Shown here: one piece after another, positions 1 to 64,000 of the stretch | Numbering within the stretch: position 1 is the first letter of the stretch | Layout of the letters: each line of letters begins with the position of its first letter | Assembly: GCF_017357105.1 (NCBI RefSeq) | Contig: NZ_CP071596.1 | Span: 2,418,001-2,482,000 of the forward strand | Length of the DNA stretch: 64,000 nucleotides | Reading direction: 5' to 3' | Source: Natronosalvus caseinilyticus | GTDB taxonomy: Archaea > Halobacteriota > Halobacteria > Halobacteriales > Natrialbaceae | Notes under the pieces: generated by a model | What the model saw: the letters and a program-made list of their open reading frames with translations, nothing else | Database searches by the model: none | What the model was told of the DNA's origin: nothing | Program-made: the position numbers and the translations under genes

Positions 1-519
1 GTTGGCAATGGTGAGGTCGGTGGCAGTGTCGACGTAAATACCATCGTAGTCGTTGTCCCGCGTCGTCGAGTTGGCGATCGTGACGCCCGTCGAATCGTCG
101 ACGGAGATCCCCTCATAGACGTTGTTTCGTGCCGTCACGTCCTCGACGGTCACGTCGCTTGCAGACTCGATGTAAATCCCGGCGTACGACGAGTAGACGG
201 TGACGTTCTGGACGGTGACGTTCGAGACGTCAGGCATGACGTGAATCGCCGGATCGCCGCCGCCGATGTCGTGAGACTGCCCGTCGAACACAACGTCGCT
301 CGCGTTGATCTCGACGATCGGATCGCCGGACGCCGTCAGGTCCGAATCGAGGACGTAACAGCCCGGCTGGTCGATGACTGTCGCGCTGGATACCGATATG
401 CAGCCGTCGTGACTCGACGCGGCCGCGGCGCCACCACCGATCACGATCACGGCACATGCCGTCAGGACTGCGAGCACCAGTGCAGTGTTTCGACTCGCCT
501 TCGGGTGCGGCCTGCTCAT
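1..519 (-). CDS. Secreted right-handed beta-helix (NosD-like) protein, 5' part only
   Basis: The gene begins at the ATG at 517-519 and stays open for 173 codons to base 1, so its 3' end lies outside the window. A basic start (SRPHPKASR) is followed by a hydrophobic stretch at about residues 12-33, consistent with a secretion signal. From about residue 60 there is a loose repeat of 22-25 residues, for example VTVQNVTVYSSYAGIYIES, VTVEDVTARNNVYEGISVDD and VTIANSTTRDNDYDGIYVD. This asparagine-rich V-x-N-x-T/G-I-x-V pattern is typical of parallel beta-helix proteins (NosD, pectate-lyase-like), which in haloarchaea are often surface proteins. The function is not determined. A degraded relative lies at 19.6-20.5 kb. 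Confidence 0.8.
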   Translation of the reverse strand, partial: MSRPHPKASRNTALVLAVLTACAVIVIGGGAAAASSHDGCISVSSATVIDQPGCYVLDSDLTASGDPIVEINASDVVFDGQSHDIGGGDPAIHVMPDVSNVTVQNVTVYSSYAGIYIESASDVTVEDVTARNNVYEGISVDDSTGVTIANSTTRDNDYDGIYVDTATDLTIAN

Positions 520-986
520 GATCCCACCGGGAGCGGGCCGTCAGCTGCGTCGATGGCTCGGACGGGATGACAAACCGGTGATTCCGTTAGCAATACCTCT
601 CTTGCGTGTCCTGTGCGTCGGCTCATGGGAAACCCACCGACCGAGGCCCTACCCTACGTAGACCTCCCAATCGGCTACTGTTAGCCTTCAGGAGGGACGT
701 GACTTATCACTATCTGTTTATGACATGTACGATGTTCACGGCGTGAACGGATCCAGAAGGTAACGGAGACGCACGGTGAACACCGCGGAATCGGCGACAC
801 CCACCGCTCGAGACACATATGAGCGTTCAACCACGTTCGTTTGGAAGTGGCCGGCGCTCGAGACGCACGAGGTTAAACGACCACGGGTCGGGTGACCCGT
901 GGAACTCTCGCTGTTCTCTTTAGACGGGCAAGCGTCGAAGAGAAAACACAGTCGGCAGACGCGGCCCGTCGAGCGAACGTCCACCC
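520..986. other. Intergenic, no gene recognised
   Basis: This stretch lies between the start of the beta-helix gene and the stop of the FilR1-type regulator. Short open frames on both strands have arginine-rich, low-complexity translations that look like out-of-frame noise. It should hold the promoter of the beta-helix gene, but I see no convincing TATA box. Confidence 0.5.
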
Positions 987-1784
987 CTACAGGCGGAGAT
1001 CGGCGCTCCGAATCGCTTTAGACCCCCGTCGAATCTCGTCGAACGTTTCCCGGGCCCACTCGAGAACCGTTTCATCTGTCGAAACGAGAAACGCGTTGGG
1101 GTAGGCAGATTCGTCGATAGTGCCGATTCCGACGGTCTCGTCGTCGTAAATTCCCATCGACACCGGAATCGTCCCGTCGTACCGGTACATCGCAACCTCC
1201 TCGAGGTCGAGCAACCGGTCTAACTGGGTTTGCATCGTTGCGTCTCCGAGCATCGATTCGAGCGTCGCCTCGCTAAGGACGACTGCTGAGCGCTGTCCGT
1301 GTTTCTCTGCGGCCCGGATCTGGCTGGTGACGGTATTGCTCGTCACGGCGTGGGCGAGGATCCTGACCTCATCGCACTGGTCCATCAACTCTGCGGCGGT
1401 CCTGGCGGCAGCGAGTGGGTCGGTTTCGCTCGGAACGCCGACCTCGGCGTCGCGGAAATGTGTGACGTCGATCGTGAGGAACTCCGGCGGCAGGGATGGG
1501 GCGAGCGGCTCGAGAACCGCAGCGGCGTCGAGCGTCTCACACAGCTCGAGGAGGGCCGCAGCCACCGCTCGCCCGGTCGACGTCGTGCGGTAGCCGTCGT
1601 CTGTCCAGCGGATCCACCCCCGCTCTTGGAGATCACCGACGATTCGACCGATAGTCACCCGGGATGCACCTGTCTCCACCTGTAAGGAGCGACGTGTGTG
1701 GGGGCTGTCGACCAGTGCCTCGAGGACCGCGACTCGGTTCCTCGAGCGGGCGAAGAACTCGATATCTTCGAGACGCTCGTTCAT
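987..1784 (-). CDS. Winged-helix transcriptional regulator, FilR1 (DUF1724) type
   Basis: This 265-residue cytoplasmic protein has an N-terminal winged helix at about residues 8-75 (RRSLQVETGASRVTIGRIV is the likely recognition-helix region). A C-terminal domain at about 120-255 resembles the FilR1/DUF1724 sensor domain common in euryarchaeal regulators (VRILAHAVTSNTVTSQI; IPVSMGIYDDETVGIGTID). Family members usually act as dimeric repressors or activators with unknown ligands. It stands alone, so the target is unknown. Position and strand make the disrupted membrane gene downstream on the same strand and the beta-helix gene possible targets, but this is inference. Confidence 0.8.
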   Translation of the reverse strand: MNERLEDIEFFARSRNRVAVLEALVDSPHTRRSLQVETGASRVTIGRIVGDLQERGWIRWTDDGYRTTSTGRAVAAALLELCETLDAAAVLEPLAPSLPPEFLTIDVTHFRDAEVGVPSETDPLAAARTAAELMDQCDEVRILAHAVTSNTVTSQIRAAEKHGQRSAVVLSEATLESMLGDATMQTQLDRLLDLEEVAMYRYDGTIPVSMGIYDDETVGIGTIDESAYPNAFLVSTDETVLEWARETFDEIRRGSKAIRSADLRL

Positions 1785-1824
1785 GGCCAGTCATTGGGTG
1801 ATGGGTAAATAAGCGTACAGGAAT

Positions 1825-2904
1825 TCACACACCGCCACACAGCCGGCTGGCGTTTAATGGGGCCACGAGTCGCTGATCGCTCGACCCGCTCGTGTACAGC
1901 GTCTGTTCGGTGCTGGCGAACCGCTCTAGTTCGTGCTCGTCGACAGCGATCGGGTCCGCTGGGAACGCCTGAGCGCCGGTTGCAGGCCACGACCCGCGCA
2001 CGAGGACGGGACACGTTGGAGGCTCCGCACCGTCTAACCACCCGTACGTCGGGCCAGGTGGCGCCTCCGCGTCGTAGTAATTCTTACCGATGCGCGTCAG
2101 GTGGTCGTCGCTCGTCCAGTTACCCTCGATATGCGCCTCGGCAAACGTGACCGCCTGAAACTCCGCGGGTGTCGTCGTACTCTCGTAGGGCAGGACTGGT
2201 GGACCGACGAATGCGAGCGGCAACGAGATGAGTGCACAGACGAGTACCACCGCGGGGAGCGCCGCTTTCAGCAGGAACGATGCTCGCGGACGGGAACGCC
2301 ACCCTATATCTACGACCGCGATTGCGGCCATGATGACGGCAGAGAGATGGATGAACGTCTGCCCGCGTGCGGCGAAGTACTGATACGCCGAGTTCAACTC
2401 GGCGATGACCGCAAAGCCGACGAACATCAGCGGGCCGAGAAACAGCGCCAACACGACCGGGCCAACGTCGACGTCGTCGATCGCGAGTGGGAACCCCCAG
2501 ACTGCAAACGCGACGAGGATCGTGAGCGGAGCCACATACCACAATAATCGCGGGTGTGTCGAGGCCGTTCCAGGGAACACGTTCGAGACGGCGTTGATCC
2601 CCAGGATCGTGAACCCGCCGGCAAACGACGTGAGAACCGAGAGACGGAGCAGCGACGGTGTTGTCCCTCGAACGAGAACCACCAGCCCGGCAAAGACGAG
2701 CAGACAGACGAGGAACAAGCCGAGTCTGGTCGCGACGTCGCCGAAGAACGGCGGTTGCGTGAGCGTGTAGTACACCCCGAAGTACGCCCAGGAGCCGATG
2801 ACGATCGCCAGACCATGAACAATCGTCGCTCGAACAGGGGTGCGCCGGAAATGGACAACCGCGAGCGCAGTGAGCGTCAGTGCGGCCATCATCGTACTCA
2901 AGTA
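1825..2904 (-). pseudogene. 3' part of IS-disrupted multi-pass membrane protein
   Basis: This is the distal piece (about 359 codons, stop TGA at 1825-1827) of a gene whose 5' piece lies at 4332-4907. It has several hydrophobic helices, then a hydrophilic C-terminal domain of about 130 residues ending NASRLCGGV. Removing the element at 2905-4331 joins the two pieces in frame as P-I-T-H-H-(Y)-L-S-T-M-M-A, which matches the S-H-Y-L-M-S-M motif of the intact large membrane protein at 20572-22722. The whole protein was about 550 residues. Its layout, an N-terminal PDGF motif with long TM arrays, resembles glycan-related membrane proteins or PMT-like transferases of archaea. I cannot assign a reaction. 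A GTG at 2913 could start a truncated product, but this is doubtful. Confidence 0.75.
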
Positions 2905-4331
2905 AGCTACCACGCCCTGAAGGGCGTGGCATTCAGCGTGGACTCCCGTTCTAACCCGTCAAAGGGGTAGGCGAATACTCGCCGTTCACGTTCATCATCC
3001 CGCTGTTCAAGCGCACGCCTACGGGTGCGCCTCCACGACCAGACTTTTGCTGATTGCGGAGATACTTCAGACCGATATTCTTCGCCGCGTTGTAATCCGC
3101 GTGAACTTCATACCCACACTTCAGACACTCAAACTCGTCCTGACCGTTGTTGTGTGGACGATTATCCTTGTGAGTGAATCCACATGTCGAGCAACGCTGG
3201 CTTGTGTACGCCGGATTAATTTGCTCCACAACAAGCCCCTCGGTTTCGGCTTTGTACGTGATGTACTCGAACAAACGGTGGAACGCCCACTTGTGAACCG
3301 CTTTTGCGTGCGGCAAGCGTTCACGGATGCCTTTCAATTGCTCGAACACGATATGCGTACAATCGGTTTCGAGGGCTTCCTCGATGAGTTCGTTCGCGAT
3401 GGTGTGAAGCATCTGCTCAAAGCGTCGAGTCTGCTTTCGACCGACTCGCTGGACGTTTTCGTGTGCCCAGCGCGTGCCAGTCTGTTGGAGGGTGCCTCGA
3501 CGTTTTTCGTATTCGCGGTGCCAGTGGTTGAGTTCGCCACCGCTCCAAAACGTGCCTGTTGAGGTGGTTGCGATGTTTGTGATGCCAAGGTCAACACCAA
3601 GGACGGAGACGTGCTTGGTATCACCTTTGTCGGCTTCATCGTTCTCCACGACGGGCTTTGTCCGTACATGGAGGTAGAAACAGTCCTTAACCTCATCGTA
3701 GTGGAGCGTGGCCCCTTTCACCTCGTAGTCATCGTTGAACAGGTACGCCGCGTGTGGCGTCTCCCGCTGTTCGTCGGGAAGGACGAACTCTGCGGCCACT
3801 CTCTCATCTATCGTGGCGAGTGTGGCGTGGTCGTCGTTGACGGTGACGGTTCGCGCGTCGTAGCTGGCGAACCGTGACCTGAACTCGGGTTTGGAAGCTT
3901 TCTTGCCTTCCTTCCAGCGCTCGATGACTCCTTTGACGGCTTCTGCGGCGCGGTTTCGTGCGGCTTGCACGAGGTTGGCCGGGAGCGGTGAGTCGTCTCT
4001 TACGTCGTAGTACGTTTGGTCGTGGAGTTTTTGTTTGCTGGTGATTTTCCAGTCTGGTTCCCACGCTACGTCTACGACGTAGTTGGCGGCGTTGAGGAAG
4101 TGGTCGATGGTCTGGTGGAGGAGGTCAGCGGCACTCTCGTCGACGTCGAGTTTGACGGGGACGGTTCGAGTGGCTGAGTCTCCCACCATCTGTACTTCAT
4201 ATGTAAGTACCTGTATTTATAATGATTTGGTTAGCGTTGGAGGAGTCGGCCTGCTATCGAGTGTGGTTTGTGTAATGGGTTGTCGGCTTCTTCCCGCGCC
4301 TAAAGACGCGGGTTTCCGCCTCGCATTCATT
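2905..4331 (-). mobile_element. IS1341-type (IS200/IS605 superfamily) element, tnpB only
   Basis: The element is about 1.43 kb long and carries a single tnpB on the minus strand, with no Y1 tyrosine transposase (tnpA). Subterminal hairpins mark both ends: 2910-2929 (8-bp stem CCACGCCC, loop TGAA) at the tnpB 3' side and 4293-4312 (stem CCCGCGCC with one G-U type mismatch, loop TAAA) at the 5' side. There are no inverted terminal repeats or target duplication, as expected for this family. Boundaries come from restoring the reading frame of the split host gene and are uncertain by one or two bases. Without tnpA, movement would need a Y1 transposase supplied in trans. Confidence 0.8.
2951..4189 (-). 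CDS. tnpB: RNA-guided endonuclease TnpB (IS1341 type)
   Basis: This 412-residue protein has the TnpB layout: an N-terminal helical/OrfB_IS605 region, a RuvC-like nuclease domain and a zinc ribbon. The three RuvC acidic residues are visible in GVDLGITNIATTS, in HIVFEQLKGIRER, and in HADYNAAKNIGLKY. The zinc ribbon shows CSTCGF and CLKCGYE. No frameshift or stop is present, so the nuclease looks intact. TnpB proteins use an omega-RNA made from the 3' end of the gene and the right end of the element to cut empty donor sites, which favours element retention. The gene runs in the same direction as the gene it interrupts. Confidence 0.93.
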   Translation of the reverse strand: MVGDSATRTVPVKLDVDESAADLLHQTIDHFLNAANYVVDVAWEPDWKITSKQKLHDQTYYDVRDDSPLPANLVQAARNRAAEAVKGVIERWKEGKKASKPEFRSRFASYDARTVTVNDDHATLATIDERVAAEFVLPDEQRETPHAAYLFNDDYEVKGATLHYDEVKDCFYLHVRTKPVVENDEADKGDTKHVSVLGVDLGITNIATTSTGTFWSGGELNHWHREYEKRRGTLQQTGTRWAHENVQRVGRKQTRRFEQMLHTIANELIEEALETDCTHIVFEQLKGIRERLPHAKAVHKWAFHRLFEYITYKAETEGLVVEQINPAYTSQRCSTCGFTHKDNRPHNNGQDEFECLKCGYEVHADYNAAKNIGLKYLRNQQKSGRGGAPVGVRLNSGMMNVNGEYSPTPLTG

Positions 4332-4907
4332 ATGATGGGTGATGGGAAGCACCACAAGAGCGGTCGCGAACACGATGAACCAGCCCAGGTGCTGGGTCCG
4401 CAGGAGACGGTGAAACGCCACCGCACTCACGATGACGAGCAATATCCCGAGCACCTCATAGGAGACGGCAGCCGTGCGCCTGAGATACAGCCCCTCCGTG
4501 GCGAGCACGAGGCCGGCGACGGTGGCAACGGCGAGCGTTCGCCGGGCGTCCCAGCCACGATTGTGTGCGATTCGACGCGCGAACGCGAACGCGAACAGAC
4601 ACGGGACCGTCCCCACGAGGGCAATCGTCGGCTGGCTGATCGAGAGCACGTGCACGCCGGTGACGAGCTGGAGTTGGCTCAACAACACGGGGAACACAAA
4701 CCCCTGTGGATTCGACTGGAGCGGGATGTCGCCAGCAGTGAGGATCTGACCGGCCTGGGCAGCGAACTTGAAGCCATCCGGGTTGAACGGCAACGGCGTC
4801 CAGTGTTGAGGCGCCAGCCGGATGGCGACGCCCACCACGAAGACCAGGACGACGGCTAGAATCGTGCGGTCCCTCCGCCGACCCCCTCGGCCTGAACGCA
4901 CAGTCAT
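4332..4907 (-). pseudogene. 5' part of IS-disrupted multi-pass membrane protein
   Basis: This is the N-terminal piece of the gene that continues at 1825-2904. I prefer the ATG at 4905-4907, giving MTVRSGRGGRRRDRTILAVV, because it places a basic segment directly before the first TM helix; longer in-frame starts to 5021 add an unconvincing 38 residues. The piece has a first TM helix, an extracytoplasmic loop with PFNPDGFKFAAQAGQILTAG, then several TM helices up to the ITHH motif, where the IS1341-type element enters. The frame then reads into element sequence and stops near 4254. The gene has lost about two thirds of its length and is probably nonfunctional. Confidence 0.75.
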
Positions 4908-5201
4908 TGGTATAAATAACCTGTCCACGAGCCAAGTAGATTTGCTTCGTTCTCTGTAGTGGAACGAGTGTGCGAGCATGAAGGACGTAGCCTGCGTAAC
5001 GTATGCGTTCACGTCGGACACCGACGCCGATGATCATGACGTGTACCGACTGCTGGGTGATGGCCTCTCGTGGCTCGACAGAGACAGCGGTCGAGTGGCC
5101 ACCGCATCGACTGTCACCTCGAGGGTGGCAACTATGTCCCAGTCGACACCAGCGATAACCTGGTAGAATGAATTACCAGCGTTCGGGTCCAAGCCGCTCG
5201 T

Positions 5202-5383
5202 ATGGTGACAGCCGTCAAAGTTGACGAGACCGCAAAATCACGCCTCGAGGAGTTACAAGTGGAAATCCGGCTCCGAACGGGGCGAAGGTTACCCAACCAG
5301 AACTCCTGTCCCGATTGATCGAGAACGCGTATGAATCGCCGGCTTTGTTGAAATCCTCAGTGGCTCATACAAACAACGTGTAG
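5202..5383 (+). pseudogene. Frameshifted VapB-like ribbon-helix-helix antitoxin
   Basis: The frame from the ATG at 5202 reads MVTAVKVDETAKSRLEELQ..RTG, the usual beginning of a haloarchaeal VapB/CopG-like antitoxin, then runs into a stop. Shifting frame near 5283-5287 restores the rest: KVTQPELLSRLIENAYES, ending at TAG 5381-5383. One A missing from an expected CGAAAGG explains it. The full product would be about 60 residues with an N-terminal DNA-binding strand and two helices. No PIN-domain toxin follows: the next gene is convergent and ends at 5403. It is best read as an orphan, decayed antitoxin; a sequencing error is the alternative. Confidence 0.65.
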
Positions 5384-5402
5384 CATGCACAGCACGAGGC
5401 TC

Positions 5403-7337
5403 TCATTTGGAGGAGGTCTCGTTGTCGGAAAGTCGCTGCTTCAGGAGGTAGCTCACACCCCCGAGTACACCGAACGCGCTGCCGATACCGAAACCGGGCA
5501 TGTCGTCATTGTTTGTCTCACCGTTCGATGTCTCATCCTCGGTGTCAGTTGATACATCATCCTCAGTGTCAACCGATGCGCTACCCTCGGGGTCAACCGA
5601 TGCGTTATCGTCAGGTTCGTCTGGTGATCGTGAATGTATCTCGAAATTCAACACGCGGAGCCACGTCGTTCCATGATCGCCTGCTGAACACGCTTCTGAC
5701 GGCACGATACCGAGACGCACCTCGAGTGGCCCCGTGCCCGAAACCGTCTTCTGGACGTGTCCACGCGTGGTCCCACCTGCTGAGATCTCGAAGACTTGTT
5801 CGTCGTACAGATCCGAACGCCCAACGCTTCCCGTCCAAACGGGCGCTCCGTCCTCAAGCACCTCCACGTACGGTCGCTCCCACCACCCTTCAGCCTCAAT
5901 TTCGTAGTCGAACGAGATGGCTACGCGTTCGTCGTTGATCGCCTGCGTTACCGACCCGCTGGAACACTGATGGACCCGAATCGTGAGTGCTGTCTCGTTA
6001 CCTTCGACCGATGCGTCGTTCTCGACGTCGGTTTGCCACGGTCCAATCGAATCCGATGTTGCCGGTGGTGTCGGTTGCAAGGAGTCTGGAGTCCGGTCGC
6101 CGAGGACGAAGTACTGCGGGTCGGGTGGAATCTCCGGGAGTGACTCGGAGCGAACGTATCGCTCGAGCCATTGTGAGAGCGACGACGACCCGCTCGCTTC
6201 ACCAACCGCGGCTTCGAACCCTGCAAACGTGCTCAGATCGAATTCTCCCGTGGTGAACACGTCGTTGAGCGTTGCCGCCCCGTCCGAGACGCGCTGTATC
6301 TCGGCATCGAGTGCCGCCAACACGTGTGCGCCCTTGTCGTAGTCGGCCATCGTTCGCTGCACCAGTTCTGCATCGGCCAACACAGCGTCTCGAGAGCGGT
6401 CGGTAGTGACCGTCTCCAGGAACGCATCAAACGTTTCCGCGCCCACGTTCAATGCCACGAGATAACCATAGTACTCGGCTATCGCTTCCTTTAGCCAGTA
6501 CATGTCGCGGCCGCCAAACACGCCGAATAGCGTGTGTACGTACTCGTGCGTCGCCACACTCTCGATGTCCGTGATTCGAGCAACAGTATCGTGCATCACG
6601 ACATCGTTTCGGATCGCGTAGCCGCCGGGTCCACCCCACGAGCGTGGGACGACGCACACAGCCATCCGGTCACGTGGAATTCGTGGCACAATGGCGCTCT
6701 CGGCGAACGCGTATGTATCCAGCAGCTCCTCGTGCGGGACGGACTTCTCGACGCTTTCCGGAACGACGATCGTCATTTTCGTCCCCGCCGCCGACCGTGT
6801 GTATGTTTCTGCTGGTCCGGCATAGACAAACCCATCCCCCACAAACCCCGCTCCCACAATGGACAGCGTCAGACGTTGCCGGGGTTCCTCACCGCTATAG
6901 CGGAACGGCAGCGACGGCCGGAGACGCGGTTCGAACGCCGCATCACCGACGGCGTACGTTCCTGGAACGCCGTCGGGTAGGGTTACTCCATCAGGCCGAG
7001 TCTCGATAATCAGCCGCGGTGTCGTCTCCCCATCCCACAGGAAGGACGTGGTGTCTTTACGTGAAACGCCACGTGTTTCGCGCACCGACGCTTCCCCCCA
7101 CTCGAGTTCGCCAATCTCTATCGTGAGCTCCGCGATCGTCTCGGGAATGTCGTATTCAAACTTATAGACGAAGCGACCCGCATCGGCCTCGTATCGAACG
7201 TGTCCATTCTCGCTGAGTACATTATCGGTTCTCGTAGCGCTCGACGATCGCGCCACCGCCATCGCTGACTGACTGGCCCCGGTCACGCCGCCAGCCAGTA
7301 CACCGGTCGCAGTCCCAATGAAATATCGGCGCTTCAC
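5403..7337 (-). CDS. Tat-exported gluzincin-type metallopeptidase with PGF-CTERM anchor
   Basis: The 644-residue precursor begins MKRRYFIGTATGVLAGGV, a short twin-arginine-like signal. A beta-rich N-terminal region is followed at about residues 260-295 by THEYVHTLFG, the HExxH zinc site, and by YWLKEAIAEYYGY, the usual position of the third ligand Glu (WLxE). This is the gluzincin arrangement seen in M1/MA-type peptidases. A further beta-rich domain at about 430-570 precedes an Asp/Thr/Glu/Asn-rich linker and a tail with PGFGIGSAFGVLGGVSYLL then KQRL. That is a PGF-CTERM signal, which archaeosortase A removes while attaching a lipid. The enzyme should sit at the cell surface; substrate unknown. 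Confidence 0.85.
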   Translation of the reverse strand: MKRRYFIGTATGVLAGGVTGASQSAMAVARSSSATRTDNVLSENGHVRYEADAGRFVYKFEYDIPETIAELTIEIGELEWGEASVRETRGVSRKDTTSFLWDGETTPRLIIETRPDGVTLPDGVPGTYAVGDAAFEPRLRPSLPFRYSGEEPRQRLTLSIVGAGFVGDGFVYAGPAETYTRSAAGTKMTIVVPESVEKSVPHEELLDTYAFAESAIVPRIPRDRMAVCVVPRSWGGPGGYAIRNDVVMHDTVARITDIESVATHEYVHTLFGVFGGRDMYWLKEAIAEYYGYLVALNVGAETFDAFLETVTTDRSRDAVLADAELVQRTMADYDKGAHVLAALDAEIQRVSDGAATLNDVFTTGEFDLSTFAGFEAAVGEASGSSSLSQWLERYVRSESLPEIPPDPQYFVLGDRTPDSLQPTPPATSDSIGPWQTDVENDASVEGNETALTIRVHQCSSGSVTQAINDERVAISFDYEIEAEGWWERPYVEVLEDGAPVWTGSVGRSDLYDEQVFEISAGGTTRGHVQKTVSGTGPLEVRLGIVPSEACSAGDHGTTWLRVLNFEIHSRSPDEPDDNASVDPEGSASVDTEDDVSTDTEDETSNGETNNDDMPGFGIGSAFGVLGGVSYLLKQRLSDNETSSK

Positions 7338-7468
7338 TAGCAGAAGGTCGACCCAAATAGTTGATAAACATATTCATCTGATTTAACCAATATTAGCGGG
7401 GCTCGAGCGCGTCCCGATTCAATACTGTCACCAGCGCGACCAGCAGGGATCGGCACACGCGTTGTTGA

Positions 7469-7636
7469 CCGTCGGAGAGTGGCGAGTACGAGATCAGCGA
7501 GGCGATCGACCTGCTGATCCAGAGTGGACGAACTATTGATGTAATTGGATCAATGGCTGGCGGATCGACTTCGGCTACCCCGAGGATCGGGACGAAGTCG
7601 AACGACGGTTACAGAAGGTGTTGAATAGAGGTGACT
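7469..7636 (+). pseudogene. C-terminal fragment of AglF-like nucleotidyltransferase
   Basis: Reading forward gives PSESGEYEISEAIDLLIQSG then RTIDVIG; after a one-base shift near 7555 it continues GWRIDFGYPEDRDEVERRLQ. This is the C-terminal end of glucose-1-phosphate uridylyl/thymidylyltransferase-like enzymes and matches the tail of the broken gene at 11057-11798. No N-terminal part is present upstream, where the metallopeptidase promoter lies. It is a decayed fragment, probably left by recombination between glycan cassettes. Confidence 0.7.
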
Positions 7637-7672
7637 GGGGCATTCGAGCTACCGGCCGAAGGTCGGTCCGTA

Positions 7673-7858
7673 TTATGCGTCCGGATCGGTCGACGTGACT
7701 GGAATGGTGTCGACCGGTGTCTCTTCGATGGGAATCGTTTCTTTCCCCGTCGGCGAGTAGTGCTTCCGGACGTAGTCTCTGCCGAAGGGATGGTGCAGCA
7801 GTCCCCAGTACACCATCGTCCGGTGCAGCCGGAGCCCAATACGTTTGCGCACGTCCAT
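7673..7858 (-). CDS. Small hypothetical protein (61 aa)
   Basis: The translation is compact and protein-like: a basic start (MDVRKRIGLRLHRTMVYWGL), then HHPFGRDYVRKHYSP and an acidic, proline/threonine-rich tail ending TDPDA. It is not arginine noise like the overlapping frames. I do not recognise a domain. The N-terminal helix is amphipathic or weakly membrane-associated. It sits alone between the nucleotidyltransferase fragment and the epimerase gene, and a role in the glycan locus is only guilt by association. Confidence 0.5.
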   Translation of the reverse strand: MDVRKRIGLRLHRTMVYWGLLHHPFGRDYVRKHYSPTGKETIPIEETPVDTIPVTSTDPDA

Positions 7859-8166
7859 GGTTCCTACGTGGCCGTGGGATCCACTTAGCCATTTGTTACG
7901 TATCGAGCCGCGTATCGAGCGGTGAGTCGTGGCGATTCGAGGCCGGTCGAGGCTTCTTTCGGCCGTTCTCCCGTTCGGTCGTCAATCGCTCGCAGTCTCC
8001 GTGAATCCGTCCCGCTACTCGTTCGGCAATTGCTTCCCAGTGTCAGAGCTGGCTGCACATCGTCACGAGGCTACGACCATGGGGGGCCTAATCGAACGAT
8101 GACGAGTCGCACACCGCGCGAGCCGGCGGTGATGTGCATACGGTGTGACGGAGCGCGACGTCCGGC

Positions 8167-9114
8167 CTACTGGCGAGACGAGGTCGTCGCGTCGGTGTCG
8201 GTGTACTGTGCGCAGACGCGTTGGAGTCCATCCTCGAAGTCGATTCGGGGTTCCCAGCCGGTCGCCTCACGCATCGACGAGGAATCGGCGCACGTGTCGT
8301 GTACGTACACCGAATCGGGAATCGGGTTTTCGACGTATTCGGGCTCGATATCGGTCCCCAGCTCCTCGTTGAGCATCTCGACAACCGTATTGAAGCTATA
8401 GGCGTCGCCCGTCCCGAGGTTGTAGATCCCGGTAAGCTCGTGGTCAGCGGCGACCTCGAGACCGCGGACGATATCCAAAACGTGGGTGAAATCGCGCGTC
8501 TGCGTGCCATCGCCGTACAAGACGGGTGCCTCCCCGTTCGCGATGTCGTCGGCGAACTGGGCGATCACGTTGGCGTACTCGCCTTTGTGCTCTTCGGCCC
8601 CGCCGTATCCCTGGTAGACCGAGAAGAATCGCATCCCGGCGACGTTCATGTCGTAGTGGTTCGCGAAGTACTCCCCGTAGCGTTCGCGGGCCAGTTTCGA
8701 CGCCTCGTACCCCGTGTTGACGGTGACGGCCATGTCGACGGGCGACGGCTCGGTTCGGCTACCATAGATCGAGGAGGTCGACGCATAGACGACCGTCTCA
8801 CAGCCATCCTGTCGTGCCTGGTCGACGACGTTCACGAACCCCTCGACGTTGACCCGCGCCCCCGTGGTCGGGTCCTCTTCGTGCATCGCGTACGAGGAGA
8901 GCGCCGCGAGGTGGAAGACGACGTCGACATCGGTGGGGAGGTCGTCCTCGAGGACGCTCCGATTGCGGTAGTCGACGTCCTCCCGAAGGTTTTCGGGTGT
9001 GCCGAGATATTCGTCGTCGATCGCGATGACGTCGTTGGTCGCTGCGAGATGATTCGCCAGATTCGAGCCGATAAAGCCGGCCCCGCCGGTTACGAGGATG
9101 CGTTTGCCGTCCAT
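8167..9114 (-). CDS. NAD-dependent sugar-nucleotide epimerase/dehydratase (extended SDR)
   Basis: The 315-residue protein has the Rossmann motif GGAGFIGSNLA at residues 10-20, a conserved acidic residue after strand 2 (IAIDDEYLG), the FHLAALSS strand, and the catalytic YEASK (Tyr-x3-Lys) near residue 140 with STSSIYG before it. These mark extended SDR enzymes such as UDP-glucose 4-epimerase, GDP-mannose dehydratase or AglM-like relatives. The exact sugar cannot be told from motifs. A zinc-ribbon miniprotein and a GT2 gene lie just upstream. A paralogous epimerase is at 29052-29984 in a mirror cassette. Confidence 0.9.
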   Translation of the reverse strand: MDGKRILVTGGAGFIGSNLANHLAATNDVIAIDDEYLGTPENLREDVDYRNRSVLEDDLPTDVDVVFHLAALSSYAMHEEDPTTGARVNVEGFVNVVDQARQDGCETVVYASTSSIYGSRTEPSPVDMAVTVNTGYEASKLARERYGEYFANHYDMNVAGMRFFSVYQGYGGAEEHKGEYANVIAQFADDIANGEAPVLYGDGTQTRDFTHVLDIVRGLEVAADHELTGIYNLGTGDAYSFNTVVEMLNEELGTDIEPEYVENPIPDSVYVHDTCADSSSMREATGWEPRIDFEDGLQRVCAQYTDTDATTSSRQ

Positions 9115-9184
9115 AGTATGACTTCTTCGAGACTTCTGTAATAAGGTTGGTTATTCGAGCGTTGGTACGGCGGTCGAGAATCGG

Positions 9185-9355
9185 CTACCAGACCTGTGCG
9201 GCCGGGACGCCACATTCCGTACACACGGCCGCGTCGTTTCCCTTATACGACCTGAGATCGAGCCGACCGAGTTCGCAATACGAACAGACCGTCCCCTCTA
9301 GCGTTTCGAGCATCGCTTCGCCCCCGCGAATTTGCGTAACCCCTTCTTGCATCAT
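9185..9355 (-). CDS. Zinc-ribbon miniprotein (56 aa), HVO_A0556-like
   Basis: From the ATG at 9353-9355 the product ends AAQVW at the TAG at 9185-9187. Two knuckles, CSYCELGRLDLRSYKGNDA and CTECGVPAAQVW, give a CxxC...CxxC zinc site. This pattern (LEGTVCSYCE, YKGNDAAVC, C-terminal AAQVW) matches my recollection of the small haloarchaeal HVO_A0556-type zinc-finger family. Such miniproteins may bind nucleic acid or a partner protein; the role is unknown. It lies 70 bp upstream of the epimerase on the same strand, and divergent from the GT2 gene. Confidence 0.75.
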   Translation of the reverse strand: MMQEGVTQIRGGEAMLETLEGTVCSYCELGRLDLRSYKGNDAAVCTECGVPAAQVW

Positions 9356-9797
9356 TTTGAACTGTTCTGATAGGCATATATATCTTGTGAGATGAATTCT
9401 AGATTGATTGTAATTTCAACCGCTGCAATTGTTGTAGATTTCCGGAAGTAGTTGAATCAGGTTAACTCGGCCGAATCCGGCGTGTACTGGTCGATTCGTA
9501 TCCAGACCATCAAGGAGACGAGGAGTGAGGCCTCTCACAGGGCCTCACAGGACTCTGCGGTATCAATTCGAGGATTCCACTCCTGTAAAAGCCCGGAAAA
9601 TCACATTAATATATTTAAAATTACACTCTGGATTTTCTACTCGATCGTGTGTTGAGTATCTGAACACACGTAAAACCTAACACTTATCATCGTGCTATGC
9701 ACAAAAACGTAGATACTGATAGATCAGATTCAGGATGGGGAAGGGAATCGAACGGTGTTACAGGGGCGGTTTCTCTCACGATCAGTAGCAACCACGA
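9356..9797. other. A+T-rich divergent intergenic region
   Basis: This 442-bp stretch separates the divergent zinc-ribbon and GT2 genes and is much more A+T-rich than its surroundings, notably near 9595-9640 (TTAATATATTTAAAATTACA). It should carry both promoters. I see no convincing coding frame in it. Confidence 0.5.
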
Positions 9798-11018
9798 ATG
9801 GCAATTCAAGACCAACAATCAGAATCAGATACCGAGTACGGGCAGACGGAACTACAGACACACGAAGCAGACGGCCTGTTGCTCGACGCTGATAGCGAGC
9901 AGACGCCACAGCTCAGCGTCGTGATGCCGACGCTGAACGAAGAGGAGGGCGTCGCCGAGTGTATCGAACGGGCAAAGAACGCGATTGCCGAACTCGGGAT
10001 GCGCGCCGAGATCATCCTCAGTGACAGCTCGACCGATCGGACGCCCGAGATCGGCCGCGAGATGGGCGCCATCATCGTCGAACCAGACGGCAAGGGGTAC
10101 GGCTACGCCTACCGGTACGCGTTCGACCGCGCCCGCGGCGACTACATCGTGATGGGTGACGCCGACACGACGTACGACTTCGAGCAGATTCCACGGCTCC
10201 TCGAGCACCTCCGTGCGGAAAATGGAGATATGGTGATGGGGAGTCGGCTCGAGGGCGAGATCAGGCCGGGGGCGATGCCGCCGCTCCACAAGCACATCGG
10301 CAATCCGGTGTTGACGAAGTTCTTGAACCTGTTTTACGGCGCCGGGGTTAGTGATGCCCATAGCGGCTTCCGGATCTTTACCCGAGAGGCCTACGAGACG
10401 ATGGACCTCGAGACGACCGGGATGGAGTTCGCCAGCGAGATGATCATGGAAGCCGGCGCGAAGGATCTGACGATCGTCGAGACGCCGATCGTCTACCACG
10501 AGCGCGAGGGCGAGGAAACCCTCGAGAGTTTTCGGGATGGGTGGCGACACGTCCGCTTCATGCTCGAGAACGCCCCCGGCTACCTGTTCTCGGTCCCGGG
10601 GGCCGTCATGGGCGTCCTCGGGCTAGTGATCATGGCGCTCGCGGCGACCAGCGCGACGGTCAACGGTGTGAATCCGGGGACGCACTCGATGATCGCGGGG
10701 AGTCTCCTGACGATCGTCGGTTACCAGGTCGCGAGCCTGGGCGTGTTCGCGGCCGTTGCGAGCGATCCGATCCGGAAACCGGAGGATCGGCTCACGAAGC
10801 TTCTGACGGAGTCGCTGACGCTCGAGCGTGGGGCGACACTCGGCGTCGGCGTGTTCGTCCTCGGCGGAAGTTACGCGGGTCTGTTGATTTATCAGTGGAT
10901 CTCGAATGACTTCGGCCCGATCGACTTTACGATAGGGTCGCTCATCGCGTTCACGGCGATCGTGCTCGGGCTGCAGACGGTGTTCTCGTCGTTCTTCTTA
11001 AGTGCAGTGAATCGCTAA
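9798..11018 (+). CDS. Membrane-anchored GT2 glycosyltransferase (dolichyl-phosphate sugar synthase-like)
   Basis: The 406-residue protein has an N-terminal hydrophilic tail, a GT-A domain at about 37-260 and a C-terminal membrane domain. GT-A signatures include LSVVMPTLNEEEGV, SDSSTDRTPEI and the metal-binding MGDADTTYDF. GFRIFTREAYE and EGEETLESFRDGWRH follow. From about residue 265, three or four TM helices end at FFLSAVNR. Such enzymes load dolichyl phosphate with a sugar from a nucleotide donor at the cytoplasmic face. No Shine-Dalgarno is visible before the ATG. It is closely similar to the protein at 30166-31512, and an AglF-like pseudogene follows 38 bp downstream. Confidence 0.88.
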   Translation: MAIQDQQSESDTEYGQTELQTHEADGLLLDADSEQTPQLSVVMPTLNEEEGVAECIERAKNAIAELGMRAEIILSDSSTDRTPEIGREMGAIIVEPDGKGYGYAYRYAFDRARGDYIVMGDADTTYDFEQIPRLLEHLRAENGDMVMGSRLEGEIRPGAMPPLHKHIGNPVLTKFLNLFYGAGVSDAHSGFRIFTREAYETMDLETTGMEFASEMIMEAGAKDLTIVETPIVYHEREGEETLESFRDGWRHVRFMLENAPGYLFSVPGAVMGVLGLVIMALAATSATVNGVNPGTHSMIAGSLLTIVGYQVASLGVFAAVASDPIRKPEDRLTKLLTESLTLERGATLGVGVFVLGGSYAGLLIYQWISNDFGPIDFTIGSLIAFTAIVLGLQTVFSSFFLSAVNR

Positions 11019-11056
11019 CAGACGAAAAGCAATCCAACACACAATTCGAGAGATAC

Positions 11057-11798
11057 ATGAAAGCAGTTGTTCTCGCCGCCGGCGAAGGAACGCGACTCCG
11101 ACCACTGACCGAAGACAAACCAAAGGGAATGGTCGAGGTCGATGGGGAACCGATCCTGACGCACTGTTTCGACCAGCTCGTCTCCCTGGGTGCGGACGAA
11201 CTGATTGTCGTCGTCGGCTATCTCAAGGAGAAGATCATCGACCACTACGGCGACGAATACGAGGGCGTCCCGATCACCTACGCCCACCAGCGCGAGCAAA
11301 AGGGGCTGGCCCACGCGTTGCTGACCGTCGAGGAGTACATCGACGACGACTTCATGTTGATCCTCGGCGACAACATCTTCCAGGCGAACCTTGAGGACGT
11401 CGTCCGTCGCCAATGCGAGGATCGGGCGGATGCCGCCTTCTTGGTCGAGGAAGTCCCATGGGACGAGGCCGACCGGTACAGCGTCTGTGATACGAATAAG
11501 TTCGGCGAGATCACGGATGTCGTGGAAAAGGCCGACGACCCACCGTCGAATCTCGTGATGACCGGCTTCTACACCTTTTCCACCGGCAATCTTCCACGTG
11601 TGTCATCTGATGCAGCCGTCTAATAGAGGGGAATACGAGATCAGCGACACGATCGACCTGCTGATTCAGAGCGGGCGGACGATCGATGCGATCGGATTGG
11701 AGGGATGACGGATTGGCGTTGAGTATCCGGAGGATCGAGAAGAAGCGGAAGCGCGGTTGCAGGGAAATGCTGAGACCGCTCTCGCGGAGGATGATTGA
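11057..11798 (+). pseudogene. Broken AglF-like sugar-1-phosphate nucleotidyltransferase
   Basis: The first 174 codons are normal: VVLAAGEGTRLRPLTEDKPK is the nucleotide-binding signature, and LILGDNIF holds the metal-binding Asp. Near 11580 one extra C (TTTTCCACCGG where TTTTCACCGG is expected) shifts the frame, giving a stop at 11621-11623. In the shifted frame the tail continues PAIFHVCHLMQPSNRGEYEI and IDLLIQSGRTIDAIG, then meets TGA at 11706-11708 where the family has Trp (GWRI), and goes on RIGVEYPEDREEAEARLQ to TGA 11796-11798. Two independent lesions make a sequencing artefact unlikely. The intact enzyme would make UDP- or dTDP-sugar for dolichyl-phosphate charging. Confidence 0.85.
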
Positions 11799-11859
11799 TT
11801 GGTTCTTTTCTACTTCCTTGGTCCCATTATCCGAGTAGCCAATTGGTTCCAGGGCCACG

Positions 11860-13161
11860 TTAGAGATACCCGAGAGCTTCCAAGTGTTCCGCTTGCTCCT
11901 CAGAGAATTCTTCTGACTCTTCATTTTCAACCAAGTCATCAGCTAGTTCTTGATCTGCAACATCTTGAGAAATGTTTGGGTTACCGAAGGAACTCCATCG
12001 CCGACCCCAGTACTGGAATCCAGAAATGATATCGCGAATTCCCGCAGTCTTCCGTGCAGGTGGGGCATAATCCCCGAGAAATACGTCATAACCATAGTAG
12101 GCCATCCGAAGCAGGTTTGATCGCCGGTGTTTCACCCATCCTCCTTCGTTATCCCATAGACTTGATGCGACATACACTGGCCAAGTCCGGTCTAAAGCAT
12201 CGTATCGTTGCCAAACGTCAGATCGAACGAAGCGATCTTCGTTCGGGGTTTCGGTCCAGAGGTCGATGCCGTCGACATTTCCTGTTGGACGGCCGACTGC
12301 AGAGAGACAGGTTGGTGCGAGATCGACACCAGAAACGAGGCCGTTGAGTTTCTCTCCCTCTGGAAGGCCCGCACCGATGAAGGTCATTGGAACTTCAAGC
12401 AACTCGGGGCATAATGGGGTTGAATGACCCCACTTCCCCCCGAGCCGACCACCCTCGCCAAGGAGTTCCCCGTGGTCGGAGGTAAAGACGCAGAGTGTGT
12501 CCTCGAGTGATCCTTCAGAATCAAGTTCGTCGAGAACGCGCTCGAAATAACGAGCAGATTTCTCAGTGTCTTCGTGGTAGCGTCGCTTCAATTCCTCGGG
12601 ATCCGAATAATCCTCGAAAAAGGATTCTGTGTCGTACTCGTCGTTCTCAAATCCGTACGGTGCATGGGGACCGAGGTCATGTATTACGTGAACGAATGGA
12701 GGCTCAAGTTCGGATAGCCGCTGTTCGCCATTAAGCCGAAGCATCTTGATAGGGGGCTTCTCGGCCGAATCAAACTTGAGCCAGTGCTTCTCAGAGTTGA
12801 ACCCTGCAGTCCAATCATCGGGTTCCGACAGTAAGATGGGACGATCGGAGAGGCGATCTTCAAACATCCAGACGTTGTGCGTCGACGGATATTTACCCGT
12901 CACGAGCGATGGTATCGACGACGCCGTCCAAGGAGCAGCGGCAATCGTCTTCCCGGTCACGCCCTTCGATCGAATTCGGTCGGGAAGTGCATCGTATCGG
13001 AGCGAATCGGAGATGAAGACGAGTACGTTCTCGTACTCCGGTACATCAGTCAACTCACCCAAGGCCCTCGAGATCATTACCCTTTTCTTAGTTGGTGAAA
13101 TGAAAAATCTGGCGGATAGGTACTGTCGACTCCTGCTGTTCTCGGTGAAATAGTAATCCAA
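11860..13161 (-). CDS. Alkaline-phosphatase-superfamily (sulfatase-like) protein
   Basis: The 433-residue product (or about 405 if the ATG at 13075-13077, MISRALGEL, is used) has the superfamily metal site: FISDSLRYD near the start, TSDHGELLGEG and WGHSTPL. The nucleophile segment is APWTASSIPSLVTGKYP. The Cys of the sulfatase C-x-P-S-R motif is absent and Thr stands in its place, as in phosphotransferases such as LtaS. It may therefore transfer or hydrolyse a phosphoryl group on glycan or lipid rather than cleave sulfate; this is inference. No signal peptide is seen. It ends EEQAEHLEALGYL, a tail form common in archaeal sulfatase-like proteins. Confidence 0.82.
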   Translation of the reverse strand: MDYYFTENSRSRQYLSARFFISPTKKRVMISRALGELTDVPEYENVLVFISDSLRYDALPDRIRSKGVTGKTIAAAPWTASSIPSLVTGKYPSTHNVWMFEDRLSDRPILLSEPDDWTAGFNSEKHWLKFDSAEKPPIKMLRLNGEQRLSELEPPFVHVIHDLGPHAPYGFENDEYDTESFFEDYSDPEELKRRYHEDTEKSARYFERVLDELDSEGSLEDTLCVFTSDHGELLGEGGRLGGKWGHSTPLCPELLEVPMTFIGAGLPEGEKLNGLVSGVDLAPTCLSAVGRPTGNVDGIDLWTETPNEDRFVRSDVWQRYDALDRTWPVYVASSLWDNEGGWVKHRRSNLLRMAYYGYDVFLGDYAPPARKTAGIRDIISGFQYWGRRWSSFGNPNISQDVADQELADDLVENEESEEFSEEQAEHLEALGYL

Positions 13162-13255
13162 TACACAGGTGTTTTAATCTCTGTCTTCCTTCATAAGAGA
13201 CAATGGAAATAGACTACGAACGAGCGCCGGTTCAAGCATCACTAAATCAGCACTA

Positions 13256-14398
13256 ATGCATGTACTATACATCATGGGACAGGATAGCGGCGGCCTCCCA
13301 CACTATACAGCAGAGCTAGCGAATGCTGTTTCACAACACGCCGATGTCACCGTCTTGAAAGCAACCGAAACATCCGCAGAGGGGCTTTTCGATCCGGCCG
13401 TCGAGGTAATCGAGGCGTTCGAATCAACCGACATCTCGATGCAGAACATCTTCGAACTAAACCTCAATGTCCGGAAGAACCTCACAGGACTATACTCGTT
13501 CAAAAACCTGAGGTTGGTTAACGATCTCGATCCAGACATCGTTCACGACCCGACTGATGAGTTCCCGCAGGTTTCGCTCTTTGCATACCTCCACGGGATC
13601 TACAAAGACCGGCCCTACGTCATTACATCTCACGAGGTCGAACACGGTGGATCCGGTGACATACTGAAACTCGCGGACATCGTCGGATCCGCGATTCCCG
13701 ATTTCCCGAAGGCGGCGGCTGTCGTCCACTCTGAAAAGCAGCGGGAAGCACTGCTCGAACAGGACCGGAACATCGAGTCGGTACACGTGATCCCCCACGG
13801 CGTCTATACGTTCTTCTCCGAGTTTGACCATCTCGAACCACCCGAAGAACTCAATCACGCCCTGTTCTTCGGGAGTCTGATTCCACCCAAAGGACTCGAG
13901 TTTCTCGTTCGGGCACTCCCCGCGATTGTTGAGGAGATCCCGGACTTTTCGGTCACAATCGCGGGAAAAGGGAACATCCCGAACCCAGATGGCCTGTTAG
14001 ACGAGTATACTGATCATGTAACGATCCGCAATGAATTCATTCCGAATGAAGAGGTCGGGGAACTGTTCTCCCGAGCCAAGGTAGTCGTCCTTCCATACCG
14101 CGATGGCTGGCAGACCGGCCACAGCGGGACGCTCTCGACCGCGTTCGCGTTTGGGAAACCAGTCGTCACGACTGACGTAGGAGACTTCCAGCAGATGGTC
14201 GGTGACGCAGGAGCAGGCGTCGTGGTAGAACCCGAAAGCGCCGATACACTGGCAGAGGGCGTTATCCGCGTACTAAGTAATGAATCACAGCGACGAGAGA
14301 TGGCGGAAGCAAGCGCTGAGATAGCGGAGGAACTCTCTTGGGAAAATATTGGCGAGAAGCACATCGAGATGTACCGCGAGATCTTCAAGCGAAGTTAG
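13256..14398 (+). CDS. GT4-family glycosyltransferase
   Basis: The 380-residue GT-B enzyme opens with [20 protein letters not shown], a glycine-rich acceptor-side loop. The donor-binding half includes [28 protein letters not shown] and [20 protein letters not shown], then [17 protein letters not shown]. The Glu-x7-Glu motif is degenerate because the second part reads [12 protein letters not shown]. It is cytosolic and should extend a lipid-linked glycan. It diverges from the sulfatase-like gene at 11860-13161 and overlaps the convergent gene at 14395 by 4 bp. Confidence 0.87.
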
Positions 14399-15852
14399 AC
14401 GTAGCCGAGGTCCTCGAGGCTACCGATGACTTCGTCGTCGAGACTGTAATTTTCTGGGTCGCCTTCAGGCCATACCCCGTACTCTTCGGGAAGCACCTCA
14501 AAAAGTTTGTCTCTGAGTTCCGACTCTATCGTGGCCTCAGAAACCTCAGTCTCGATATCGCCGGACACATTGTAGAGCGTCGAGTTACCCAAAGAATCCA
14601 CGACAAGTTTGTGAGTCTCCGTTCGGACTGCCTTCCGGCCGGCGGCGAATTGGCGGAGCTGTTCATCGTCCATATAGCGGCCATGTGCGGATTCCCGGAA
14701 CTCACGAACCCTCCGTTTCCCGTGCTCCATAAAGACCGCGTTCCGGCTGTCCTTGTCGAACAGTGGGACGCCGTCCGTAAAATCCGGCACTTCGATGTCG
14801 GCGAGGCTGGAGAGAGTGGGAAAAAGGTCCACTAGTGATGCTAAGCCCTCCGGAGCCTCGTTGACGCCAGGCCCGGTCATCAAGAGGGGAACTTGGAGTG
14901 TTTCGTCGAATAAGTAATGACTATGAGCCATGAGTCCGTGTTCGCCTAGTTGTTCGCCGTGGTCGGCGGTTACGACGAGAAGCGTATCGTCGGCGAGGTT
15001 AGATTGGTAGTAGTCGAGGAACCTACCGAACTCATCGTCGAGATATTTTATCGATGCACGATACCACCGTTTGAGCGCCTCTAATTCGTCTTCGTTTAGG
15101 TACGACGAATCCGCCAGATATCGCCCAATTCCATCTCCGGTCTGGACATGGTCAACGCGGTCCAGTCGGACGTTCGGATTCTCATGATCCCCAAGCTGAT
15201 TGAACAAGAATTCGAGGAGGAACAACGGGGGTTCGGAGAACGCCGGGTCAAACTCGCTTCGGTAGCCCCGCGGCGGATGGTATGGCGCATGAGCTTCCAA
15301 GATGTTGGCGAACGCGAAGAAAGGTTCTGAAGTTGATGATATCCAGTCTTTCAGGTAATCGAACTTGAACCGCGTATTCTTGATCTCACCGCGGAACGCT
15401 GTCCGAATCCCGTCGTTGAAAATGTGCCAGTCAGAGAGGACGTTCTTGAAATACGCTTTTGTTGGCTTTCTGTTCCGGTACCCGATGTCGTAGTATGGTT
15501 CAAAGTACTCGTTGAACCCCCGATCATAGCCGAAGTCGGAGGCGATCTTCGATGGGCCGGCGATGCCCATCGTCTCGTACCCGTGTTTGCTGAACCACTC
15601 AGGCATCGTTGGATGGTCTTTCGGAAGGTTGAGGTATTGACCTGTGACGCCGCTGTGGGAAGGGTATCGACCGGTGAAGACACCACCATGTGAGATAGGA
15701 GTCCCAGGACCAACAGTATACGCATTACTGAAAGTAGTGCCCTGTGAGTCAATACTATCGATATTCTTGGTATTTACTCCAGAATTATCGTTGATAGAGA
15801 TATAATCAGCGCGGAGAGTATCAAACACCAGTAAGATCACGTTCTTTCTCAT
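14395..15852 (-). CDS. Alkaline-phosphatase-superfamily (sulfatase-like) protein
   Basis: The 485-residue protein starts [20 protein letters not shown], whose Asp is the first metal ligand of the fold. The nucleophile region reads [19 protein letters not shown]: Thr occupies the place of the sulfatase Cys and the following Arg is lost. [19 protein letters not shown] supplies the other metal ligands. It ends [12 protein letters not shown]. No signal peptide or TM is visible, so it may act in the cytoplasm on lipid-linked glycan. Specificity is unknown; phosphotransfer or phosphodiester hydrolysis fits better than sulfate hydrolysis. It converges with the GT4 gene (4-bp overlap). Confidence 0.85.
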
Positions 15853-15946
15853 TATGCAGTTATCATTGAACGTCAGGCAAATGTCTTACCATATTTGACT
15901 GAGCCATGAGTGTCCTTGCAGGTTAATCTCCGAGGATTTATTTATA

Positions 15947-17368
15947 TTGTTTGGAAAAGGATATATGATGGATCTGGAACGAGCTGGTATAGTCACTATT
16001 ATTTCACGATTCCTTTCTACTGGAATTGGGTTTGTAGGTACAATATACTATGCACAAGAATTAGGGTCAACTGCTCTGGGAAGTTTCTTCCTCCTACAAT
16101 CTCTAGTCGGGTTTTTGTCAATTCCAGCAGACGTAGGCGTTCAGGGTGCTATTGAAAAACGCCTCAGTGAAGGAGAGAATAAGCACAGATATTTTTCAGC
16201 AGGCCTTATATTATTGTCAGTTTCATATGTGATAGTTGCATTAGCTATAATACCATTTTCGAAATCAATCAATGATTATCTGGGCATGCCTCTATTCCTT
16301 GAATTGTTGGCGGTCCTATTTATCACCATTGTGTATCAATTATTTCTATCATCGTTAAGAGGCGAATTAAAAATAGTTCATAGTGCTCTTTTAGAAGCGG
16401 TCCAGGCACTTTCAACCCTATTAATTTCTATAATACTTCTAATAGATGGTTACGGAGTATATGCGCTAGTCTATGGTCTGTTAGCAGGGAAAATGCTAAG
16501 TTCGGTATTGGCGATATATTTGCTTGATCTATCAATTGTTGTGCCGACCACCACCAGTTTCAGAAGAATTTGGGATTTTTCAAAATACAACACAATTCTT
16601 CGATCTAGCGGGTTGATCTACGGTTGGGCAGACACACTCATCATTGGTATATTCCTTAGCAGTTCTCTGGTGGCGATTTATGAGGTTGCTTGGCGTCTAT
16701 CGATCGTCAGCATTGTCGTGAGCGGCGCACTTTCCACCGTGATCTTCCCTAACTTCAGCAACCTATATTCAGATAGTGAAATTGAGGAGATATCCACAGT
16801 TACATCAAGGGCATTAACATACGTAATGATAATACCAGTGGGGGTTTTTTTTGGATCCCTTATTCTCTCGAAAGAAGTATTGGGTGTCATTTACGGCGCA
16901 GAATTCAGTGCGGGATGGTTGGTCCTCATATTACTGACCGGTGAGCGGTTGATCCACGCATTCCATGAGATCATATACAAAATCACATTAGCACTGGACC
17001 AGCCAGACATTGCTTTTCGTTATTCTCTCTTATCTATATTGATGAATGTAATACTGAATATCATGCTTGTCCCAATTATCGGGATCGAAGGGGCCGCTAT
17101 CGCGATGATAACAGCCTATGCTGTTAATGCACTGTTATATTATCGACATATCAAAAATCAAATTCCATTACAGATTCCATTCAAAAATATATGGTGGATT
17201 TTGATCTCCGGTGGTATTATGGCACTCACAGTGCATTATCTGTCCCACATAATCCAGATCGACTCAATAGTAAAATTATCGGCCATAATTTTAATCGGGG
17301 GTCTTGTCTATTTCCTATCAATATTATTGAATAGTTCTATTCGAAGTATGTGGGTGGAACTCAGCTAA
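15947..17368 (+). CDS. Polysaccharide/oligosaccharide flippase (Wzx/AglR-like)
   Basis: The 473-residue protein is almost wholly hydrophobic, with 12 or more TM helices, and carries typical flippase features: ERAGIVTIISRFLSTGIGFV at the start, FFLLQSLVGFLSIPADVGVQ, and RALTYVMIIPVGVFFGSLIL. It should move lipid-linked glycans across the membrane. In-frame ATGs at 15965 and 15968 (MMDLERAG) are equally plausible starts, since the extra residues are few. This is the first gene of the A+T-rich block; many ATA, TTA and AAT codons contrast with the G+C-rich neighbours. It converges with the WcaK-type gene (8-bp overlap). Confidence 0.88.
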   Translation: MFGKGYMMDLERAGIVTIISRFLSTGIGFVGTIYYAQELGSTALGSFFLLQSLVGFLSIPADVGVQGAIEKRLSEGENKHRYFSAGLILLSVSYVIVALAIIPFSKSINDYLGMPLFLELLAVLFITIVYQLFLSSLRGELKIVHSALLEAVQALSTLLISIILLIDGYGVYALVYGLLAGKMLSSVLAIYLLDLSIVVPTTTSFRRIWDFSKYNTILRSSGLIYGWADTLIIGIFLSSSLVAIYEVAWRLSIVSIVVSGALSTVIFPNFSNLYSDSEIEEISTVTSRALTYVMIIPVGVFFGSLILSKEVLGVIYGAEFSAGWLVLILLTGERLIHAFHEIIYKITLALDQPDIAFRYSLLSILMNVILNIMLVPIIGIEGAAIAMITAYAVNALLYYRHIKNQIPLQIPFKNIWWILISGGIMALTVHYLSHIIQIDSIVKLSAIILIGGLVYFLSILLNSSIRSMWVELS

Positions 17369-18665
17369 TCATCGAAGACGCAATTTCGGCGTTTCTACGT
17401 GTTAATGACTTCAGATGATCAATCCCTCTACTCATTTTCATCTGGTACGTTCTATCCTCAATCACATTTTGAGTGAGAACTTGAAGGTCACGGGAGTTGA
17501 CTTGGCTAATATCTATAAATAGCTCCTTGAGTCCGAGACGTTCCATTAAATCTTTGGATTTCGGGAGGTATGGAATGCTAATTGTGGGCGTGTCCATTTC
17601 CATAGAAAATATCGTAGAATGCATTCGGGTTCCAACAAACAACTCGACCTCACCGGTGAGATATTTCAGTTGTCTTGGAGGTATATTCGAGTCTAGGATA
17701 TGGATCTCTGAGGTATTGTCGCAGCTATTGGTAATCAGTTCGGCTTCTTCAACATCAGATGGAGTGTGATTGAAAAAGAAAAGTGTCGCACTCAGTTCTT
17801 CCTGGAGATAATCAGCGTACTTGGACATTTCCTTTCGATACTGCTTCTTCATTTTCTTCGGGTTATCTGAATTCGGATACTTCCAATCTCGGACAGTCAG
17901 ACCTATTGGCACCTCTGATTCCCTTATGGTTCTGAGTATTCCGTTGTTTTCCGGCGGGGTCGGCTCAAGTAAAAACGCGGCATCAGCGGTCACTTCTCGA
18001 GGAGGGTCCGTTACACCTATTTCCTCCAGATAATTTTCGGAGATGTTGTCACGGACTGTTATATAGTCCACTTCGTTAAGAACAGAGCAGGCCAGGGATC
18101 CATAGTGTTTTTTTCTAAATGGTCCTATAGATTGGGCATATATCATTACAGGGGTATCGATAAGTGTTGCCATTTTTAATGTATAGAGATGCTTCAGAAA
18201 TGCTGGTCCATGGCTGTCATGGAGGAATCCCCCACCACAACTGAGTACCAAATCTGATTTTTTCATCCGATCAAACAATTCTTGTTCTTGATCTCGTAGC
18301 AAATATTCTTGGCCCAGTGGAGAACTTAAATTGTATTTGATAGAATATAGAAGCGGAATTTTTCTTATGGCCTCATATATCGCAAGGGGAGAAATACCAA
18401 TATAGGGGGCACTAATTCCATATCTCCAGAGTGTAGTGAAAACATCTGCATTATAAAAGTCTTGATCCTGATCTGGATGCCAACTTTCAATATTCACCGA
18501 AATAGCGCCGATACGCTTCTCCAATATGTCAATCATACTTAATACAATTGCGGCATCGCCTTTATTTCTATTCCCAAATACATTTATTATTGTTATTTCA
18601 GTTACTTCTGATTTAGGAATATTATTCTTAGAACTTGGATTGTAGTTTATGTTTTTATGTCTCAT
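17361..18665 (-). CDS. Polysaccharide pyruvyl transferase family protein (WcaK/CsaB type)
   Basis: The 434-residue protein has INVFGNRNKGDAAIVLSMI (N-x-GD motif), LVLSCGGGFLHDSHGPAF, MIYAQSIGPF, ITVRDNISENYL and, near the C-terminus, FVGTRMHSTIFSM, the conserved G-x-R-x-H. These are the signatures of the WcaK/CsaB family, which adds ketal pyruvate from phosphoenolpyruvate to a glycan; some members do other chemistry. Its start overlaps the stop of the upstream gene by 4 bp (ATGA, 18662-18665), implying translational coupling. A+T-rich codon use suggests a foreign origin. Confidence 0.87.
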   Translation of the reverse strand: MRHKNINYNPSSKNNIPKSEVTEITIINVFGNRNKGDAAIVLSMIDILEKRIGAISVNIESWHPDQDQDFYNADVFTTLWRYGISAPYIGISPLAIYEAIRKIPLLYSIKYNLSSPLGQEYLLRDQEQELFDRMKKSDLVLSCGGGFLHDSHGPAFLKHLYTLKMATLIDTPVMIYAQSIGPFRKKHYGSLACSVLNEVDYITVRDNISENYLEEIGVTDPPREVTADAAFLLEPTPPENNGILRTIRESEVPIGLTVRDWKYPNSDNPKKMKKQYRKEMSKYADYLQEELSATLFFFNHTPSDVEEAELITNSCDNTSEIHILDSNIPPRQLKYLTGEVELFVGTRMHSTIFSMEMDTPTISIPYLPKSKDLMERLGLKELFIDISQVNSRDLQVLTQNVIEDRTYQMKMSRGIDHLKSLTRRNAEIASSMIS

Positions 18666-19555
18666 GCTTTATACCCGAGAGCCCTCAGATTCTGTTCAAT
18701 CAGTTCCTGGTCTATATTTGAAGTGGTTTCGGGCTCTTCCACAATAATGTCTCGCCGCCCATCAAAATCAACCGTGAACCACGGTACTTTCACAAGTTCT
18801 TCCCGATATACGCCACCGAAATGGCCAAAAAACCTGAAGGGCCCAATCCTCTCTCCGAGCATCTCTCCATGATCTGATGTAATGATTGTTTTTCCATCAA
18901 TTTCACTAATCAAGTTTTTAGCTTCATCTAATACGAACTCTAAATTCTCTCTATAAGCCATTCTGACATCATCAATGCTTACGCCACTTCGGTTAATAGT
19001 CTCTCTCAAATCACCTCCGAAGTCGAATTGTTCTCGACCATATGGTCCAAGGTAGGGTTGGTGAGGCTGGAGATAGTGGACAATTAGCCGTTTATTCGGA
19101 TATTCTTGATGGGCCTTAATCGCTTCTTGAGTTACTGTCTTGGGGTTTGTTGTAATCCCGTACTCGTCTCTCCACTCCTCAGTGTATAATTGAATATGCT
19201 TGTAGACTTCTGAGCCAATCTCATTGCGGAGCTGTCCGTAGAATCCATTAGCAGAGATATATACAACGTCATGTAACTGCTTGTTTGAAAAATTTCCTCG
19301 CATAAACTCAGTACTGGTAGAACCCCGAGAAGTGACTATTTCGAGATCCCCGGGCATATCTATTGCTTCGTTGAAATAATCATATCTGCAAGCATCAAGT
19401 ATGATCAGTGTATCCCAGTCTCGTTTCATTACATCATCGCCATCTGGATTATATTTCATACCACTTTTATAATGGTTGAGCTTACCAATTGATTGGGTAT
19501 ATGCTCGCTGTGGTCTTGATAACGCTCGTTTGAACGTGGCTAATGATTTCATCAT
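18662..19555 (-). CDS. Alkaline-phosphatase-superfamily protein, short form
   Basis: The 297-residue protein has TLIILDACRYDYFNEA at about residue 50, the first metal Asp of the fold. The nucleophile zone is SRGSTSTEFMRGNFS with Ser/Thr and no Cys. ITSDHGEMLGERIGPFRFFG and HFGGVYREEL carry the other metal ligands. It is shorter than sulfatases because the C-terminal subdomain is missing. It ends EQNLRALGYKA. It is coupled to the pyruvyl transferase gene by ATGA overlap, so both probably modify the same glycan. Substrate unknown; phosphoryl transfer or hydrolysis is the best guess. Confidence 0.82.
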   Translation of the reverse strand: MMKSLATFKRALSRPQRAYTQSIGKLNHYKSGMKYNPDGDDVMKRDWDTLIILDACRYDYFNEAIDMPGDLEIVTSRGSTSTEFMRGNFSNKQLHDVVYISANGFYGQLRNEIGSEVYKHIQLYTEEWRDEYGITTNPKTVTQEAIKAHQEYPNKRLIVHYLQPHQPYLGPYGREQFDFGGDLRETINRSGVSIDDVRMAYRENLEFVLDEAKNLISEIDGKTIITSDHGEMLGERIGPFRFFGHFGGVYREELVKVPWFTVDFDGRRDIIVEEPETTSNIDQELIEQNLRALGYKA

Positions 19556-19599
19556 TGCCGGTTTTATTGTAGTGACATATATATTCGCCGGCCTGAGCG

Positions 19600-20513
19600 T
19601 GGCCGTTTTTCCCTCTGGTGATCGGACTCAAGAGATCCCCGTCAATCTCATCAACGTCGATAAGTTCACTATCAGTGGCCTCACAATCCGTTGATCTGAT
19701 GTATGGAGTATCGTACCAGAGAATGTCCCAATGGGCGTATCTCTAGCATCCACTTCGAATCCTGAGCAGGGAGGCGGATCTGGTGGCGGCTGTTCCATAT
19801 CACGTTCACGAACGTTGCAATGGACCACATCTATCAGGGCACACTCCTCCGAATTGCTCCCGGCCCTGATAACAAGACAGATGGAGTTACACTCTCCAAT
19901 TCAACGTTTTACGTGCTGAAGGACGACCAAGATTGTGTGCGTCTTGGTAGTGACGACTCATACCCCCGGAACATCTCGTTAACACTGCGCTATAGAACAT
20001 CCAGACCAATAATCGGGGGATCTACCTGCGCGACCCCACGAAAGACATTCAGGTCAGCAACTTCCACGTGAAGGATACTGATGTTTTCCTCGATAACAAC
20101 GGTTACGACATCATCAATGCCCAGTTCTCTAATTGCAGTGTTGAACGAAATGCAGATGGATTCTACCTGTTCATTCTCGGAGGGTCAACCCTTGATAATG
20201 CCTAATTCAACAATATTTGGGTTGTCGGTAACGACGGGGGCGTAGCGTTCAACCTCGACAGTATTGGCACTCTCGAATGTCACTTTCACCGATATTCACA
20301 TCGATTCGGCTAACAAAGGGTTCCGGATGACCACGGATGCAACCCTGAATGGTGACCTGCGATTCCGTAATGTGACCGAAGAAGGTGGCGTTCAACACTA
20401 TGATACTGCCGACAACCAGATTACTGTCAACGGCCACAAAAAGGTCTCCTTAGCAGGCGACACACCAGATACGACGAACTACTACCGAGTCAATGTGGCG
20501 GAATATTGTTAAA
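19600..20513 (+). pseudogene. Degraded beta-helix surface protein
   Basis: The + strand holds beta-helix-like pieces in changing frames: INVDKFTISGLTIR to a stop at 19693, then TNVAMDHIYQGTLLRIAPGP and VTLSNSTFYVLKDDQDCVRL, then NNRGIYLRDPTKDIQVSNFH and VERNADGFYLFILGGS to TAA at 20203, then VTFTDIHIDSANKGFRM in another frame ending YYRVNVAEYC at 20510-20512. At least two frameshifts and two stops are needed to join them. The repeat style (N/D-rich V-x-F-x-x-I) resembles parallel beta-helix or pectate-lyase-like proteins. Nothing intact remains. It is flanked by A+T-rich glycan genes. Confidence 0.72.
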
Positions 20514-20571
20514 TAATATAGACACACGGTAATCGAAACATTTAGGATACATATCCATCATCTCACGACCA

Positions 20572-22722
20572 ATGTCTAATGTCTCTCCTATATCTGTGAG
20601 TGCCTATGTGCGTCGGAAATACCTCCGTATGAATATTATCAGCAAGCTATTACTCGTTTTACTCTTCGCACAGGGCACGGGAATCCTCATGGACTCCGTC
20701 ACGAATTCGGACCTAGTATTACTCACCGCACTCCGATTCCTCTCAGGCACCATACTCATACTTCTCGTTCCAGGCTGGCTGCTCCTTTCATTCCTTGGCT
20801 ACCGATCCGATGAACTCTCGGTTTTCGTCGTTATTGTGCCTGTAACAAGTGTAGCTCTCATCTCACTCACACTCTTCCTCTGGACGATGGGTTTCTACAC
20901 ACTGAACTTATCTGCCCCACTCACTCAGACCAAGGTTTATATAGTACTATCAATGCTCCTCATCGGTCTTCTTACACTAACTAACCGGACGAGGTCAACT
21001 TACCGTATATACGAGGGCGATCTCAATTTTACTCCATCTGATCCAGCACTCATTGTCGCGTTCCTTACTTTCAGTGCTGCAATTGTCGGTGCTCGACTTA
21101 CTACTGGCCAGGTAAAACACGCCAACTTGGTATTAGTCACTGCACTTCTTTTTGCGTCATCCATCCCGTTTCTCCTCACTCGACGCCCAGCTCCGACGGC
21201 AAATCGAGTGTTGACGATCTACGTTACGGCACTCGCGTTACTCTTCCATATGAGCTTGATCAGTAATTATGTATGGGGGCCTGATATCCAGTGGACGGTC
21301 CATTTTGCGAGCCTGATTACTGAAGTCAATGCGTGGCCGCTCGATATTGTCCATCGACGGGCCCCCCTTATTACAGTCACCTTTTTAGCCGCAACATTGT
21401 CGGAACTTACCGGTATGGCCATTGACTGGCCTTACAAGATTCATCTCCAGCTTCTCATGTCGCTTATGCCGGTCGGAATCTATGCAATCGCGAAGAAGGA
21501 GTTACCGATGCAATGGGCGGTACTCGCTCCGTTTGGGTACATCTTTTACCAGCGATTCATTCACGGTATCCAAGCCAAACAACACACCGGGCAAATTTTC
21601 ATCATCGCACTGTTGCTTGTCCTGCTCTATGAATACCGGGAGCGGTGGCAATCAATCCTTCTGCTCCTGCTTGGCTGGGGGTTAATAACCTCGCACTATC
21701 TGATGTCTATGATCTTCATCGGAATGCTCGCTGTTTATCTCATCGGACGCCAGGTGTTGTCAATTCTCCCACCCACTGATCAGACACCGCCTGACAACCG
21801 ATTCAGTCTCGCGTTTCTTGTCTTAATTCCAATTTATTTCTTTATTTGGTACTCTAGCATTGGTGGAGGATACATTTTCTCACAATTTGTTCTGCTCCCC
21901 TATCGTATCATCAACACCTTCGGTACAAGAACCAGCGAAACCACTGATCGCACTGGTGAATCACTATTCGTACAAACGCTACAAATGGGAACGGTACGAA
22001 AATTCTACTTCTCGCTTTTTGCCATATTGATTGGACTGCTGGCGTTAGGTGCCACGATCTCTCTCGCTCGCACTCTCCTGAAGAAGAATAGCGATGATTG
22101 GTCAACATACACGATATTCACGATTCCGGCACTCAGTTTGTTCTCAGCATCCATAATACTGAAAGGAAGGTTTGGGATTGATCGAGCGATGGATGTATTA
22201 TTCCTCATTGCATCGCCACTTACAATTTTTGGCGCTTGGTGGCTCGCAAAGGGGCTTCAACGTTTTTCTATTCCTATTCAGAAGAAGACGATACGGAGCT
22301 CACTCGCCATGGTATTAGCGCTCTTCTTGCTTTTTAACCTCGGTGTTGCTCATTTGGCACTTGGGTTGCCGACGAATCCAGCACCAACACCGGAATCCTT
22401 TGCTCTGAATCAGGACAAGCCATGGGGGCAGTTGAACGACCAAGAAACCGAGTCTGCCAAATGGGTTGTCGAATACCGATCTGCAGGATCTGACTTGTAT
22501 ACCGGAAATTACGGGGGAATTGTGACTGGTCGGTATGAGAACCGGTGGGCTAACCCTCCGATCGGGACGTACGAAGGCTATCACAATAGTAGTCGGGGAA
22601 CGCTATATGTGAGGAATTATGATGTTCCGGTATGCATGAATGATATAGCAGCATGCCTCGAGCAGCCACCAACAGAAGGAAAGATATATGCGAATAACCA
22701 TTCTTCAGTCTATACAAAATGA
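20572..22722 (+). CDS. Large multi-pass membrane protein (DUF2206-like), glycan-associated
   Basis: The 716-residue protein has about 14-16 TM helices and a hydrophilic C-terminal domain of about 110 residues after FNLGVAHLALGLPTN. Loops include ISNYVWGPDIQWTVHFASLI between TM helices and GWGLITSHYLMSMIFIG, the latter matching the join of the IS-disrupted protein at 1825-4907. The layout resembles archaeal DUF2206 membrane proteins found in surface-glycan clusters, which may act as polymerases or transferases with GT-C-like topology; I recall this only from family style. An acidic or metal-binding loop such as GPDIQW could be catalytic. Codon use is A+T-rich, as in the neighbours. Confidence 0.8.
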   Translation: MSNVSPISVSAYVRRKYLRMNIISKLLLVLLFAQGTGILMDSVTNSDLVLLTALRFLSGTILILLVPGWLLLSFLGYRSDELSVFVVIVPVTSVALISLTLFLWTMGFYTLNLSAPLTQTKVYIVLSMLLIGLLTLTNRTRSTYRIYEGDLNFTPSDPALIVAFLTFSAAIVGARLTTGQVKHANLVLVTALLFASSIPFLLTRRPAPTANRVLTIYVTALALLFHMSLISNYVWGPDIQWTVHFASLITEVNAWPLDIVHRRAPLITVTFLAATLSELTGMAIDWPYKIHLQLLMSLMPVGIYAIAKKELPMQWAVLAPFGYIFYQRFIHGIQAKQHTGQIFIIALLLVLLYEYRERWQSILLLLLGWGLITSHYLMSMIFIGMLAVYLIGRQVLSILPPTDQTPPDNRFSLAFLVLIPIYFFIWYSSIGGGYIFSQFVLLPYRIINTFGTRTSETTDRTGESLFVQTLQMGTVRKFYFSLFAILIGLLALGATISLARTLLKKNSDDWSTYTIFTIPALSLFSASIILKGRFGIDRAMDVLFLIASPLTIFGAWWLAKGLQRFSIPIQKKTIRSSLAMVLALFLLFNLGVAHLALGLPTNPAPTPESFALNQDKPWGQLNDQETESAKWVVEYRSAGSDLYTGNYGGIVTGRYENRWANPPIGTYEGYHNSSRGTLYVRNYDVPVCMNDIAACLEQPPTEGKIYANNHSSVYTK

Positions 22723-22769
22723 CATAAATTAAAGACCGTCAATCATACTTGAGTTAATAGAGGGAATCA

Positions 22770-23003
22770 ATGAGTAGGATCGGGATGGTGCTCGGTTCTG
22801 TTGTGATTGGGATGGCATCGGCGATCCCCCTATTCTGGTGATAATCGATTATCATAGCACCGCATACGGCAAGTTCGGGCTTTGAGGAACACAGCCATCT
22901 GGTGCCTAATCTTGACGGCGCCGACGCTGCGTTTCGCATTGACTACGAAGAAGACGCGTTCCTCGGGATGAACGCACGGTATCGCGCGTCTTTGGCCTTC
23001 TGA
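22770..23003 (+). pseudogene. Possible remnant of a small secreted or membrane protein
   Basis: From the ATG at 22770 the frame reads MSRIGMVLGSVVIGMASAIP then LFW and TGA. After the perfect palindrome TGATAATCGATTATCA (22839-22854) an open stretch gives EEHSHLVPNLDGADAAFRID and YEEDAFLGMNARYRA, ending at TGA 23001-23003. The pieces read like one interrupted product, but I recognise no family. The 3' part overlaps a J-domain-like reading on the other strand, and the two cannot both be real there. Confidence 0.3.
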
Positions 23004-23121
23004 ATGCGCTTGTACTTTTTACGTCGGGATCGTCACTGTCAGGATGGTCGTTCGCTGACAGTCGACGGACGACGTCGTCAGGTGCGTCGGGTGTGACGCC
23101 GAGGACCTCATGAGGTTCTTC
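22944..23121 (-). pseudogene. Remnant of a DnaJ-like J-domain
   Basis: On the minus strand the translation EEPHEVLGVTPDAPDDVVRR is followed closely by NDHPDSDDPD, containing the HPD tripeptide. After a one-base shift near 23025 it continues KKYKRIQKAKDARYRA. This is the order of a J-domain, but helix II is about eight residues too short and the frame is broken. There is no start codon or downstream domain. It appears to be a relic of a J-domain gene. Confidence 0.5.
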
Positions 23122-23330
23122 CTGGAGACTGGTGTTCGAGGCCTATATTATGTATTCAAAACTACGACGTGCCGTCCTGTCCGGGTAGGATCATATCTCA
23201 ACGCTTACAGAAATTTTATTATATGTACATATTTACGCAAATAACTGCCCACAGTCTCTACACAGTAATAACGGAACTCCGGAAAACTTACGTGCTTTTA
23301 TATGTCATCTACGTATGGGTGATCAAACCA

Positions 23331-24527
23331 ATGCATGTTTGTCTCATATCTAGCCTTTTCCCACCTGAGATGCTCGGCGGTGCAGAAAAGAATGTAAGGC
23401 TAATTTCCAAAGAATTGGTAGAACGAGGTCATCAGGTCTCCGTCATCACAACGACAGGTTCTGCAGATCCTGGACCCCTGTCCTATAATTCAGATCAGAA
23501 AGATGGCATTGAAGTCTTCCGTTATAGGCCAAGGAATGTATTTCAACCAGTGGATATTCCTGATCAACCGACATGGAAATTCATTCCTTTTAAAATTATT
23601 GATACGTGGAATCCTCACTCCTATATCATCCTGAAGAAAATAATCCAGAAGATTTCACCGGATCTCATCCACCTTCACAACTATGAGGGACACTCAGGTG
23701 CTGTGTTTACGGCTGCTGGGAGCTATTCGGCCCCTCTTGTCCACACCCTTCATGACTACTCGTTGCTGCATTTCCAACCCAGTATGTACAGAAACGGAGA
23801 AGTGTGGGAGCCGGGTTCCTATTTTAAACCATATCATGAAATCAATAAGCAGCTAATAAAGCAGGTTGATAAGTATATCTCTCCATCTGATTTTCTAATA
23901 CAGAAACACAAAGAGTACGGGTTTTTCCAGAGTGGAGATTGCGAAGTAATTCAAAACGGGGTACCATTAAATGATAAACCCCAAATCGAAAAGCAGCCAC
24001 CGACAAAGGAGGGAAAAATTCGTCTTCTTTATGTAGGACGGGTATCCTCAGATAAAGGAGTTGATACACTGATAGAGGCTGTACAGTTGAATTCAGAGAA
24101 AGCCATACAACTGGATATCCTCGGAAAAGGAGCTGAACGAGAGGAACTGGAGAAATTAGCTACCGATTCCAATATTAAGTTTCATGGATTCGTGTCTGAA
24201 GAGGAGTTGATTTCGTACTATCGCAATGCCCATGCCACTGTTGTTCCTTCTGAATGGTACGATAATTCGCCTACAGTAATCTATGAAAGCATATCAATGG
24301 GGACACCCGTGATAGCAGCAGAAATAGGTGGGATACCTGAACTACTAACAGAAGAAACAGGATTCCTCTTTCGTTCAAGTGACGCTAGGAATCTATCGGA
24401 CACGATTAATGAGGCATACAAGAGTATCACGGTGAAGAGTTATGAAGAGTGCATAGATAGAAGGGATCATTTTAATATCAAAAGACATGTTAATGAGTTG
24501 CTTGACGTATATCGAGATTTAGCTTAA
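23331..24527 (+). CDS. GT4-family glycosyltransferase
   Basis: I start this gene at the ATG at 23331 (MHVCLISSLFPPEMLGGAEK), where the GT4 fold begins; the open frame extends 54 codons further upstream but with an atypical hydrophobic sequence. The 398-residue GT-B enzyme shows GGAEKNVRLISKELVERGH, DLIHLHNYEGHSGAV, LLYVGRVSSDKGVDTLIEAV and SEWYDNSPTVIYESISMGTP, the Glu-x7-Glu motif. It should transfer a sugar from a nucleotide donor to the growing lipid-linked glycan. Codon use is A+T-rich. It converges with the next GT4 gene and overlaps it by 9 bp. Confidence 0.88.
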   Translation: MHVCLISSLFPPEMLGGAEKNVRLISKELVERGHQVSVITTTGSADPGPLSYNSDQKDGIEVFRYRPRNVFQPVDIPDQPTWKFIPFKIIDTWNPHSYIILKKIIQKISPDLIHLHNYEGHSGAVFTAAGSYSAPLVHTLHDYSLLHFQPSMYRNGEVWEPGSYFKPYHEINKQLIKQVDKYISPSDFLIQKHKEYGFFQSGDCEVIQNGVPLNDKPQIEKQPPTKEGKIRLLYVGRVSSDKGVDTLIEAVQLNSEKAIQLDILGKGAEREELEKLATDSNIKFHGFVSEEELISYYRNAHATVVPSEWYDNSPTVIYESISMGTPVIAAEIGGIPELLTEETGFLFRSSDARNLSDTINEAYKSITVKSYEECIDRRDHFNIKRHVNELLDVYRDLA

Positions 24528-25655
24528 TCTCAATAACTCGATGATCTCGGATGCGAACTTATCTTTTGAGCCAAGATCGACTAACCGACCATTGGTCTGA
24601 ACCTCGGAGTGGGCACCAATATCATAAGCTACCGTGGGTGTACCACACGCTTCAGCTTCAGCAATAGTGAGATTGAAACCCTCTTTTTCAGAACAGGTAG
24701 CGTAAACATCGGTAGCGGCATAGTAGTGCGGGAGTTCAGACTCGGGGACCATTCCTGTAAAGATTATTTGCCCATCTGACTCCTTTTTCTGTTTGACTAG
24801 GTATTCTGTATAATCGCTCTCATCCTTCCGACCGACGAGGAGTAATACAGCGTCAGGATAGGTATTCAGAATCCGTTCGTACACATCGATCAGTTCGTGA
24901 ACCCTTTTGGAGCGCGCGAGACGGCCGACGTACAAAATTACCGGCTTATTATCGAGACCAAATTTATCCCTTATCGGGGAGCCCGAAACTTCCTCGTGGT
25001 AGAACTCTTCATCGATAAGATTGTAGATTACGGGGCCGGTTTTGCCAAACTTTGCCTTGTATTCGTCTCTGCTGTACTTGCTAACTGAGACCACGCTATC
25101 TAATTTGGTACTTGAGTATAGGATCCCACGATATACCGTATACCCAAAAAGCTTCTCGATTAGTCCAACTTTCTCATTAGGTTCAGTGATATGGTGGTTA
25201 TAGTATATGGTAGTCGTCCCGTACTGGTATTTCGTAAGAACTGCAACTGGACAGAGTACCGGCTGGTGAACGACAAGTAGATCAAACGAACTGAGGCGGC
25301 GTGCCATCCGGAGCATGCTTAGTGGATTGAACAGATATCTAGGGCGAACAGCAATATCATTGAGGAGGGTGCCGTTCCCTATTTCTTCAACCCTGAACCC
25401 ATCCGGTTCTATTTCGGCTTCGAATGTGAACGCAGTAGGAGTATATCCTGCATCCCGCAAGGTGCGCAACTGTCGGATTGCGACGTGGCCGGCACCTTCC
25501 GATTCGTCTAAACGAGAAACGAGAATACCGATCGATTCTATCCGGCCCGGTATATTTTCGATTAATTCTGTGATGTTATGCAGGATATCTTGTTCAAAGT
25601 TGAGTGACACGCTTTGAGTGTTCTTTCCTACAAGATGGCTTAAGATTGTCGTCAT
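24519..25655 (-). CDS. GT4-family glycosyltransferase
   Basis: The 378-residue protein has a GT-B layout with an N-terminal extension of about 40 residues. Motifs include IGILVSRLDESEGAGHVAIR, VILYVGRLARSKRVHELIDV and CSEKEGFNLTIAEAEACGTP, the donor-binding Glu-x7-Glu, followed by TVAYDIGAHSEV. It should act in the cytoplasm on lipid-linked glycan. It is the last gene of the A+T-rich block, which ends near 25.7 kb. It converges with the GT4 gene to the left. Confidence 0.87.
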   Translation of the reverse strand: MTTILSHLVGKNTQSVSLNFEQDILHNITELIENIPGRIESIGILVSRLDESEGAGHVAIRQLRTLRDAGYTPTAFTFEAEIEPDGFRVEEIGNGTLLNDIAVRPRYLFNPLSMLRMARRLSSFDLLVVHQPVLCPVAVLTKYQYGTTTIYYNHHITEPNEKVGLIEKLFGYTVYRGILYSSTKLDSVVSVSKYSRDEYKAKFGKTGPVIYNLIDEEFYHEEVSGSPIRDKFGLDNKPVILYVGRLARSKRVHELIDVYERILNTYPDAVLLLVGRKDESDYTEYLVKQKKESDGQIIFTGMVPESELPHYYAATDVYATCSEKEGFNLTIAEAEACGTPTVAYDIGAHSEVQTNGRLVDLGSKDKFASEIIELLRLS

Positions 25656-25873
25656 AAATTGACGAAGGGAGAGGTCTGTTTCACCAATATCTTAAATATT
25701 ATAAATTTGTAATAGTCTAAAATAATAAAGTCCGATAGGAGCTACCCATCGGAAGCAACCGTACTCACGAAGAACGGCCCGAATACCGTCTGAAATCCGG
25801 TCACGATCGCTGTAAACGCCATTATCGATCCCATCGTGAACGAAACGGGTGGACCCTGATCCATTTCTTCGAT

Positions 25874-26145
25874 TCAATCGAGTTCGGCCGCCAGCTCGCG
25901 TGCCGTCTGGCGCACTGCCGAGTCGCTTTCTCGGTCAGGGTCCCATCCCAATCCGGCGAGTTTCTCGATCGACAGCCGCATCTTCGGTACGTCACCCGTC
26001 CACCCACGATCGCCGCCGGTGTACTCATAGTCGGGCTCGAGTCCGAGCTCCTCACTCACCAGGTCTGCGATTCGCGTCACCGACGTCGTCGTCCGGGTCC
26101 CGAGATTTAACGTGTTCACCGGCCGATCCGCGTGTTTGATCTGCG
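25874..26145 (-). pseudogene. Truncated copy of the epimerase C-terminus
   Basis: The translation DRPVNTLNLGTRTTTSVTRI and the following EYTGGDRGWTGDVPKMRLSI repeat the last 80 or so residues of the intact epimerase at 29052-29984, with only a few changes. The nucleotide similarity begins near 26143 and ends at the shared stop, followed by unrelated sequence on both sides. There is no Rossmann domain, so it cannot be active. It forms a direct repeat of about 270 bp with the intact gene, 3.2 kb away. Confidence 0.85.
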
Positions 26146-26259
26146 AGACGCTCTAGGTATAGCTCTGGTAGCCAGGCCGCAAAAGAGCCCAGTTCCCGTT
26201 TTTTCGGTATCGTTGCGTTTGTCAAATCGGAGCCCGTACAAGCGGACGACTGTGAGCAA

Positions 26260-26778
26260 TTAGCCATCGATCTGTCCCGCCAGCTCCGTCTCGAGCAAGC
26301 GTCGCCGTCGATGGCGGGCGATCGAGCGAGCGCCCAGCGCCAGCAGTATCGCGAGCAGGGCCGGCCACCGATCGTGACTGGTGTAGAACCCGGGGATAGA
26401 GATATCAGCACCGATCAACGGCCAGAGGTACGGTTTCGATCCCGGAATCATGAGTAAATCGAGGACGAAATGGGAGAACGCCCCGAGCGCAAGCAACAGC
26501 GCGACCGCGCGCCGATATTGCGGCTGGACGAGCAGCGATCCGATGCAGATGACGATCACGACGCCGCCGATCGAGTGCATCGGCCGCCACGAAATCGAGA
26601 CGCCGATCGCCGATTCGACGGTCGCCGGCGGAAGTACCTGCTCCAACCGGTTGAGATCGGGCAGCGTCGCACCGACCATCGCGACGGTCGCGAATCGCGG
26701 CGTAAGCCACTCGTAGCGGAGCGACAGCAGCGTCGCGAGCGCGAACGCGATCAGAACGTGTGTTAAGCCATCGGCCAT
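26260..26778 (-). CDS. DUF457-like membrane-bound metal-dependent hydrolase family protein
   Basis: I use the ATG at 26776-26778 (MADGLTHVLIAFALATLLSL), matching the paralog at 36820-37344; a start three codons earlier is possible. The 172-residue protein has four TM helices, with conserved H/D positions (THVLIAF, LPDLNRLEQ, HSIGG, SHFVLDLLM) typical of the YdjM/DUF457 family, called membrane-bound hydrolases on weak evidence. Its start overlaps the stop of the upstream partner gene at 26784, so the pair is coupled. Confidence 0.8.
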   Translation of the reverse strand: MADGLTHVLIAFALATLLSLRYEWLTPRFATVAMVGATLPDLNRLEQVLPPATVESAIGVSISWRPMHSIGGVVIVICIGSLLVQPQYRRAVALLLALGAFSHFVLDLLMIPGSKPYLWPLIGADISIPGFYTSHDRWPALLAILLALGARSIARHRRRRLLETELAGQIDG

Positions 26779-26783
26779 GGCGA

Positions 26784-27290
26784 TCACGCCCCCCGGCGCG
26801 ACACGCCGTCAGCTCGCAGCGCCTGGCGGCGATCCGGATCGCTCCACCGACCGACTCGTCGACCGCCTCTTGGAACGAGTGCGAGTCCACGGAGCTCGAG
26901 TCGCCAGCCGACGAGCGCACGACCGGCGACCACCGCCGCGCCGATGGCCGAGATCGCGTGCACGTACAGGAGTCCGCCGATCTGAACATCGCCGCTCCGG
27001 TCGGCGGGCGCGACGAGCGCGTTCGCGAGACCAGTCGCGTCCACGCTACCTCCGGCCACTGTTGACCGACCCGCGACATTGTCCTGAGAGGCCGTTGACC
27101 GCGGCGTCCGATACTCGGCTCCGAGATTGAAATTTGCGCCCTCAAAGGGAACGATTTCCTCGGCCCCGCTCGAGCCGTCCGCGACGGCCGCGTCGACCGA
27201 CCAGCCGGCTCCGCCGAGCACGAGGACGCCGACGAGGTCGACGAGGAGAACGGTGATACCGATACAGCGGCGAAGCGGGTCCCGTAACAT
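26784..27290 (-). CDS. Small membrane/exported protein, partner of the DUF457-like gene
   Basis: The ATG at 27288-27290 (MLRDPLRRCIGITVLLVDLV) aligns exactly with the start of the paralog at 37350-37856 and gives 168 residues; the open frame upstream is low-complexity and arginine/serine-rich. It has an N-terminal TM helix, an extracytoplasmic region (AGWSVDAAVADGSSGAEEIV) and a second hydrophobic region (IGGLLYVHAISAIGAAVVAG). No known family. Its constant pairing with a DUF457-like gene at two loci suggests a joint function. Confidence 0.75.
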   Translation of the reverse strand: MLRDPLRRCIGITVLLVDLVGVLVLGGAGWSVDAAVADGSSGAEEIVPFEGANFNLGAEYRTPRSTASQDNVAGRSTVAGGSVDATGLANALVAPADRSGDVQIGGLLYVHAISAIGAAVVAGRALVGWRLELRGLALVPRGGRRVGRWSDPDRRQALRADGVSRRGA

Positions 27291-27389
27291 GGCAGTTTCG
27301 ACGGCCGGCATCGAAGTAATAGTCAGTACTGATTCGCGAACCGATTCGAGAACCGACTCACGACTCGAATCGACGCTCGTTACGGAATG

Positions 27390-28042
27390 GAAACGACGTC
27401 TCGAGGGTGACGGCCGAGTGCCTCGCATCGATCGACTCCAGCCGCGTCTGCGTCGTCCCGAACGGCATCGAAGTAAAACGCATCCAACCGCCAGAGCCCA
27501 TTGGGGACGGCTTCACTGTGCTCTTCGTCGATCGACTTATCGAGGACAAGCACGTCGACCTCCTCTTCAAGTCATTCGACCGCGTCGCGCATACAGCCCA
27601 TGTCACAATAAGCATTATCGGCGATGGCCAGGAACGCAACCTCCTCGAGTAACAGACCCAAGCCCTCGAGCACGCAGACCGTGTAACACTGCTTGGCTTC
27701 CTCGAGGAGTACGACGACGTTCTCGCACACATGCGCGCGGCTGAAATCTTCGCCTCGCCCTCTACCCGCGAAGGGTTCGGCATCACGTTCGCCGAGGCTA
27801 TGGCCGCGGACTGCACTGTCATCGCGGCAGAGCATCCCGAATCCGCCGCCTCCGAAGTGATTGACGATGCGGGCTTTCTCGCGGCACCAACCGTCGACGG
27901 TGTCGCCAGCGTTCTCGAACGCGCACTCACGGGAGAACGCCCACGCTCAGATCCGGTGACCAGAGCTCAACGGTACGACTGGGATACTGTGGCCGAGCAA
28001 GCGGAGCGGTGCTATCGACGGGCGATCGACGGCAATTGGTGA
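27390..28042 (+). pseudogene. GT4 glycosyltransferase, 5'-truncated with in-frame stop
   Basis: Only the C-terminal half of a GT4 enzyme is present: CVVPNGIEVKRIQPP, FTVLFVDRLIEDKHVDLL and VTISIIGDGQERNLLE, then TAA at 27650-27652, then in the same frame QTQALEHADRVTLLGFLEEY, ASPSTREGFGITFAEAMAAD (Glu-x7-Glu) and the end at 28042. The acceptor-binding N-terminal domain is missing; the 5' side runs directly into the promoter region of the divergent gene at 27290. The stop probably replaced a Lys or Gln codon. Confidence 0.8.
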
Positions 28043-28284
28043 TTCTGAGTCGTGGTTTCCACCGTCAGTGAATGATTCACGACGATCGACGTCGACCTCG
28101 AGAGTGACATACGTAGCGCCACCCACCTCGTTACGACGACCTTTGCGCTCCGTCGTCGCGTGCTACCCTTCTCACGGTAATCCTGTTTGCCACCGATGTC
28201 GGGAACGGAAAGGCCCCAACCCAAACAGCCCCCACTCACGTCGCGCCTTGAATCGCGCAGTTTAATCAGCCCCCGAACCCTACC

Positions 28285-28860
28285 ATGCGTGTGTTTCCCC
28301 TCGGCCATCTCGCCTTTGCGTATCTCTGGTACGTCGCGTACGCGGCCGTCACGCGCCGTCCGCTCCCGGCACGCTGGCCGCTCGTCCCGCTGGCGATCGG
28401 CAGCCAGGTTCCCGATCTCATCGACAAGCCGTCGGCGTACTTTGGCGTGCTCGAGAGCGGCCGGTCGGTCGCCCACTCGCTCCTGACCGCCGTCCTCTGT
28501 GTGGGCTTCATCACGTGGGGCGCCCACATGCTCCGCCAGCGCTCGGCTCACCACTGGATCCAGCGACTCAGTGCGGTCACCCCGGCAGCGTTCGCGATCG
28601 GCTACCTCTCGCACCTCGTTGGTGATAGCATTGGGCCACTGCGTTCGGGCACCTACGCCGAGCTGACCTTCCTGCTCTGGCCAGCCCTGCCCGCCCCTCG
28701 CTATACAGCTGACAGTGTCGCGCCCTGGGTGCGCCTGCTCGAGGTGTACCAGCAGCCACAGACCCACCCTGAGCTTCCCCTGATCGTAACGGCCCTCGTC
28801 GTGTTCATCGGGATTCGCGTCTGGGCCGCGTTTGGCTCACCAACCGCCACCAGCAACTGA
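28285..28860 (+). CDS. DUF457/YdjM-like membrane metal-dependent hydrolase family protein
   Basis: The 191-residue protein starts MRVFPLGHLAFAYLWYVAYA and has four or five TM helices with the family's conserved polar sites: GHLAFAYL, IGSQVPDLIDKP, GRSVAHSLL and YLSHLVGDSIGPL. It is a distant relative of the proteins at 26260 and 36820. The family has been linked to membrane-bound hydrolase activity and to LexA-regulated YdjM in bacteria, but archaeal function is unknown. It follows the GT4 pseudogene by 243 bp, in which I see no gene. Confidence 0.8.
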   Translation: MRVFPLGHLAFAYLWYVAYAAVTRRPLPARWPLVPLAIGSQVPDLIDKPSAYFGVLESGRSVAHSLLTAVLCVGFITWGAHMLRQRSAHHWIQRLSAVTPAAFAIGYLSHLVGDSIGPLRSGTYAELTFLLWPALPAPRYTADSVAPWVRLLEVYQQPQTHPELPLIVTALVVFIGIRVWAAFGSPTATSN

Positions 28861-29051
28861 GATGGAAGACTCGCGGCGCTCGACTCACCCGTATCAAGAC
28901 ACGATAGTAATGAGCTGGTACCAACGCGAGTCCTACTCGTGGTGAGTGACACCGCCCAGTCAATGCAGCCAGAACGAGTTCGTTCTGTCGACCCTCACCA
29001 CCAAGTCACCTGAAAGCGCTCGGATGTCGCCCACAGACACAGGTCTCCGAT

Positions 29052-29984
29052 TCAATCGAGTTCAGCCGCCAGTTCGCGTGCCGTCTGCCGCACCGCCGCG
29101 TCACTCTCTCGGGTGGGATCCCATCCCAAGCCGACGAGTTTCTCGATCGACAGCCGCATTTTCGGCACGTCACCCGTCCAGCCACGATCGCCGCCGGTGT
29201 ACTCATAGTCGGGCTCGAGTCCGAGTTCCTCACTCACGAGGTCTGCGATTCGAGTTACCGACGTCGTCGTCCGCGTCCCGAGATTAAATGTGTTCACCGG
29301 CCGGTCCGTATGCTCGATCACGTACTGCATCGCGTCGAGACAGTCCTCGATGTACATGTAGGATTTCTCCTGGCGACCGTTACCGAGGATCGTCAGCGTG
29401 TCCGGATCCGCACGCAGTTTCTCGATGAAGTCGGGAATCACCGCACCGCGAAGTCGTGGCCCGACAATGTTCGCAAAACGGAACGTCCACGCGGTAAAGT
29501 CGTGTGAGTGGGCGTACGTCGATACCAGCCCCTCTTCGGCGAGTTTGCTCGTCCCGTAGACGCTGATCGGCTCGAGCGGCGCGTAATCCTCGGGCGTTGG
29601 CCGCGGTGCCTCGCCGTACACCGTCGAGGAGGAGGTGAAGACGATTTTGCGCACGTCGACCGCTCGCATGCGCTCGAGGATCGAGTGAGTGATCGCCGTG
29701 TTCTCCGCAAACTGTGTCTTCGGATCGTCGTCGTTGACGCTTTTGCGAGCCGCGAGGTGAATCACGAGATCGAGGTCGGGTGTGATGACGTCGGCGACCG
29801 CATCCTCATCGGTGAGATCCGCGTCGATAAATTGTGCGTTGTCGGGGACCCACTCGCGTCGACCGTTCGAGCAGTCGTCGGCGACGATGACGTCGTTGTC
29901 GTCGGCGAGCAATCGTTCGGCGAGATGGGAGCCGATGAAGCCGGCCCCACCGGTTAGCAAAATCCGCTTTCCAGACAGATCCAT
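29052..29984 (-). CDS. NAD-dependent sugar-nucleotide epimerase (extended SDR)
   Basis: I start at the ATG at 29982-29984 (MDLSGKRILLTGGAGFIGSH); an upstream ATG at 30047 adds 21 unconvincing residues. The 310-residue enzyme has GGAGFIGSHLAERL, the acidic end of strand 2 (VIVADDCSNG), VIHLAARKSV, TSSSTVYGEAP and the catalytic YGTSK. It probably interconverts UDP-hexoses, in the UDP-glucose 4-epimerase style. Its C-terminus is duplicated at 25874-26145. It sits just downstream of a GT2 gene on the same strand, mirroring the cassette at 8-11 kb. Confidence 0.9.
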   Translation of the reverse strand: MDLSGKRILLTGGAGFIGSHLAERLLADDNDVIVADDCSNGRREWVPDNAQFIDADLTDEDAVADVITPDLDLVIHLAARKSVNDDDPKTQFAENTAITHSILERMRAVDVRKIVFTSSSTVYGEAPRPTPEDYAPLEPISVYGTSKLAEEGLVSTYAHSHDFTAWTFRFANIVGPRLRGAVIPDFIEKLRADPDTLTILGNGRQEKSYMYIEDCLDAMQYVIEHTDRPVNTFNLGTRTTTSVTRIADLVSEELGLEPDYEYTGGDRGWTGDVPKMRLSIEKLVGLGWDPTRESDAAVRQTARELAAELD

Positions 29985-30165
29985 ACAGATATCTTGAAAG
30001 AGTGATGTAAGCACCTTTCGGTTGCTCATTCGATTTCCTGGCAGCACTCACGAGGGGAGATCGTCCCCTGACGAACATGGTTTGAGTTGTCACTTCCAGC
30101 AAGACCGTGGATGGGGCCATCGACATCGAGGACCAAGACTGGATACGGCGCGGATCGATCGCCGT

Positions 30166-31512
30166 TCAATCGGTGCCCTCCATCGAGCGCTCCGTCTCTT
30201 CGTTCACGGCGCTGGTTTGTCCCGACAGCTCCAGTTGGTCCAGCGTGGGGACACGAGACCGGTCAGGCGTCTGCGAGCCGTCGGTAAGGATATCGATGAA
30301 GAACGACGTGAACACGGTCTGTATCCCAATCGCGATCGCGACGAACGTGGCGATATCACCGGCAACCAGCGGGAGCACGTCATAGCCGTTCGCGATCCAC
30401 GTGATGAGCAAGTATGTCGCGTACACGGTGCCGGCTGTGAACACGACGAGACCGGCAGTCGCCCCGCGTTCGAGCGTGATGTGGTCACAGAGCCAGGTCG
30501 TCACGGGGTCGGTCGGCCGGCGGATCGGATCGGTTGCCACCGTGGAGAACACCCCGAAGCTCACACCCTGGTAGCCAACGAGGACCAGGAGTCCGCCGGC
30601 GATCATCGAGCGGATCCCTGGAACGATCCCGGCGATGGTGATGCCGAAGGTGACGAGTCCCATCAGCAAGACACCGACCATGCCGAACACGAGACCAGGC
30701 ACAGTGAACAGGTAGCCAGGGGCGTTCTTCAACATGAAGCGGACGTGGCGCCAGCCGTCTCGGAAACTCTCGAGTGTCTCCTCCCCTTTGCGTTCGTGGT
30801 AGGTGATCGGCACCTCCCGAATCTCGAGGCCACGGGCGCCGGCCTCCATAATCATCTCGCTGGCGAACTCCATCCCGTTCGTCGTCAATTCCAGTTGGTC
30901 CAGAGCATCGCGTGAAAGCACCCGGAACCCGCTATGGGCATCGCTGACGCCAGCATCGTAGAACAGGTTCAAAAACCGGGTCAGCAGGGGATTCCCGACG
31001 TACTGGTGCAGGGCAGGCATCGCGCCGGGCCGGATCTCGCCTTTCAGCCGACTTCCCATCACCATGTCAGCGTCGCCGTTCGAAACGAGCTCGAACAGTT
31101 TCGGCAACTCTTCGAAGTCGTACGTCGTGTCCGCATCACCGATCGCGATGTACTCGCCGCGTGCGTACTGGAAGCCGTACCGGTAAGCGTAGCCGTATCC
31201 GGATTCGTCTGGATGGACGACGATCGCGCCTTTCTCCCGCGCAATCTCAGGCGTTCGATCGGTCGAACTATCGCTGACTATGATCTCCGTCCGTACACTC
31301 AGTGTGTCGATTGCCGCCTCAATCCGGTCAATACACTCACCAACGCCCGCTTCCTCATTGAGCGTCGGAAGGATAACACTCAGTCGCGGTCTCTCCGTAC
31401 TGTCAGCGGGGACGATCAGTGACTCACTGGCCTCACCGATTTTGGGATCCGATTCCTCCCCACTGGCCGTCCTGATCTCAGAGGGAGCTGGTTCGGTTGC
31501 CATTGGCTCCAC
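30166..31512 (-). CDS. Membrane-anchored GT2 glycosyltransferase (dolichyl-phosphate sugar synthase-like)
   Basis: The 448-residue protein is a close paralog of the one at 9798-11018: LSVILPTLNEEAGVGECIDR, SDSSTDRTPEIAREKGA, AIGDADTTYDFEELPKL, GFRVLSRDAL and ERKGEETLESFRDGWRH align almost residue for residue. The GT-A domain is followed by three or four TM helices and a longer hydrophilic tail. It should charge dolichyl phosphate with a sugar. The start could be ATG 31512 or 31503 (MATEPAPSE); either overlaps the end of the zinc-ribbon gene upstream, so the two are co-translated. Confidence 0.88.
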   Translation of the reverse strand: MEPMATEPAPSEIRTASGEESDPKIGEASESLIVPADSTERPRLSVILPTLNEEAGVGECIDRIEAAIDTLSVRTEIIVSDSSTDRTPEIAREKGAIVVHPDESGYGYAYRYGFQYARGEYIAIGDADTTYDFEELPKLFELVSNGDADMVMGSRLKGEIRPGAMPALHQYVGNPLLTRFLNLFYDAGVSDAHSGFRVLSRDALDQLELTTNGMEFASEMIMEAGARGLEIREVPITYHERKGEETLESFRDGWRHVRFMLKNAPGYLFTVPGLVFGMVGVLLMGLVTFGITIAGIVPGIRSMIAGGLLVLVGYQGVSFGVFSTVATDPIRRPTDPVTTWLCDHITLERGATAGLVVFTAGTVYATYLLITWIANGYDVLPLVAGDIATFVAIAIGIQTVFTSFFIDILTDGSQTPDRSRVPTLDQLELSGQTSAVNEETERSMEGTD

Positions 31513-31663
31513 CCCCGTCCCCGTTCATCCGTTTTTCGACGAGCAATTCACCACAGCTGACGCAGACGTATTGGCCATCGGTGGTGATGGTGACCGGCGC
31601 ATTACAGTCGATACACTTGATACGAGCGTTCCGAACGATCTTTGGATACCTGCGTACTTGCAT
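31478..31663 (-). CDS. Zinc-ribbon miniprotein (61 aa)
   Basis: From the ATG at 31661-31663 the product begins MQVRRYPKIVRNARIKCIDC and contains CIDCNAPVTITTDGQYVCVS then CGELLVEKRM, a CxxC-(about 13)-CxxC zinc ribbon. The tail is glycine/asparagine-rich. The reading overlaps the start of the GT2 gene by 26-35 bp in another frame. The other GT2 copy also has a zinc-ribbon miniprotein nearby, which suggests a real association. Role unknown: it may regulate or bind the transferase. Confidence 0.7.
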   Translation of the reverse strand: MQVRRYPKIVRNARIKCIDCNAPVTITTDGQYVCVSCGELLVEKRMNGDGGGANGNRTSSL

Positions 31664-31988
31664 TGTCTACCCCCTCGCTTGACACCCTCCCACTTGGTTA
31701 GACATATAACTTTCAGTCATCCAACGTGATTTTTATCGACTCAGCAATAGATCGTGATTGAAATACTGGTGAGCCGTCTGTCAATAAACCACGCTCAATT
31801 CCATAGTAGCATCAGCTTACAAATTTCCATACACTTCACCAAAACGTACACGACGTGAGTAGCGGACAGACTCCACGAATTGACTCGAGCAGCCCGCGCC
31901 AGTTACTACACGAACTCCCTCCCCCCTCAGCTGTACGCTACCGCTAACAATACCCCATCCGCCCGTACGACCATCGGTTCCACCGCAG
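31664..31988. other. Divergent intergenic region
   Basis: This 325-bp region separates the zinc-ribbon/GT2 operon from the ABC exporter operon and is moderately A+T-rich from 31690 to 31850. It should carry both promoters (for example ACATATAACTTTC near 31703-31715 for the minus-strand operon). I see no coding frame that looks real. Confidence 0.5.
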
Positions 31989-32720
31989 ATGGATCAAAAC
32001 GCGAGCGAGCACCGTCAGTCCACAGACCTCACTCAACCCGCCGTTCGGTGTGTCGGCGTGGGTCACGAGTTCACCCAGTCTCGGCGTCGAACACCCGACC
32101 GCTCGGTCACGGCCCTCCGGGACGTCACCCTCACGGTCGAACCGGGTGAACTCGTTGGCCTTGCAGGCCCCAGCGGCAGCGGGAAATCGACGTTACTCCA
32201 CGCTATCGGCGCTTTGCTCGTCCCGACCACCGGTATGATCGAGGTGCTGTGCACCGACATCACGACCCTCTCGGCGGCCGAACGTACCCGGTATCGCCAC
32301 GCCCACGTCGGCTTCGTCTTCCAGCAGTTTCACCTCCTTCCGTCGCTGTCGGCGCGGGCAAACGTCGCCGTCCCGCTGATCCAGGCCGGCGTCCGAAAAC
32401 GCGAGCGCCACGACCGCGCGGAGACCCTGCTCGAGTACGTCGGCCTCGGTGACCGGCTCGACCACCGGCCAGGGCAACTCAGCGGCGGCGAACAACAACG
32501 GGTGGCGATCGCCCGGGCGCTCGTGACCGACCCGGACGTGGTGCTCGCGGACGAACCGACGGGCGAACTCGATACGGAGACCGGCGCCCAGGTGCTGGAT
32601 CTTCTCGGGGACGTCGCCGCCGACCGAACCGTGCTCGTGGCCTCCCACGACGACCAAGTGCTGGCGGCTACCGACCGGGTGATACACCTCCAGGACGGGG
32701 CGGTGGTCACCGATGGGTGA
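31989..32720 (+). CDS. ABC transporter ATP-binding protein (LolD/MacB type)
   Basis: The 243-residue ATPase has Walker A GLAGPSGSGKSTLL, Q-loop FVFQQFHLLPSLSA, signature LSGGEQQRVAIARAL, Walker B VVLADEPTGELD and H-loop VASHDD. These are typical of the LolD/MacB/FtsE subfamily, which drives export or mechanotransmission rather than import. It overlaps the first permease gene by 8 bp (32713-32720), so the three genes form a tight operon. The N-terminal 30 residues are unstructured. Confidence 0.92.
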   Translation: MDQNASEHRQSTDLTQPAVRCVGVGHEFTQSRRRTPDRSVTALRDVTLTVEPGELVGLAGPSGSGKSTLLHAIGALLVPTTGMIEVLCTDITTLSAAERTRYRHAHVGFVFQQFHLLPSLSARANVAVPLIQAGVRKRERHDRAETLLEYVGLGDRLDHRPGQLSGGEQQRVAIARALVTDPDVVLADEPTGELDTETGAQVLDLLGDVAADRTVLVASHDDQVLAATDRVIHLQDGAVVTDG

Positions 32721-33954
32721 CTCTCGAGGTGCCCGCTGGCTCGGCGTCATTGGCCTCGTCGGGAGCCACCTCGCGAGCCACACCCGACGCGCCCCGGGCC
32801 GGACGCTCGCGACCGTCGCCCTCGTCGCTCTCACCATCGCGGTGTTGCTCACCGTGACCGGGATCGCCGTCTCCCTCGCCGCCGACTCGCCGGCGTCCAC
32901 GGAGGCGGCAATGTACGTCACACCCGATGACGGCGGGACGTTATCGCCAGTGGTCGAGTCCGAAGGCCCGCGGCTCGAGGACGCCCACGACCGTAGTGCG
33001 GCGATTGACGCCCACCCCGACGTCGAGTACGCAACGCCAGTGCTCACGGAGGTCGTCCAGGTGCGCACGCGGGAGGCGACCGATCCCCAGATCGTGCTCG
33101 CGCTGGGAGTCGTCCCCCGGGAGACGCCCATCACCATCCACGGCCTCTCGACGGCACCGCTCGACCCCGGCGATCCCCACTACGCCGAGGGCGCCTACGA
33201 CGGCCCCGAGACGGGCGACCTCCTCCTCCCGGCGACGACGGCTGAGCGTCTCGACGTGGCCGAGGGGGAGTCACTCCTCCTTCGGAGCCCGCGAACAGGG
33301 GCGGTCTCCCAGTCACACGAGGTCACCGCGATCGACGACGGGTCGTCGAGACTCGAGCTGCCGGTAATCGTGCTGCGATTGAGCGAACTCCAGTCGCTGA
33401 CGGGGACGGCCGAGGCCGATCTGGCCGACCACCTCCTCGTCGAGGGCGACCCCGCATCGCCGGCGGTTCACGAGACGATCGAATCGCAGTATCCCGACGC
33501 GACGATCCAGACGGCGGGCGAAGTCGACGAGGGAGCGGTGTACGACGATGACCTTGCGCTCGCGACGAGCGTCATCGCCGCCCTCGTCGGCGTCCTGTTG
33601 TGCACGCTGTTTATCGCGACGGCGGCCGCCATCACCGTCGAACGGGATCGCCAACAGCTCGCAATCTTCGAGGCACTGGGTTTTGCCGGCTCGCTCCGGC
33701 TGGCGATCGTCGCGCTCACGACCCTGGCGCTCGCGATGGCCGGCGCCCTCGTCGGGGTTGCGCTCGGGGCGGGCAGCGTCGCTCTCCTCAACCGAGTCGC
33801 CACCGAGACGATCGCCCCCGAGGCCATCGCCGTCTTCCCCACTACGTTCGTCCCGTACGCCGTGGGGGTCGCCCTCCTGTCAGGACTCCTCGCACTGCCG
33901 TATCCAATCGCGCTCGCCAGACGAACCACCGCCCTCGAGGAACTCAACCGATGA
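32713..33954 (+). CDS. ABC transporter permease, FtsX/MacB type
   Basis: The 413-residue protein has one TM helix near residues 28-50 (LATVALVALTIAVLLTVTGI), a large extracytoplasmic MacB_PCD-like domain of about 220 residues, then three TM helices. The FtsX-domain feature ERDRQQLAIFEALGFAGSLR, the cytoplasmic loop after TM2, is clear. With the ATPase and second permease it makes a heteromeric MacB/LolCDE-like exporter. It overlaps the next gene by ATGA at 33951-33954. Substrate unknown; lipoprotein or lipid-linked cargo is possible. Confidence 0.9.
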   Translation: MGDSRGARWLGVIGLVGSHLASHTRRAPGRTLATVALVALTIAVLLTVTGIAVSLAADSPASTEAAMYVTPDDGGTLSPVVESEGPRLEDAHDRSAAIDAHPDVEYATPVLTEVVQVRTREATDPQIVLALGVVPRETPITIHGLSTAPLDPGDPHYAEGAYDGPETGDLLLPATTAERLDVAEGESLLLRSPRTGAVSQSHEVTAIDDGSSRLELPVIVLRLSELQSLTGTAEADLADHLLVEGDPASPAVHETIESQYPDATIQTAGEVDEGAVYDDDLALATSVIAALVGVLLCTLFIATAAAITVERDRQQLAIFEALGFAGSLRLAIVALTTLALAMAGALVGVALGAGSVALLNRVATETIAPEAIAVFPTTFVPYAVGVALLSGLLALPYPIALARRTTALEELNR

Positions 33955-35168
33955 TTCTCGAGTACTCCGCCCGGCTTCTGGGCGTCCTCGGCATGTCGAT
34001 CGCCGAACTTCGCCATCGACGAGGGAGGGCCACGCTCGTCGTTATCGCAATTGCGCTCGCCGTCCTCGCCGTCACGCTGTTGTCGAGCCTGGGCCTCGGC
34101 GTCCTCGCGACGGGTGAGGCCGGGTTCGAACAGGCCGATCAGGATCTCTGGCTCACGGGCGGGCCAGTCGCCATCACCGAGACCGGGGGCCTCGAGAATC
34201 CCGTCATCGACGCCCACCGTCTGTCCGACGAGATCGCCGGCCGCGACGACGTCGAAAGCGCCGCACCGATCGCGTTTCATGGCGTCTACATCGGCACGAA
34301 CTCCGAGGACCTCGAGCTCGTCCCCGCGGTCGGCGCCCGGGGGGCACAGGTCGACACGGGGGAGGGGTTCACCAACGGGACGGCCCACTACGCCGAGGGA
34401 GCGTACGATGGCCCGATGACGGCGGAAGTGATCGTCGACCGGACGACCGCCGAGCGCCTCGATCTCACTCCTGGGGACACGGTGTTCGTCGGAATTAGTC
34501 GCGAGGGTGCCCAGGACCAGGCGTTTACCGTTGTCGCCATCGCCGACGAGTACCAGCAGTTCCTCGGCACGTCGACCGTGGTGCTTCCCCTGGGCGAACT
34601 CCAGCGCCTCGCCGGCACAACCGGGAGCGATCGGGCCGCGTTCGTCGTCATCAGCGTTGCCGATGGAGCCGACGTCGGCACCGTCCAGGCCGACCTCCAG
34701 CGAGCGTATCCGGACTACGAGGTACGTACGAACGAGCAACAACTCGAATCGATGCTTCGCGAGCAGACACTCTTACTCGTCAGTGGCGCCATGCTGGTAG
34801 GGTTGGCAGTGGTGACGGGCCTGCTCTTGACGGTGAACATTCTGACGCTGGTTGCCTACCAGCAACGCGCCGAACTCACGGCCCTCCGGGCACTCGGCCT
34901 CTCGCGACCGGTGCTCGCCGGCCTCGTCGGCGGCCAGGGGCTTGTCTTCGGGGCTGTCGGTGGCACACTTGGCCTCGTGTTGACGCCGGTGCTCGCCAGC
35001 GTGCTCAACGACGCCGCGGCGTGGCTGGTCGGCTTCGACGGCCTGCTCCGAACGCCGCCGGTGGTGTACGCTGTGGGGTTCGCAATCGCCCTCGGCGTCG
35101 GCACCCTTGCCGCCCTTATCGCTGGCTGGCGCGTGAGTCGTGTCGTTCGCCTCGAGTATCTCGAGTGA
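33951..35168 (+). CDS. ABC transporter permease, FtsX/MacB type
   Basis: The start is the ATG at 33951, which overlaps the previous stop (ATGA); the frame is open further upstream but is then out of register with the real first permease. The 405-residue protein repeats the layout of its partner: TM1 (ATLVVIAIALAVLAVTLLSS), a large external domain containing AHYAEGAYDGPMTAEVIVDR also seen in the partner, and three TM helices with YQQRAELTALRALGLSRPVL. The two permeases arose by duplication and should form the heterodimeric channel. Confidence 0.9.
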   Translation: MILEYSARLLGVLGMSIAELRHRRGRATLVVIAIALAVLAVTLLSSLGLGVLATGEAGFEQADQDLWLTGGPVAITETGGLENPVIDAHRLSDEIAGRDDVESAAPIAFHGVYIGTNSEDLELVPAVGARGAQVDTGEGFTNGTAHYAEGAYDGPMTAEVIVDRTTAERLDLTPGDTVFVGISREGAQDQAFTVVAIADEYQQFLGTSTVVLPLGELQRLAGTTGSDRAAFVVISVADGADVGTVQADLQRAYPDYEVRTNEQQLESMLREQTLLLVSGAMLVGLAVVTGLLLTVNILTLVAYQQRAELTALRALGLSRPVLAGLVGGQGLVFGAVGGTLGLVLTPVLASVLNDAAAWLVGFDGLLRTPPVVYAVGFAIALGVGTLAALIAGWRVSRVVRLEYLE

Positions 35169-35382
35169 TCGAGTGGGCCGGGTGGTGCTCGAGAGTGATC
35201 GAGTAATGCTCGAGAGGGGTCGAAAATCGAATTCCTCCTACCCCCGCACGTCGGTGCTCCCTCCGTGCATCCATGCGATGATCGCCGTAGCGTCGTCATA
35301 TCCGAGAGACGCCCTGCCTCGAGTCTCCAGAGCACCGCCTCGAAAAAGGGTCGCGTTCAGGCCGAGCCTCGATCCCACCGTG

Positions 35383-36555
35383 CTAGTCCGACCGCCCGGC
35401 TACCTCGAGGTCGCCCAGAGCGGCGAACGTGTACGGTTCGTCCATCTCGAACGCACCGGAGACACACACCGTAGTCTCACCGGTGATCACGTCGGCGACC
35501 GCACTGGCATCGAACACAACGTCGAGGCCGCGACCGGTCGGTCGAAGCTCCGTCGCGGAGACCGCCTGGTCGGCTTCGTCCGTTCCGGGAACGGGCGGCG
35601 TGATCGAGCCGAATGGGGCGAGCTGGACCGATTCGGCGTCGATCGCCTCGAGAGAGACGGCTGCCTCATCGGCCGAGTTCGCAAACGAGAGCGTGGCGGT
35701 GAATTGCCCTTCCCCAGGTTGCACCCGCGGTGGGGTGAACTCCGCGTCCATCGTGAGCATCGCTGGGAACACGTACTCTTGGTCGGACACGTACAGGTTG
35801 TGGAAATACGCATCGCTCACGACACCCTCGATACTGCCGTTACCGATCGCGACCGCCAGCAACTCGGTTTCGGCATCGAACTGTTCGAACAGCGTTTGAG
35901 AGCTATCCTGTTCCCGAATCTCCATGAAGTAATTCCCGATTACTTTCGTCGAGACCTGAACGCGTTCGCCCTTGACGTCGACGTCGTCCGCCTCGAGGTG
36001 GATAGTACGCCAGCCGTCCTGGGTGAACTCACTTGAGACGTCGCGCGTCTCCCAGACGCCAGTGTCCTCGGTGTCCCGTTTGCGATAGGTAACCGAGAGG
36101 TCCTGGCCGTGTCGAACGATGAGGAAGACCTCGTCAGGGACTCGATAGGTGGCCTCCTTCCCTTTGTAGTAATCGTAGGTGAGCGAGCCGGCGGCCTCGA
36201 CGTCGCCGAGGGTGAGCGATCGATCCTGGAGGTCGACCGCCGACGTGGGATAGTCGGCTGACTCCTGGCCGTGGGAGGTGATGTGCACCACGTGCTCGCG
36301 CCCGCTCTCAGCGGGATCCCCATCGAGTTGCATCCGGTTGGTCAGTTGAAAATCGAAATCGGCATCCCACGCGAATGCCTGGTCGAGACGATGGTGGTCG
36401 GCTGGATCAGCGGACGCATCATCGTCCGATTTCTCGTCATCGTCCGTGCTGTTGACGGTGCTGACAGTACCCAGAAGACCGATGCTCGTGAGGCCGATCA
36501 AAAACGGGCGACGAGCCACGTTCTCTCGGTCCGATATGTCCAGTGGGGTATTCAT
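35383..36555 (-). CDS. Secreted protein with Tat-like signal, unknown function
   Basis: The 390-residue protein has a late signal sequence, ARRPFLIGLTSIGLLGTVST at about residues 14-33, with a twin-arginine pair and no lipobox Cys, followed by an Asp-rich spacer. The mature part is beta-rich: SLTYDYYKGKEATYRVPDEV and NLYVSDQEYVFPAMLTMDAE. Residues 290-390 could form a cohesin- or Ig-like domain (PGEGQFTATLSFANSADEAA), a common fold in archaeal surface proteins. There is no PGF-CTERM tail. I do not recognise the family. It is convergent with the ABC operon. Confidence 0.7.
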   Translation of the reverse strand: MNTPLDISDRENVARRPFLIGLTSIGLLGTVSTVNSTDDDEKSDDDASADPADHHRLDQAFAWDADFDFQLTNRMQLDGDPAESGREHVVHITSHGQESADYPTSAVDLQDRSLTLGDVEAAGSLTYDYYKGKEATYRVPDEVFLIVRHGQDLSVTYRKRDTEDTGVWETRDVSSEFTQDGWRTIHLEADDVDVKGERVQVSTKVIGNYFMEIREQDSSQTLFEQFDAETELLAVAIGNGSIEGVVSDAYFHNLYVSDQEYVFPAMLTMDAEFTPPRVQPGEGQFTATLSFANSADEAAVSLEAIDAESVQLAPFGSITPPVPGTDEADQAVSATELRPTGRGLDVVFDASAVADVITGETTVCVSGAFEMDEPYTFAALGDLEVAGRSD

Positions 36556-36819
36556 ATGAGCTCACCGTCAGTTCGACAGCCTCCTGTATTAGAGGATATT
36601 ACAGTTACGCCAATTAATCGGCCTTAGTGGAAGTTAATTAACAATTCGGACAGGATCAGGTCTGAGAAGGAGTCCGTTCGGGTGCATTGTATCGTCGCAC
36701 GTCGAAGAATGGACGGAATACAGTCGCGGATCTCGATCGCTTAGCTGAAGGAGAGGGTGCTAAGCCCCCGTCCTCAAGGAACGAACGGTGGTAGCCGTGA
36801 GTGAGTAGGCAGGGGTCGT

Positions 36820-37344
36820 TCACGCGTCGGCGGGTGTCGTGGACTCTGTCTCGAGCGACCGAAACTGTCGACGTTGTACAAGCGACCGGGAAGCGAGCGC
36901 GAGGAGAATTGCAACGGGTGCTGGCCATCGGTCTCGGCTACTGTAGAAGCCGGGGAAGACGATGTCCGCACTGGTGAGTGGCCAGAGATATTGGTACGAA
37001 CCCGCTCGGGGAACTAACAGGAGGTCGAGCACGAAGTGAGACAGGACACCGAGCGCGAGCAATAGCGCAACCGGTCGTCGATACTGAGGCTGGACGAGGA
37101 GCGCCCCGATGCAAACTACGATGGCCACACCGCCGATCGAGTGCATTGGCCACCACGAGATGGTTAGCCCGAGCGTTGATTCGGCCGTCTCGGGTGACAC
37201 AATCCATTTCAAGCGATTGAGATCGGGAATCACCGCGCCGACCATCGCAACGCTCGCCAATCGCGGGGTAATCCATCGGTATCGAAGCGACAGCAGCGTC
37301 GCGAGCGTAAACGCGATCAAAACGTGGGTCAGCATGTCGGCCAT
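36820..37344 (-). CDS. DUF457-like membrane metal-dependent hydrolase family protein (paralog)
   Basis: This 174-residue, four-TM protein begins MADMLTHVLIAFTLATLLSL and closely matches the protein at 26260-26778 (PDLNRLK, HSIGGVAIVVCIGALLVQPQ, SHFVLDLLLVP, PGFYSSRDRWP). The gene follows its partner at 37350 by only 5 bp. The presence of the same pair at two loci points to a segmental duplication with both copies intact. Activity is unproven for the family. Confidence 0.82.
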   Translation of the reverse strand: MADMLTHVLIAFTLATLLSLRYRWITPRLASVAMVGAVIPDLNRLKWIVSPETAESTLGLTISWWPMHSIGGVAIVVCIGALLVQPQYRRPVALLLALGVLSHFVLDLLLVPRAGSYQYLWPLTSADIVFPGFYSSRDRWPAPVAILLALASRSLVQRRQFRSLETESTTPADA

Positions 37345-37349
37345 GTGGA

Positions 37350-37856
37350 TTACTCTCCCCGCTGTGTTCCGCCATCCGTCATCAGTGGCGCTTGACGGTT
37401 CGTTCCGTGAGTAGGATCGACCGGAAGCGGTTCCTTCGGCACGAGTGCCACTCCTCGAATGTCGATTCGCCAGCCGACGAGTGCACGGCCTGCGACGACT
37501 GCGGCCCCGACGATCGAAATTGCATGGACGTACAGGAGGCCCCCGATCCGGACATCCAGGTTTCGGTCGGCGGGTGCGATAAGCGCCGCCGCGATACCCG
37601 AACTGTCCACGACTCCGGCGGTCGTTACCCGTTCGGACGCAGTATCCTGGTCGACGACTGTCGTCGTTACATCACGATAGTTGGCCCCGAAATCGAAATT
37701 GACGTCCGCGAACAGCACGACCTCGTCTGCCCCGCTCGAGTCGCTTGCAACGGCTGCATCGACCGACCAACCGGCGCCGCCGAGGACGAAGAGCCCGACG
37801 AGACCGACGGTCAGGACCATGATACCGAGACAGCGGTGGAGCGGAGTCTCTAACAC
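37350..37856 (-). CDS. Small membrane/exported protein, partner of the DUF457-like gene (paralog)
   Basis: The 168-residue protein starts MLETPLHRCLGIMVLTVGLV and aligns along its whole length with the product of 26784-27290: GGAGWSVDAAVASDSSGADE, IGGLLYVHAISIVGAAVVAG and RALVGWRIDIRGVALVP. It has one N-terminal TM and one or two central TM helices around an external domain. I recognise no family. It is the first gene of a two-gene operon. Confidence 0.75.
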   Translation of the reverse strand: MLETPLHRCLGIMVLTVGLVGLFVLGGAGWSVDAAVASDSSGADEVVLFADVNFDFGANYRDVTTTVVDQDTASERVTTAGVVDSSGIAAALIAPADRNLDVRIGGLLYVHAISIVGAAVVAGRALVGWRIDIRGVALVPKEPLPVDPTHGTNRQAPLMTDGGTQRGE

Positions 37857-38150
37857 AATCGATTCTTCGAAGTGAACCGACGTAATGATCAGTATAGTTT
37901 CAAATCCCGACTCGAGAGGCGAATCGTGACTCGAGTCGACTGCGGTTTCGAGGCTCGAGACGAATCGTGAGTCCCATTCGACACGACTCGCAACGCTTCC
38001 GAGAGCCGCGTTACGCTATGCAACGCAACGGATGCCTGACTGACGGTATCCGAGGTACTTGGATAGCGATTACGCCTCGAGACGAATATATATGCGAAAA
38101 TATACACGAACATATATACGAACGTACGGGAGTAACTGCATTAGAAGACA

Positions 38151-38618
38151 ATGAGTGGACATCTCTCGAGGAGGCAATCCCTCGACGGTGGGAGAACAGA
38201 CATACTCGCGATCGTGACAGCCGGGCTCGCCGGAGGACTCGCGTTCGGGGCCATCCTGTACGCACTCGGGTTGCTCGACTCAGTGGGTCGACTGCTCGGA
38301 GCGCCTGATATGCTGATCGGCACCATCCTTCTGGGACTGGCCAGTGTCGTCGGCGGGTTCGCCTACTTGGGCCTCGGAAAAATAAGGATGTTCGAGGATG
38401 ACGTAACTGATCCGATCACTGGCACTACGATGGGGGTCATGTTCGGGCTGTTCGTCTGGCTCGTCGGAATCGTCGTTGTGCTCCCTCTGTGGCTTCGCCT
38501 CTTCGAGTACTCCCCGCCGTTTCCGTTCGTCCACTGGCAGAGCCTGCTCGGGTTGCTCGTCTACGGTGGCTTCGTTGGAACGTTGTATCCGAGGGTGAGT
38601 GCCCGACTCGGACGGTGA
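38151..38618 (+). CDS. Four-TM membrane protein, unknown function
   Basis: The 155-residue protein has a short hydrophilic N-terminus and four TM helices (AIVTAGLAGGLAFGAILYAL; LIGTILLGLASVVGGFAYLG; MGVMFGLFVWLVGIVVVLPL; LLGLLVYGGFVGTLYP). A conserved-looking loop PPFPFVHWQSLL lies before the last helix. It resembles small haloarchaeal membrane proteins of unknown role. The 290-bp upstream region is A+T-rich just before the gene (ATATATGCGAAAATATAC near 38087-38104), likely holding its promoter. Confidence 0.75.
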   Translation: MSGHLSRRQSLDGGRTDILAIVTAGLAGGLAFGAILYALGLLDSVGRLLGAPDMLIGTILLGLASVVGGFAYLGLGKIRMFEDDVTDPITGTTMGVMFGLFVWLVGIVVVLPLWLRLFEYSPPFPFVHWQSLLGLLVYGGFVGTLYPRVSARLGR

Positions 38619-38670
38619 CACGGACCGCGATTGAAGCCGCGGGCTGCCACCTCGTCGCGTTGTGTACCCG

Positions 38671-39252
38671 CTACTGGGACGATTCGGGCCTACGCCAGTC
38701 GACGTGGTGAACGGTGTCGAACAGATACGTAAGGCTCGTAACCGTCTGCTGATCGTGGGCTGTGGGATCGACGAGGTAGAACGCGGTGGCGCGCGTACAC
38801 TCGATTCGAGCAGTCAGGATGTGGAGAAACCTGAACACCCGCTCGAAGTTGGTGGCGTGAATCAACGGTGTGATCGAATCGAACCAGAGCTCCACTGGAC
38901 CGTTCTGATCACGTCGCGCGAGCGATTCACTGATCTCGATTCCGAGGCCAGTCAAATCGCTCGCGGCAACTGCGTTTATCTGTCCGGTATCTCTCTCGGT
39001 TCCGTCGGGACGCATCGTCGACTTTTGGACCGTACCACTGACGCGAATAATATCGATACTCGAGGAGCTGGATTCGTTAGTTTGCTGGTAGTCGAGAATC
39101 GTCGCTGGCGAACAACGAGCCGAAACGACTACTTTTGGAGCAGACTGGTCGGATAGCCCCACACCCTCGAGGTACGAGTCGATTTCTCCATCGTCCGGTA
39201 ATGGTCCGAGCAGTAACCGATTTGATCCCCGTTCCGAATTCCCCCTATCCAT
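38671..39252 (-). CDS. RecA-like haloarchaeal protein (DUF7504-like)
   Basis: The 193-residue protein contains KVVVSARCSPATILDYQQ, VAASDLTGLGIEISESLARR, VELWFDSITPLIHATNFERV and FRFLHILTARIECTRATAFY. This order, with the DLTGLGI and FDSLT-type strands, is what I remember of the haloarchaeal DUF7504/HTR-like family, which has a KaiC/RecA-like fold without a proper Walker A. These genes are often near signal-transduction or taxis functions, but no such neighbour is visible here. It is a single gene. Confidence 0.75.
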   Translation of the reverse strand: MDRGNSERGSNRLLLGPLPDDGEIDSYLEGVGLSDQSAPKVVVSARCSPATILDYQQTNESSSSSIDIIRVSGTVQKSTMRPDGTERDTGQINAVAASDLTGLGIEISESLARRDQNGPVELWFDSITPLIHATNFERVFRFLHILTARIECTRATAFYLVDPTAHDQQTVTSLTYLFDTVHHVDWRRPESSQ

Positions 39253-39319
39253 CGTGCTTCAATACTATAGTGAGCGTCCTGATAAGTACTTTCAAAAAGG
39301 ATAAGCGAGGTGGGTAATC

Positions 39320-39440
39320 CATTGTGTTTCGTTCACCGAGTTCCACCAGACGGCGAAAGCCTGTAGCCATGTTTCGGCGGTCGCTGGATCAACGTGGTTG
39401 AAACTACTACGCGTCCGAACCCCTTCAGGCACCAGCTCGC
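39320..39440 (-). pseudogene. Possible C-terminal remnant of an IS6-like transposase
   Basis: The minus strand reads RTRSSFNHVDPATAETWLQA then FAVWWNSVN. The (H)VDPATAExWLxAFA-WN pattern resembles my memory of the C-terminal end of haloarchaeal IS6-family transposases. No DDE catalytic residues or inverted repeats are visible nearby, so only a relic is present. Insertion scars next to a tRNA gene are common, but the assignment rests on about 30 residues. Confidence 0.35.
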
Positions 39441-39638
39441 GAGCAGGTAGACTACCGCGGGTAGAACACGAATGGGAGTTTCTGTTCATCGGGGCCAACC
39501 AGAATGCAGTACTCACGGCAACCAGTATGGGGTTGGACAGCGACCGATCGATATGACTCACAGCGGTGAAGGCACGAGAGCGGCATACGAGTCAACTCGG
39601 TGCCACGGACGAAATCACCAGACGGCGGGAGAATGGAG

Positions 39639-39713
39639 TGCTCCGTCAGGGATTCGAACCCTGGTCATTGCCGTGAGAGGGCAATATGATTGGCCGGACT
39701 ACACCAACGGAGC
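39639..39713 (-). tRNA. tRNA-Glu (anticodon CTC)
   Basis: The minus strand folds as a 75-nt tRNA: acceptor stem GCTCCGT paired with ACGGAGC, discriminator A, D-arm TGGTGTAGTCCGGCCAATCA, anticodon stem TTGCC/GGCAA around the loop CTCTCAC (anticodon CTC) and T-arm with GGTTCGAATCC. CCA is not encoded. No intron is visible. An archaeal TATA-like element, CCTTAAAC, lies about 35 bp upstream on the minus strand. Confidence 0.95.
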
Positions 39714-39744
39714 GGGTTTGCAATCTATGCTTGCCGAGAAGACT

Positions 39745-39753
39745 GTTTAAGGG
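39745..39753 (-). promoter_or_regulatory. TATA-like element for tRNA-Glu
   Basis: On the minus strand the sequence CCTTAAACAG lies 32-40 bases upstream of the tRNA 5' end. This is close to where a TATA box is expected, allowing a short 5' leader to be removed by RNase P. Confidence 0.5.
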
Positions 39754-39795
39754 TTGCGTTTCATCGGTACCGTGTCCAGTCGTCGCATGCGCGGA

Positions 39796-40992
39796 TCACT
39801 CCTCGAATGGTGATCTGGTCGCCTCCGGTTCGAATCCCTCGAGGCTGATGATGTTCTCCCGACCGACGCGAAGTTTGCTGATGGTACCGTCGGATTCCAT
39901 CTCCGAGAGCAACATACTCACCTTCGACTTCGACCAGCCGGTTTCGTCGACGATGTTGACCTGTTTCATTCGGCCGCCTCGCTCTCGGATGAGTGAGATG
40001 ACCCGATCCTCGTCGCTGAGGAGTTCGTCGTCCGGTATCGGCTGGGCGGACGATTGATCGGGTTCTCGAGTCGGCTCGGGGCGTGGATCTGGATCCGATC
40101 GATCCGTCCTCGACAGGAGGCCGTACCGGGAGATACCGGCAGCGAGGAGACCGAGCAAGATCGCGCCACCAGCGAGCGCCAGTGCGATGGTGGATATCGG
40201 GAGCGCCGACTCGTTTTCCGTGTCCCCGTCTGGTTCGACCGATCCACCTGCCGATTCGCTCGCGAAAATGACGCGCGGCTGACCGTCCAGGAACTGTTTT
40301 CGGCCGGTCCAGGTGACCGAATCACTGGCTTCGAGGGACGATGCGCTGAGCTCGCCGGCCGGTTGGACGTCGGCGAACCGCAGGTCGTCACCCGTTTCGA
40401 TGACGAGTGTCTGGTCGGAGGAGATGACGAAGTTCCCTTCGAACACGTCGCCAGCGACGACTTCGCCGTCGTTTACCTGCGCGAATCCGTTCCACGTGAA
40501 CGACATCTCGACGACGCCTCTCGTGTTGAACCGCTGTTCGATTCTGGCCGTTCGGTTGAAGTCGGTCGCTTTCATTTCGCGGCCGGTCTCCTCTCGACCG
40601 ATGGTGAGGAGGGCGTTTGCCTGGTCCTTGAAGTCCGTGTACCGTTCGGTCTCTTCGGACTCGAACTCTTCAGCGAACGTCTCGAATTCCGCCTCAGCCT
40701 CGTCGTCCTCGAGAATGCGTTCGTATCGGAACGTCCAGATGGCCGATCCGTCGTCGTTGACTGTGACGACGAACGTCGTCGTTTCGAAGCCCTGCTCCTG
40801 GAACGAGGCGGCGGTGTTCGCGAATTGATCGTCGCCAGCGCCGAACGTTGGCTGTCCGGTGTCCATACCCGGGTGCCGTTCCCGTTCGACCGCGGTGGTC
40901 GAATCGTCAGCAGCCACCAGCGTTCCGCCACCGACTGCGGCGACGAGGAGAGCGACCACGAGGATCCCTGTTCGAAGAGCCGACCCGTTCAT
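39796..40992 (-). CDS. Membrane-tethered winged-helix regulator (DUF7345/DUF7343-like)
   Basis: The 398-residue protein has a signal sequence (GILVVALLVAAVGGGTLVAA), an extracytoplasmic beta-rich domain of about 230 residues (TFVVTVNDDGSAIWTFRYER), one TM helix at about 270-295 (ISTIALALAGGAILLGLLAA), a Pro/Asp-rich linker and a cytoplasmic winged helix at about 328-385 (VISLIRERGGRMKQVNIVDE; TGWSKSKVSMLLSEMESDGT). This is the haloarchaeal one-component layout in which an outer sensor is wired directly to a DNA-binding domain. The signal and targets are unknown. Confidence 0.88.
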   Translation of the reverse strand: MNGSALRTGILVVALLVAAVGGGTLVAADDSTTAVERERHPGMDTGQPTFGAGDDQFANTAASFQEQGFETTTFVVTVNDDGSAIWTFRYERILEDDEAEAEFETFAEEFESEETERYTDFKDQANALLTIGREETGREMKATDFNRTARIEQRFNTRGVVEMSFTWNGFAQVNDGEVVAGDVFEGNFVISSDQTLVIETGDDLRFADVQPAGELSASSLEASDSVTWTGRKQFLDGQPRVIFASESAGGSVEPDGDTENESALPISTIALALAGGAILLGLLAAGISRYGLLSRTDRSDPDPRPEPTREPDQSSAQPIPDDELLSDEDRVISLIRERGGRMKQVNIVDETGWSKSKVSMLLSEMESDGTISKLRVGRENIISLEGFEPEATRSPFEE

Positions 40993-41119
40993 TCGTCTCT
41001 CTTGTACGTGCTCTCAGTAAAAGACCTTGTGAATGTCGATTCCACTGCGGTACGCATATCCAGGCGTCCGAAATCACGTGTCGACACGCACAAAGTGGCC
41101 CGAGACGTACCTGCTGTCG

Positions 41120-41698
41120 ATGATCGTAAATCTCGCCGCGGGCAAGCAGGTGTTCACGAGCAACGCGTTTCTGGTCACCGGCGACCGGACCGTCCTCGTG
41201 GATACGGGAGCGAACTTCGACGTCGTCGAGGCGATCCGCGAACACGTCGACGCACTCGATGCCGTCGTGCTCACTCACACCCACCCCGATCACGTCGGTA
41301 ATCTCGAGGCCGTCGCGACGGCCTTCGACGTCAACGTCTGGGGGTTCGACGCGTCGGCCGATGGCGTCGACCACGAACTCGGGGACGAGGCGACGGTCAT
41401 CCTCGGCGACGACGAGTACGTCGCGTTGCACACGCCGGGCCACAAGGACGATCACCTCTGTCTGTACGCACGCGAGACAGGCGTGCTGTTCGCTGGCGAC
41501 CTCGTCTTCCAGAACGGCGCGTTCGGGCGAACCGACCTTCCGGAGGGTGATCGATCGACGCTCATCGATAGCATCGATCGGCTACTCGAGCGAATCGACC
41601 CCGGACTCGAGGCGCTTCACGCTGGCCACGGGCCGAGCGTCACCGACGAGCCGTACGAACACGTCGAACTGGCGAGTCGGATGGCCAGGCAGGCATGA
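41120..41698 (+). CDS. MBL-fold metallo-hydrolase (glyoxalase II-like)
   Basis: I choose the ATG at 41120 (MIVNLAAGKQVFTSNAFLVT), the normal start of the beta-lactamase fold; an open frame runs 29 codons further upstream without family resemblance. The 192-residue protein carries THTHPDHVGN (HxHxDH), a metal His in LHTPGHKDDHL, an Asp in LFAGDLVFQNG and HAGHGPSV near the end. These are the two-metal ligands of glyoxalase II-like hydrolases. The natural substrate cannot be read from the motifs. Confidence 0.88.
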   Translation: MIVNLAAGKQVFTSNAFLVTGDRTVLVDTGANFDVVEAIREHVDALDAVVLTHTHPDHVGNLEAVATAFDVNVWGFDASADGVDHELGDEATVILGDDEYVALHTPGHKDDHLCLYARETGVLFAGDLVFQNGAFGRTDLPEGDRSTLIDSIDRLLERIDPGLEALHAGHGPSVTDEPYEHVELASRMARQA

Positions 41699-41740
41699 AC
41701 CGTTCGCTGGCCTCACTGGCCTCGCTGGTCTCCTCGGCGC

Positions 41741-42007
41741 TCAGGATTTGAGGCCGTAGTAGCCCGGTTCGTCGTCGGTTCGCGGTTCGCCCACCACCAG
41801 GTCCTCTGCGTTGGTCATGATCCACGGAATCGCCCAGTCGAGGAGAATGTCCTCCGTCTCGCGGTCGATTTCCGCGTTCGGATCGAGCCCCTGTAAGAGT
41901 CGGGCGATTTCGTAGACGCTGTACATCTGGTCGGCCTCGAGGAGTTCTTCGGGCGTGTAGAAGTCACACGGTGGCAAGGTGTCGAATTCGTCCTTTGGAA
42001 CGGGCAT
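41741..42007 (-). CDS. Conserved haloarchaeal small protein (DUF5827-like)
   Basis: The 88-residue acidic protein reads MPVPKDEFDTLPPCDFYTPE, MYSVYEIARLLQGLDPNAEI and ILLDWAIPWIMTNAEDLVVG, ending EPGYYGLKS. It is soluble and mainly helical. I recall a haloarchaeal family (DUF5827) with this YxVxEIARLLQGLDP pattern; function unknown. It is convergent with the MBL gene and is transcribed toward it. Confidence 0.75.
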   Translation of the reverse strand: MPVPKDEFDTLPPCDFYTPEELLEADQMYSVYEIARLLQGLDPNAEIDRETEDILLDWAIPWIMTNAEDLVVGEPRTDDEPGYYGLKS

Positions 42008-42154
42008 ACCTCGACTAACGGGCCTCGCGGCTAAACGGTGTGGGTTTCGACGGTCGCCGCTCGAGGCGAGTCGCTCTAAGTGAGTCCCTTGAGACGCGTC
42101 GCTACTCGCTCACTGTCGGCGCCAAAAAAGTGTGATGATGTACAGAGTCGTCGC

Positions 42155-42757
42155 TTACTCGAAGTGGTCGAGGCACGTCTGGTACTCCTCGGCGACGGAG
42201 TCCCAGTTGACGACGTCGAAGAAGCTGTCGATGAAGCTTCCACGGTCCGGGCCGTAGTCGTAGTAGTACGAGTGTTCCCAGACGTCCAGCGCGAGGATGG
42301 GGTGTGCGCCCCAGAGCGCGTGGAGGTCGTGCCGGTCGACCTTGAGGTTGCGGAGTTGCTTCGCGACGGGGTCGTAGACCAGAAGCGCCCAGCCGCCGGC
42401 AGCGCCCGCGGCGGCCTTGAACTCGCCCTCCCAGGCCTCGTAGGAGCCGAAGTCCTCCTCGATGCGGTCGGCGAGGTCGCCCTCGGGTTCGCCGCCGCCG
42501 TTCGGATCCATGTTCTCCCAGAACAGCGTGTGGAGATAGTGTCCACAGCCGTTGTGCGTGACGTTCTCCAGCGCCGCCGGCGTCGAATCGAAGTCGCCGT
42601 CCTCACGGTTCTGTGCCAGTTCCTCCTCGGCCGAGTTCAGGCCGTTGACGTACCCCTGATGGTGGGTGTCGTGGTGCCAGGTTACGACCTGTTCGGAGAT
42701 AGATGGCTCGAGTGCGTCGTAATCGTACGGCAGCGGTGGCAGTTCGTGGTCAGTCAT
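42155..42757 (-). CDS. sod: Superoxide dismutase, Fe/Mn family
   Basis: The start is the ATG at 42755-42757 (MTDHELPPLPYDYDALEPSI); an in-frame upstream start adds seven residues lacking family resemblance. The 200-residue enzyme has its metal ligands in TWHHDTHHQGYV, NGCGHYLHTLFWENM and LALDVWEHSYYYDYG, and the active-site strand GGWALLVYDP. Haloarchaeal enzymes of this type use Mn. It converts superoxide to peroxide and oxygen in the cytoplasm. A TATA-like TGTTTAAC sits about 38 bp upstream on the minus strand, giving a very short leader. Confidence 0.95.
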   Translation of the reverse strand: MTDHELPPLPYDYDALEPSISEQVVTWHHDTHHQGYVNGLNSAEEELAQNREDGDFDSTPAALENVTHNGCGHYLHTLFWENMDPNGGGEPEGDLADRIEEDFGSYEAWEGEFKAAAGAAGGWALLVYDPVAKQLRNLKVDRHDLHALWGAHPILALDVWEHSYYYDYGPDRGSFIDSFFDVVNWDSVAEEYQTCLDHFE

Positions 42758-42886
42758 TGGTGAACACCGGTTGAGCAATCGACCGCTGACCTGTTAAACA
42801 TTGAGGAGGGAAACGCTATCACACCCCACAATCTATCGGCTTCGCTGACCGTCACCATCTCCGACGTATCGCCGTCGAGAGCGGAA

Positions 42887-43252
42887 CTATTGAATCGACT
42901 CCTTGTGATAGGCGTGTTCGAGCCACTCCTCCAGCGACGGCTGGGACCAGTACCTGACCGTCTGGCTCCGCGGGTCGTGGTCAATCACGCCAGCATCCTC
43001 GAGTTTTGGAAGGTGAACGTGTCTGAGTCCCGCGGCAATCTCGGACCGTCCGTCCGCCGAATAGTCGCTCCGGTCGTCGTTGGTGTGAACGTAGTCGGCA
43101 ATCTCGTCGACCGACGCGACGCCGTCCGATTGCTCGGACAGATAATAGAGCGCCTGGCGGCGACGACGACTTGCGAGCAGTTCAAAAACCAGGTCCAGTG
43201 AGGGCGTCGTATAACATGCTCGAGCCGTGGATCCCTTCTCCCTGTTACTCAT
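42887..43252 (-). CDS. Small winged-helix regulator (DUF7344 type)
   Basis: The ATG at 43250-43252 (MSNREKGSTARACYTTPSLD) gives 121 residues and a normal leader from the TATA box at about 43297-43304; a longer frame to 43297 would cross that TATA box. The domain reads LVFELLASRRRRQALYYLSE, VDEIADYVHTND, AAGLRHVHLPKLEDAGVI and DPRSQTVRYWSQPSLEEWL, the haloarchaeal DUF7344 winged helix. Nested inverted repeats centred on the TATA box make autoregulation likely. It probably binds DNA as a dimer. Confidence 0.85.
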   Translation of the reverse strand: MSNREKGSTARACYTTPSLDLVFELLASRRRRQALYYLSEQSDGVASVDEIADYVHTNDDRSDYSADGRSEIAAGLRHVHLPKLEDAGVIDHDPRSQTVRYWSQPSLEEWLEHAYHKESIQ

Positions 43253-43267
43253 TTGCAAACCACCTAC

Positions 43268-43328
43268 CGTAACGTAACATTCGAAACCACCACCCACTTA
43301 TACTGGTGGGTGCACATTATACGTTACG
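43268..43328 (-). promoter_or_regulatory. Promoter with nested inverted repeats over the TATA box
   Basis: CGTAACGTA at 43268-43276 and its exact reverse complement TACGTTACG at 43320-43328 form an outer 9-bp inverted repeat centred at 43298. Inside it, CACCCAC (43291-43297) and GTGGGTG (43306-43312) form a 7-bp repeat around TTATACTG. On the minus strand the centre reads AGTATAAG, a TATA box about 48 bases before the ATG at 43252. A dimeric repressor bound here would block TBP. The winged-helix gene itself is the obvious candidate. Confidence 0.7.
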
Positions 43329-43469
43329 TCTATCCGAATACGTACCTGTATTTCTTCATACACTCGACATATCTGGTAAAATTCACTGGTCGTCGTGTGA
43401 GTCGTTCCGTTCGACGCTGGTCTACTTTCGGGCCAGATACCGGATAGGGGCTCCGATACCCGCCTCGAG

Positions 43470-43934
43470 TTATTCGTAGAGCCAGGACGCGTCGTGCTGG
43501 TCGTAGTCGATCAGTTCGTCCTCGTCGAAGTGGATCGCGATTTCGCGCTCGTTCGCGCCTTCGTCCTCGTGATCTGCCGCGTGAACGACGTTCCGACCGA
43601 GGTCCAGCGCGTAGTCGCCGCGGATGGTTCCGGGGGCTGCCTCGAGTGGATCGGTGGCGCCGATCATCTGCCGGACTTGACGCGTGGCGTCCTGGCCCTC
43701 CCAGACCATCGGAACGACGGGTCCCGCGGTGATGAACTCGATGAGACCGCCGAAGAACGGCTTGTCCTCGTGTTCGGCGTAGTGCTCTCTGGCCCGCTCT
43801 TCGGGCATGTTGATCACTTTGATGCCGACGAGTTTGAGGCCGCGGTCCTCGAGTCGAGAGACGACTTCGCCCACGAGTCCGCGAGCAAAGGCGTCGGGTT
43901 TGACCATGACAAAGGTGCGTTCGTGATCGCTCAC
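43470..43934 (-). CDS. ndk: Nucleoside diphosphate kinase
   Basis: The 154-residue enzyme has [20 protein letters not shown] at the start and the catalytic His in [20 protein letters not shown], close to the family's NxxHxSD (here Ala replaces Ser). It moves the gamma phosphate between nucleoside triphosphates and diphosphates. The start overlaps the stop of the ribosomal protein L24e gene by 4 bp, closing the operon L7Ae-S28e-L24e-Ndk. The arrangement is the usual one in haloarchaea. Confidence 0.95.
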
Positions 43935-44401
43935 GCTTCTTCACCTTCTTCGGCTTCGGCTTCCCCCTCGGCCTCGGATTCGGATTTGGATTCCTCTTCA
44001 GTTTCCTCGCCCGTTTCGGAGTCGTCCTCGGCTTCCGCTTCGCCTTCGACGGTCTCCTCTTCCTCGGCGACCGCTTCGTCGCTGGCGGGTTCGGTGTCTT
44101 CGTCAGCTTCGTCTTCGTCTTCGACTTCGCTCTCCTCGACGATATCTTCGTCCTCCTCGGCTTCGACCTCCTGGTCGGGTTCCGTGGATTCGTCCGCCGA
44201 CGTGTCGACCTGAGTTGGACCCTTGCCGCGACGGCCCTCCTCCGTCCACTCGAGGTCGCGCGGTTCGCGCCCGAGCTTGTAGTTCTTCTCCGCCTTCGAA
44301 TCGACGAAGTGGAGCACGGTACCGTCGGTGCGAACGTACATGATGCCCGTGCCGGGCTCGATCTCTTCGCCCGTGTAGTCGCAGGTTCGCTTCTCGACCA
44401 T
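43931..44401 (-). CDS. rpl24e: Ribosomal protein L24e with long acidic C-terminal extension
   Basis: From the ATG at 44399-44401 residues 1-63 are a normal L24e: [40 protein letters not shown] and [16 protein letters not shown]. The usual zinc ribbon is reduced to the first Cys. A further 90 or so residues are almost wholly Glu, Asp, Ser and Ala, with no folded domain expected. L24e is normally about 60-70 residues in halophiles, so the tail is an add-on. The start overlaps the stop of S28e (TAATG) and the end overlaps ndk by 4 bp. Confidence 0.93.
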
Positions 44402-44625
44402 TATTGTCCTCCGATGGAGTCGGCCTCGCGGGCAGTCTCGCGCAGCTGGAGGATGTCCCCCTCGCGGACCGGCCCGAGGCAGTTTCGGGTGATGATGCGT
44501 CCCTGGTTCTCGCCCTCCTTGATCCGACACTTGACCTGCATGGCTTCGCCGTGCATGCCGGTCTTGCCGACGATCTCGATGACCTCGGCGGGCGTTGACC
44601 CGTTTTCTGCTTCTTCAGCACTCAT
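44401..44625 (-). CDS. rps28e: Ribosomal protein S28e
   Basis: The 74-residue protein matches S28e: [40 protein letters not shown] and [16 protein letters not shown]. It is a small-subunit protein with an OB-like fold near the mRNA exit. An acidic N-terminal extension of about 10 residues suits a halophile. It lies 11 bp after the L7Ae stop and shares bases with the L24e start. Confidence 0.96.
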
Positions 44626-44636
44626 CTGTGGTCACC

Positions 44637-44999
44637 TCAGTCGAGGTCCTCGACCTTTCCGGCGATGTCTTCGACGTCGCTCGACGCTTCGCCGGCGTCA
44701 ACGATCGCCGCGGCCGCCGAGCCGACCTCGAGGCCGGCGGCGTGACCGACGTCGTCCTGGGTCTCGACGAAGACGACCGGGATGCCCTTCTCGTCGGCGA
44801 GTTCGGGGAGGTGCATCACGATCTCCTCTGGCGAGACGTCCTCGGCGACGTAGACGAGCTCGGCGTTGCCGCGCTCGATGGCCTTGGTCGTTTCGTTGGT
44901 TCCTTTCTTTACACTACCTGTGTCTCGGGCGACCTCGAGCGCCTCGAGGGCGTCGTCGGCGAGGTCGGCTGGGATGTCTGTGGTTACGTAGACTGCCAT
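44637..44999 (-). CDS. rpl7ae: Ribosomal protein L7Ae (kink-turn-binding)
   Basis: The ATG at 44997-44999 is preceded by GGAGAGGTG at 45008-45016, a clear Shine-Dalgarno. The 120-residue protein reads [60 protein letters not shown] and [20 protein letters not shown]. The KGTNETTKA stretch contacts kink-turn RNA. Besides the ribosome it serves box C/D and H/ACA guide RNPs and RNase P. It heads the operon to ndk. A leader of about 120 nt with strong secondary structure precedes it, unusual in a group rich in leaderless mRNAs. Confidence 0.96.
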
Positions 45000-45120
45000 T
45001 GGTTGTTCACCTCTCCTACGCGCGGGCTCGCACTCCCCTGCCGTCCGGGGCTGGGCCCGGGCCGGGGTCGTCCGGCGAAAGTCCTGTGAGGCTAGGAGTA
45101 TCATCAACCCCGCGTAGGGT
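45000..45120 (-). promoter_or_regulatory. Structured 5' leader of rpl7ae (possible kink-turn autoregulatory element)
   Basis: In the minus-strand RNA, CCUACGCG (45118-45111) pairs perfectly with CGCGUAGG (45022-45015), extended by GGG/CCC after one bulged G. Inside, ACUCC (45099-45095) pairs with GGAGU (45036-45032). The internal loop between the two helices has UUGAUGA on one side and GCGAG on the other, with GA on both strands as in a kink-turn. The closing helix covers the first two bases of the Shine-Dalgarno. The central part is a G+C-rich stem. Confidence 0.5.
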
Positions 45121-45144
45121 GTACTTCCCAGTAGCGGTGCCCCC

Positions 45145-45152
45145 CTTAAAAG
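45145..45152 (-). promoter_or_regulatory. TATA box of the rpl7ae operon
   Basis: The minus strand reads CGCTTTTAAGGGGGG, with TTTTAAGG at 45152-45145. A start about 26 bases downstream falls near 45120, which coincides with the 5' end of the leader helix. Confidence 0.6.
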
Positions 45153-45308
45153 CGTGTTCAAACGAACGGAGGCGTGGGAAACCGTTGCACGGGACGGAGG
45201 CGAACCAACGCTCACAGCGTCTCCGTCGACGTCCAATCGCGGGGAGACGAGAAGCATAGTCGAGAGCCAGCCGACAGTATCTTACGATCACCTGTCCGAT
45301 GAGCCCAC

Positions 45309-47639
45309 ATGAACGTCGCCGCGCACGCTCGAGCCCTCCGCGAGGAAGCCGCCGCGGTCGACGAGCGTCGCGGTCTCGTCCTCGCAGGCGACCGCGAACG
45401 AGGGTACGAGGTACTGGCGACGGTCCTCGAGTCCCTCGACGTCCCGATTTCGCGGACGACGCTGGTCGGCCCCGAGGATCGACTGCGCTGTGAACACCGA
45501 ACGCAGTCCGAAGCCGGAGCGCTCCTCGGAACAACCCGGGAGGTCGTCGTCCTCGACGCTCACGACACCCTCGAACTGAACGCGCTGGGCAAGCTCGTGG
45601 GGACGATCGACGCCGGTGGACTCTTGATCCTGCTGACGCCGCCGCTCGAGGAGTGGCCCGGCCGACGGGGTTCGTTCGAGCGATCGATGGCCGTTCCACC
45701 GTTCGGACTCGAGGACGTGACCGGGCGATTCCGTCGACGACTCGTCGAAACGCTTCGCGTCCACCGCGGGATCGCTATCGTGGACGTCGACGACGACCGC
45801 CTCGAGGACGACGGCCTGACGCACCCAGCCCCCCGCCTGGTGTACCGCGGGGACCCCATTCAGACGCGAGAAGTGCCCGACGACTTCGCCCGCGAACCGG
45901 ACGCTGTAGACGGCGTCAGGGAGACTCGAGCGTTCCCTCCGGACGCGTACGATGCCTGTTACACCGACGACCAGCGAACGGCACTCGAGACCCTCGAGCG
46001 CCTTCGCACTCCCGAGAACGCCGTCGTCCTCGAGGCCGACCGTGGCCGCGGCAAGTCGAGTGCGATCGGGCTTGCAGCCGGCTGTTTCGCCGCAACGGGC
46101 GATCACGTGCTGGTTACCGCGCCCGCCTGGGCGAACGCGGCCGAAGCCTTCGCCCGGGCGAGTGAGTTGCTCGCCGCCCGGGAAGACCTCGAGAGCGACC
46201 CGGGGGCGACCAGTCAGGTACTGCGGACCGTCGACGGCGGAACCATCGAGTACGCCCCGCCGCTCGAGGCCGTCTCCCGCGCCGAAACCGCCGACGTCGT
46301 GCTGGTCGACGAGGCCGCCGCCCTCTCGGTAACCGTGCTCGAGTCGCTACTGGCCGCCGATCGAATTGCGTTCGCGACGACGATTCACGGCTACGAGGGA
46401 GCAGGACGCGGATTCTCGGTTCGATTTCGGGACCGCCTCGAGGCGAGCGACCACGACGTCTCCGAGTACGCGCTGCAGGAGCCAATCCGGTACGCCGCCG
46501 GCGACCCGCTCGAGGTCTGGTCGTTTCGAGCGCTGTTGCTCGACGCCAGCCCACCGGTTGCCCCGCTGATCGAGGACGCGACTCCGGAGTCGGTCGAGTA
46601 TCGTCGCCTCGAGTCCGATGCCCTCCTCGAAGACGAGTCGCTCCTCCGGGAAGTCGTCGGCCTGCTCGTCCTCGCTCACTACCGAACCGAGCCGAACGAC
46701 CTCGCTCGCCTGCTCGACGCGCCAAACCTCGAGACGCGGGCCCTGCTCCAGGACGGTCATGTCGTCAGCGTTGCCCTGCTCGCGCGGGAGGGAAATCTCT
46801 CGAAAGCGGACCGAGCGCGGATGTACGAGGGCGGACGCATCCGCGGGAACATGATCCCCGATATCCTGACGAGTCACGTGCGCGAGGAGTCGGCGGGCGA
46901 GGCTTCCGGGATTCGCGTGGTTCGGATCGCGACCCACCACGCACGGCGCGAACGGGGGCTCGGTTCGCACCTCCTCGAGCGCATCCGGTCGGAGTTCCAG
47001 GACCGCGTCGACTGGCTCGGCACCGGGTTCGGCGCGACGCCAGGCCTCGTCTCGTTCTGGCGGGCGAACGGCTACCGGACGATCCACCTCTCGACGACCC
47101 GCAACGACGCGAGCGGGGAGTACTCGGCGATCATGCTTGCGCCGGTGAGCGAGACAGGGGAGGCTATGCTCGAGCGCCACGCGACCAGGTTCGCCCGCCG
47201 CCTCCCGGCAGTTCTCTCGGACGGCCTCCGTGACCTCGACCCGGGCGTGGTTCGGGCCGTCTGTCGATCGATCGGTGCCGACCACGCGCCCCCGCTCGTG
47301 CTATCGTCCCACGAGTGGCGGGTCGTCGCCGGCGCGGCGTACGGCCCTGGCCTGTACGACGTCGATCCCGGGCCGTTCAGGCGACTGGTGATCTCGGCGC
47401 TGATCGAGCGACCGCCGGAACTCGAGGACGCGCTCACCACGCATCAGGAACAGTTACTCGTCCGGCGCGTCCTTCAGGCCCACCCCTGGGACGACGTGGC
47501 GGCAGGCCTCGAGTTCCACTCCTCGCGTCAGTGCATGCGGGCGTTCGGATCGACGCTTCAACCGCTGGTCGATCACTACAGCGGGGACGTCGCGCAGACA
47601 GTTCGCGACCGATTTCTCGACGACGAACCACGCGAGTAA
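45309..47639 (+). CDS. tmcA: tRNA(Met) cytidine acetyltransferase TmcA
   Basis: The 776-residue protein follows the TmcA/NAT10 order: N-terminal Rossmann-like domain at about 1-200, RecD-like ATPase with Walker A EADRGRGKSSAIGLAAG and DEAAALSVTVLESLLA, a GNAT domain with RIATHHARRERGLGSHLLER at about 545-565, and a C-terminal RNA-binding part. It makes N4-acetylcytidine using acetyl-CoA and ATP; in archaea this spreads beyond the tRNA wobble site in some species. The gene diverges from rpl7ae. Confidence 0.93.
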   Translation: MNVAAHARALREEAAAVDERRGLVLAGDRERGYEVLATVLESLDVPISRTTLVGPEDRLRCEHRTQSEAGALLGTTREVVVLDAHDTLELNALGKLVGTIDAGGLLILLTPPLEEWPGRRGSFERSMAVPPFGLEDVTGRFRRRLVETLRVHRGIAIVDVDDDRLEDDGLTHPAPRLVYRGDPIQTREVPDDFAREPDAVDGVRETRAFPPDAYDACYTDDQRTALETLERLRTPENAVVLEADRGRGKSSAIGLAAGCFAATGDHVLVTAPAWANAAEAFARASELLAAREDLESDPGATSQVLRTVDGGTIEYAPPLEAVSRAETADVVLVDEAAALSVTVLESLLAADRIAFATTIHGYEGAGRGFSVRFRDRLEASDHDVSEYALQEPIRYAAGDPLEVWSFRALLLDASPPVAPLIEDATPESVEYRRLESDALLEDESLLREVVGLLVLAHYRTEPNDLARLLDAPNLETRALLQDGHVVSVALLAREGNLSKADRARMYEGGRIRGNMIPDILTSHVREESAGEASGIRVVRIATHHARRERGLGSHLLERIRSEFQDRVDWLGTGFGATPGLVSFWRANGYRTIHLSTTRNDASGEYSAIMLAPVSETGEAMLERHATRFARRLPAVLSDGLRDLDPGVVRAVCRSIGADHAPPLVLSSHEWRVVAGAAYGPGLYDVDPGPFRRLVISALIERPPELEDALTTHQEQLLVRRVLQAHPWDDVAAGLEFHSSRQCMRAFGSTLQPLVDHYSGDVAQTVRDRFLDDEPRE

Positions 47640-47724
47640 CCCGGTGGTCCCATTCAGCAGTGAGAGTTTGCCGCGGTCGCTTCGGTCGATACGCGATCGT
47701 ACGTGTTTCGATCGATACCGTAGC

Positions 47725-48324
47725 CTACCCGCCGAGGAGTTCGTCGACGACCACGTTCCTGGACGTTCGACTCGTTGCCAGGACGAACGTCTCCACCCAA
47801 GCACGCTCACCGGGTTCGATTCGAAGCGCTGGGACCTCTCCAAACACGTCGGCAAGGGCCGCTCGCGCCACATCGGCCTCGGGAACACGGAGAACCGTTT
47901 CCTCGAGCCGACAGTCGGAAACGTCGCCGAGACCTACGACCCCCTCGCCGTCTGGCGGGTGGGCTTCGACGCGAAACTCCCACGGCGCCATCACGAACGT
48001 TCGTCGTTCGTTTCGACGGACCGACCAACCCCGCGATTCCGCGCGCTCGAGCGCCGCCTCGAAATCGGGCACGATCAGGCCGAGGTGCTCGAAGTGCGGA
48101 CGACGGCCGGGGGCGAGCGTAACGTTCGCGCCCCCTCGCTGGTGGATCTGGAGTTTGAATCGAAACCCCTCGGGAGTTTCGTCGGTCGGCTCGAGGGAAA
48201 CGCTCTCACCGCGGACGCTCCCGAACCGCTGATCGAGTGGGAGCCCGGCCCGCTCGAGGTGGTTTGCGGCTTCGTCGACGGACGGCGTGTTGAAATGGAG
48301 GTGAAAGAGCGTCGATTGCGGCAT
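47725..48324 (-). CDS. VOC (glyoxalase/dioxygenase) superfamily protein
   Basis: The ATG at 48322-48324 (MPQSTLFHLHFNTPSVDEAA) begins the first beta-alpha-beta-beta-beta module; the frame extends further upstream but with no resemblance. The 199-residue protein has FHLHFNTPSVDEAANHLERA and FEHLGLIVPDFEAALERAES, the two paired VOC modules, with possible metal His and Glu residues (HFEHLGL; FRVEAHP). Reaction unknown: lactoyl-glutathione lyase, extradiol dioxygenase and resistance proteins share the fold. Confidence 0.8.
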   Translation of the reverse strand: MPQSTLFHLHFNTPSVDEAANHLERAGLPLDQRFGSVRGESVSLEPTDETPEGFRFKLQIHQRGGANVTLAPGRRPHFEHLGLIVPDFEAALERAESRGWSVRRNERRTFVMAPWEFRVEAHPPDGEGVVGLGDVSDCRLEETVLRVPEADVARAALADVFGEVPALRIEPGERAWVETFVLATSRTSRNVVVDELLGG

Positions 48325-48418
48325 ACGCGAAAGGTAGGATGAGACCGTGATAACGCTGTAGGGTTCACCGAGTGACGAGGCCGACACGGACGACAGCCCG
48401 GAAACCACCGACCCGAGT

Positions 48419-49864
48419 TCACCGCCGGCGGTCGGCAATCGACTCCTCGCTCGTCTCGACGGCCACGAGTTCGTAGAGGATCGCCCGCCCACCGTCGTCC
48501 TTCGGTCGCAGGATTCGACCCAGTCGCTGGGTGAACTCCCGCTCGCTTCCACTTCCCGAGAGCACGACCGCGACCGATGCGTCGGGCACGTCGACACCCT
48601 CGTCGAGGACGTTCGAGGTCACGACGCGGGAGTAGGTCCCGTCGCGAAAGCGCTCGAGGATCTCGCGTCGCTCGGCGGTCCCAGTCTGGTGGGTGATCAC
48701 CGGGATCAAGAATCGCTCGCCGACCTCGTAGGCCAGGTCGTTGTAGGCCGTGAAGACAATCGTCCGCTCGCCGCGGTGCGTCTCGAGCACGTCGGCGAGG
48801 GCCTCGATCTTCCCCTCGGCGCCGAGCATGATCTCGCGGGCGCGCTGGCGGGCCAGGAGCGCCTCCCGCGCGGCGGGGTCGTTCCCCGAACGCTTGACGA
48901 GTTCCTGGTAGTCCGACCCCGATTGCATCCGGATGTTCGATCGCGCGAGGTAGTCGGTGAAGGTCCCCTGGTGGCGCTCGTAGGCCTCGCGTTCGCGTTC
49001 CGTGAGCTCGATCTCCCGACGCTTCACGTCGTAGGGCGCCAGGTGTTCGCCCGCGAGGTCGTCGGCCGAGAGTCGGTGAACGACGGGCCCGACGAGTTCT
49101 TCGATCACCTCGTGGGCGTCGTCGGGACGCTCGAACGTCGCAGTGAGTCCCAGTCTCGCCGGTGCGGCCAGCAGCCGGGCGATCTGGCGATAGCCCTCGC
49201 CGCCGAGGTGGTGGACCTCGTCGAAGACGACGAATCCGAACCGGTCCCCGACCGCGTCGGCTTTCAGGTACGCCGAGTCGTACGTCGAGACGGTCAGCGC
49301 CTCGAGTCGCTGCTCGCCGCCGCCGAATCGGCCGACGGGGACGTCGAACTCCGCCTCGAGTTCCGTCGCCCACTGCTCGAGCAAGTCGATCGTCGGGACG
49401 ACGACCAGCGTCGGGACCGCGAGGCGCTCGATGGCCTCGATGGCGATGACGGTCTTCCCGCTGCCGGTCGGCAGTTCGAGGACGCCCGCGGGCGCCGGGT
49501 GGGACGGGCCGCCGTCGGCGAACGACAGCCCCTCCCAGCGGTCCGTCTCGAGCCAGCGCTCGAGGGCCGTCCGCTGGTAGGATCGAAGTTCGTACTCCGA
49601 GGCGAGGTCCTCAGGCATGCCGGTAGTCGTTGCAAGGACCGCGTCCTCGACCGAATCGCCGCGTCGGGCGAGCGCCGCACGGAGGTGAGCGTAGTGGACG
49701 GCTTCGGTTCGCAGGGTGTCCGAACGCGGGTCGTGCTCGAGTTCGACCGTGGCCAGTGAGGCGTCCTCGAGGAGCGCCTCGGCTCCAGCCTCGGGCGCCT
49801 CGATCCGGATCGTCCCGTCCTCGTACCGGAGACGGATCGACGACGGGGAGCCAGCGGGTGTCAT
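48419..49864 (-). CDS. XPB/Rad25-like superfamily 2 DNA helicase
   Basis: The 481-residue protein has an N-terminal damage-recognition-like region (about 1-85), Q-like motif YELRSYQRTALERWL, Walker A VLELPTGSGKTVIAIEAI, DEVHH (VVFDEVHHLGGEGYRQIA), motif III GLTATFERPDDAHEV, and motifs V/VI VTSNVLDEGVDVP and QRLGRILRPK. This is the archaeal XPB order. The Arg-Glu-Asp (RED) motif that follows LTAT in human XPB is replaced by ERPDD. Archaeal XPB partners the nuclease Bax1, but no such gene adjoins here. It may act in repair or transcription-coupled remodelling. Confidence 0.88.
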   Translation of the reverse strand: MTPAGSPSSIRLRYEDGTIRIEAPEAGAEALLEDASLATVELEHDPRSDTLRTEAVHYAHLRAALARRGDSVEDAVLATTTGMPEDLASEYELRSYQRTALERWLETDRWEGLSFADGGPSHPAPAGVLELPTGSGKTVIAIEAIERLAVPTLVVVPTIDLLEQWATELEAEFDVPVGRFGGGEQRLEALTVSTYDSAYLKADAVGDRFGFVVFDEVHHLGGEGYRQIARLLAAPARLGLTATFERPDDAHEVIEELVGPVVHRLSADDLAGEHLAPYDVKRREIELTEREREAYERHQGTFTDYLARSNIRMQSGSDYQELVKRSGNDPAAREALLARQRAREIMLGAEGKIEALADVLETHRGERTIVFTAYNDLAYEVGERFLIPVITHQTGTAERREILERFRDGTYSRVVTSNVLDEGVDVPDASVAVVLSGSGSEREFTQRLGRILRPKDDGGRAILYELVAVETSEESIADRRR

Positions 49865-49984
49865 CGACTACCGACAGTCGGGACGACGAGTACATAATTC
49901 CCGTGTTCGTTCACGACGGCTTCGGTGACTCGAGTCGTCGACCTTCAGGCCAGAGAGTGGAAGCGAGAACGCATACCTCAACCC

Positions 49985-49992
49985 TTTTATTA
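49985..49992 (+). promoter_or_regulatory. TATA box of grpE
   Basis: TTTTATTA lies 22-29 bases before the ATG at 50014, preceded by ACCTCAACCC. At that distance the transcript would be leaderless or nearly so, the usual haloarchaeal case. Confidence 0.6.
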
Positions 49993-50013
49993 CCGCTGTG
50001 CCTTGTCTGGGAC

Positions 50014-51345
50014 ATGAGCGAAGACGAGGGCGCAACCCCCACAGCCCAGGGCGTGCCTGCGGAAGGCGACGCCGAACCGGGGACCGATACCGAAACCGAT
50101 GGCGAGGGTTCGGACGCCGACGCTGACGACGAGCGTCCGGAGGACCGTGACGAGAACGTCGAGGACACGCCTGCAGGGGAGGACGAGAACGAAGGGGTGT
50201 CGGATTCGTCGCGGGATACTGGAGAACGCACAGAGGTTGCGGAACCCGCAGAATCGGCGGAGACGACTCCCGAAAACGAGGACGCAGTTCCACAGACCAG
50301 CGACGAGATCCGCGACCTGCTCGAGACGCTACGGGGTTACGACGACGAAATCGCCCGCGACGTCACCTCCATCGTCGAGATGGCCCGCGACCTGAACGGG
50401 ACCGTCACCGACCAGCGCGAGGAACTCGAGGACCTGAGCGAGCGCGTCGAGGCACAGGCCGAAACCATCGGCGACCTCCAGGATCAACTCGAGGAGCGCG
50501 AGGAGGAACTCGCCGACCGCGAGGCAACGATCGAGGAGCACGAGCAACAGATCGAGGACCTCAAGGGCCACGTCAAGCGAACCCAGGCGGACTTCCAGAA
50601 CTACAAGAAACGGGCGAAAAAGCGCCAGGAACAGCTCAAAGAGCGCGCGACCGAGGACCTCGTCGGGCGACTCGTCGGCGTCCGCGACAACCTCAAGCGA
50701 GCCCTCTCTGAGGAGAGCGGCGACGTCGAGACGCTGCGGGAGGGCGTCGAGATGACCCTCCGCGAGTTCGACCGCGTCCTGGCCGAGGAGAACGTCGAGG
50801 AGATCGATCCCGAACCGGGAACCGAGGTCGATCCCCAGCGCCACGAGGTCATGGTGCAAATCGACAGTGACCAGCCGGAGGGGACGATCGCCGAAGTGTT
50901 CACGCCTGGCTACGAGATGGGCGAGAAAGTGATCCAGAACGCCCAGGTGACGGTGAGCAACGGCGAACTCGAGGGTGGGGACGGAGGCGAGGACGCCGAC
51001 GACGCGGGTACAGATACGGACGCTGACGACGCAGATGTGGATGCCGACGGCGAACCTGACGACGAAGGCGGTGACGGCAGCGAAGCCGACGCCGACGAAG
51101 GCAGTGACGACGAAGAACCAGCATCCGACGACGAATCCGGGGAAACCGACGCATCCACGGACGAAGACGGCGACGTCGAGGGGGCCGAAGACGACGGCGA
51201 AGTCGACGAGAGCGATACACTCGACGAGGACGATGAAGGCGAAGCCGGCGAATCATCGTCCGAGACGTCCGACGAAACCGACGACGCGATCGAACTCGGC
51301 GGCAAAGTTGCCTCCGAAGACGACCTGGACGACGCCGAGCAGTAG
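50014..51345 (+). CDS. grpE: GrpE nucleotide exchange factor, unusually long and acidic
   Basis: The ATG at 50014 gives 443 residues. Residues 1-100 are very acidic and disordered; 100-200 form a long coiled coil (REELEDLSERVEAQAETIGD; LQDQLEEREEELADREATIE); and 195-310 hold the GrpE domain: RTQADFQNYKKRAKKRQEQL, VRDNLKRALSEES, PQRHEVMVQIDSDQPEGTI and GYEMGEKVIQNAQVTVS. About 130 further residues are Asp/Glu/Ser repeats. Usual GrpE is near 200 residues. It resets the DnaK ATPase cycle. No dnaK follows; the next gene is a 2-oxoacid oxidoreductase subunit, so grpE is separated from dnaK in this genome or dnaK lies elsewhere. Confidence 0.92.
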   Translation: MSEDEGATPTAQGVPAEGDAEPGTDTETDGEGSDADADDERPEDRDENVEDTPAGEDENEGVSDSSRDTGERTEVAEPAESAETTPENEDAVPQTSDEIRDLLETLRGYDDEIARDVTSIVEMARDLNGTVTDQREELEDLSERVEAQAETIGDLQDQLEEREEELADREATIEEHEQQIEDLKGHVKRTQADFQNYKKRAKKRQEQLKERATEDLVGRLVGVRDNLKRALSEESGDVETLREGVEMTLREFDRVLAEENVEEIDPEPGTEVDPQRHEVMVQIDSDQPEGTIAEVFTPGYEMGEKVIQNAQVTVSNGELEGGDGGEDADDAGTDTDADDADVDADGEPDDEGGDGSEADADEGSDDEEPASDDESGETDASTDEDGDVEGAEDDGEVDESDTLDEDDEGEAGESSSETSDETDDAIELGGKVASEDDLDDAEQ

Positions 51346-51495
51346 CCCGTCCTCGTGGCTCGACCGCGCCGACTCGAGGGCGCGATCGACTGACGAAAAC
51401 ATTCACTACTATCGGTGTAATAACTCCGCTCGAGCGCGGTTTCGGGTGGGGTTTCAGAAGTCTTTTGACGGGCTAGAGGCAACGTTCGCTACGAC

Positions 51496-53250
51496 ATGAC
51501 CGAGGACTTGAACTGGGCTATCGGAGGCGAGGCCGGGGACGGCATCGACTCCACCGGGAAGATCTTCGCCCAGGCACTCTCCAGGGCCGGACGACACGTC
51601 TTTACGTCGAAGGATTTCGCGTCGCGAATCCGGGGCGGCTACACCGCCTACAAGATACGCACCTCCACGGACCGCGTCCAGAGTGTCGTCGATCGGCTCG
51701 ACATTCTCGTCGCGCTCACCCAGCGAACCATCGACGAGAACCTCGACGAACTCCACGAGGGCAGCGCCGTCATCTACGATGGCGAACGCTCCTGGGACGC
51801 CGAGATTCCGGACGAGATCACCGCCGTCGACGTACCGCTCAAATCGCTGGCCGAGGAGGCCGGCGGCGCGATCATGCTCAACGTCGTCGCCCTCGGGGCC
51901 GCCTGCGAACTCACGGGCTTCGACGTCGCCTACCTCGACGAAGCGCTCGAGAAGCGTTTCGGCGGCAAGGGCTCGAAGATCGTCGACAACAACAAGGACG
52001 CCGCCCGCAAGGGGCGGGACTACGTTCAGGAGAACTACGACCTGGACCTGGGCTACGCCCTCGAGACGACCGACGAGGATTACGTTCTGCTCAACGGCGA
52101 CGAGGCCATCGGGATGGGCGCACTCGCCGCCGGGTGTCGCTTCTACGCCGGCTACCCGATCACGCCCGCGACGAACGTGATGGAGTACCTGATCGGGCGA
52201 ATCGAACAGTACGGCGGCCACGTCGTCCAGGCCGAGGACGAACTCTCGGCGATCAACATGGCCCTCGGCGCGGCCCGCGGCGGCGCCCGGTCGATGACCG
52301 CGACCTCCGGCCCCGGCATCGACCTGATGGCCGAGACGTTCGGCCTCGTCGCGACCAGCGAGACGCCGCTGGTCATCGTGGACGTGATGCGCTCGGGTCC
52401 GTCAACGGGGATGCCGACCAAGCAAGAACAGGGCGACCTCAACATGACCCTCTACGGCGGCCACGGGGAGATTCCGCGCTTCGTCGTCGCCCCGACGACC
52501 ATCGACGAGTGCTTCTGGAAGACCGTCGAGGCGTTCAACTACGCCGAGAAGTACCAGACGCCCGTCTACGTCGTCGCCGACCTCGCGCTGGCGGTCACCG
52601 AACAGACGTTCACCCCCGAGACGTTCGACATGGATGCCGTCGAAATCGACCGCGGTAACTTGCTCGAGGACGACCAGGTCGCCGAATGGCTCGACGACCA
52701 GGGTCGATTCCGCGCCCACGCCGCCACCGAGGACGGCATCAGCCCGCGCGCCATTCCCGGCATGACTGACGGCGCGCACATGAGCACGGGTCTCGAGCAC
52801 GACGAACTCGGGCGACGAACCGAGGACACCGAGGTTCGCGTCGAACAGGTCGACAAGCGCAACCGCAAGGTCGAGACCGCGAAGGCCGAAGAAGCGTGGG
52901 ACTACCGCGAGTTCGGCGACGAAGACGCCGACGACCTCGTCGTCTCATGGGGCTCCAACGAGGGGGCTCTTCGAGAGGCGGTCGCCCTGCTCGAGGACGA
53001 CGACGTTCCGGTCCGGGTTATCTCGGTGCCCTACATCTTCCCGCGGCCCGACCTCTCCGAGGAGTTCGAGGCCGCCGACGACGTCATCGTCGTCGAGTGT
53101 AACGCGACCGGCCAGTTCGCCGACGTGCTCGAGCACGACACGCTTCAGCGGGTCAAGCGCATCAACAAGTACACCGGCGTGCGGTTCAAAGCGGACGAAC
53201 TCGCCGAGGAAATTACCGCGAAACTGAAAGAGGAGGTGCCAGCACAATGA
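51496..53250 (+). CDS. korA: 2-oxoacid:ferredoxin oxidoreductase, gamma-alpha fused subunit
   Basis: The 584-residue subunit starts with the gamma domain (about 1-185: WAIGGEAGDGIDSTGKIFAQ and SRIRGGYTAYKIRTS), followed by the alpha domain with GYPITPATNVMEYLIGR and the substrate-side SMTATSGPGIDLMAETFGLV. The C-terminal transketolase-like domain ends EEITAKLKEEVPAQ. It works with the beta subunit and ferredoxin to decarboxylate a 2-oxoacid oxidatively to acyl-CoA. Its length is closer to haloarchaeal KorA than to the longer PorA, so 2-oxoglutarate is the better guess. It overlaps the beta gene by ATGA at 53247-53250. Confidence 0.9.
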   Translation: MTEDLNWAIGGEAGDGIDSTGKIFAQALSRAGRHVFTSKDFASRIRGGYTAYKIRTSTDRVQSVVDRLDILVALTQRTIDENLDELHEGSAVIYDGERSWDAEIPDEITAVDVPLKSLAEEAGGAIMLNVVALGAACELTGFDVAYLDEALEKRFGGKGSKIVDNNKDAARKGRDYVQENYDLDLGYALETTDEDYVLLNGDEAIGMGALAAGCRFYAGYPITPATNVMEYLIGRIEQYGGHVVQAEDELSAINMALGAARGGARSMTATSGPGIDLMAETFGLVATSETPLVIVDVMRSGPSTGMPTKQEQGDLNMTLYGGHGEIPRFVVAPTTIDECFWKTVEAFNYAEKYQTPVYVVADLALAVTEQTFTPETFDMDAVEIDRGNLLEDDQVAEWLDDQGRFRAHAATEDGISPRAIPGMTDGAHMSTGLEHDELGRRTEDTEVRVEQVDKRNRKVETAKAEEAWDYREFGDEDADDLVVSWGSNEGALREAVALLEDDDVPVRVISVPYIFPRPDLSEEFEAADDVIVVECNATGQFADVLEHDTLQRVKRINKYTGVRFKADELAEEITAKLKEEVPAQ

Positions 53251-54116
53251 GTTCCCAATCAGAGGTACGATTCACCGACTTCAAATCCGACAAGCAACCG
53301 ACCTGGTGTCCCGGCTGTGGCGACTTCGGGACGATGAACGGCATGATGAAGGCCCTCGCGAACACGGGCAACGATCCCGACAACACGTTCCTGGTGGCCG
53401 GTATCGGCTGCTCGGGGAAGATTGGGACCTACATGCACAGCTACGCCATCCACGGCGTCCACGGCCGGGCCCTGCCGGTCGCGACGGGCGTCAAGATGGC
53501 CCGCCCCGACATCGAGGTCATGGCCGCCGGCGGCGACGGCGACGGCTACTCGATCGGTGCCGGCCACTTCGTCCACGCCACCCGGCGAAACGTCGACATG
53601 ACCTACGTGGTCATGGACAACCGCATCTACGGACTGACGAAGGGACAGGCCTCGCCGACCTCGCGTTCGGACTTCGAGACGTCGACGACGCCCGAGGGGT
53701 CCCAGCAGCCGCCGGTCAATCCCCTCGCGCTCGCGCTCGCCTCGGGGGCGACGTTCATCGCCCAGTCGTTCGCCTCGGACGCGATTCGCCACGCCGAGAT
53801 CATCGAAGAGGCCATCGAACACGACGGCTTCGGCTTCGTCAACGTGTTCAGCCCCTGCGTGACGTTCAACGACGTCGACACCTACGACTACTTCCGAGAT
53901 TCGCTCGTCGACCTGAAAGAGGAGGACCACGACCGCCACGATTACGAGGCGGCGAAGGGGGTCATCCTCGACACGGACAAGGAGTACCAGGGCGTCATGT
54001 ACCAGAACGAGAACTCGATTCCCTACCACGAGCAACACGGGGTCACCGAGAACATGGCCGAGATTCCCGACGGCGCGCCCGAGAACGCTACGGACCTCGT
54101 TCGCGAGTTCTACTGA
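53247..54116 (+). CDS. korB: 2-oxoacid:ferredoxin oxidoreductase, beta subunit
   Basis: The 289-residue thiamine-diphosphate subunit has TWCPGCGDFGTMNGMMKALA, a CxxC region, VAGIGCSGKIGTYMHSYAIH, and the ThDP-Mg site AAGGDGDGYSIGAGHFVHAT, followed by MDNRIYGLTKGQASPTS. The order is that of Kor/PorB. The enzyme gives oxygen-tolerant acyl-CoA synthesis in halophiles that replace the dehydrogenase complexes with ferredoxin-linked enzymes. It is translationally coupled to the alpha gene. Whether pyruvate or 2-oxoglutarate is used cannot be proved from motifs. Confidence 0.9.
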   Translation: MSSQSEVRFTDFKSDKQPTWCPGCGDFGTMNGMMKALANTGNDPDNTFLVAGIGCSGKIGTYMHSYAIHGVHGRALPVATGVKMARPDIEVMAAGGDGDGYSIGAGHFVHATRRNVDMTYVVMDNRIYGLTKGQASPTSRSDFETSTTPEGSQQPPVNPLALALASGATFIAQSFASDAIRHAEIIEEAIEHDGFGFVNVFSPCVTFNDVDTYDYFRDSLVDLKEEDHDRHDYEAAKGVILDTDKEYQGVMYQNENSIPYHEQHGVTENMAEIPDGAPENATDLVREFY

Positions 54117-54195
54117 GTATCGGGCACTGAGGCCCAGTACAGATTTCCGTCACCGGCTCAATTTTCGTTTCGTACCGCGTTTCGGCCCGCCGTCG

Positions 54196-54873
54196 CTACT
54201 CGAGAGACGGTGCGGGCACGTCTCGAGACGCCGGGTGTTCGACCGACCGCATCAGATCCTCGATGTAGACTCCCTCATCTGGAAGCTGCGTTGGGAAGCC
54301 GCCGATCAGCACGATCAAGTCGTCGTCGTGGGTAAACTTCGTGACCCAGAGGGTGATCTCGAGGCGTTCGTCGTCGAACTGGGCCTCGGAGGCGAACTCG
54401 TCGACGGTCCGGTTCGCGCCCAGAATCCCGAGGGGGAACGATTCGCCGGTCGGTTGCGGTTCGGCCAGGCCGTCGAACTCGCTCTCGAGTTCGCCGCCGA
54501 GCTCCTCGAGCAGTTCGTCGGTATCCATGTCGGCGAGCGGGTTCATCGCCTTTCCCCCGACCGACATCTCTGGCATGGAGATGGCGGCGAAGACGGCGGC
54601 GTCTCGACTCTTTCCCTGGATGGTCACGTCGTTCGTGTACGCGACCGACCAGGCCGAGGCGGCGATTTCTCGGCCGGCGGCCTCCTCGGTCACGCGTTGC
54701 CAGCCCGACTGGTACTCAGTGTAGCCCGTCGACTCGAGGGTCGCCTCGGCAGGGAGGACCGGTTCGGCGGTGTACTCGAGCGGTTCGTTCCCCAGCAGAA
54801 AGTCGAGACAGCCAGCGGTCGTCGCGAGCACCCCGGTACCGGCGCCAGCCAGGACCGATCTCCGGTTGATCAT
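54196..54873 (-). CDS. Tat lipoprotein, DUF6517-like
   Basis: The 225-residue precursor begins MINRRSVLAGAGTGVLATTA followed by GCLDF, giving a twin-arginine signal with a lipobox Cys at residue 22. The mature protein is hydrophilic with a beta-rich core: GYTEYQSGWQRVTEEAAGRE, AAVFAAISMPEMSVGG and LEITLWVTKFTHDDDLIVLI. I recall a haloarchaeal family (DUF6517) of this style. It should be anchored to the outer face of the membrane. No enzyme motif is visible. Confidence 0.8.
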   Translation of the reverse strand: MINRRSVLAGAGTGVLATTAGCLDFLLGNEPLEYTAEPVLPAEATLESTGYTEYQSGWQRVTEEAAGREIAASAWSVAYTNDVTIQGKSRDAAVFAAISMPEMSVGGKAMNPLADMDTDELLEELGGELESEFDGLAEPQPTGESFPLGILGANRTVDEFASEAQFDDERLEITLWVTKFTHDDDLIVLIGGFPTQLPDEGVYIEDLMRSVEHPASRDVPAPSLE

Positions 54874-55020
54874 TACCGGTAAGAGTCACAGCGGAAGTAT
54901 ATGCGTTCTGGCTACCAGTCGGACGGGCGACAAATACCGGGTCGGCTCGATCGGGGCCGCTTGAGGGAGTGTCGAGCGAACGTATCAACAGTTATCGGGG
55001 TGGGCCACGCGCGTTCTGGT

Positions 55021-56142
55021 ATGACGGCATTTTCCAGCCGAGTGGAAGCGGTGTCGATCAGCGGAATCCGCGAAGTGTTCGAGGCCGCGGGCGAGGACGC
55101 GATCAACCTCGGCATCGGACAGCCGGACTTCCCGACCCCCGAGCACGCCCGCCAGGCGGCCGTCGACGCCATCGAGGCCGGGAAGGCCGACGCCTACACC
55201 TCCAACAAGGGTACCCTCGAGTTGCGGGAGGCTATTTCCGCGAAGTACGACCGCGACTACGGCCTCGACGTCGACCCGGGCGACGCCATCGTCACCGCGG
55301 GCGGCAGCGAGGCGCTCCACCTCGCACTCGAGGCGCACGTCGACCCCGGCCAGGAGGTCATCTTCCCGGACCCAGGTTTCGTCGCTTACGACGCGCTGAC
55401 GCGACTCGCGAGCGGAACGCCGAAGCCGGTCGACCTGCGCGAGGACCTGACCCTCGACCCCGCCGACGTCGAGGACGCGATCACCGACGACACGGCCGCC
55501 TTCGTCGTCAACAGCCCCGGTAACCCGACGGGAGCCGTCCAGAGCGAGGCTGACATGCGCGAGTTCGCCCGCATCGCCGACGAACACGACGTGCTCTGCA
55601 TCTCCGACGAAGTGTACGAACACATCGTCTTCGACGGCGAGCACCGCTCCCCGATGGAGTTCGCGAGCACCGACAACGTCGTCGTCGTCAGCGCGTGCTC
55701 GAAGACCTACTCGATGACCGGCTGGCGGCTGGGCTGGGTCGTCGGCTCGAACCGCCGCATCGAGCGCATGCTCCGGGTCCACCAGTACTGCCAGGCCTGT
55801 GCCTCCGCTCCCGCCCAGTACGCAGCCGAAGCTGCCCTTACGGGCCCCCAGGACCCAGTCGAGGAGATGGTCGCCGCCTTCGAGGAGCGCCGCGACGTCG
55901 TCGTCGAGGGCCTCGAGGCGGCCGGACTCGAGGTTCCGACGCCCAAAGGCGCGTTCTACGTGATGCCGAAGGTGCCCGAGGGCTGGTGCGACGAGGTCCT
56001 CTCCCGGGACGTCGTCGTCGTCCCCGGCGAAGCCTTCGGAGAAAACGGCGCGGGCTACGCTCGACTCTCCTACGCGACCAGCATGGACGAACTCGAGGAG
56101 GCCCTCGAGATCATCCAGGAAGCGACCGAAGCGGTGCGGTAG
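55021..56142 (+). CDS. Pyridoxal-phosphate aminotransferase, class I/II (aspartate aminotransferase-like)
   Basis: The ATG at 55021 (MTAFSSRVEAVSISGIREVF) gives 373 residues; the upstream in-frame extension is low quality. Motifs are INLGIGQPDFPTPEHARQAA, YTSNKGTLELREAISAKYDR, VNSPGNPTGAVQSEADMREF, the PLP lysine in SACSKTYSMTGWRLGWVVGS and GYARLSYATSMDELEEALEI. This is a fold-type I aminotransferase of the aspartate/aromatic group. The amino-group donor is not certain; aspartate or aromatic amino acids are likely. It diverges from the lipoprotein gene. Confidence 0.92.
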   Translation: MTAFSSRVEAVSISGIREVFEAAGEDAINLGIGQPDFPTPEHARQAAVDAIEAGKADAYTSNKGTLELREAISAKYDRDYGLDVDPGDAIVTAGGSEALHLALEAHVDPGQEVIFPDPGFVAYDALTRLASGTPKPVDLREDLTLDPADVEDAITDDTAAFVVNSPGNPTGAVQSEADMREFARIADEHDVLCISDEVYEHIVFDGEHRSPMEFASTDNVVVVSACSKTYSMTGWRLGWVVGSNRRIERMLRVHQYCQACASAPAQYAAEAALTGPQDPVEEMVAAFEERRDVVVEGLEAAGLEVPTPKGAFYVMPKVPEGWCDEVLSRDVVVVPGEAFGENGAGYARLSYATSMDELEEALEIIQEATEAVR

Positions 56143-56374
56143 GCTCGGTACGTACAGCGGAACTAGCCCGGTAGTTGGTGGGGTACAATAGGCGAAATAG
56201 GCACAATAGGTGGAGTGGGTAAAACAAGTGAAATAGATCGGGAGGGCGGGCAGATCCCGTCGGTTGGTAGATGATCTGACCAGCGTCGATACGTAACTAT
56301 AGAATCAGTAGCTAACTGATGCATTAATTGAAGTAATGGAGCCAGTACGATGCAGTCAGTGATACTGTTCACTC

Positions 56375-56674
56375 TTACCCCTCGCTCGAGTCAGCCAGAA
56401 TTGCCGTACACAGCTCACGAGCGGATTCGAGATGCGTCTTCGCCCGCTCGTGTTCGGGCGAGTCCGCTTCCGCGAGCAAGTGTGCGACCTGTCGAACCCG
56501 CTTTCGAGTCGTCGCCCCGTCCAGGTCGTTCTCCGTGGTGTCGCGGGCCACAGCTTCGGCTTCGCCGAGCCAGCGGTTCGTGCGGTGATTGATCGGGAGT
56601 TCGGCCGTGGCCTCGAGGTGGTCGTGCAGCCGACGGAGGCGAGCCTCGAGGGAGTCCGGGTCCGGGTCAGCCAT
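56375..56674 (-). CDS. Small helical haloarchaeal protein, unknown function
   Basis: The ATG at 56672-56674 gives 99 residues: MADPDPDSLEARLRRLHDHL, RWLGEAEAVARDTTENDLDG and VRQVAHLLAEADSPEHERAK, ending ILADSSEG. It is acidic and almost all helical, with no TM or motif known to me. The composition is typical of a real haloarchaeal protein, unlike the opposite-strand frames. A stretch with four AATAGG units lies at 56187-56240 downstream. Confidence 0.7.
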   Translation of the reverse strand: MADPDPDSLEARLRRLHDHLEATAELPINHRTNRWLGEAEAVARDTTENDLDGATTRKRVRQVAHLLAEADSPEHERAKTHLESARELCTAILADSSEG

Positions 56675-56780
56675 CGGTTCACGTACGAACGCCAGCAATG
56701 TGGTTGTTCTGGACCGTCGATTCCCTGGTTACTGGCTCGAACGAGAAGAAAAGTGATCGAGGCGGATCGGCTCTAGATGC

Positions 56781-58055
56781 CTAGAGGCGTTCGACCATCT
56801 CGAGCGCGTTCGTCCGACCGGCTCCGAACTCGGGATCGCTTCGACCGTCCGTTCCCTCGGCGCCCTGGGCGATTGCGTCCCAGACTCGCCGAGTGTTGCT
56901 GTCAGGTGCGAGTTCGCGAACGAGTCCGGCGAGGCCGGTGACCTGCGGGGCGGCCATCGAGGTGCCGGCGGCCCAGCCGTAGCCGCCGGGAACGGTCGAG
57001 TACACGAGGTTGGTGGGGTACGGCCACTCGACCTCGTCGGGGTTCTCGTTGAGGGTCTTCTCGAGGGTCTCGTACCCGCCGCCGGGCGCGCCGACGGCGA
57101 TCTCGTTCGACCCGTAGTTCGAGTAGAACGCGCGCTCGTCGTTCGGCGCCGTCGCGCTCACCGAGAGCACCCCAGAGAGGCTGTTGGGCAGCGTGAAGAG
57201 GCCGCTCTGCTGGAGGTTCGCATCGGAGTTGCCCGCTGAGCCGACGAGCAGGGTTCCGGCGCTCGTGACCGACTGGGCGATCGGTTCCATGACTCGCCGA
57301 TACTGGTCGGCGTTCGCCGCCGGCGGGATTGGATCCGTACCGATGCTCATGTTGGCGGCGTCGGCCCCGATTTCCGCGGCGTATTCCATGCCGGTAAGAA
57401 TGTCGCCGAAGGTGGCCCCACCCTCGGCGCCGAAGACCCGAATCGAGACGATGGTCGCGTCGGGGGCCGTACCGAGCATACCGACACTCCCGTTCGCGGC
57501 CGTCGTGCCGGCCACGTGCGTGCCGTGATACCCGACGTCGCCCGTGTGGTCGCCGACCTGACCCTCGATGATCGAAATACTCGCGTCGGTGTCGACGGTG
57601 AGATCGGGATGCGTGTCGTCGACGCCGGTGTCGATGATCGCGACGGTCCGGCCCGCACCAGTTGCGTGTTCGTGGGCCTCCCTGACCTGCTGTACCTGTT
57701 TGTCCCAGAGCAACTGGTCGTAGACCTGGTCGACCGCGGTGCTGTTTTCCGTGTCCGCCATTTCGACGAGGGCGGGCGTCTCGAGTTCGAACGCGAGGTC
57801 AGGCAGCGCGAGCGAGACGCCGCTAACGGACTCGAGGTCGTCGGTCGCGTCTGACGGACCGGTCGCGAGAAGCACGCGGCCATTCGCGAGTGTCGACCGA
57901 ACGTCGAATCCGGCGGCCGAGACGGCATCGGCCGCGTCACCCGTAGTCCTGGCGAGGTAGCGCGCCCGTCCGTCGCTCGCGCTCGCGAGTCCGGTAAACG
58001 TCATTGTTGCGCCCAGTGCACCCAGTCCCTGCAAGAGTGATCGTCGTGTCGTCAT
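56781..58055 (-). CDS. Tat-exported subtilisin-like serine protease (halolysin type)
   Basis: The start is the ATG at 58053-58055 (MTTRRSLLQGLGALGATMTF), a twin-arginine signal; the longer frame to 58127 would cross the TATA-like GTTATACT near 58086. After a propeptide of about 90 residues, the S8 catalytic triad is visible: Asp in VAIIDTGVDDTHPDL, His in GYHGTHVAGTTAANG, Ser in AAGTSMAAPQVTGLAG, and the oxyanion Asn region VGSAGNSDANL. The 424-residue precursor has no C-terminal extension of the kind seen in halolysin R4. It should be secreted by Tat already folded and processed outside. Confidence 0.93.
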   Translation of the reverse strand: MTTRRSLLQGLGALGATMTFTGLASASDGRARYLARTTGDAADAVSAAGFDVRSTLANGRVLLATGPSDATDDLESVSGVSLALPDLAFELETPALVEMADTENSTAVDQVYDQLLWDKQVQQVREAHEHATGAGRTVAIIDTGVDDTHPDLTVDTDASISIIEGQVGDHTGDVGYHGTHVAGTTAANGSVGMLGTAPDATIVSIRVFGAEGGATFGDILTGMEYAAEIGADAANMSIGTDPIPPAANADQYRRVMEPIAQSVTSAGTLLVGSAGNSDANLQQSGLFTLPNSLSGVLSVSATAPNDERAFYSNYGSNEIAVGAPGGGYETLEKTLNENPDEVEWPYPTNLVYSTVPGGYGWAAGTSMAAPQVTGLAGLVRELAPDSNTRRVWDAIAQGAEGTDGRSDPEFGAGRTNALEMVERL

Positions 58056-58324
58056 TGTGTGTGAATGTCCCGTGAGAGGGATAGTATAACACAGGCTACT
58101 ACCAGTATATATGTTATGTGCTTGCACGTGAGATGAAAGTGACCGATAGCTATACTTCGGCGGGATCGCCAGTCTCGTAACTTCGACAGGAATCGAAATC
58201 CTTCGAGGCCGAATCGACGACTACTCTGGATTGCACCAACTACGTATAGAGGTATCCCAGATCGTGTTCTCGCGATTCGAAACACCCCTCCGGTATTATG
58301 TTTCGGGCGAACGTCTGGGGAACT

Positions 58325-59185
58325 ATGGCACTCGCCAGACGCGGGTCCGGACTCGGAGCGGGCGCTCGGGCATACTGGTCACAGGTGCATCCGGTGTTCA
58401 TGCTGCCGCCGCTCGCCGCGTCGCTATTCGGTGCAGTTCTCGCGCGAGGGATCGACCCCGGTGTCGCGAGCGTCCACGTCCTCGCGATGTTCGCGGCGGT
58501 CTACACCGCCCACCTCAAGGACGGCTACGTCGACTTCCACGTTCGAGGCGAGGACGACGACCACCCGCTCACCATCGCTGGCTGTCGGGCCGGTCTCCTG
58601 GCGTCGTCGCTCCTGTTCGCCGCGTGCTGTCTCTTCCTGTTCCTCACCGTCGACTGGGTCGCCGTCGCGCTCACCGTTCCGACGTGGCTCGTCGCCTATC
58701 ACCACGCCCCACAACTCGACACGAACCCCCTCACGGCGACGACCGGTTATCCGCTGGGAATCGCTTTGAGCGTTCTGGGCGGGTACTACGCACAGGCGAC
58801 GGCGATCAGCCTTCTCGCGCTCGGATTCGCGGTCGTCTTCCTCGTCTTGTTGTCGGGTATCAAGGTGATCGACGACACGCAGGACTACGACTACGACCGC
58901 TCGATCCGCAAGCGAACCGTCGCCGTCGTCGTCGGTCCGGACCGGGCCTACGCCGTCGCCTACGGACTGATGATCACAGGACTGCTCGTCGTCACCGGCC
59001 TGGCTATCGCCCGCGTATTCCCTCCCTCGAGCGTCCTCGCCGTGCTCGCGTTCGGCGCGGTCGCCGTCGTCGCTCGGCGGGCGGAGCCGGAACTGGCGAC
59101 GATGCTCCTCATCCGGGGTTCGTACATCTTTCTCGCCGTGCTTGTCGCCGCGGTCTGGTTCGAGCCGCTCGAGGCCCTGTTTTAG
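58325..59185 (+). CDS. UbiA-family prenyltransferase
   Basis: I prefer the ATG at 58325 (MALARRGSGLGAGARAYWSQ); an ATG nine codons upstream is possible. The 286-residue membrane protein has eight or nine TM helices and the two Asp-rich sites of the family: AHLKDGYVDFHVRGEDDD and KVIDDTQDYDYDRSIRKRT. It should transfer a polyprenyl group to an aromatic or lipid acceptor; archaeal members make menaquinone or geranylgeranylglyceryl lipids. The first site is not the canonical NDxxD, so substrate is uncertain. It converges with the MFS gene with a 4-bp overlap. Confidence 0.87.
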   Translation: MALARRGSGLGAGARAYWSQVHPVFMLPPLAASLFGAVLARGIDPGVASVHVLAMFAAVYTAHLKDGYVDFHVRGEDDDHPLTIAGCRAGLLASSLLFAACCLFLFLTVDWVAVALTVPTWLVAYHHAPQLDTNPLTATTGYPLGIALSVLGGYYAQATAISLLALGFAVVFLVLLSGIKVIDDTQDYDYDRSIRKRTVAVVVGPDRAYAVAYGLMITGLLVVTGLAIARVFPPSSVLAVLAFGAVAVVARRAEPELATMLLIRGSYIFLAVLVAAVWFEPLEALF

Positions 59186-60489
59186 ATGACCGACTCCTCG
59201 ACAGACGGGCTGACGCTCCCCGTGTGGGCGTAGATGCCGACGACCAGGAGGAGTCCCGCGAGGAGGGCGATTCCCGCGCTGGCGGCGTACATCACCTCGA
59301 AACCGACGGTCCTCGCCAGCGGGAGGGCCACCAGGGGACCGAGTCCACCGCCGACGTCGCCGAGGACGTTGTTCGTTCCCATCGCCCGCCCCATTCGGGC
59401 TTCAGGGGTGAGGTCCGCCAGGAGGGCCGTGAGCGGACCGCCGACGCCACCCTGGCCGGCACCGATGAGGGCACAGCCGGCGACCACGGCGACGAACGAG
59501 CCGGCGAGGGTCAACACCAGGAAGCCGACCGCGTTCAACAGCAGGAAGGCCACGAGCACGGGAACTCGCGCGCCGACGGTGTCGCTCGCGACGCCACCGG
59601 AGATGGTAAAGATGGCTCCCATGAGCACGGTAATCGCCATGAGCATCCCCGAGGTACCCTGCTCCCCGAAGTTGACGTCGAAACCCAGGAGCGTCGTCGA
59701 AATGGTCAGCGACTCGGCTCCGAGGTAGAGCACCAGCGTCGAAAACAGGATTCCCACGTAGGCGAAGTAGAGCCCGAAGTTCACGAACCCGACCGTCAGC
59801 GCCGGTACCGTCACCTCGAGGTCGAGCGGACTCACCGACGAATCGTGTTCCTCGACGTGGGTCTCCGGAACCACGGCGTAGGCGATGACGCTCGCCAACC
59901 CGGCGAAGGCCGCCGCGAGGACGAACGCCGTCGAGTTGCCGTACACCTCGCTCGCGACTCCGCCGAGGACCAGCCCCGCCGGAAACCCGAACGTGATCCC
60001 CGCCCGGACGATGCCCATGCTCGTTCCCCGAGAGTCGGCCTCGCTCACGTCCGCGGTGATGGTGTACGCCGTCGCGAACACGAGCGCGCTCCCAAGGCCC
60101 CAGCAAACCCTGGCAAGCACGAACCAGGCCTCCGGGCTCGAGGAGACGACGCCCACCGCGGAACCGAGAGGCGTGTCGGGCCTCGAGGCGTAAATCGCGA
60201 GCACGTACCCGAATGTGGCCACGCCTTCGACCGCCAGTCCGACGACGAACGGCGTGCGGGTGCCGATCCGGTCGATGAGCACGCCTGCGGGCGCGTTCGC
60301 CACTAGCCGCGTCCAGCGGTTCGCCGAGAGGATGAGCCCCACCATGACCGCCGAGATGCCGAGCACCTCGCCGAGGTTCGGCAAAATCGGGAAGACGACC
60401 CCGCCGCCGAAGCCGACGAAGAAGGTACTCGCGACGACGGCGAACACGACGCGGCGGGGGCTGGGTTCGGCAGGGCTCGAGTCGGACAC
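59182..60489 (-). CDS. Major facilitator superfamily transporter
   Basis: The 435-residue protein has 12 TM helices with the MFS feature GLILSANRWTRLVANAPAGV and LIDRIGTRTPFVVGLAVEGV, motif A between TM2 and TM3, and ALLADLTPEARMGRAMGTNN in the second half. The pattern LIGAGQGGVGGPL resembles drug or sugar efflux members. Substrate unknown. Its 3' end overlaps UbiA by 4 bp on the opposite strand. A long opposite-strand frame over this gene is not real. Confidence 0.9.
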   Translation of the reverse strand: MSDSSPAEPSPRRVVFAVVASTFFVGFGGGVVFPILPNLGEVLGISAVMVGLILSANRWTRLVANAPAGVLIDRIGTRTPFVVGLAVEGVATFGYVLAIYASRPDTPLGSAVGVVSSSPEAWFVLARVCWGLGSALVFATAYTITADVSEADSRGTSMGIVRAGITFGFPAGLVLGGVASEVYGNSTAFVLAAAFAGLASVIAYAVVPETHVEEHDSSVSPLDLEVTVPALTVGFVNFGLYFAYVGILFSTLVLYLGAESLTISTTLLGFDVNFGEQGTSGMLMAITVLMGAIFTISGGVASDTVGARVPVLVAFLLLNAVGFLVLTLAGSFVAVVAGCALIGAGQGGVGGPLTALLADLTPEARMGRAMGTNNVLGDVGGGLGPLVALPLARTVGFEVMYAASAGIALLAGLLLVVGIYAHTGSVSPSVEESVI

Positions 60490-60633
60490 GGCGAGACACT
60501 CGGTGTTTCGTTTCGAGACACGGTCGATGCCCGTTTGGTTCTTGCGAAGGCGGCACTCGAGGGGCGAACGCGAGTTCGACGACGCTGATGAAAAGTAGCG
60601 CTTCCGGATGCGTTAAGGCGCTTCCAGACGCCG

Positions 60634-61839
60634 TCAGAACGTATCCAACTCGCCGTCAATGACGCGCTGAGTGATGTCCGTGACGTTCGCGAGGCCGTCG
60701 TCCACGATAGCCTCGATTTCGGGGCGGACAGTCTCGAGGTCGACGTCGTCCTCGGTGACGACGTGGACGTCCGCGACGTGGGGTTCGTCGATCGGGCGCC
60801 CGATCTGGCTCAGGAGGCGTACCCGGAGGTCACGGATACCGTCGACTTCGCTCACGACGTTCTCCGCGATGTCCGTCGAGAGGAGATTGTAGATCTTGCC
60901 GATGTGGTTGACCGGGTTCTTCCCGCTCGTGGCCTCCATCGACATCGACCGATTGGGGGTGATGAGGCCGTTCGCGCGATTGCCGCGGCCGACGGAGCCG
61001 TCGTCACCCTGTTCGGCGGAGGTGCCGGTGACGGTCAGGTAGATCGACCCGGACTCGACGGCGTCGGCGGTGTTGACGTAGACCGAGACGTCGCGGCCGG
61101 TGTACTCGCTCGCGACGTCGGCGACGTACTCGCGAACCGACGCGACGGCCTCGACGTAGGCGTCCATGTCGGGCACGTGCTCGTCGATCATCGCCGCGGC
61201 GACGGTCACGTCAATGCTGTCGCCCTCGCGCTTGCCCATGATCTTCACGTCCGAACCGAGGTAGGGGTTCTCGGCGGCGAACTCGCGGTTGAGTCGCTGC
61301 TCGGCGTTGTAGACGATCTCTTCGGTCTCCGACAGCGGCGCGTGACCGACGCCGAAGCTCGTGTCGTTGGCCATCGGCACCTGCACCTCGTCCTCGCCGA
61401 AGACGTCCTGCAGGTCGCCGCTCCCCTCGCCCAGTTTCACGTCGACGACGACGTCCTCGCCGAAGGTGAGCTTGGGAATCTCGGCCTCGAGGTACTTCCG
61501 GGCGGCCGTCAGCGCGATGCGTTCGGTGGGGATGGTCTGTCCATCGTAGTGTTTGGTCGCGCGACCGACGATCAAAATGTAGATCGGGTCGACGACCTCG
61601 CCACCGCCAAAGGCGGGGGCGGCCTCGCCGGCGACCAGCTGGGTCTCGTCCGTGTTGAAGTGAAGCACCTTCCCGACCCGGTCGAGGTACTCGCGGGCGA
61701 GTGCGCTGCCGACGCTCTCGGCGATCCCGTCACAGATCGAATCGGGGTGACCGATCCCCTTTCGCTCGACGATTTCGACTTCCTGGTCCTCGACCGCGCT
61801 GCGGTCGATCCGTTCGACCCTGATGTTCCGTTCGCTCAT
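60634..61839 (-). CDS. mat: S-adenosylmethionine synthase, archaeal type
   Basis: The 401-residue protein matches the archaeal MAT family (distinct from bacterial MetK): [78 protein letters not shown] and [20 protein letters not shown]. It makes AdoMet from methionine and ATP. A TATA-like GTTATAGAA lies about 25-33 bases before the ATG, suggesting a leaderless transcript. Confidence 0.96.
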
Positions 61840-61863
61840 TACTCGAGGTTGCGCTTGGGTGGT

Positions 61864-61872
61864 TCTATAACT
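61864..61872 (-). promoter_or_regulatory. TATA box of the AdoMet synthase gene
   Basis: The minus strand reads AGTTATAGAACC with its core 25-33 bases upstream of the ATG at 61837-61839, in the right place for a leaderless transcript. Confidence 0.55.
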
Positions 61873-62127
61873 TGCGAAAACGTTGACGGACGGAAATATG
61901 CTTCGAGGTTATACACCGATGGCCGGGTCTGTGCATCGTTCGACTGTCGAATACTCGAGCGGTCGCGTCTCACGGTGTACTGGTGCGAGAGTGAAGATGA
62001 TGACCTGTCGACGGCGGTGCTGTCTGATCCTTTTGAGGCCCAGTGCGACCGACACAGGAAGGAGAAACAGTGGTGAGCGCGACTTGGTGACCGAAACCGA
62101 TTTACCAGTTAGTGTTGACGTAATTCC

Positions 62128-62346
62128 ATGTCTTTCGTCCACAATCGGCGACGTATTCCTGCCCGGTACGGCATCGTCCTCGGAGCGATTGTATTGGGTA
62201 GCTTCGCCTACGCGGTGATCACCGCGAAGATCCTCCTCTGGGTATGGGGGCTCTTCGCGGTGCTCTCCGTCGGGATCTCCGTGTTCGTGGTCTACCTCTT
62301 CTACAGGCTGGTGCGTGCTGTCGAACGAATCGCCTCCGAACAGTGA
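62128..62346 (+). CDS. Small two-TM membrane protein
   Basis: The 72-residue product begins MSFVHNRRRIPARYGIVLGA and has two TM helices (YGIVLGAIVLGSFAYAVITA; LLWVWGLFAVLSVGISVFVV) then FYRLVRAVERIASEQ. Basic residues flank helix 1 and precede the cytoplasmic tail. No family is known to me. It is compact and clearly unlike the noise frames nearby. Confidence 0.7.
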   Translation: MSFVHNRRRIPARYGIVLGAIVLGSFAYAVITAKILLWVWGLFAVLSVGISVFVVYLFYRLVRAVERIASEQ

Positions 62347-62464
62347 TCGAGGATCAGTTCGCTCGAGTCACGGGTGTGCGGAAACGGTGGACTCCGCTCT
62401 TCGTGCGATCCGGTTGGCGGGGGATTTCGAATAGCGAACGTTCAGAACGGATACACAGTGCCCG

Positions 62465-62689
62465 TTACGGGTCGTGCGAGCAACTGTCGCCACACTCGCC
62501 GGTACACCCACACGCTTTGTCACTGCAGTCGTCACAGCAACTCGCTCGTCGATAGACGGTGAACGCTACTGTGAGACCGACAACGCCGACTAGTACTCCG
62601 GGCACCGATCCGAGAAAAGGAACGACGACGGCATCTTTTCCCAGCACGACGATGCTGTATCCTGCCAGAACCCCCGCGACAACCATCAC
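62465..62689 (-). CDS. Small membrane protein with cysteine-rich tail
   Basis: The GTG/ATG start near 62687-62689 gives about 74 residues. Two TM helices (VVAGVLAGYSIVVLGKDAVV and VPGVLVGVVGLTVAFTVYRR) precede the tail ASCCDDCSDKACGCTGECGD, with eight cysteines in its last 25 residues. This could bind zinc, copper or an iron-sulfur cluster. The frame stays open upstream to about 62800 without an ATG or GTG, so the start is not certain. No family recognised. Confidence 0.55.
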   Translation of the reverse strand: MMVVAGVLAGYSIVVLGKDAVVVPFLGSVPGVLVGVVGLTVAFTVYRRASCCDDCSDKACGCTGECGDSCSHDP

Positions 62690-62692
62690 GAA

Positions 62693-63048
62693 ATTGTGTA
62701 CGGTAACCAGGTTCCGAACGACCGAATAGACGGCGGTTCCGACTTCGTCGCTTCCATCTCGAATACCATGTGGTGCAAGTGATATTCCTCTGCCATACTA
62801 TTTCGTATATGATTATCGCGGTTCCACAGTCGTCCCGGTGGACCTGGCGCGGCTCAATACCGTAATGAGCGGGCGTTGCACGATCAATCACCGAAAAAAG
62901 GCGGCAACAGAATCAAGAAGGTACTCTTTCTCAGTTACTCTCGAGCCTCCGAATTCGCCTACGACGAACTTGCGCTGATCGCCCGTTCCCACCGCCCGGG
63001 TCGTCGGGGTCCAGAAGACCTATTGTCGAGGCATCGATCAATCGACGC
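62693..63048. other. Intergenic, no gene recognised
   Basis: The gap between the Cys-rich membrane protein and the GNAT gene is 356 bp. It has only short frames with unconvincing translations. It should hold promoters for both divergent genes. Confidence 0.5.
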
Positions 63049-63594
63049 ATGCCGGGTGCACGCATCACGAGCGGCGAACGGATCACGCTTCGTACGGTGG
63101 AGCGAGAGGACGTCCCGTTTCTCCAGCGGGCGTTCGCCAACCCCGAGATCAGGTATCCGATCGGCAACCCTCTCGGGAATCAGGAGCAAGTCGAGATTCC
63201 CACTGAAGACGACGACAGCGACCAGTTTCTCGTCTGCCTCGACGACGGGCGACCGGGCCAACCCGACGAGGACGACGTGGAGCGCCTCGGCGTCGTCTAC
63301 GTCGGCGACGCCCACTACCGACGACCGGAACTGGGCTACTGGCTCGCGCCGGCGTACCACGGTCAGGGGTACGGCTCCGAAGCCCTCTCGCTCGTCGTCG
63401 ACTACGTCTTTCGGGTCTACGATCACCCTGCCGTCGGTGCCGGCGTCTTCGACTTCAACGATGCCTCTCGAGGCCTGCTCGAGTCCCTCGGTTTCGAGGA
63501 GGAGGGACGGATCCGTCGTGATCGGTTCATCGACGGCGCGTATCGCGACACGATTCAGTACGGCCTCCTCCGCGAGGTATGGCGAGAGCGGTAG
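63049..63594 (+). CDS. GNAT-family N-acetyltransferase (RimJ/RimL-like)
   Basis: The 181-residue protein shows ITLRTVEREDVPFLQRAFAN, GVVYVGDAHYRRPELGYWLA, the acetyl-CoA loop YHGQGYGSEALSLVVDYVFR (Q/R-x-x-G-x-G/A) and VFDFNDASRGLLESLGFEEE. These are the four GNAT motifs in the RimJ/RimL order. It could acetylate a ribosomal protein N-terminus or a small amine; there is no context to decide. It is a single gene. Confidence 0.9.
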   Translation: MPGARITSGERITLRTVEREDVPFLQRAFANPEIRYPIGNPLGNQEQVEIPTEDDDSDQFLVCLDDGRPGQPDEDDVERLGVVYVGDAHYRRPELGYWLAPAYHGQGYGSEALSLVVDYVFRVYDHPAVGAGVFDFNDASRGLLESLGFEEEGRIRRDRFIDGAYRDTIQYGLLREVWRER

Positions 63595-63713
63595 TTCGGC
63601 GTCGTCGATGAACAGTGCCGGGAACGGTCACCCCGGTCGACACGTCGGAATCGTGTTCCCTGTGAGCTGTGAACTTATACCACTCGAGGGCGTACACGAC
63701 TCCGGTGTTCCTA

Positions 63714-64000
63714 ATGGGCAAAGACATCCTCATGATCGTCGGCGACTTCGGCGAAGACCTCGAGATAATGGTCCCGTTCCAGGCACTGCAGATGGTCGGC
63801 CACGACGTCGATGCCGTGTGTCCGGACAAGGAAGCGGGCGAGACGGTCAAGACGGCGATTCACGACTTCCGCGGAGACCAGACGTACCTCGAGGAGCGCG
63901 GCCACGACTTCGAGTTGAACGCGACGATGGACGAGATCGATCCGGGCGACTACGACGCGCTGTGCGTCCCTGGCGGCCGCGCGCCGGAGTACCTCCGGAC
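63714..64000 (+). CDS. DJ-1/PfpI family protein, 5' part only
   Basis: From the ATG at 63714 the frame is open to the window end: [40 protein letters not shown] and [20 protein letters not shown]. The GDFGEDLE segment places the conserved Glu, and VPGGRAPE is the usual strand before the nucleophile elbow; the catalytic Cys would be just beyond the edge. The family includes PfpI-type proteases, glyoxalases and deglycases. The 3' end lies outside. Confidence 0.85.

What the first reader, a model, noticed from the sequence alone, without database searches (positions are those of the whole stretch)
11860..19555. Three phosphatase-superfamily enzymes with no sulfatase Cys, embedded in a glycan cluster
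The proteins at 11860-13161, 14395-15852 and 18662-19555 keep the metal site (an N-terminal D, and DHGE) but show no cysteine at the sulfatase nucleophile: [20 protein letters not shown] and RGSTSTEF hold Thr or Ser. Phosphotransferases such as LtaS use Thr there. Together with a WcaK-type pyruvyl transferase and GT4s, this suggests a phosphorylated or phosphodiester-linked archaeal surface glycan, not a sulfated one. None has a signal peptide or TM helix, which argues against simple LtaS-like action outside.
Basis: partly seen in the sequence, partly recalled or inferred. Interest (0 to 1): 0.6.

Follow-up and report, generated by a model that had tools for sequence, protein, structure and literature searches.

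The report
Sulfatase-fold enzymes decorating archaeal surface sugars
Three neighbouring genes of a salt-loving archaeon encode sulfatase-shaped enzymes whose usual catalytic cysteine is replaced by threonine or serine; the nearest relative studied by experiment adds sulfate, not phosphate, to surface sugars, so these probably build such sugars rather than break them down.

Summary
The ORFs at 11860-13161 (P1), 14395-15852 (P2) and 18662-19555 (P3) are alkaline-phosphatase-superfamily proteins with Thr, Thr and Ser at the nucleophile and no CxPxR sulfatase motif. In P3 the nucleophile is S81, not the Thr on either side: column 81 is S/T in 54 of 54 relatives, while column 80 varies. No signal peptide or TM helix was found.

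The inference "phosphorylated, not sulfated" is not supported. Published primers for Halobacterium salinarum VNG1056C (Agl30) and VNG1063H translate to peptides that fit P3's own family. Agl30 is an aglB-cluster protein required for sulfation of the N-glycan iduronic acid (PMC11980604). So a Ser/Thr nucleophile does not distinguish phosphate from sulfate transfer.

I favour cytosolic Agl30/Agl31-type glycan sulfotransferases, working as "locked" sulfatases whose sulfo-Ser/Thr is discharged onto a sugar. That step and the sulfate donor are inferred. Phosphotransfer remains a live rival: P3's best structural matches are phosphoethanolamine transferases, and sulfatases score almost as high.

A side finding: among 92 PF00884-type proteins a C-terminal LxxLGY tail goes with Thr/Ser (73/82) and never with Cys (0/10). 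New members of a recently described kind.

The parts
11860..13161 (-). P1: PF00884-type alkaline-phosphatase-superfamily protein (405 aa from the ATG at 13077); nucleophile T51, codon 12925-12927; metal-site residues D24, D201, H202, H218; C-term LEALGYL
14395..15852 (-). P2: PF00884-type alkaline-phosphatase-superfamily protein (485 aa); nucleophile T51, codon 15700-15702; metal-site residues D11, D297, H298, H310; C-term LEDLGYV
18662..19555 (-). P3: short (297 aa) Agl30-family alkaline-phosphatase-superfamily protein; nucleophile S81, codon 19313-19315; metal-site residues D54, D228, H229, H245; invariant H160 and H165; C-term LRALGYKA
17361..18665 (-). Polysaccharide pyruvyl transferase (PF04230), start codon overlaps the stop of P3 (ATGA)
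15947..17368 (+). Wzx/MOP-type flippase (PF13440/PF01943)
13256..14398 (+). GT4 glycosyltransferase
23169..24527 (+). GT4 glycosyltransferase
24519..25655 (-). GT4 glycosyltransferase
9798..11018 (+). AglJ/dolichyl-phosphate-hexose-transferase-like GT2
8167..9114 (-). NAD-dependent sugar epimerase/dehydratase

Best explanation
P1, P2 and P3 are intracellular alkaline-phosphatase-superfamily transferases of the kind represented by Hbt. salinarum Agl30 (P3's own family) and Agl31 (the PF00884 type, like P1 and P2). They put acidic groups, most likely sulfate esters, on sugars of a lipid-linked surface glycan before the flippase exports it. Proposed mechanism: a metal held by Asp and Asp-His activates the Thr/Ser; this residue takes a sulfonyl group from a donor; because the residue is not a formylglycine hydrate, the sulfo-enzyme cannot be released by the usual sulfatase elimination and is discharged onto a sugar hydroxyl. 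Such a sulfatase is locked into transfer. SHOWN here: fold class, nucleophile identity, conservation, homology of P3 to Agl30, cluster context. SHOWN by others: Agl30 and Agl31 are required for sulfation. INFERRED: that the window proteins transfer sulfate, the covalent mechanism, the acceptor sugars and the donor.
For: PMC11980604: knockouts of VNG1056C and VNG1057C lose most sulfation, and each adds a sulfate-assigned mass in Hfx. volcanii. Published primers translate to DFGHLDM, ITDRTV and C-term HLEDLGYL (VNG1056C), and VHYFQPH and KELGYI (VNG1063H). These fit P3-family proteins in aglB-anchored clusters: L191 DFGQLDM, ITDRTV, HLRDLGYM; L175 DFGHLDL, HLQDLGYL. The TM segment reported for VNG1056C (residues 21-39) fits the same subclade. 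P3 matches these by blastp at 28-30% over about 300 aa, E 1e-28 to 1e-31. Their nucleophile column is Ser (GSHS, GSTS in P3). LGY tail with Thr/Ser versus none with Cys: 73/82 vs 0/10. No FGE in the genome and no PF13469 sulfotransferase. The location of Agl30/31 and the sulfation of lipid-linked glycan in Hbt. salinarum fit the absence of signal peptides here.
Against: No activity, glycan or mutant data exist for this organism. VNG1063H, also of P3's family, showed no role in N-glycan sulfation. P3 lacks the TM helix of Agl30. The P3 model scores phosphoethanolamine transferases first. No ATP sulfurylase (PF01747) was found in this genome or in Hbt. salinarum, and the APS-kinase hits here look like FtsY and a different kinase, so the donor is unaccounted for. 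Sulfate and phosphate differ by only 9.5 mDa, so the Hfx. volcanii mass shift alone does not prove sulfate (the Hbt. salinarum sulfates are independently established, including by NMR).
Confidence: 0.58

Rival explanations
1. They are phosphotransferases: the Thr/Ser takes a phospho-alcohol from a nucleotide- or lipid-linked donor and makes a phosphodiester on the glycan, like EptA/MCR-1 or LtaS but on the cytosolic side.
For: P3 model: EptA Z 16.4, EptC 16.1, MCR-1 15.5; Foldseek ranks 1-10 are phosphoethanolamine transferases. The Thr nucleophile is the one those enzymes use.
Against: Sulfatases and phosphonate monoester hydrolase score within about 1 Z, i.e. tied. P1 and P2 are closer by sequence to S1 sulfatases and phosphonate monoester hydrolases than to LtaS. 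The experimentally studied Agl30 family acts in sulfation. The first metal ligand is Asp as in sulfatases, where LtaS/EptA have Glu (own knowledge). No TM domain.
Confidence: 0.24
2. They are hydrolases (phosphatases or phosphodiesterases) that trim or recycle phosphorylated sugars or lipid-linked intermediates during glycan assembly.
For: Same fold as phosphonate monoester hydrolase and type I phosphodiesterases (PF01663 also hits P1 and P2); a Thr nucleophile supports hydrolysis in nucleotide pyrophosphatases (own knowledge).
Against: Three co-clustered copies, aglB-linked relatives and the knockout phenotypes of relatives point to group transfer.
Confidence: 0.12
3. True sulfatases matured through a Ser-type or undetected formylglycine route.
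For: Three Cys-type sulfatase-like proteins exist elsewhere in the same genome.
Against: Thr is not a known formylglycine precursor (own knowledge); 0 of 82 Thr/Ser-type proteins carry [CS]xPxR; no FGE in the genome.
Confidence: 0.03

Closest known systems
Agl30 (VNG1056C) of Halobacterium salinarum, iduronic-acid O-sulfotransferase (PMC11980604)
   Same: Same family as P3 (short alkaline-phosphatase-superfamily protein, HYxQPH, DHG and LGY-tail motifs), glycan gene cluster, Ser in the nucleophile column of its subclade
   Different: Agl30 has an N-terminal TM helix and an aglB-anchored cluster; P3 has no TM helix, is ~28-30% identical to Agl30-like proteins, and its cluster has a pyruvyl transferase and several GT4s; acceptor unknown
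Agl31 (VNG1057C) of Halobacterium salinarum, terminal GlcA sulfotransferase
   Same: Soluble arylsulfatase-type protein in a glycan cluster, C-term LEELGYT (from primer); P1 and P2 are the same general type
   Different: Full sequence not available here, so orthology of P1/P2 is untested
EptA/EptC/MCR-1 phosphoethanolamine transferases
   Same: Fold of the P3 core, Thr/Ser nucleophile, Asp-His metal site
   Different: They have TM domains and act outside the membrane; the window proteins have neither
S1 sulfatases and phosphonate monoester hydrolases
   Same: P1 and P2 match them over the core (E down to 1e-22 and 1e-55)
   Different: No CxPxR motif; Thr in place of the formylglycine-forming Cys; LGY tail
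LtaS lipoteichoic acid synthase
   Same: Superfamily, Thr nucleophile
   Different: LtaS is membrane-anchored and extracytoplasmic; it ranks behind sulfatases for P1

Membership tests
Agl30 family (short alkaline-phosphatase-superfamily glycan sulfotransferases) | Full-length homology to Agl30-type proteins of aglB-anchored clusters (P3) | tested here: met
   blastp E 1e-28 to 1e-31 over ~300 aa; primer-derived VNG1056C and VNG1063H peptides fit the family
Agl30 family (short alkaline-phosphatase-superfamily glycan sulfotransferases) | N-terminal transmembrane helix (reported for VNG1056C only) | tested here: not met
   P3 maximum KD19 0.43; not a feature of the whole family, as P3 itself and one L185 member start without one
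Agl30 family (short alkaline-phosphatase-superfamily glycan sulfotransferases) | Required for sulfation of a glycan | not testable with these tools
   needs a knockout and glycan mass spectrometry
Agl31 (VNG1057C) | Orthology of P1 or P2 to VNG1057C | tested here: inconclusive
   VNG1057C full sequence not held; only start, end and two short primer peptides
S1 sulfatases (formylglycine-dependent) | [CS]xPxR nucleophile motif | tested here: not met
   Thr/Thr/Ser without the motif
S1 sulfatases (formylglycine-dependent) | Formylglycine-generating enzyme in the genome | tested here: not met
   no PF03781 match; anaerobic radical-SAM maturase not searched
Alkaline phosphatase superfamily | Asp / nucleophile / Asp-His metal site on the superfamily fold | tested here: met
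   conserved columns and predicted folds
LtaS / phosphoethanolamine transferases | TM domain and extracytoplasmic catalytic domain | tested here: not met
   no TM or signal peptide
LtaS / phosphoethanolamine transferases | Catalytic fold similarity | tested here: met
   P3: Z 16.4 EptA, 15.5 MCR-1, tied with sulfatases at ~15

The most novel reading that the evidence does not exclude
A widespread archaeal class of 'locked sulfatases': alkaline-phosphatase-fold proteins with a C-terminal LGY tail in which Thr/Ser replaces the formylglycine Cys, turning the sulfatase scaffold into a covalent, ping-pong glycan sulfotransferase that may not depend on the canonical PAPS enzymes.
Probability: 0.3. 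Interest if true: 0.72.

Novelty: new member of a known kind. Interest (0 to 1): 0.45.

Why it matters
Sulfatase-like proteins without the catalytic Cys are abundant in haloarchaeal glycan clusters (P3's family in 346 of 391 genomes) and may be read as sulfatases or, from the Thr/Ser, as phosphotransferases. The link to Agl30 suggests that at least some of them build sulfated glycans. It raises a testable question: how an alkaline-phosphatase fold performs sulfonyl transfer, and from which donor. The tail and nucleophile signature could help separate builders from breakers in annotation.

Tried and rejected
Nucleophile at T80 or T82 of P3: rejected, those columns vary. Contig 17 of Hbt. salinarum DSM 3754 (L018/L052) as the NRC-1 VNG1056C/1057C/1063H locus: I assumed this at first and dropped it. 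The contig lacks the AglF and AglQ genes, DSM 3754 (strain 91-R6) carries replacement islands rich in glycosyltransferases, and the primer-derived ends differ. Labels Agl30/Agl31/VNG1063H in the outputs refer to those DSM 3754 paralogues. A second DSM 3754 P3-like gene lies beside an ACT-domain gene, outside any glycan cluster. Pyruvyl transferase as a conserved partner: no match in the 21 sampled stretches. P3 profile versus P2 profile aligned only the C-terminal half, so the P3 nucleophile rests on conservation and its position in the model. The P1 model is weak (mean pLDDT 62, residues 284-391 unreliable), so only its core was used. Model coordinates could not be read out, so active-site geometry was not superposed. 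Viral-contig neighbours of P3-like genes gave sugar-nucleotide, glycosyltransferase and methyltransferase genes; the only sulfur-related family among the 25 shown was PF01507 (2 members), which is common in phages and not specific.
Full report
WHAT IS THERE. The window lies at 2.418-2.482 Mb of a 4.24 Mb haloarchaeal genome. The three ORFs exist as described and belong to the alkaline phosphatase superfamily: P1 and P2 pass the PF00884 cut-off, P3 does not (18.2 bits against 25). They sit among GT4 and GT2 glycosyltransferases, a Wzx-type flippase, a polysaccharide pyruvyl transferase and sugar epimerases. P3 and the pyruvyl transferase overlap by ATGA and are probably co-translated.

THE NUCLEOPHILE. 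I collected relatives from about 300-400 haloarchaeal genomes and from viral contigs. The aligned column is Thr/Ser throughout: P1 T51 (25 T, 2 S of 27), P2 T51 (22 T, 4 S of 26), P3 S81 (34 T, 20 S of 54). For P1 and P2 the Thr aligns with the residue that stands in for the catalytic Cys in mutated solved sulfatases, and the two Thr align with each other. In the predicted structures S81 and P1 T51 are each the first residue of a helix following a strand, where superfamily nucleophiles sit (own knowledge). None carries the [CS]xPxR formylglycine motif, and the genome has no FGE.

FOLD. The P3 model (mean pLDDT 79.6, core above 90) matches phosphoethanolamine transferases best: EptA Z 16.4, EptC 16.1, MCR-1 15.5. 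An ulvan sulfatase (15.3) and a phosphonate monoester hydrolase (15.2) lie within about 1 Z and are therefore tied. The weaker P1 model finds sulfatases first. Fold alone does not separate phosphate from sulfate chemistry.

THE DECISIVE PRECEDENT. In Hbt. salinarum the aglB cluster holds three alkaline-phosphatase-like genes. Deleting VNG1056C or VNG1057C greatly reduces disulfated N-glycan (about 250- and over 50-fold less than the unsulfated form, where the parent has about 10-fold more), the double mutant loses nearly all sulfation, and expressing either gene in Hfx. volcanii yields a glycan assigned as sulfated. They were named Agl30 and Agl31; VNG1063H had no detected role (PMC11980604). 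Agl30 is membrane-associated with a TM segment predicted at residues 21-39; Agl31 is soluble. I could not fetch the NRC-1 genes, so I translated the published primers. VNG1056C gives DFGHLDM, ITDRTV and C-terminal HLEDLGYL; VNG1063H gives VHYFQPH and KELGYI. These fit P3-family proteins in aglB-anchored clusters of other haloarchaea, whose gene order (AglM-like, AglF-like, flippase, two P3-family proteins, a PF00884 protein, GTs, AglB) resembles the Hbt. salinarum cluster. P3 is 28-30% identical to those proteins over its length (E 1e-28 to 1e-31), and their nucleophile column is Ser. So P3 shares a family with an enzyme required for glycan sulfation. P1 and P2 share only the general PF00884 type with Agl31.

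HOW IT MAY WORK. Sulfatases need a formylglycine hydrate so that the sulfo-enzyme can be released; replacing it traps the sulfated enzyme (Recksiek et al. 1998, title seen in a reference list; content from own knowledge). A sulfatase scaffold with a natural Thr or Ser would therefore hold its sulfo group until an acceptor hydroxyl takes it, acting as a transferase. That fits the conserved Thr/Ser, the knockout data of relatives, the intracellular location (no TM or signal) and the sulfation of dolichol-linked glycan reported for Hbt. salinarum. The donor is open: no ATP sulfurylase PF01747 in either genome, no convincing APS kinase here, no PF13469 sulfotransferase here; CysN/CysD routes were not tested.

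A SIGNATURE. All three proteins end in LxxLGY. Among 92 PF00884-type proteins in the fetched loci whose nucleophile could be aligned, the tail occurs in 73 of 82 with Thr/Ser and 0 of 10 with Cys, and [CS]xPxR in 0 of 82 and 9 of 10 (Fisher p 1.3e-8). The set was gathered by similarity and its members are related, so the p-value overstates the evidence.

CONTEXT ELSEWHERE. P3's family occurs in 346 of 391 haloarchaeal genomes, often as several copies. Of the 20 neighbourhoods fetched, most hold further superfamily genes and glycosyltransferases, and seven include AglB. P3-like genes on viral contigs sit beside sugar-nucleotide enzymes, glycosyltransferases and methyltransferases.

VERDICT. Observation confirmed and sharpened; interpretation half right. 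The proteins are better described as Agl30/Agl31-type glycan-modifying transferases, with sulfate more likely than phosphate. New members of a kind described in 2025, with an unsolved mechanism.

Noticed in passing
window 11057-11790 (+): Glucose-1-phosphate nucleotidyltransferase gene appears broken: the 188-aa frame stops at 11623 and the rest of the protein (NRGEYEISDTIDLLIQSGRTIDAIGLEG) continues in another frame; related full-length proteins are about 242-246 aa.
   Followed up: partly
window 19556-20540: About 1 kb between P3 and the DUF2206 protein with no listed ORF of 120 aa or more; it reads like decayed coding sequence (Asn-rich repeats as in beta-helix proteins).
   Followed up: no
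L001, L002, L005 (own genome): Three PF00884 proteins of this genome keep the Cys at the nucleophile, yet no FGE (PF03781) was found, so their maturation is unexplained.
   Followed up: partly
P1, P2, P3 and 73 of 82 Thr/Ser PF00884-type proteins in the fetched loci: Shared C-terminal LxxLGY tail, absent from all 10 Cys-type proteins; role unknown.
   Followed up: partly
L099-L119 (IMG/VR contigs): Short P3-like alkaline-phosphatase-superfamily genes lie on contigs classed as viral, beside nucleotide-sugar, glycosyltransferase and methyltransferase genes; some neighbours match Caudovirus prohead proteases.
   Followed up: partly
L018/L052, Hbt. salinarum DSM 3754 contig 17: The type strain carries another glycan cluster with three superfamily genes, its P3-like protein 74-76% identical to aglB-linked genes of other haloarchaea.
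   Followed up: partly
window 2951-4189 (-): IS605-type OrfB/TnpB-like protein (PF07282, PF01385) at the edge of the glycan cluster.
   Followed up: no
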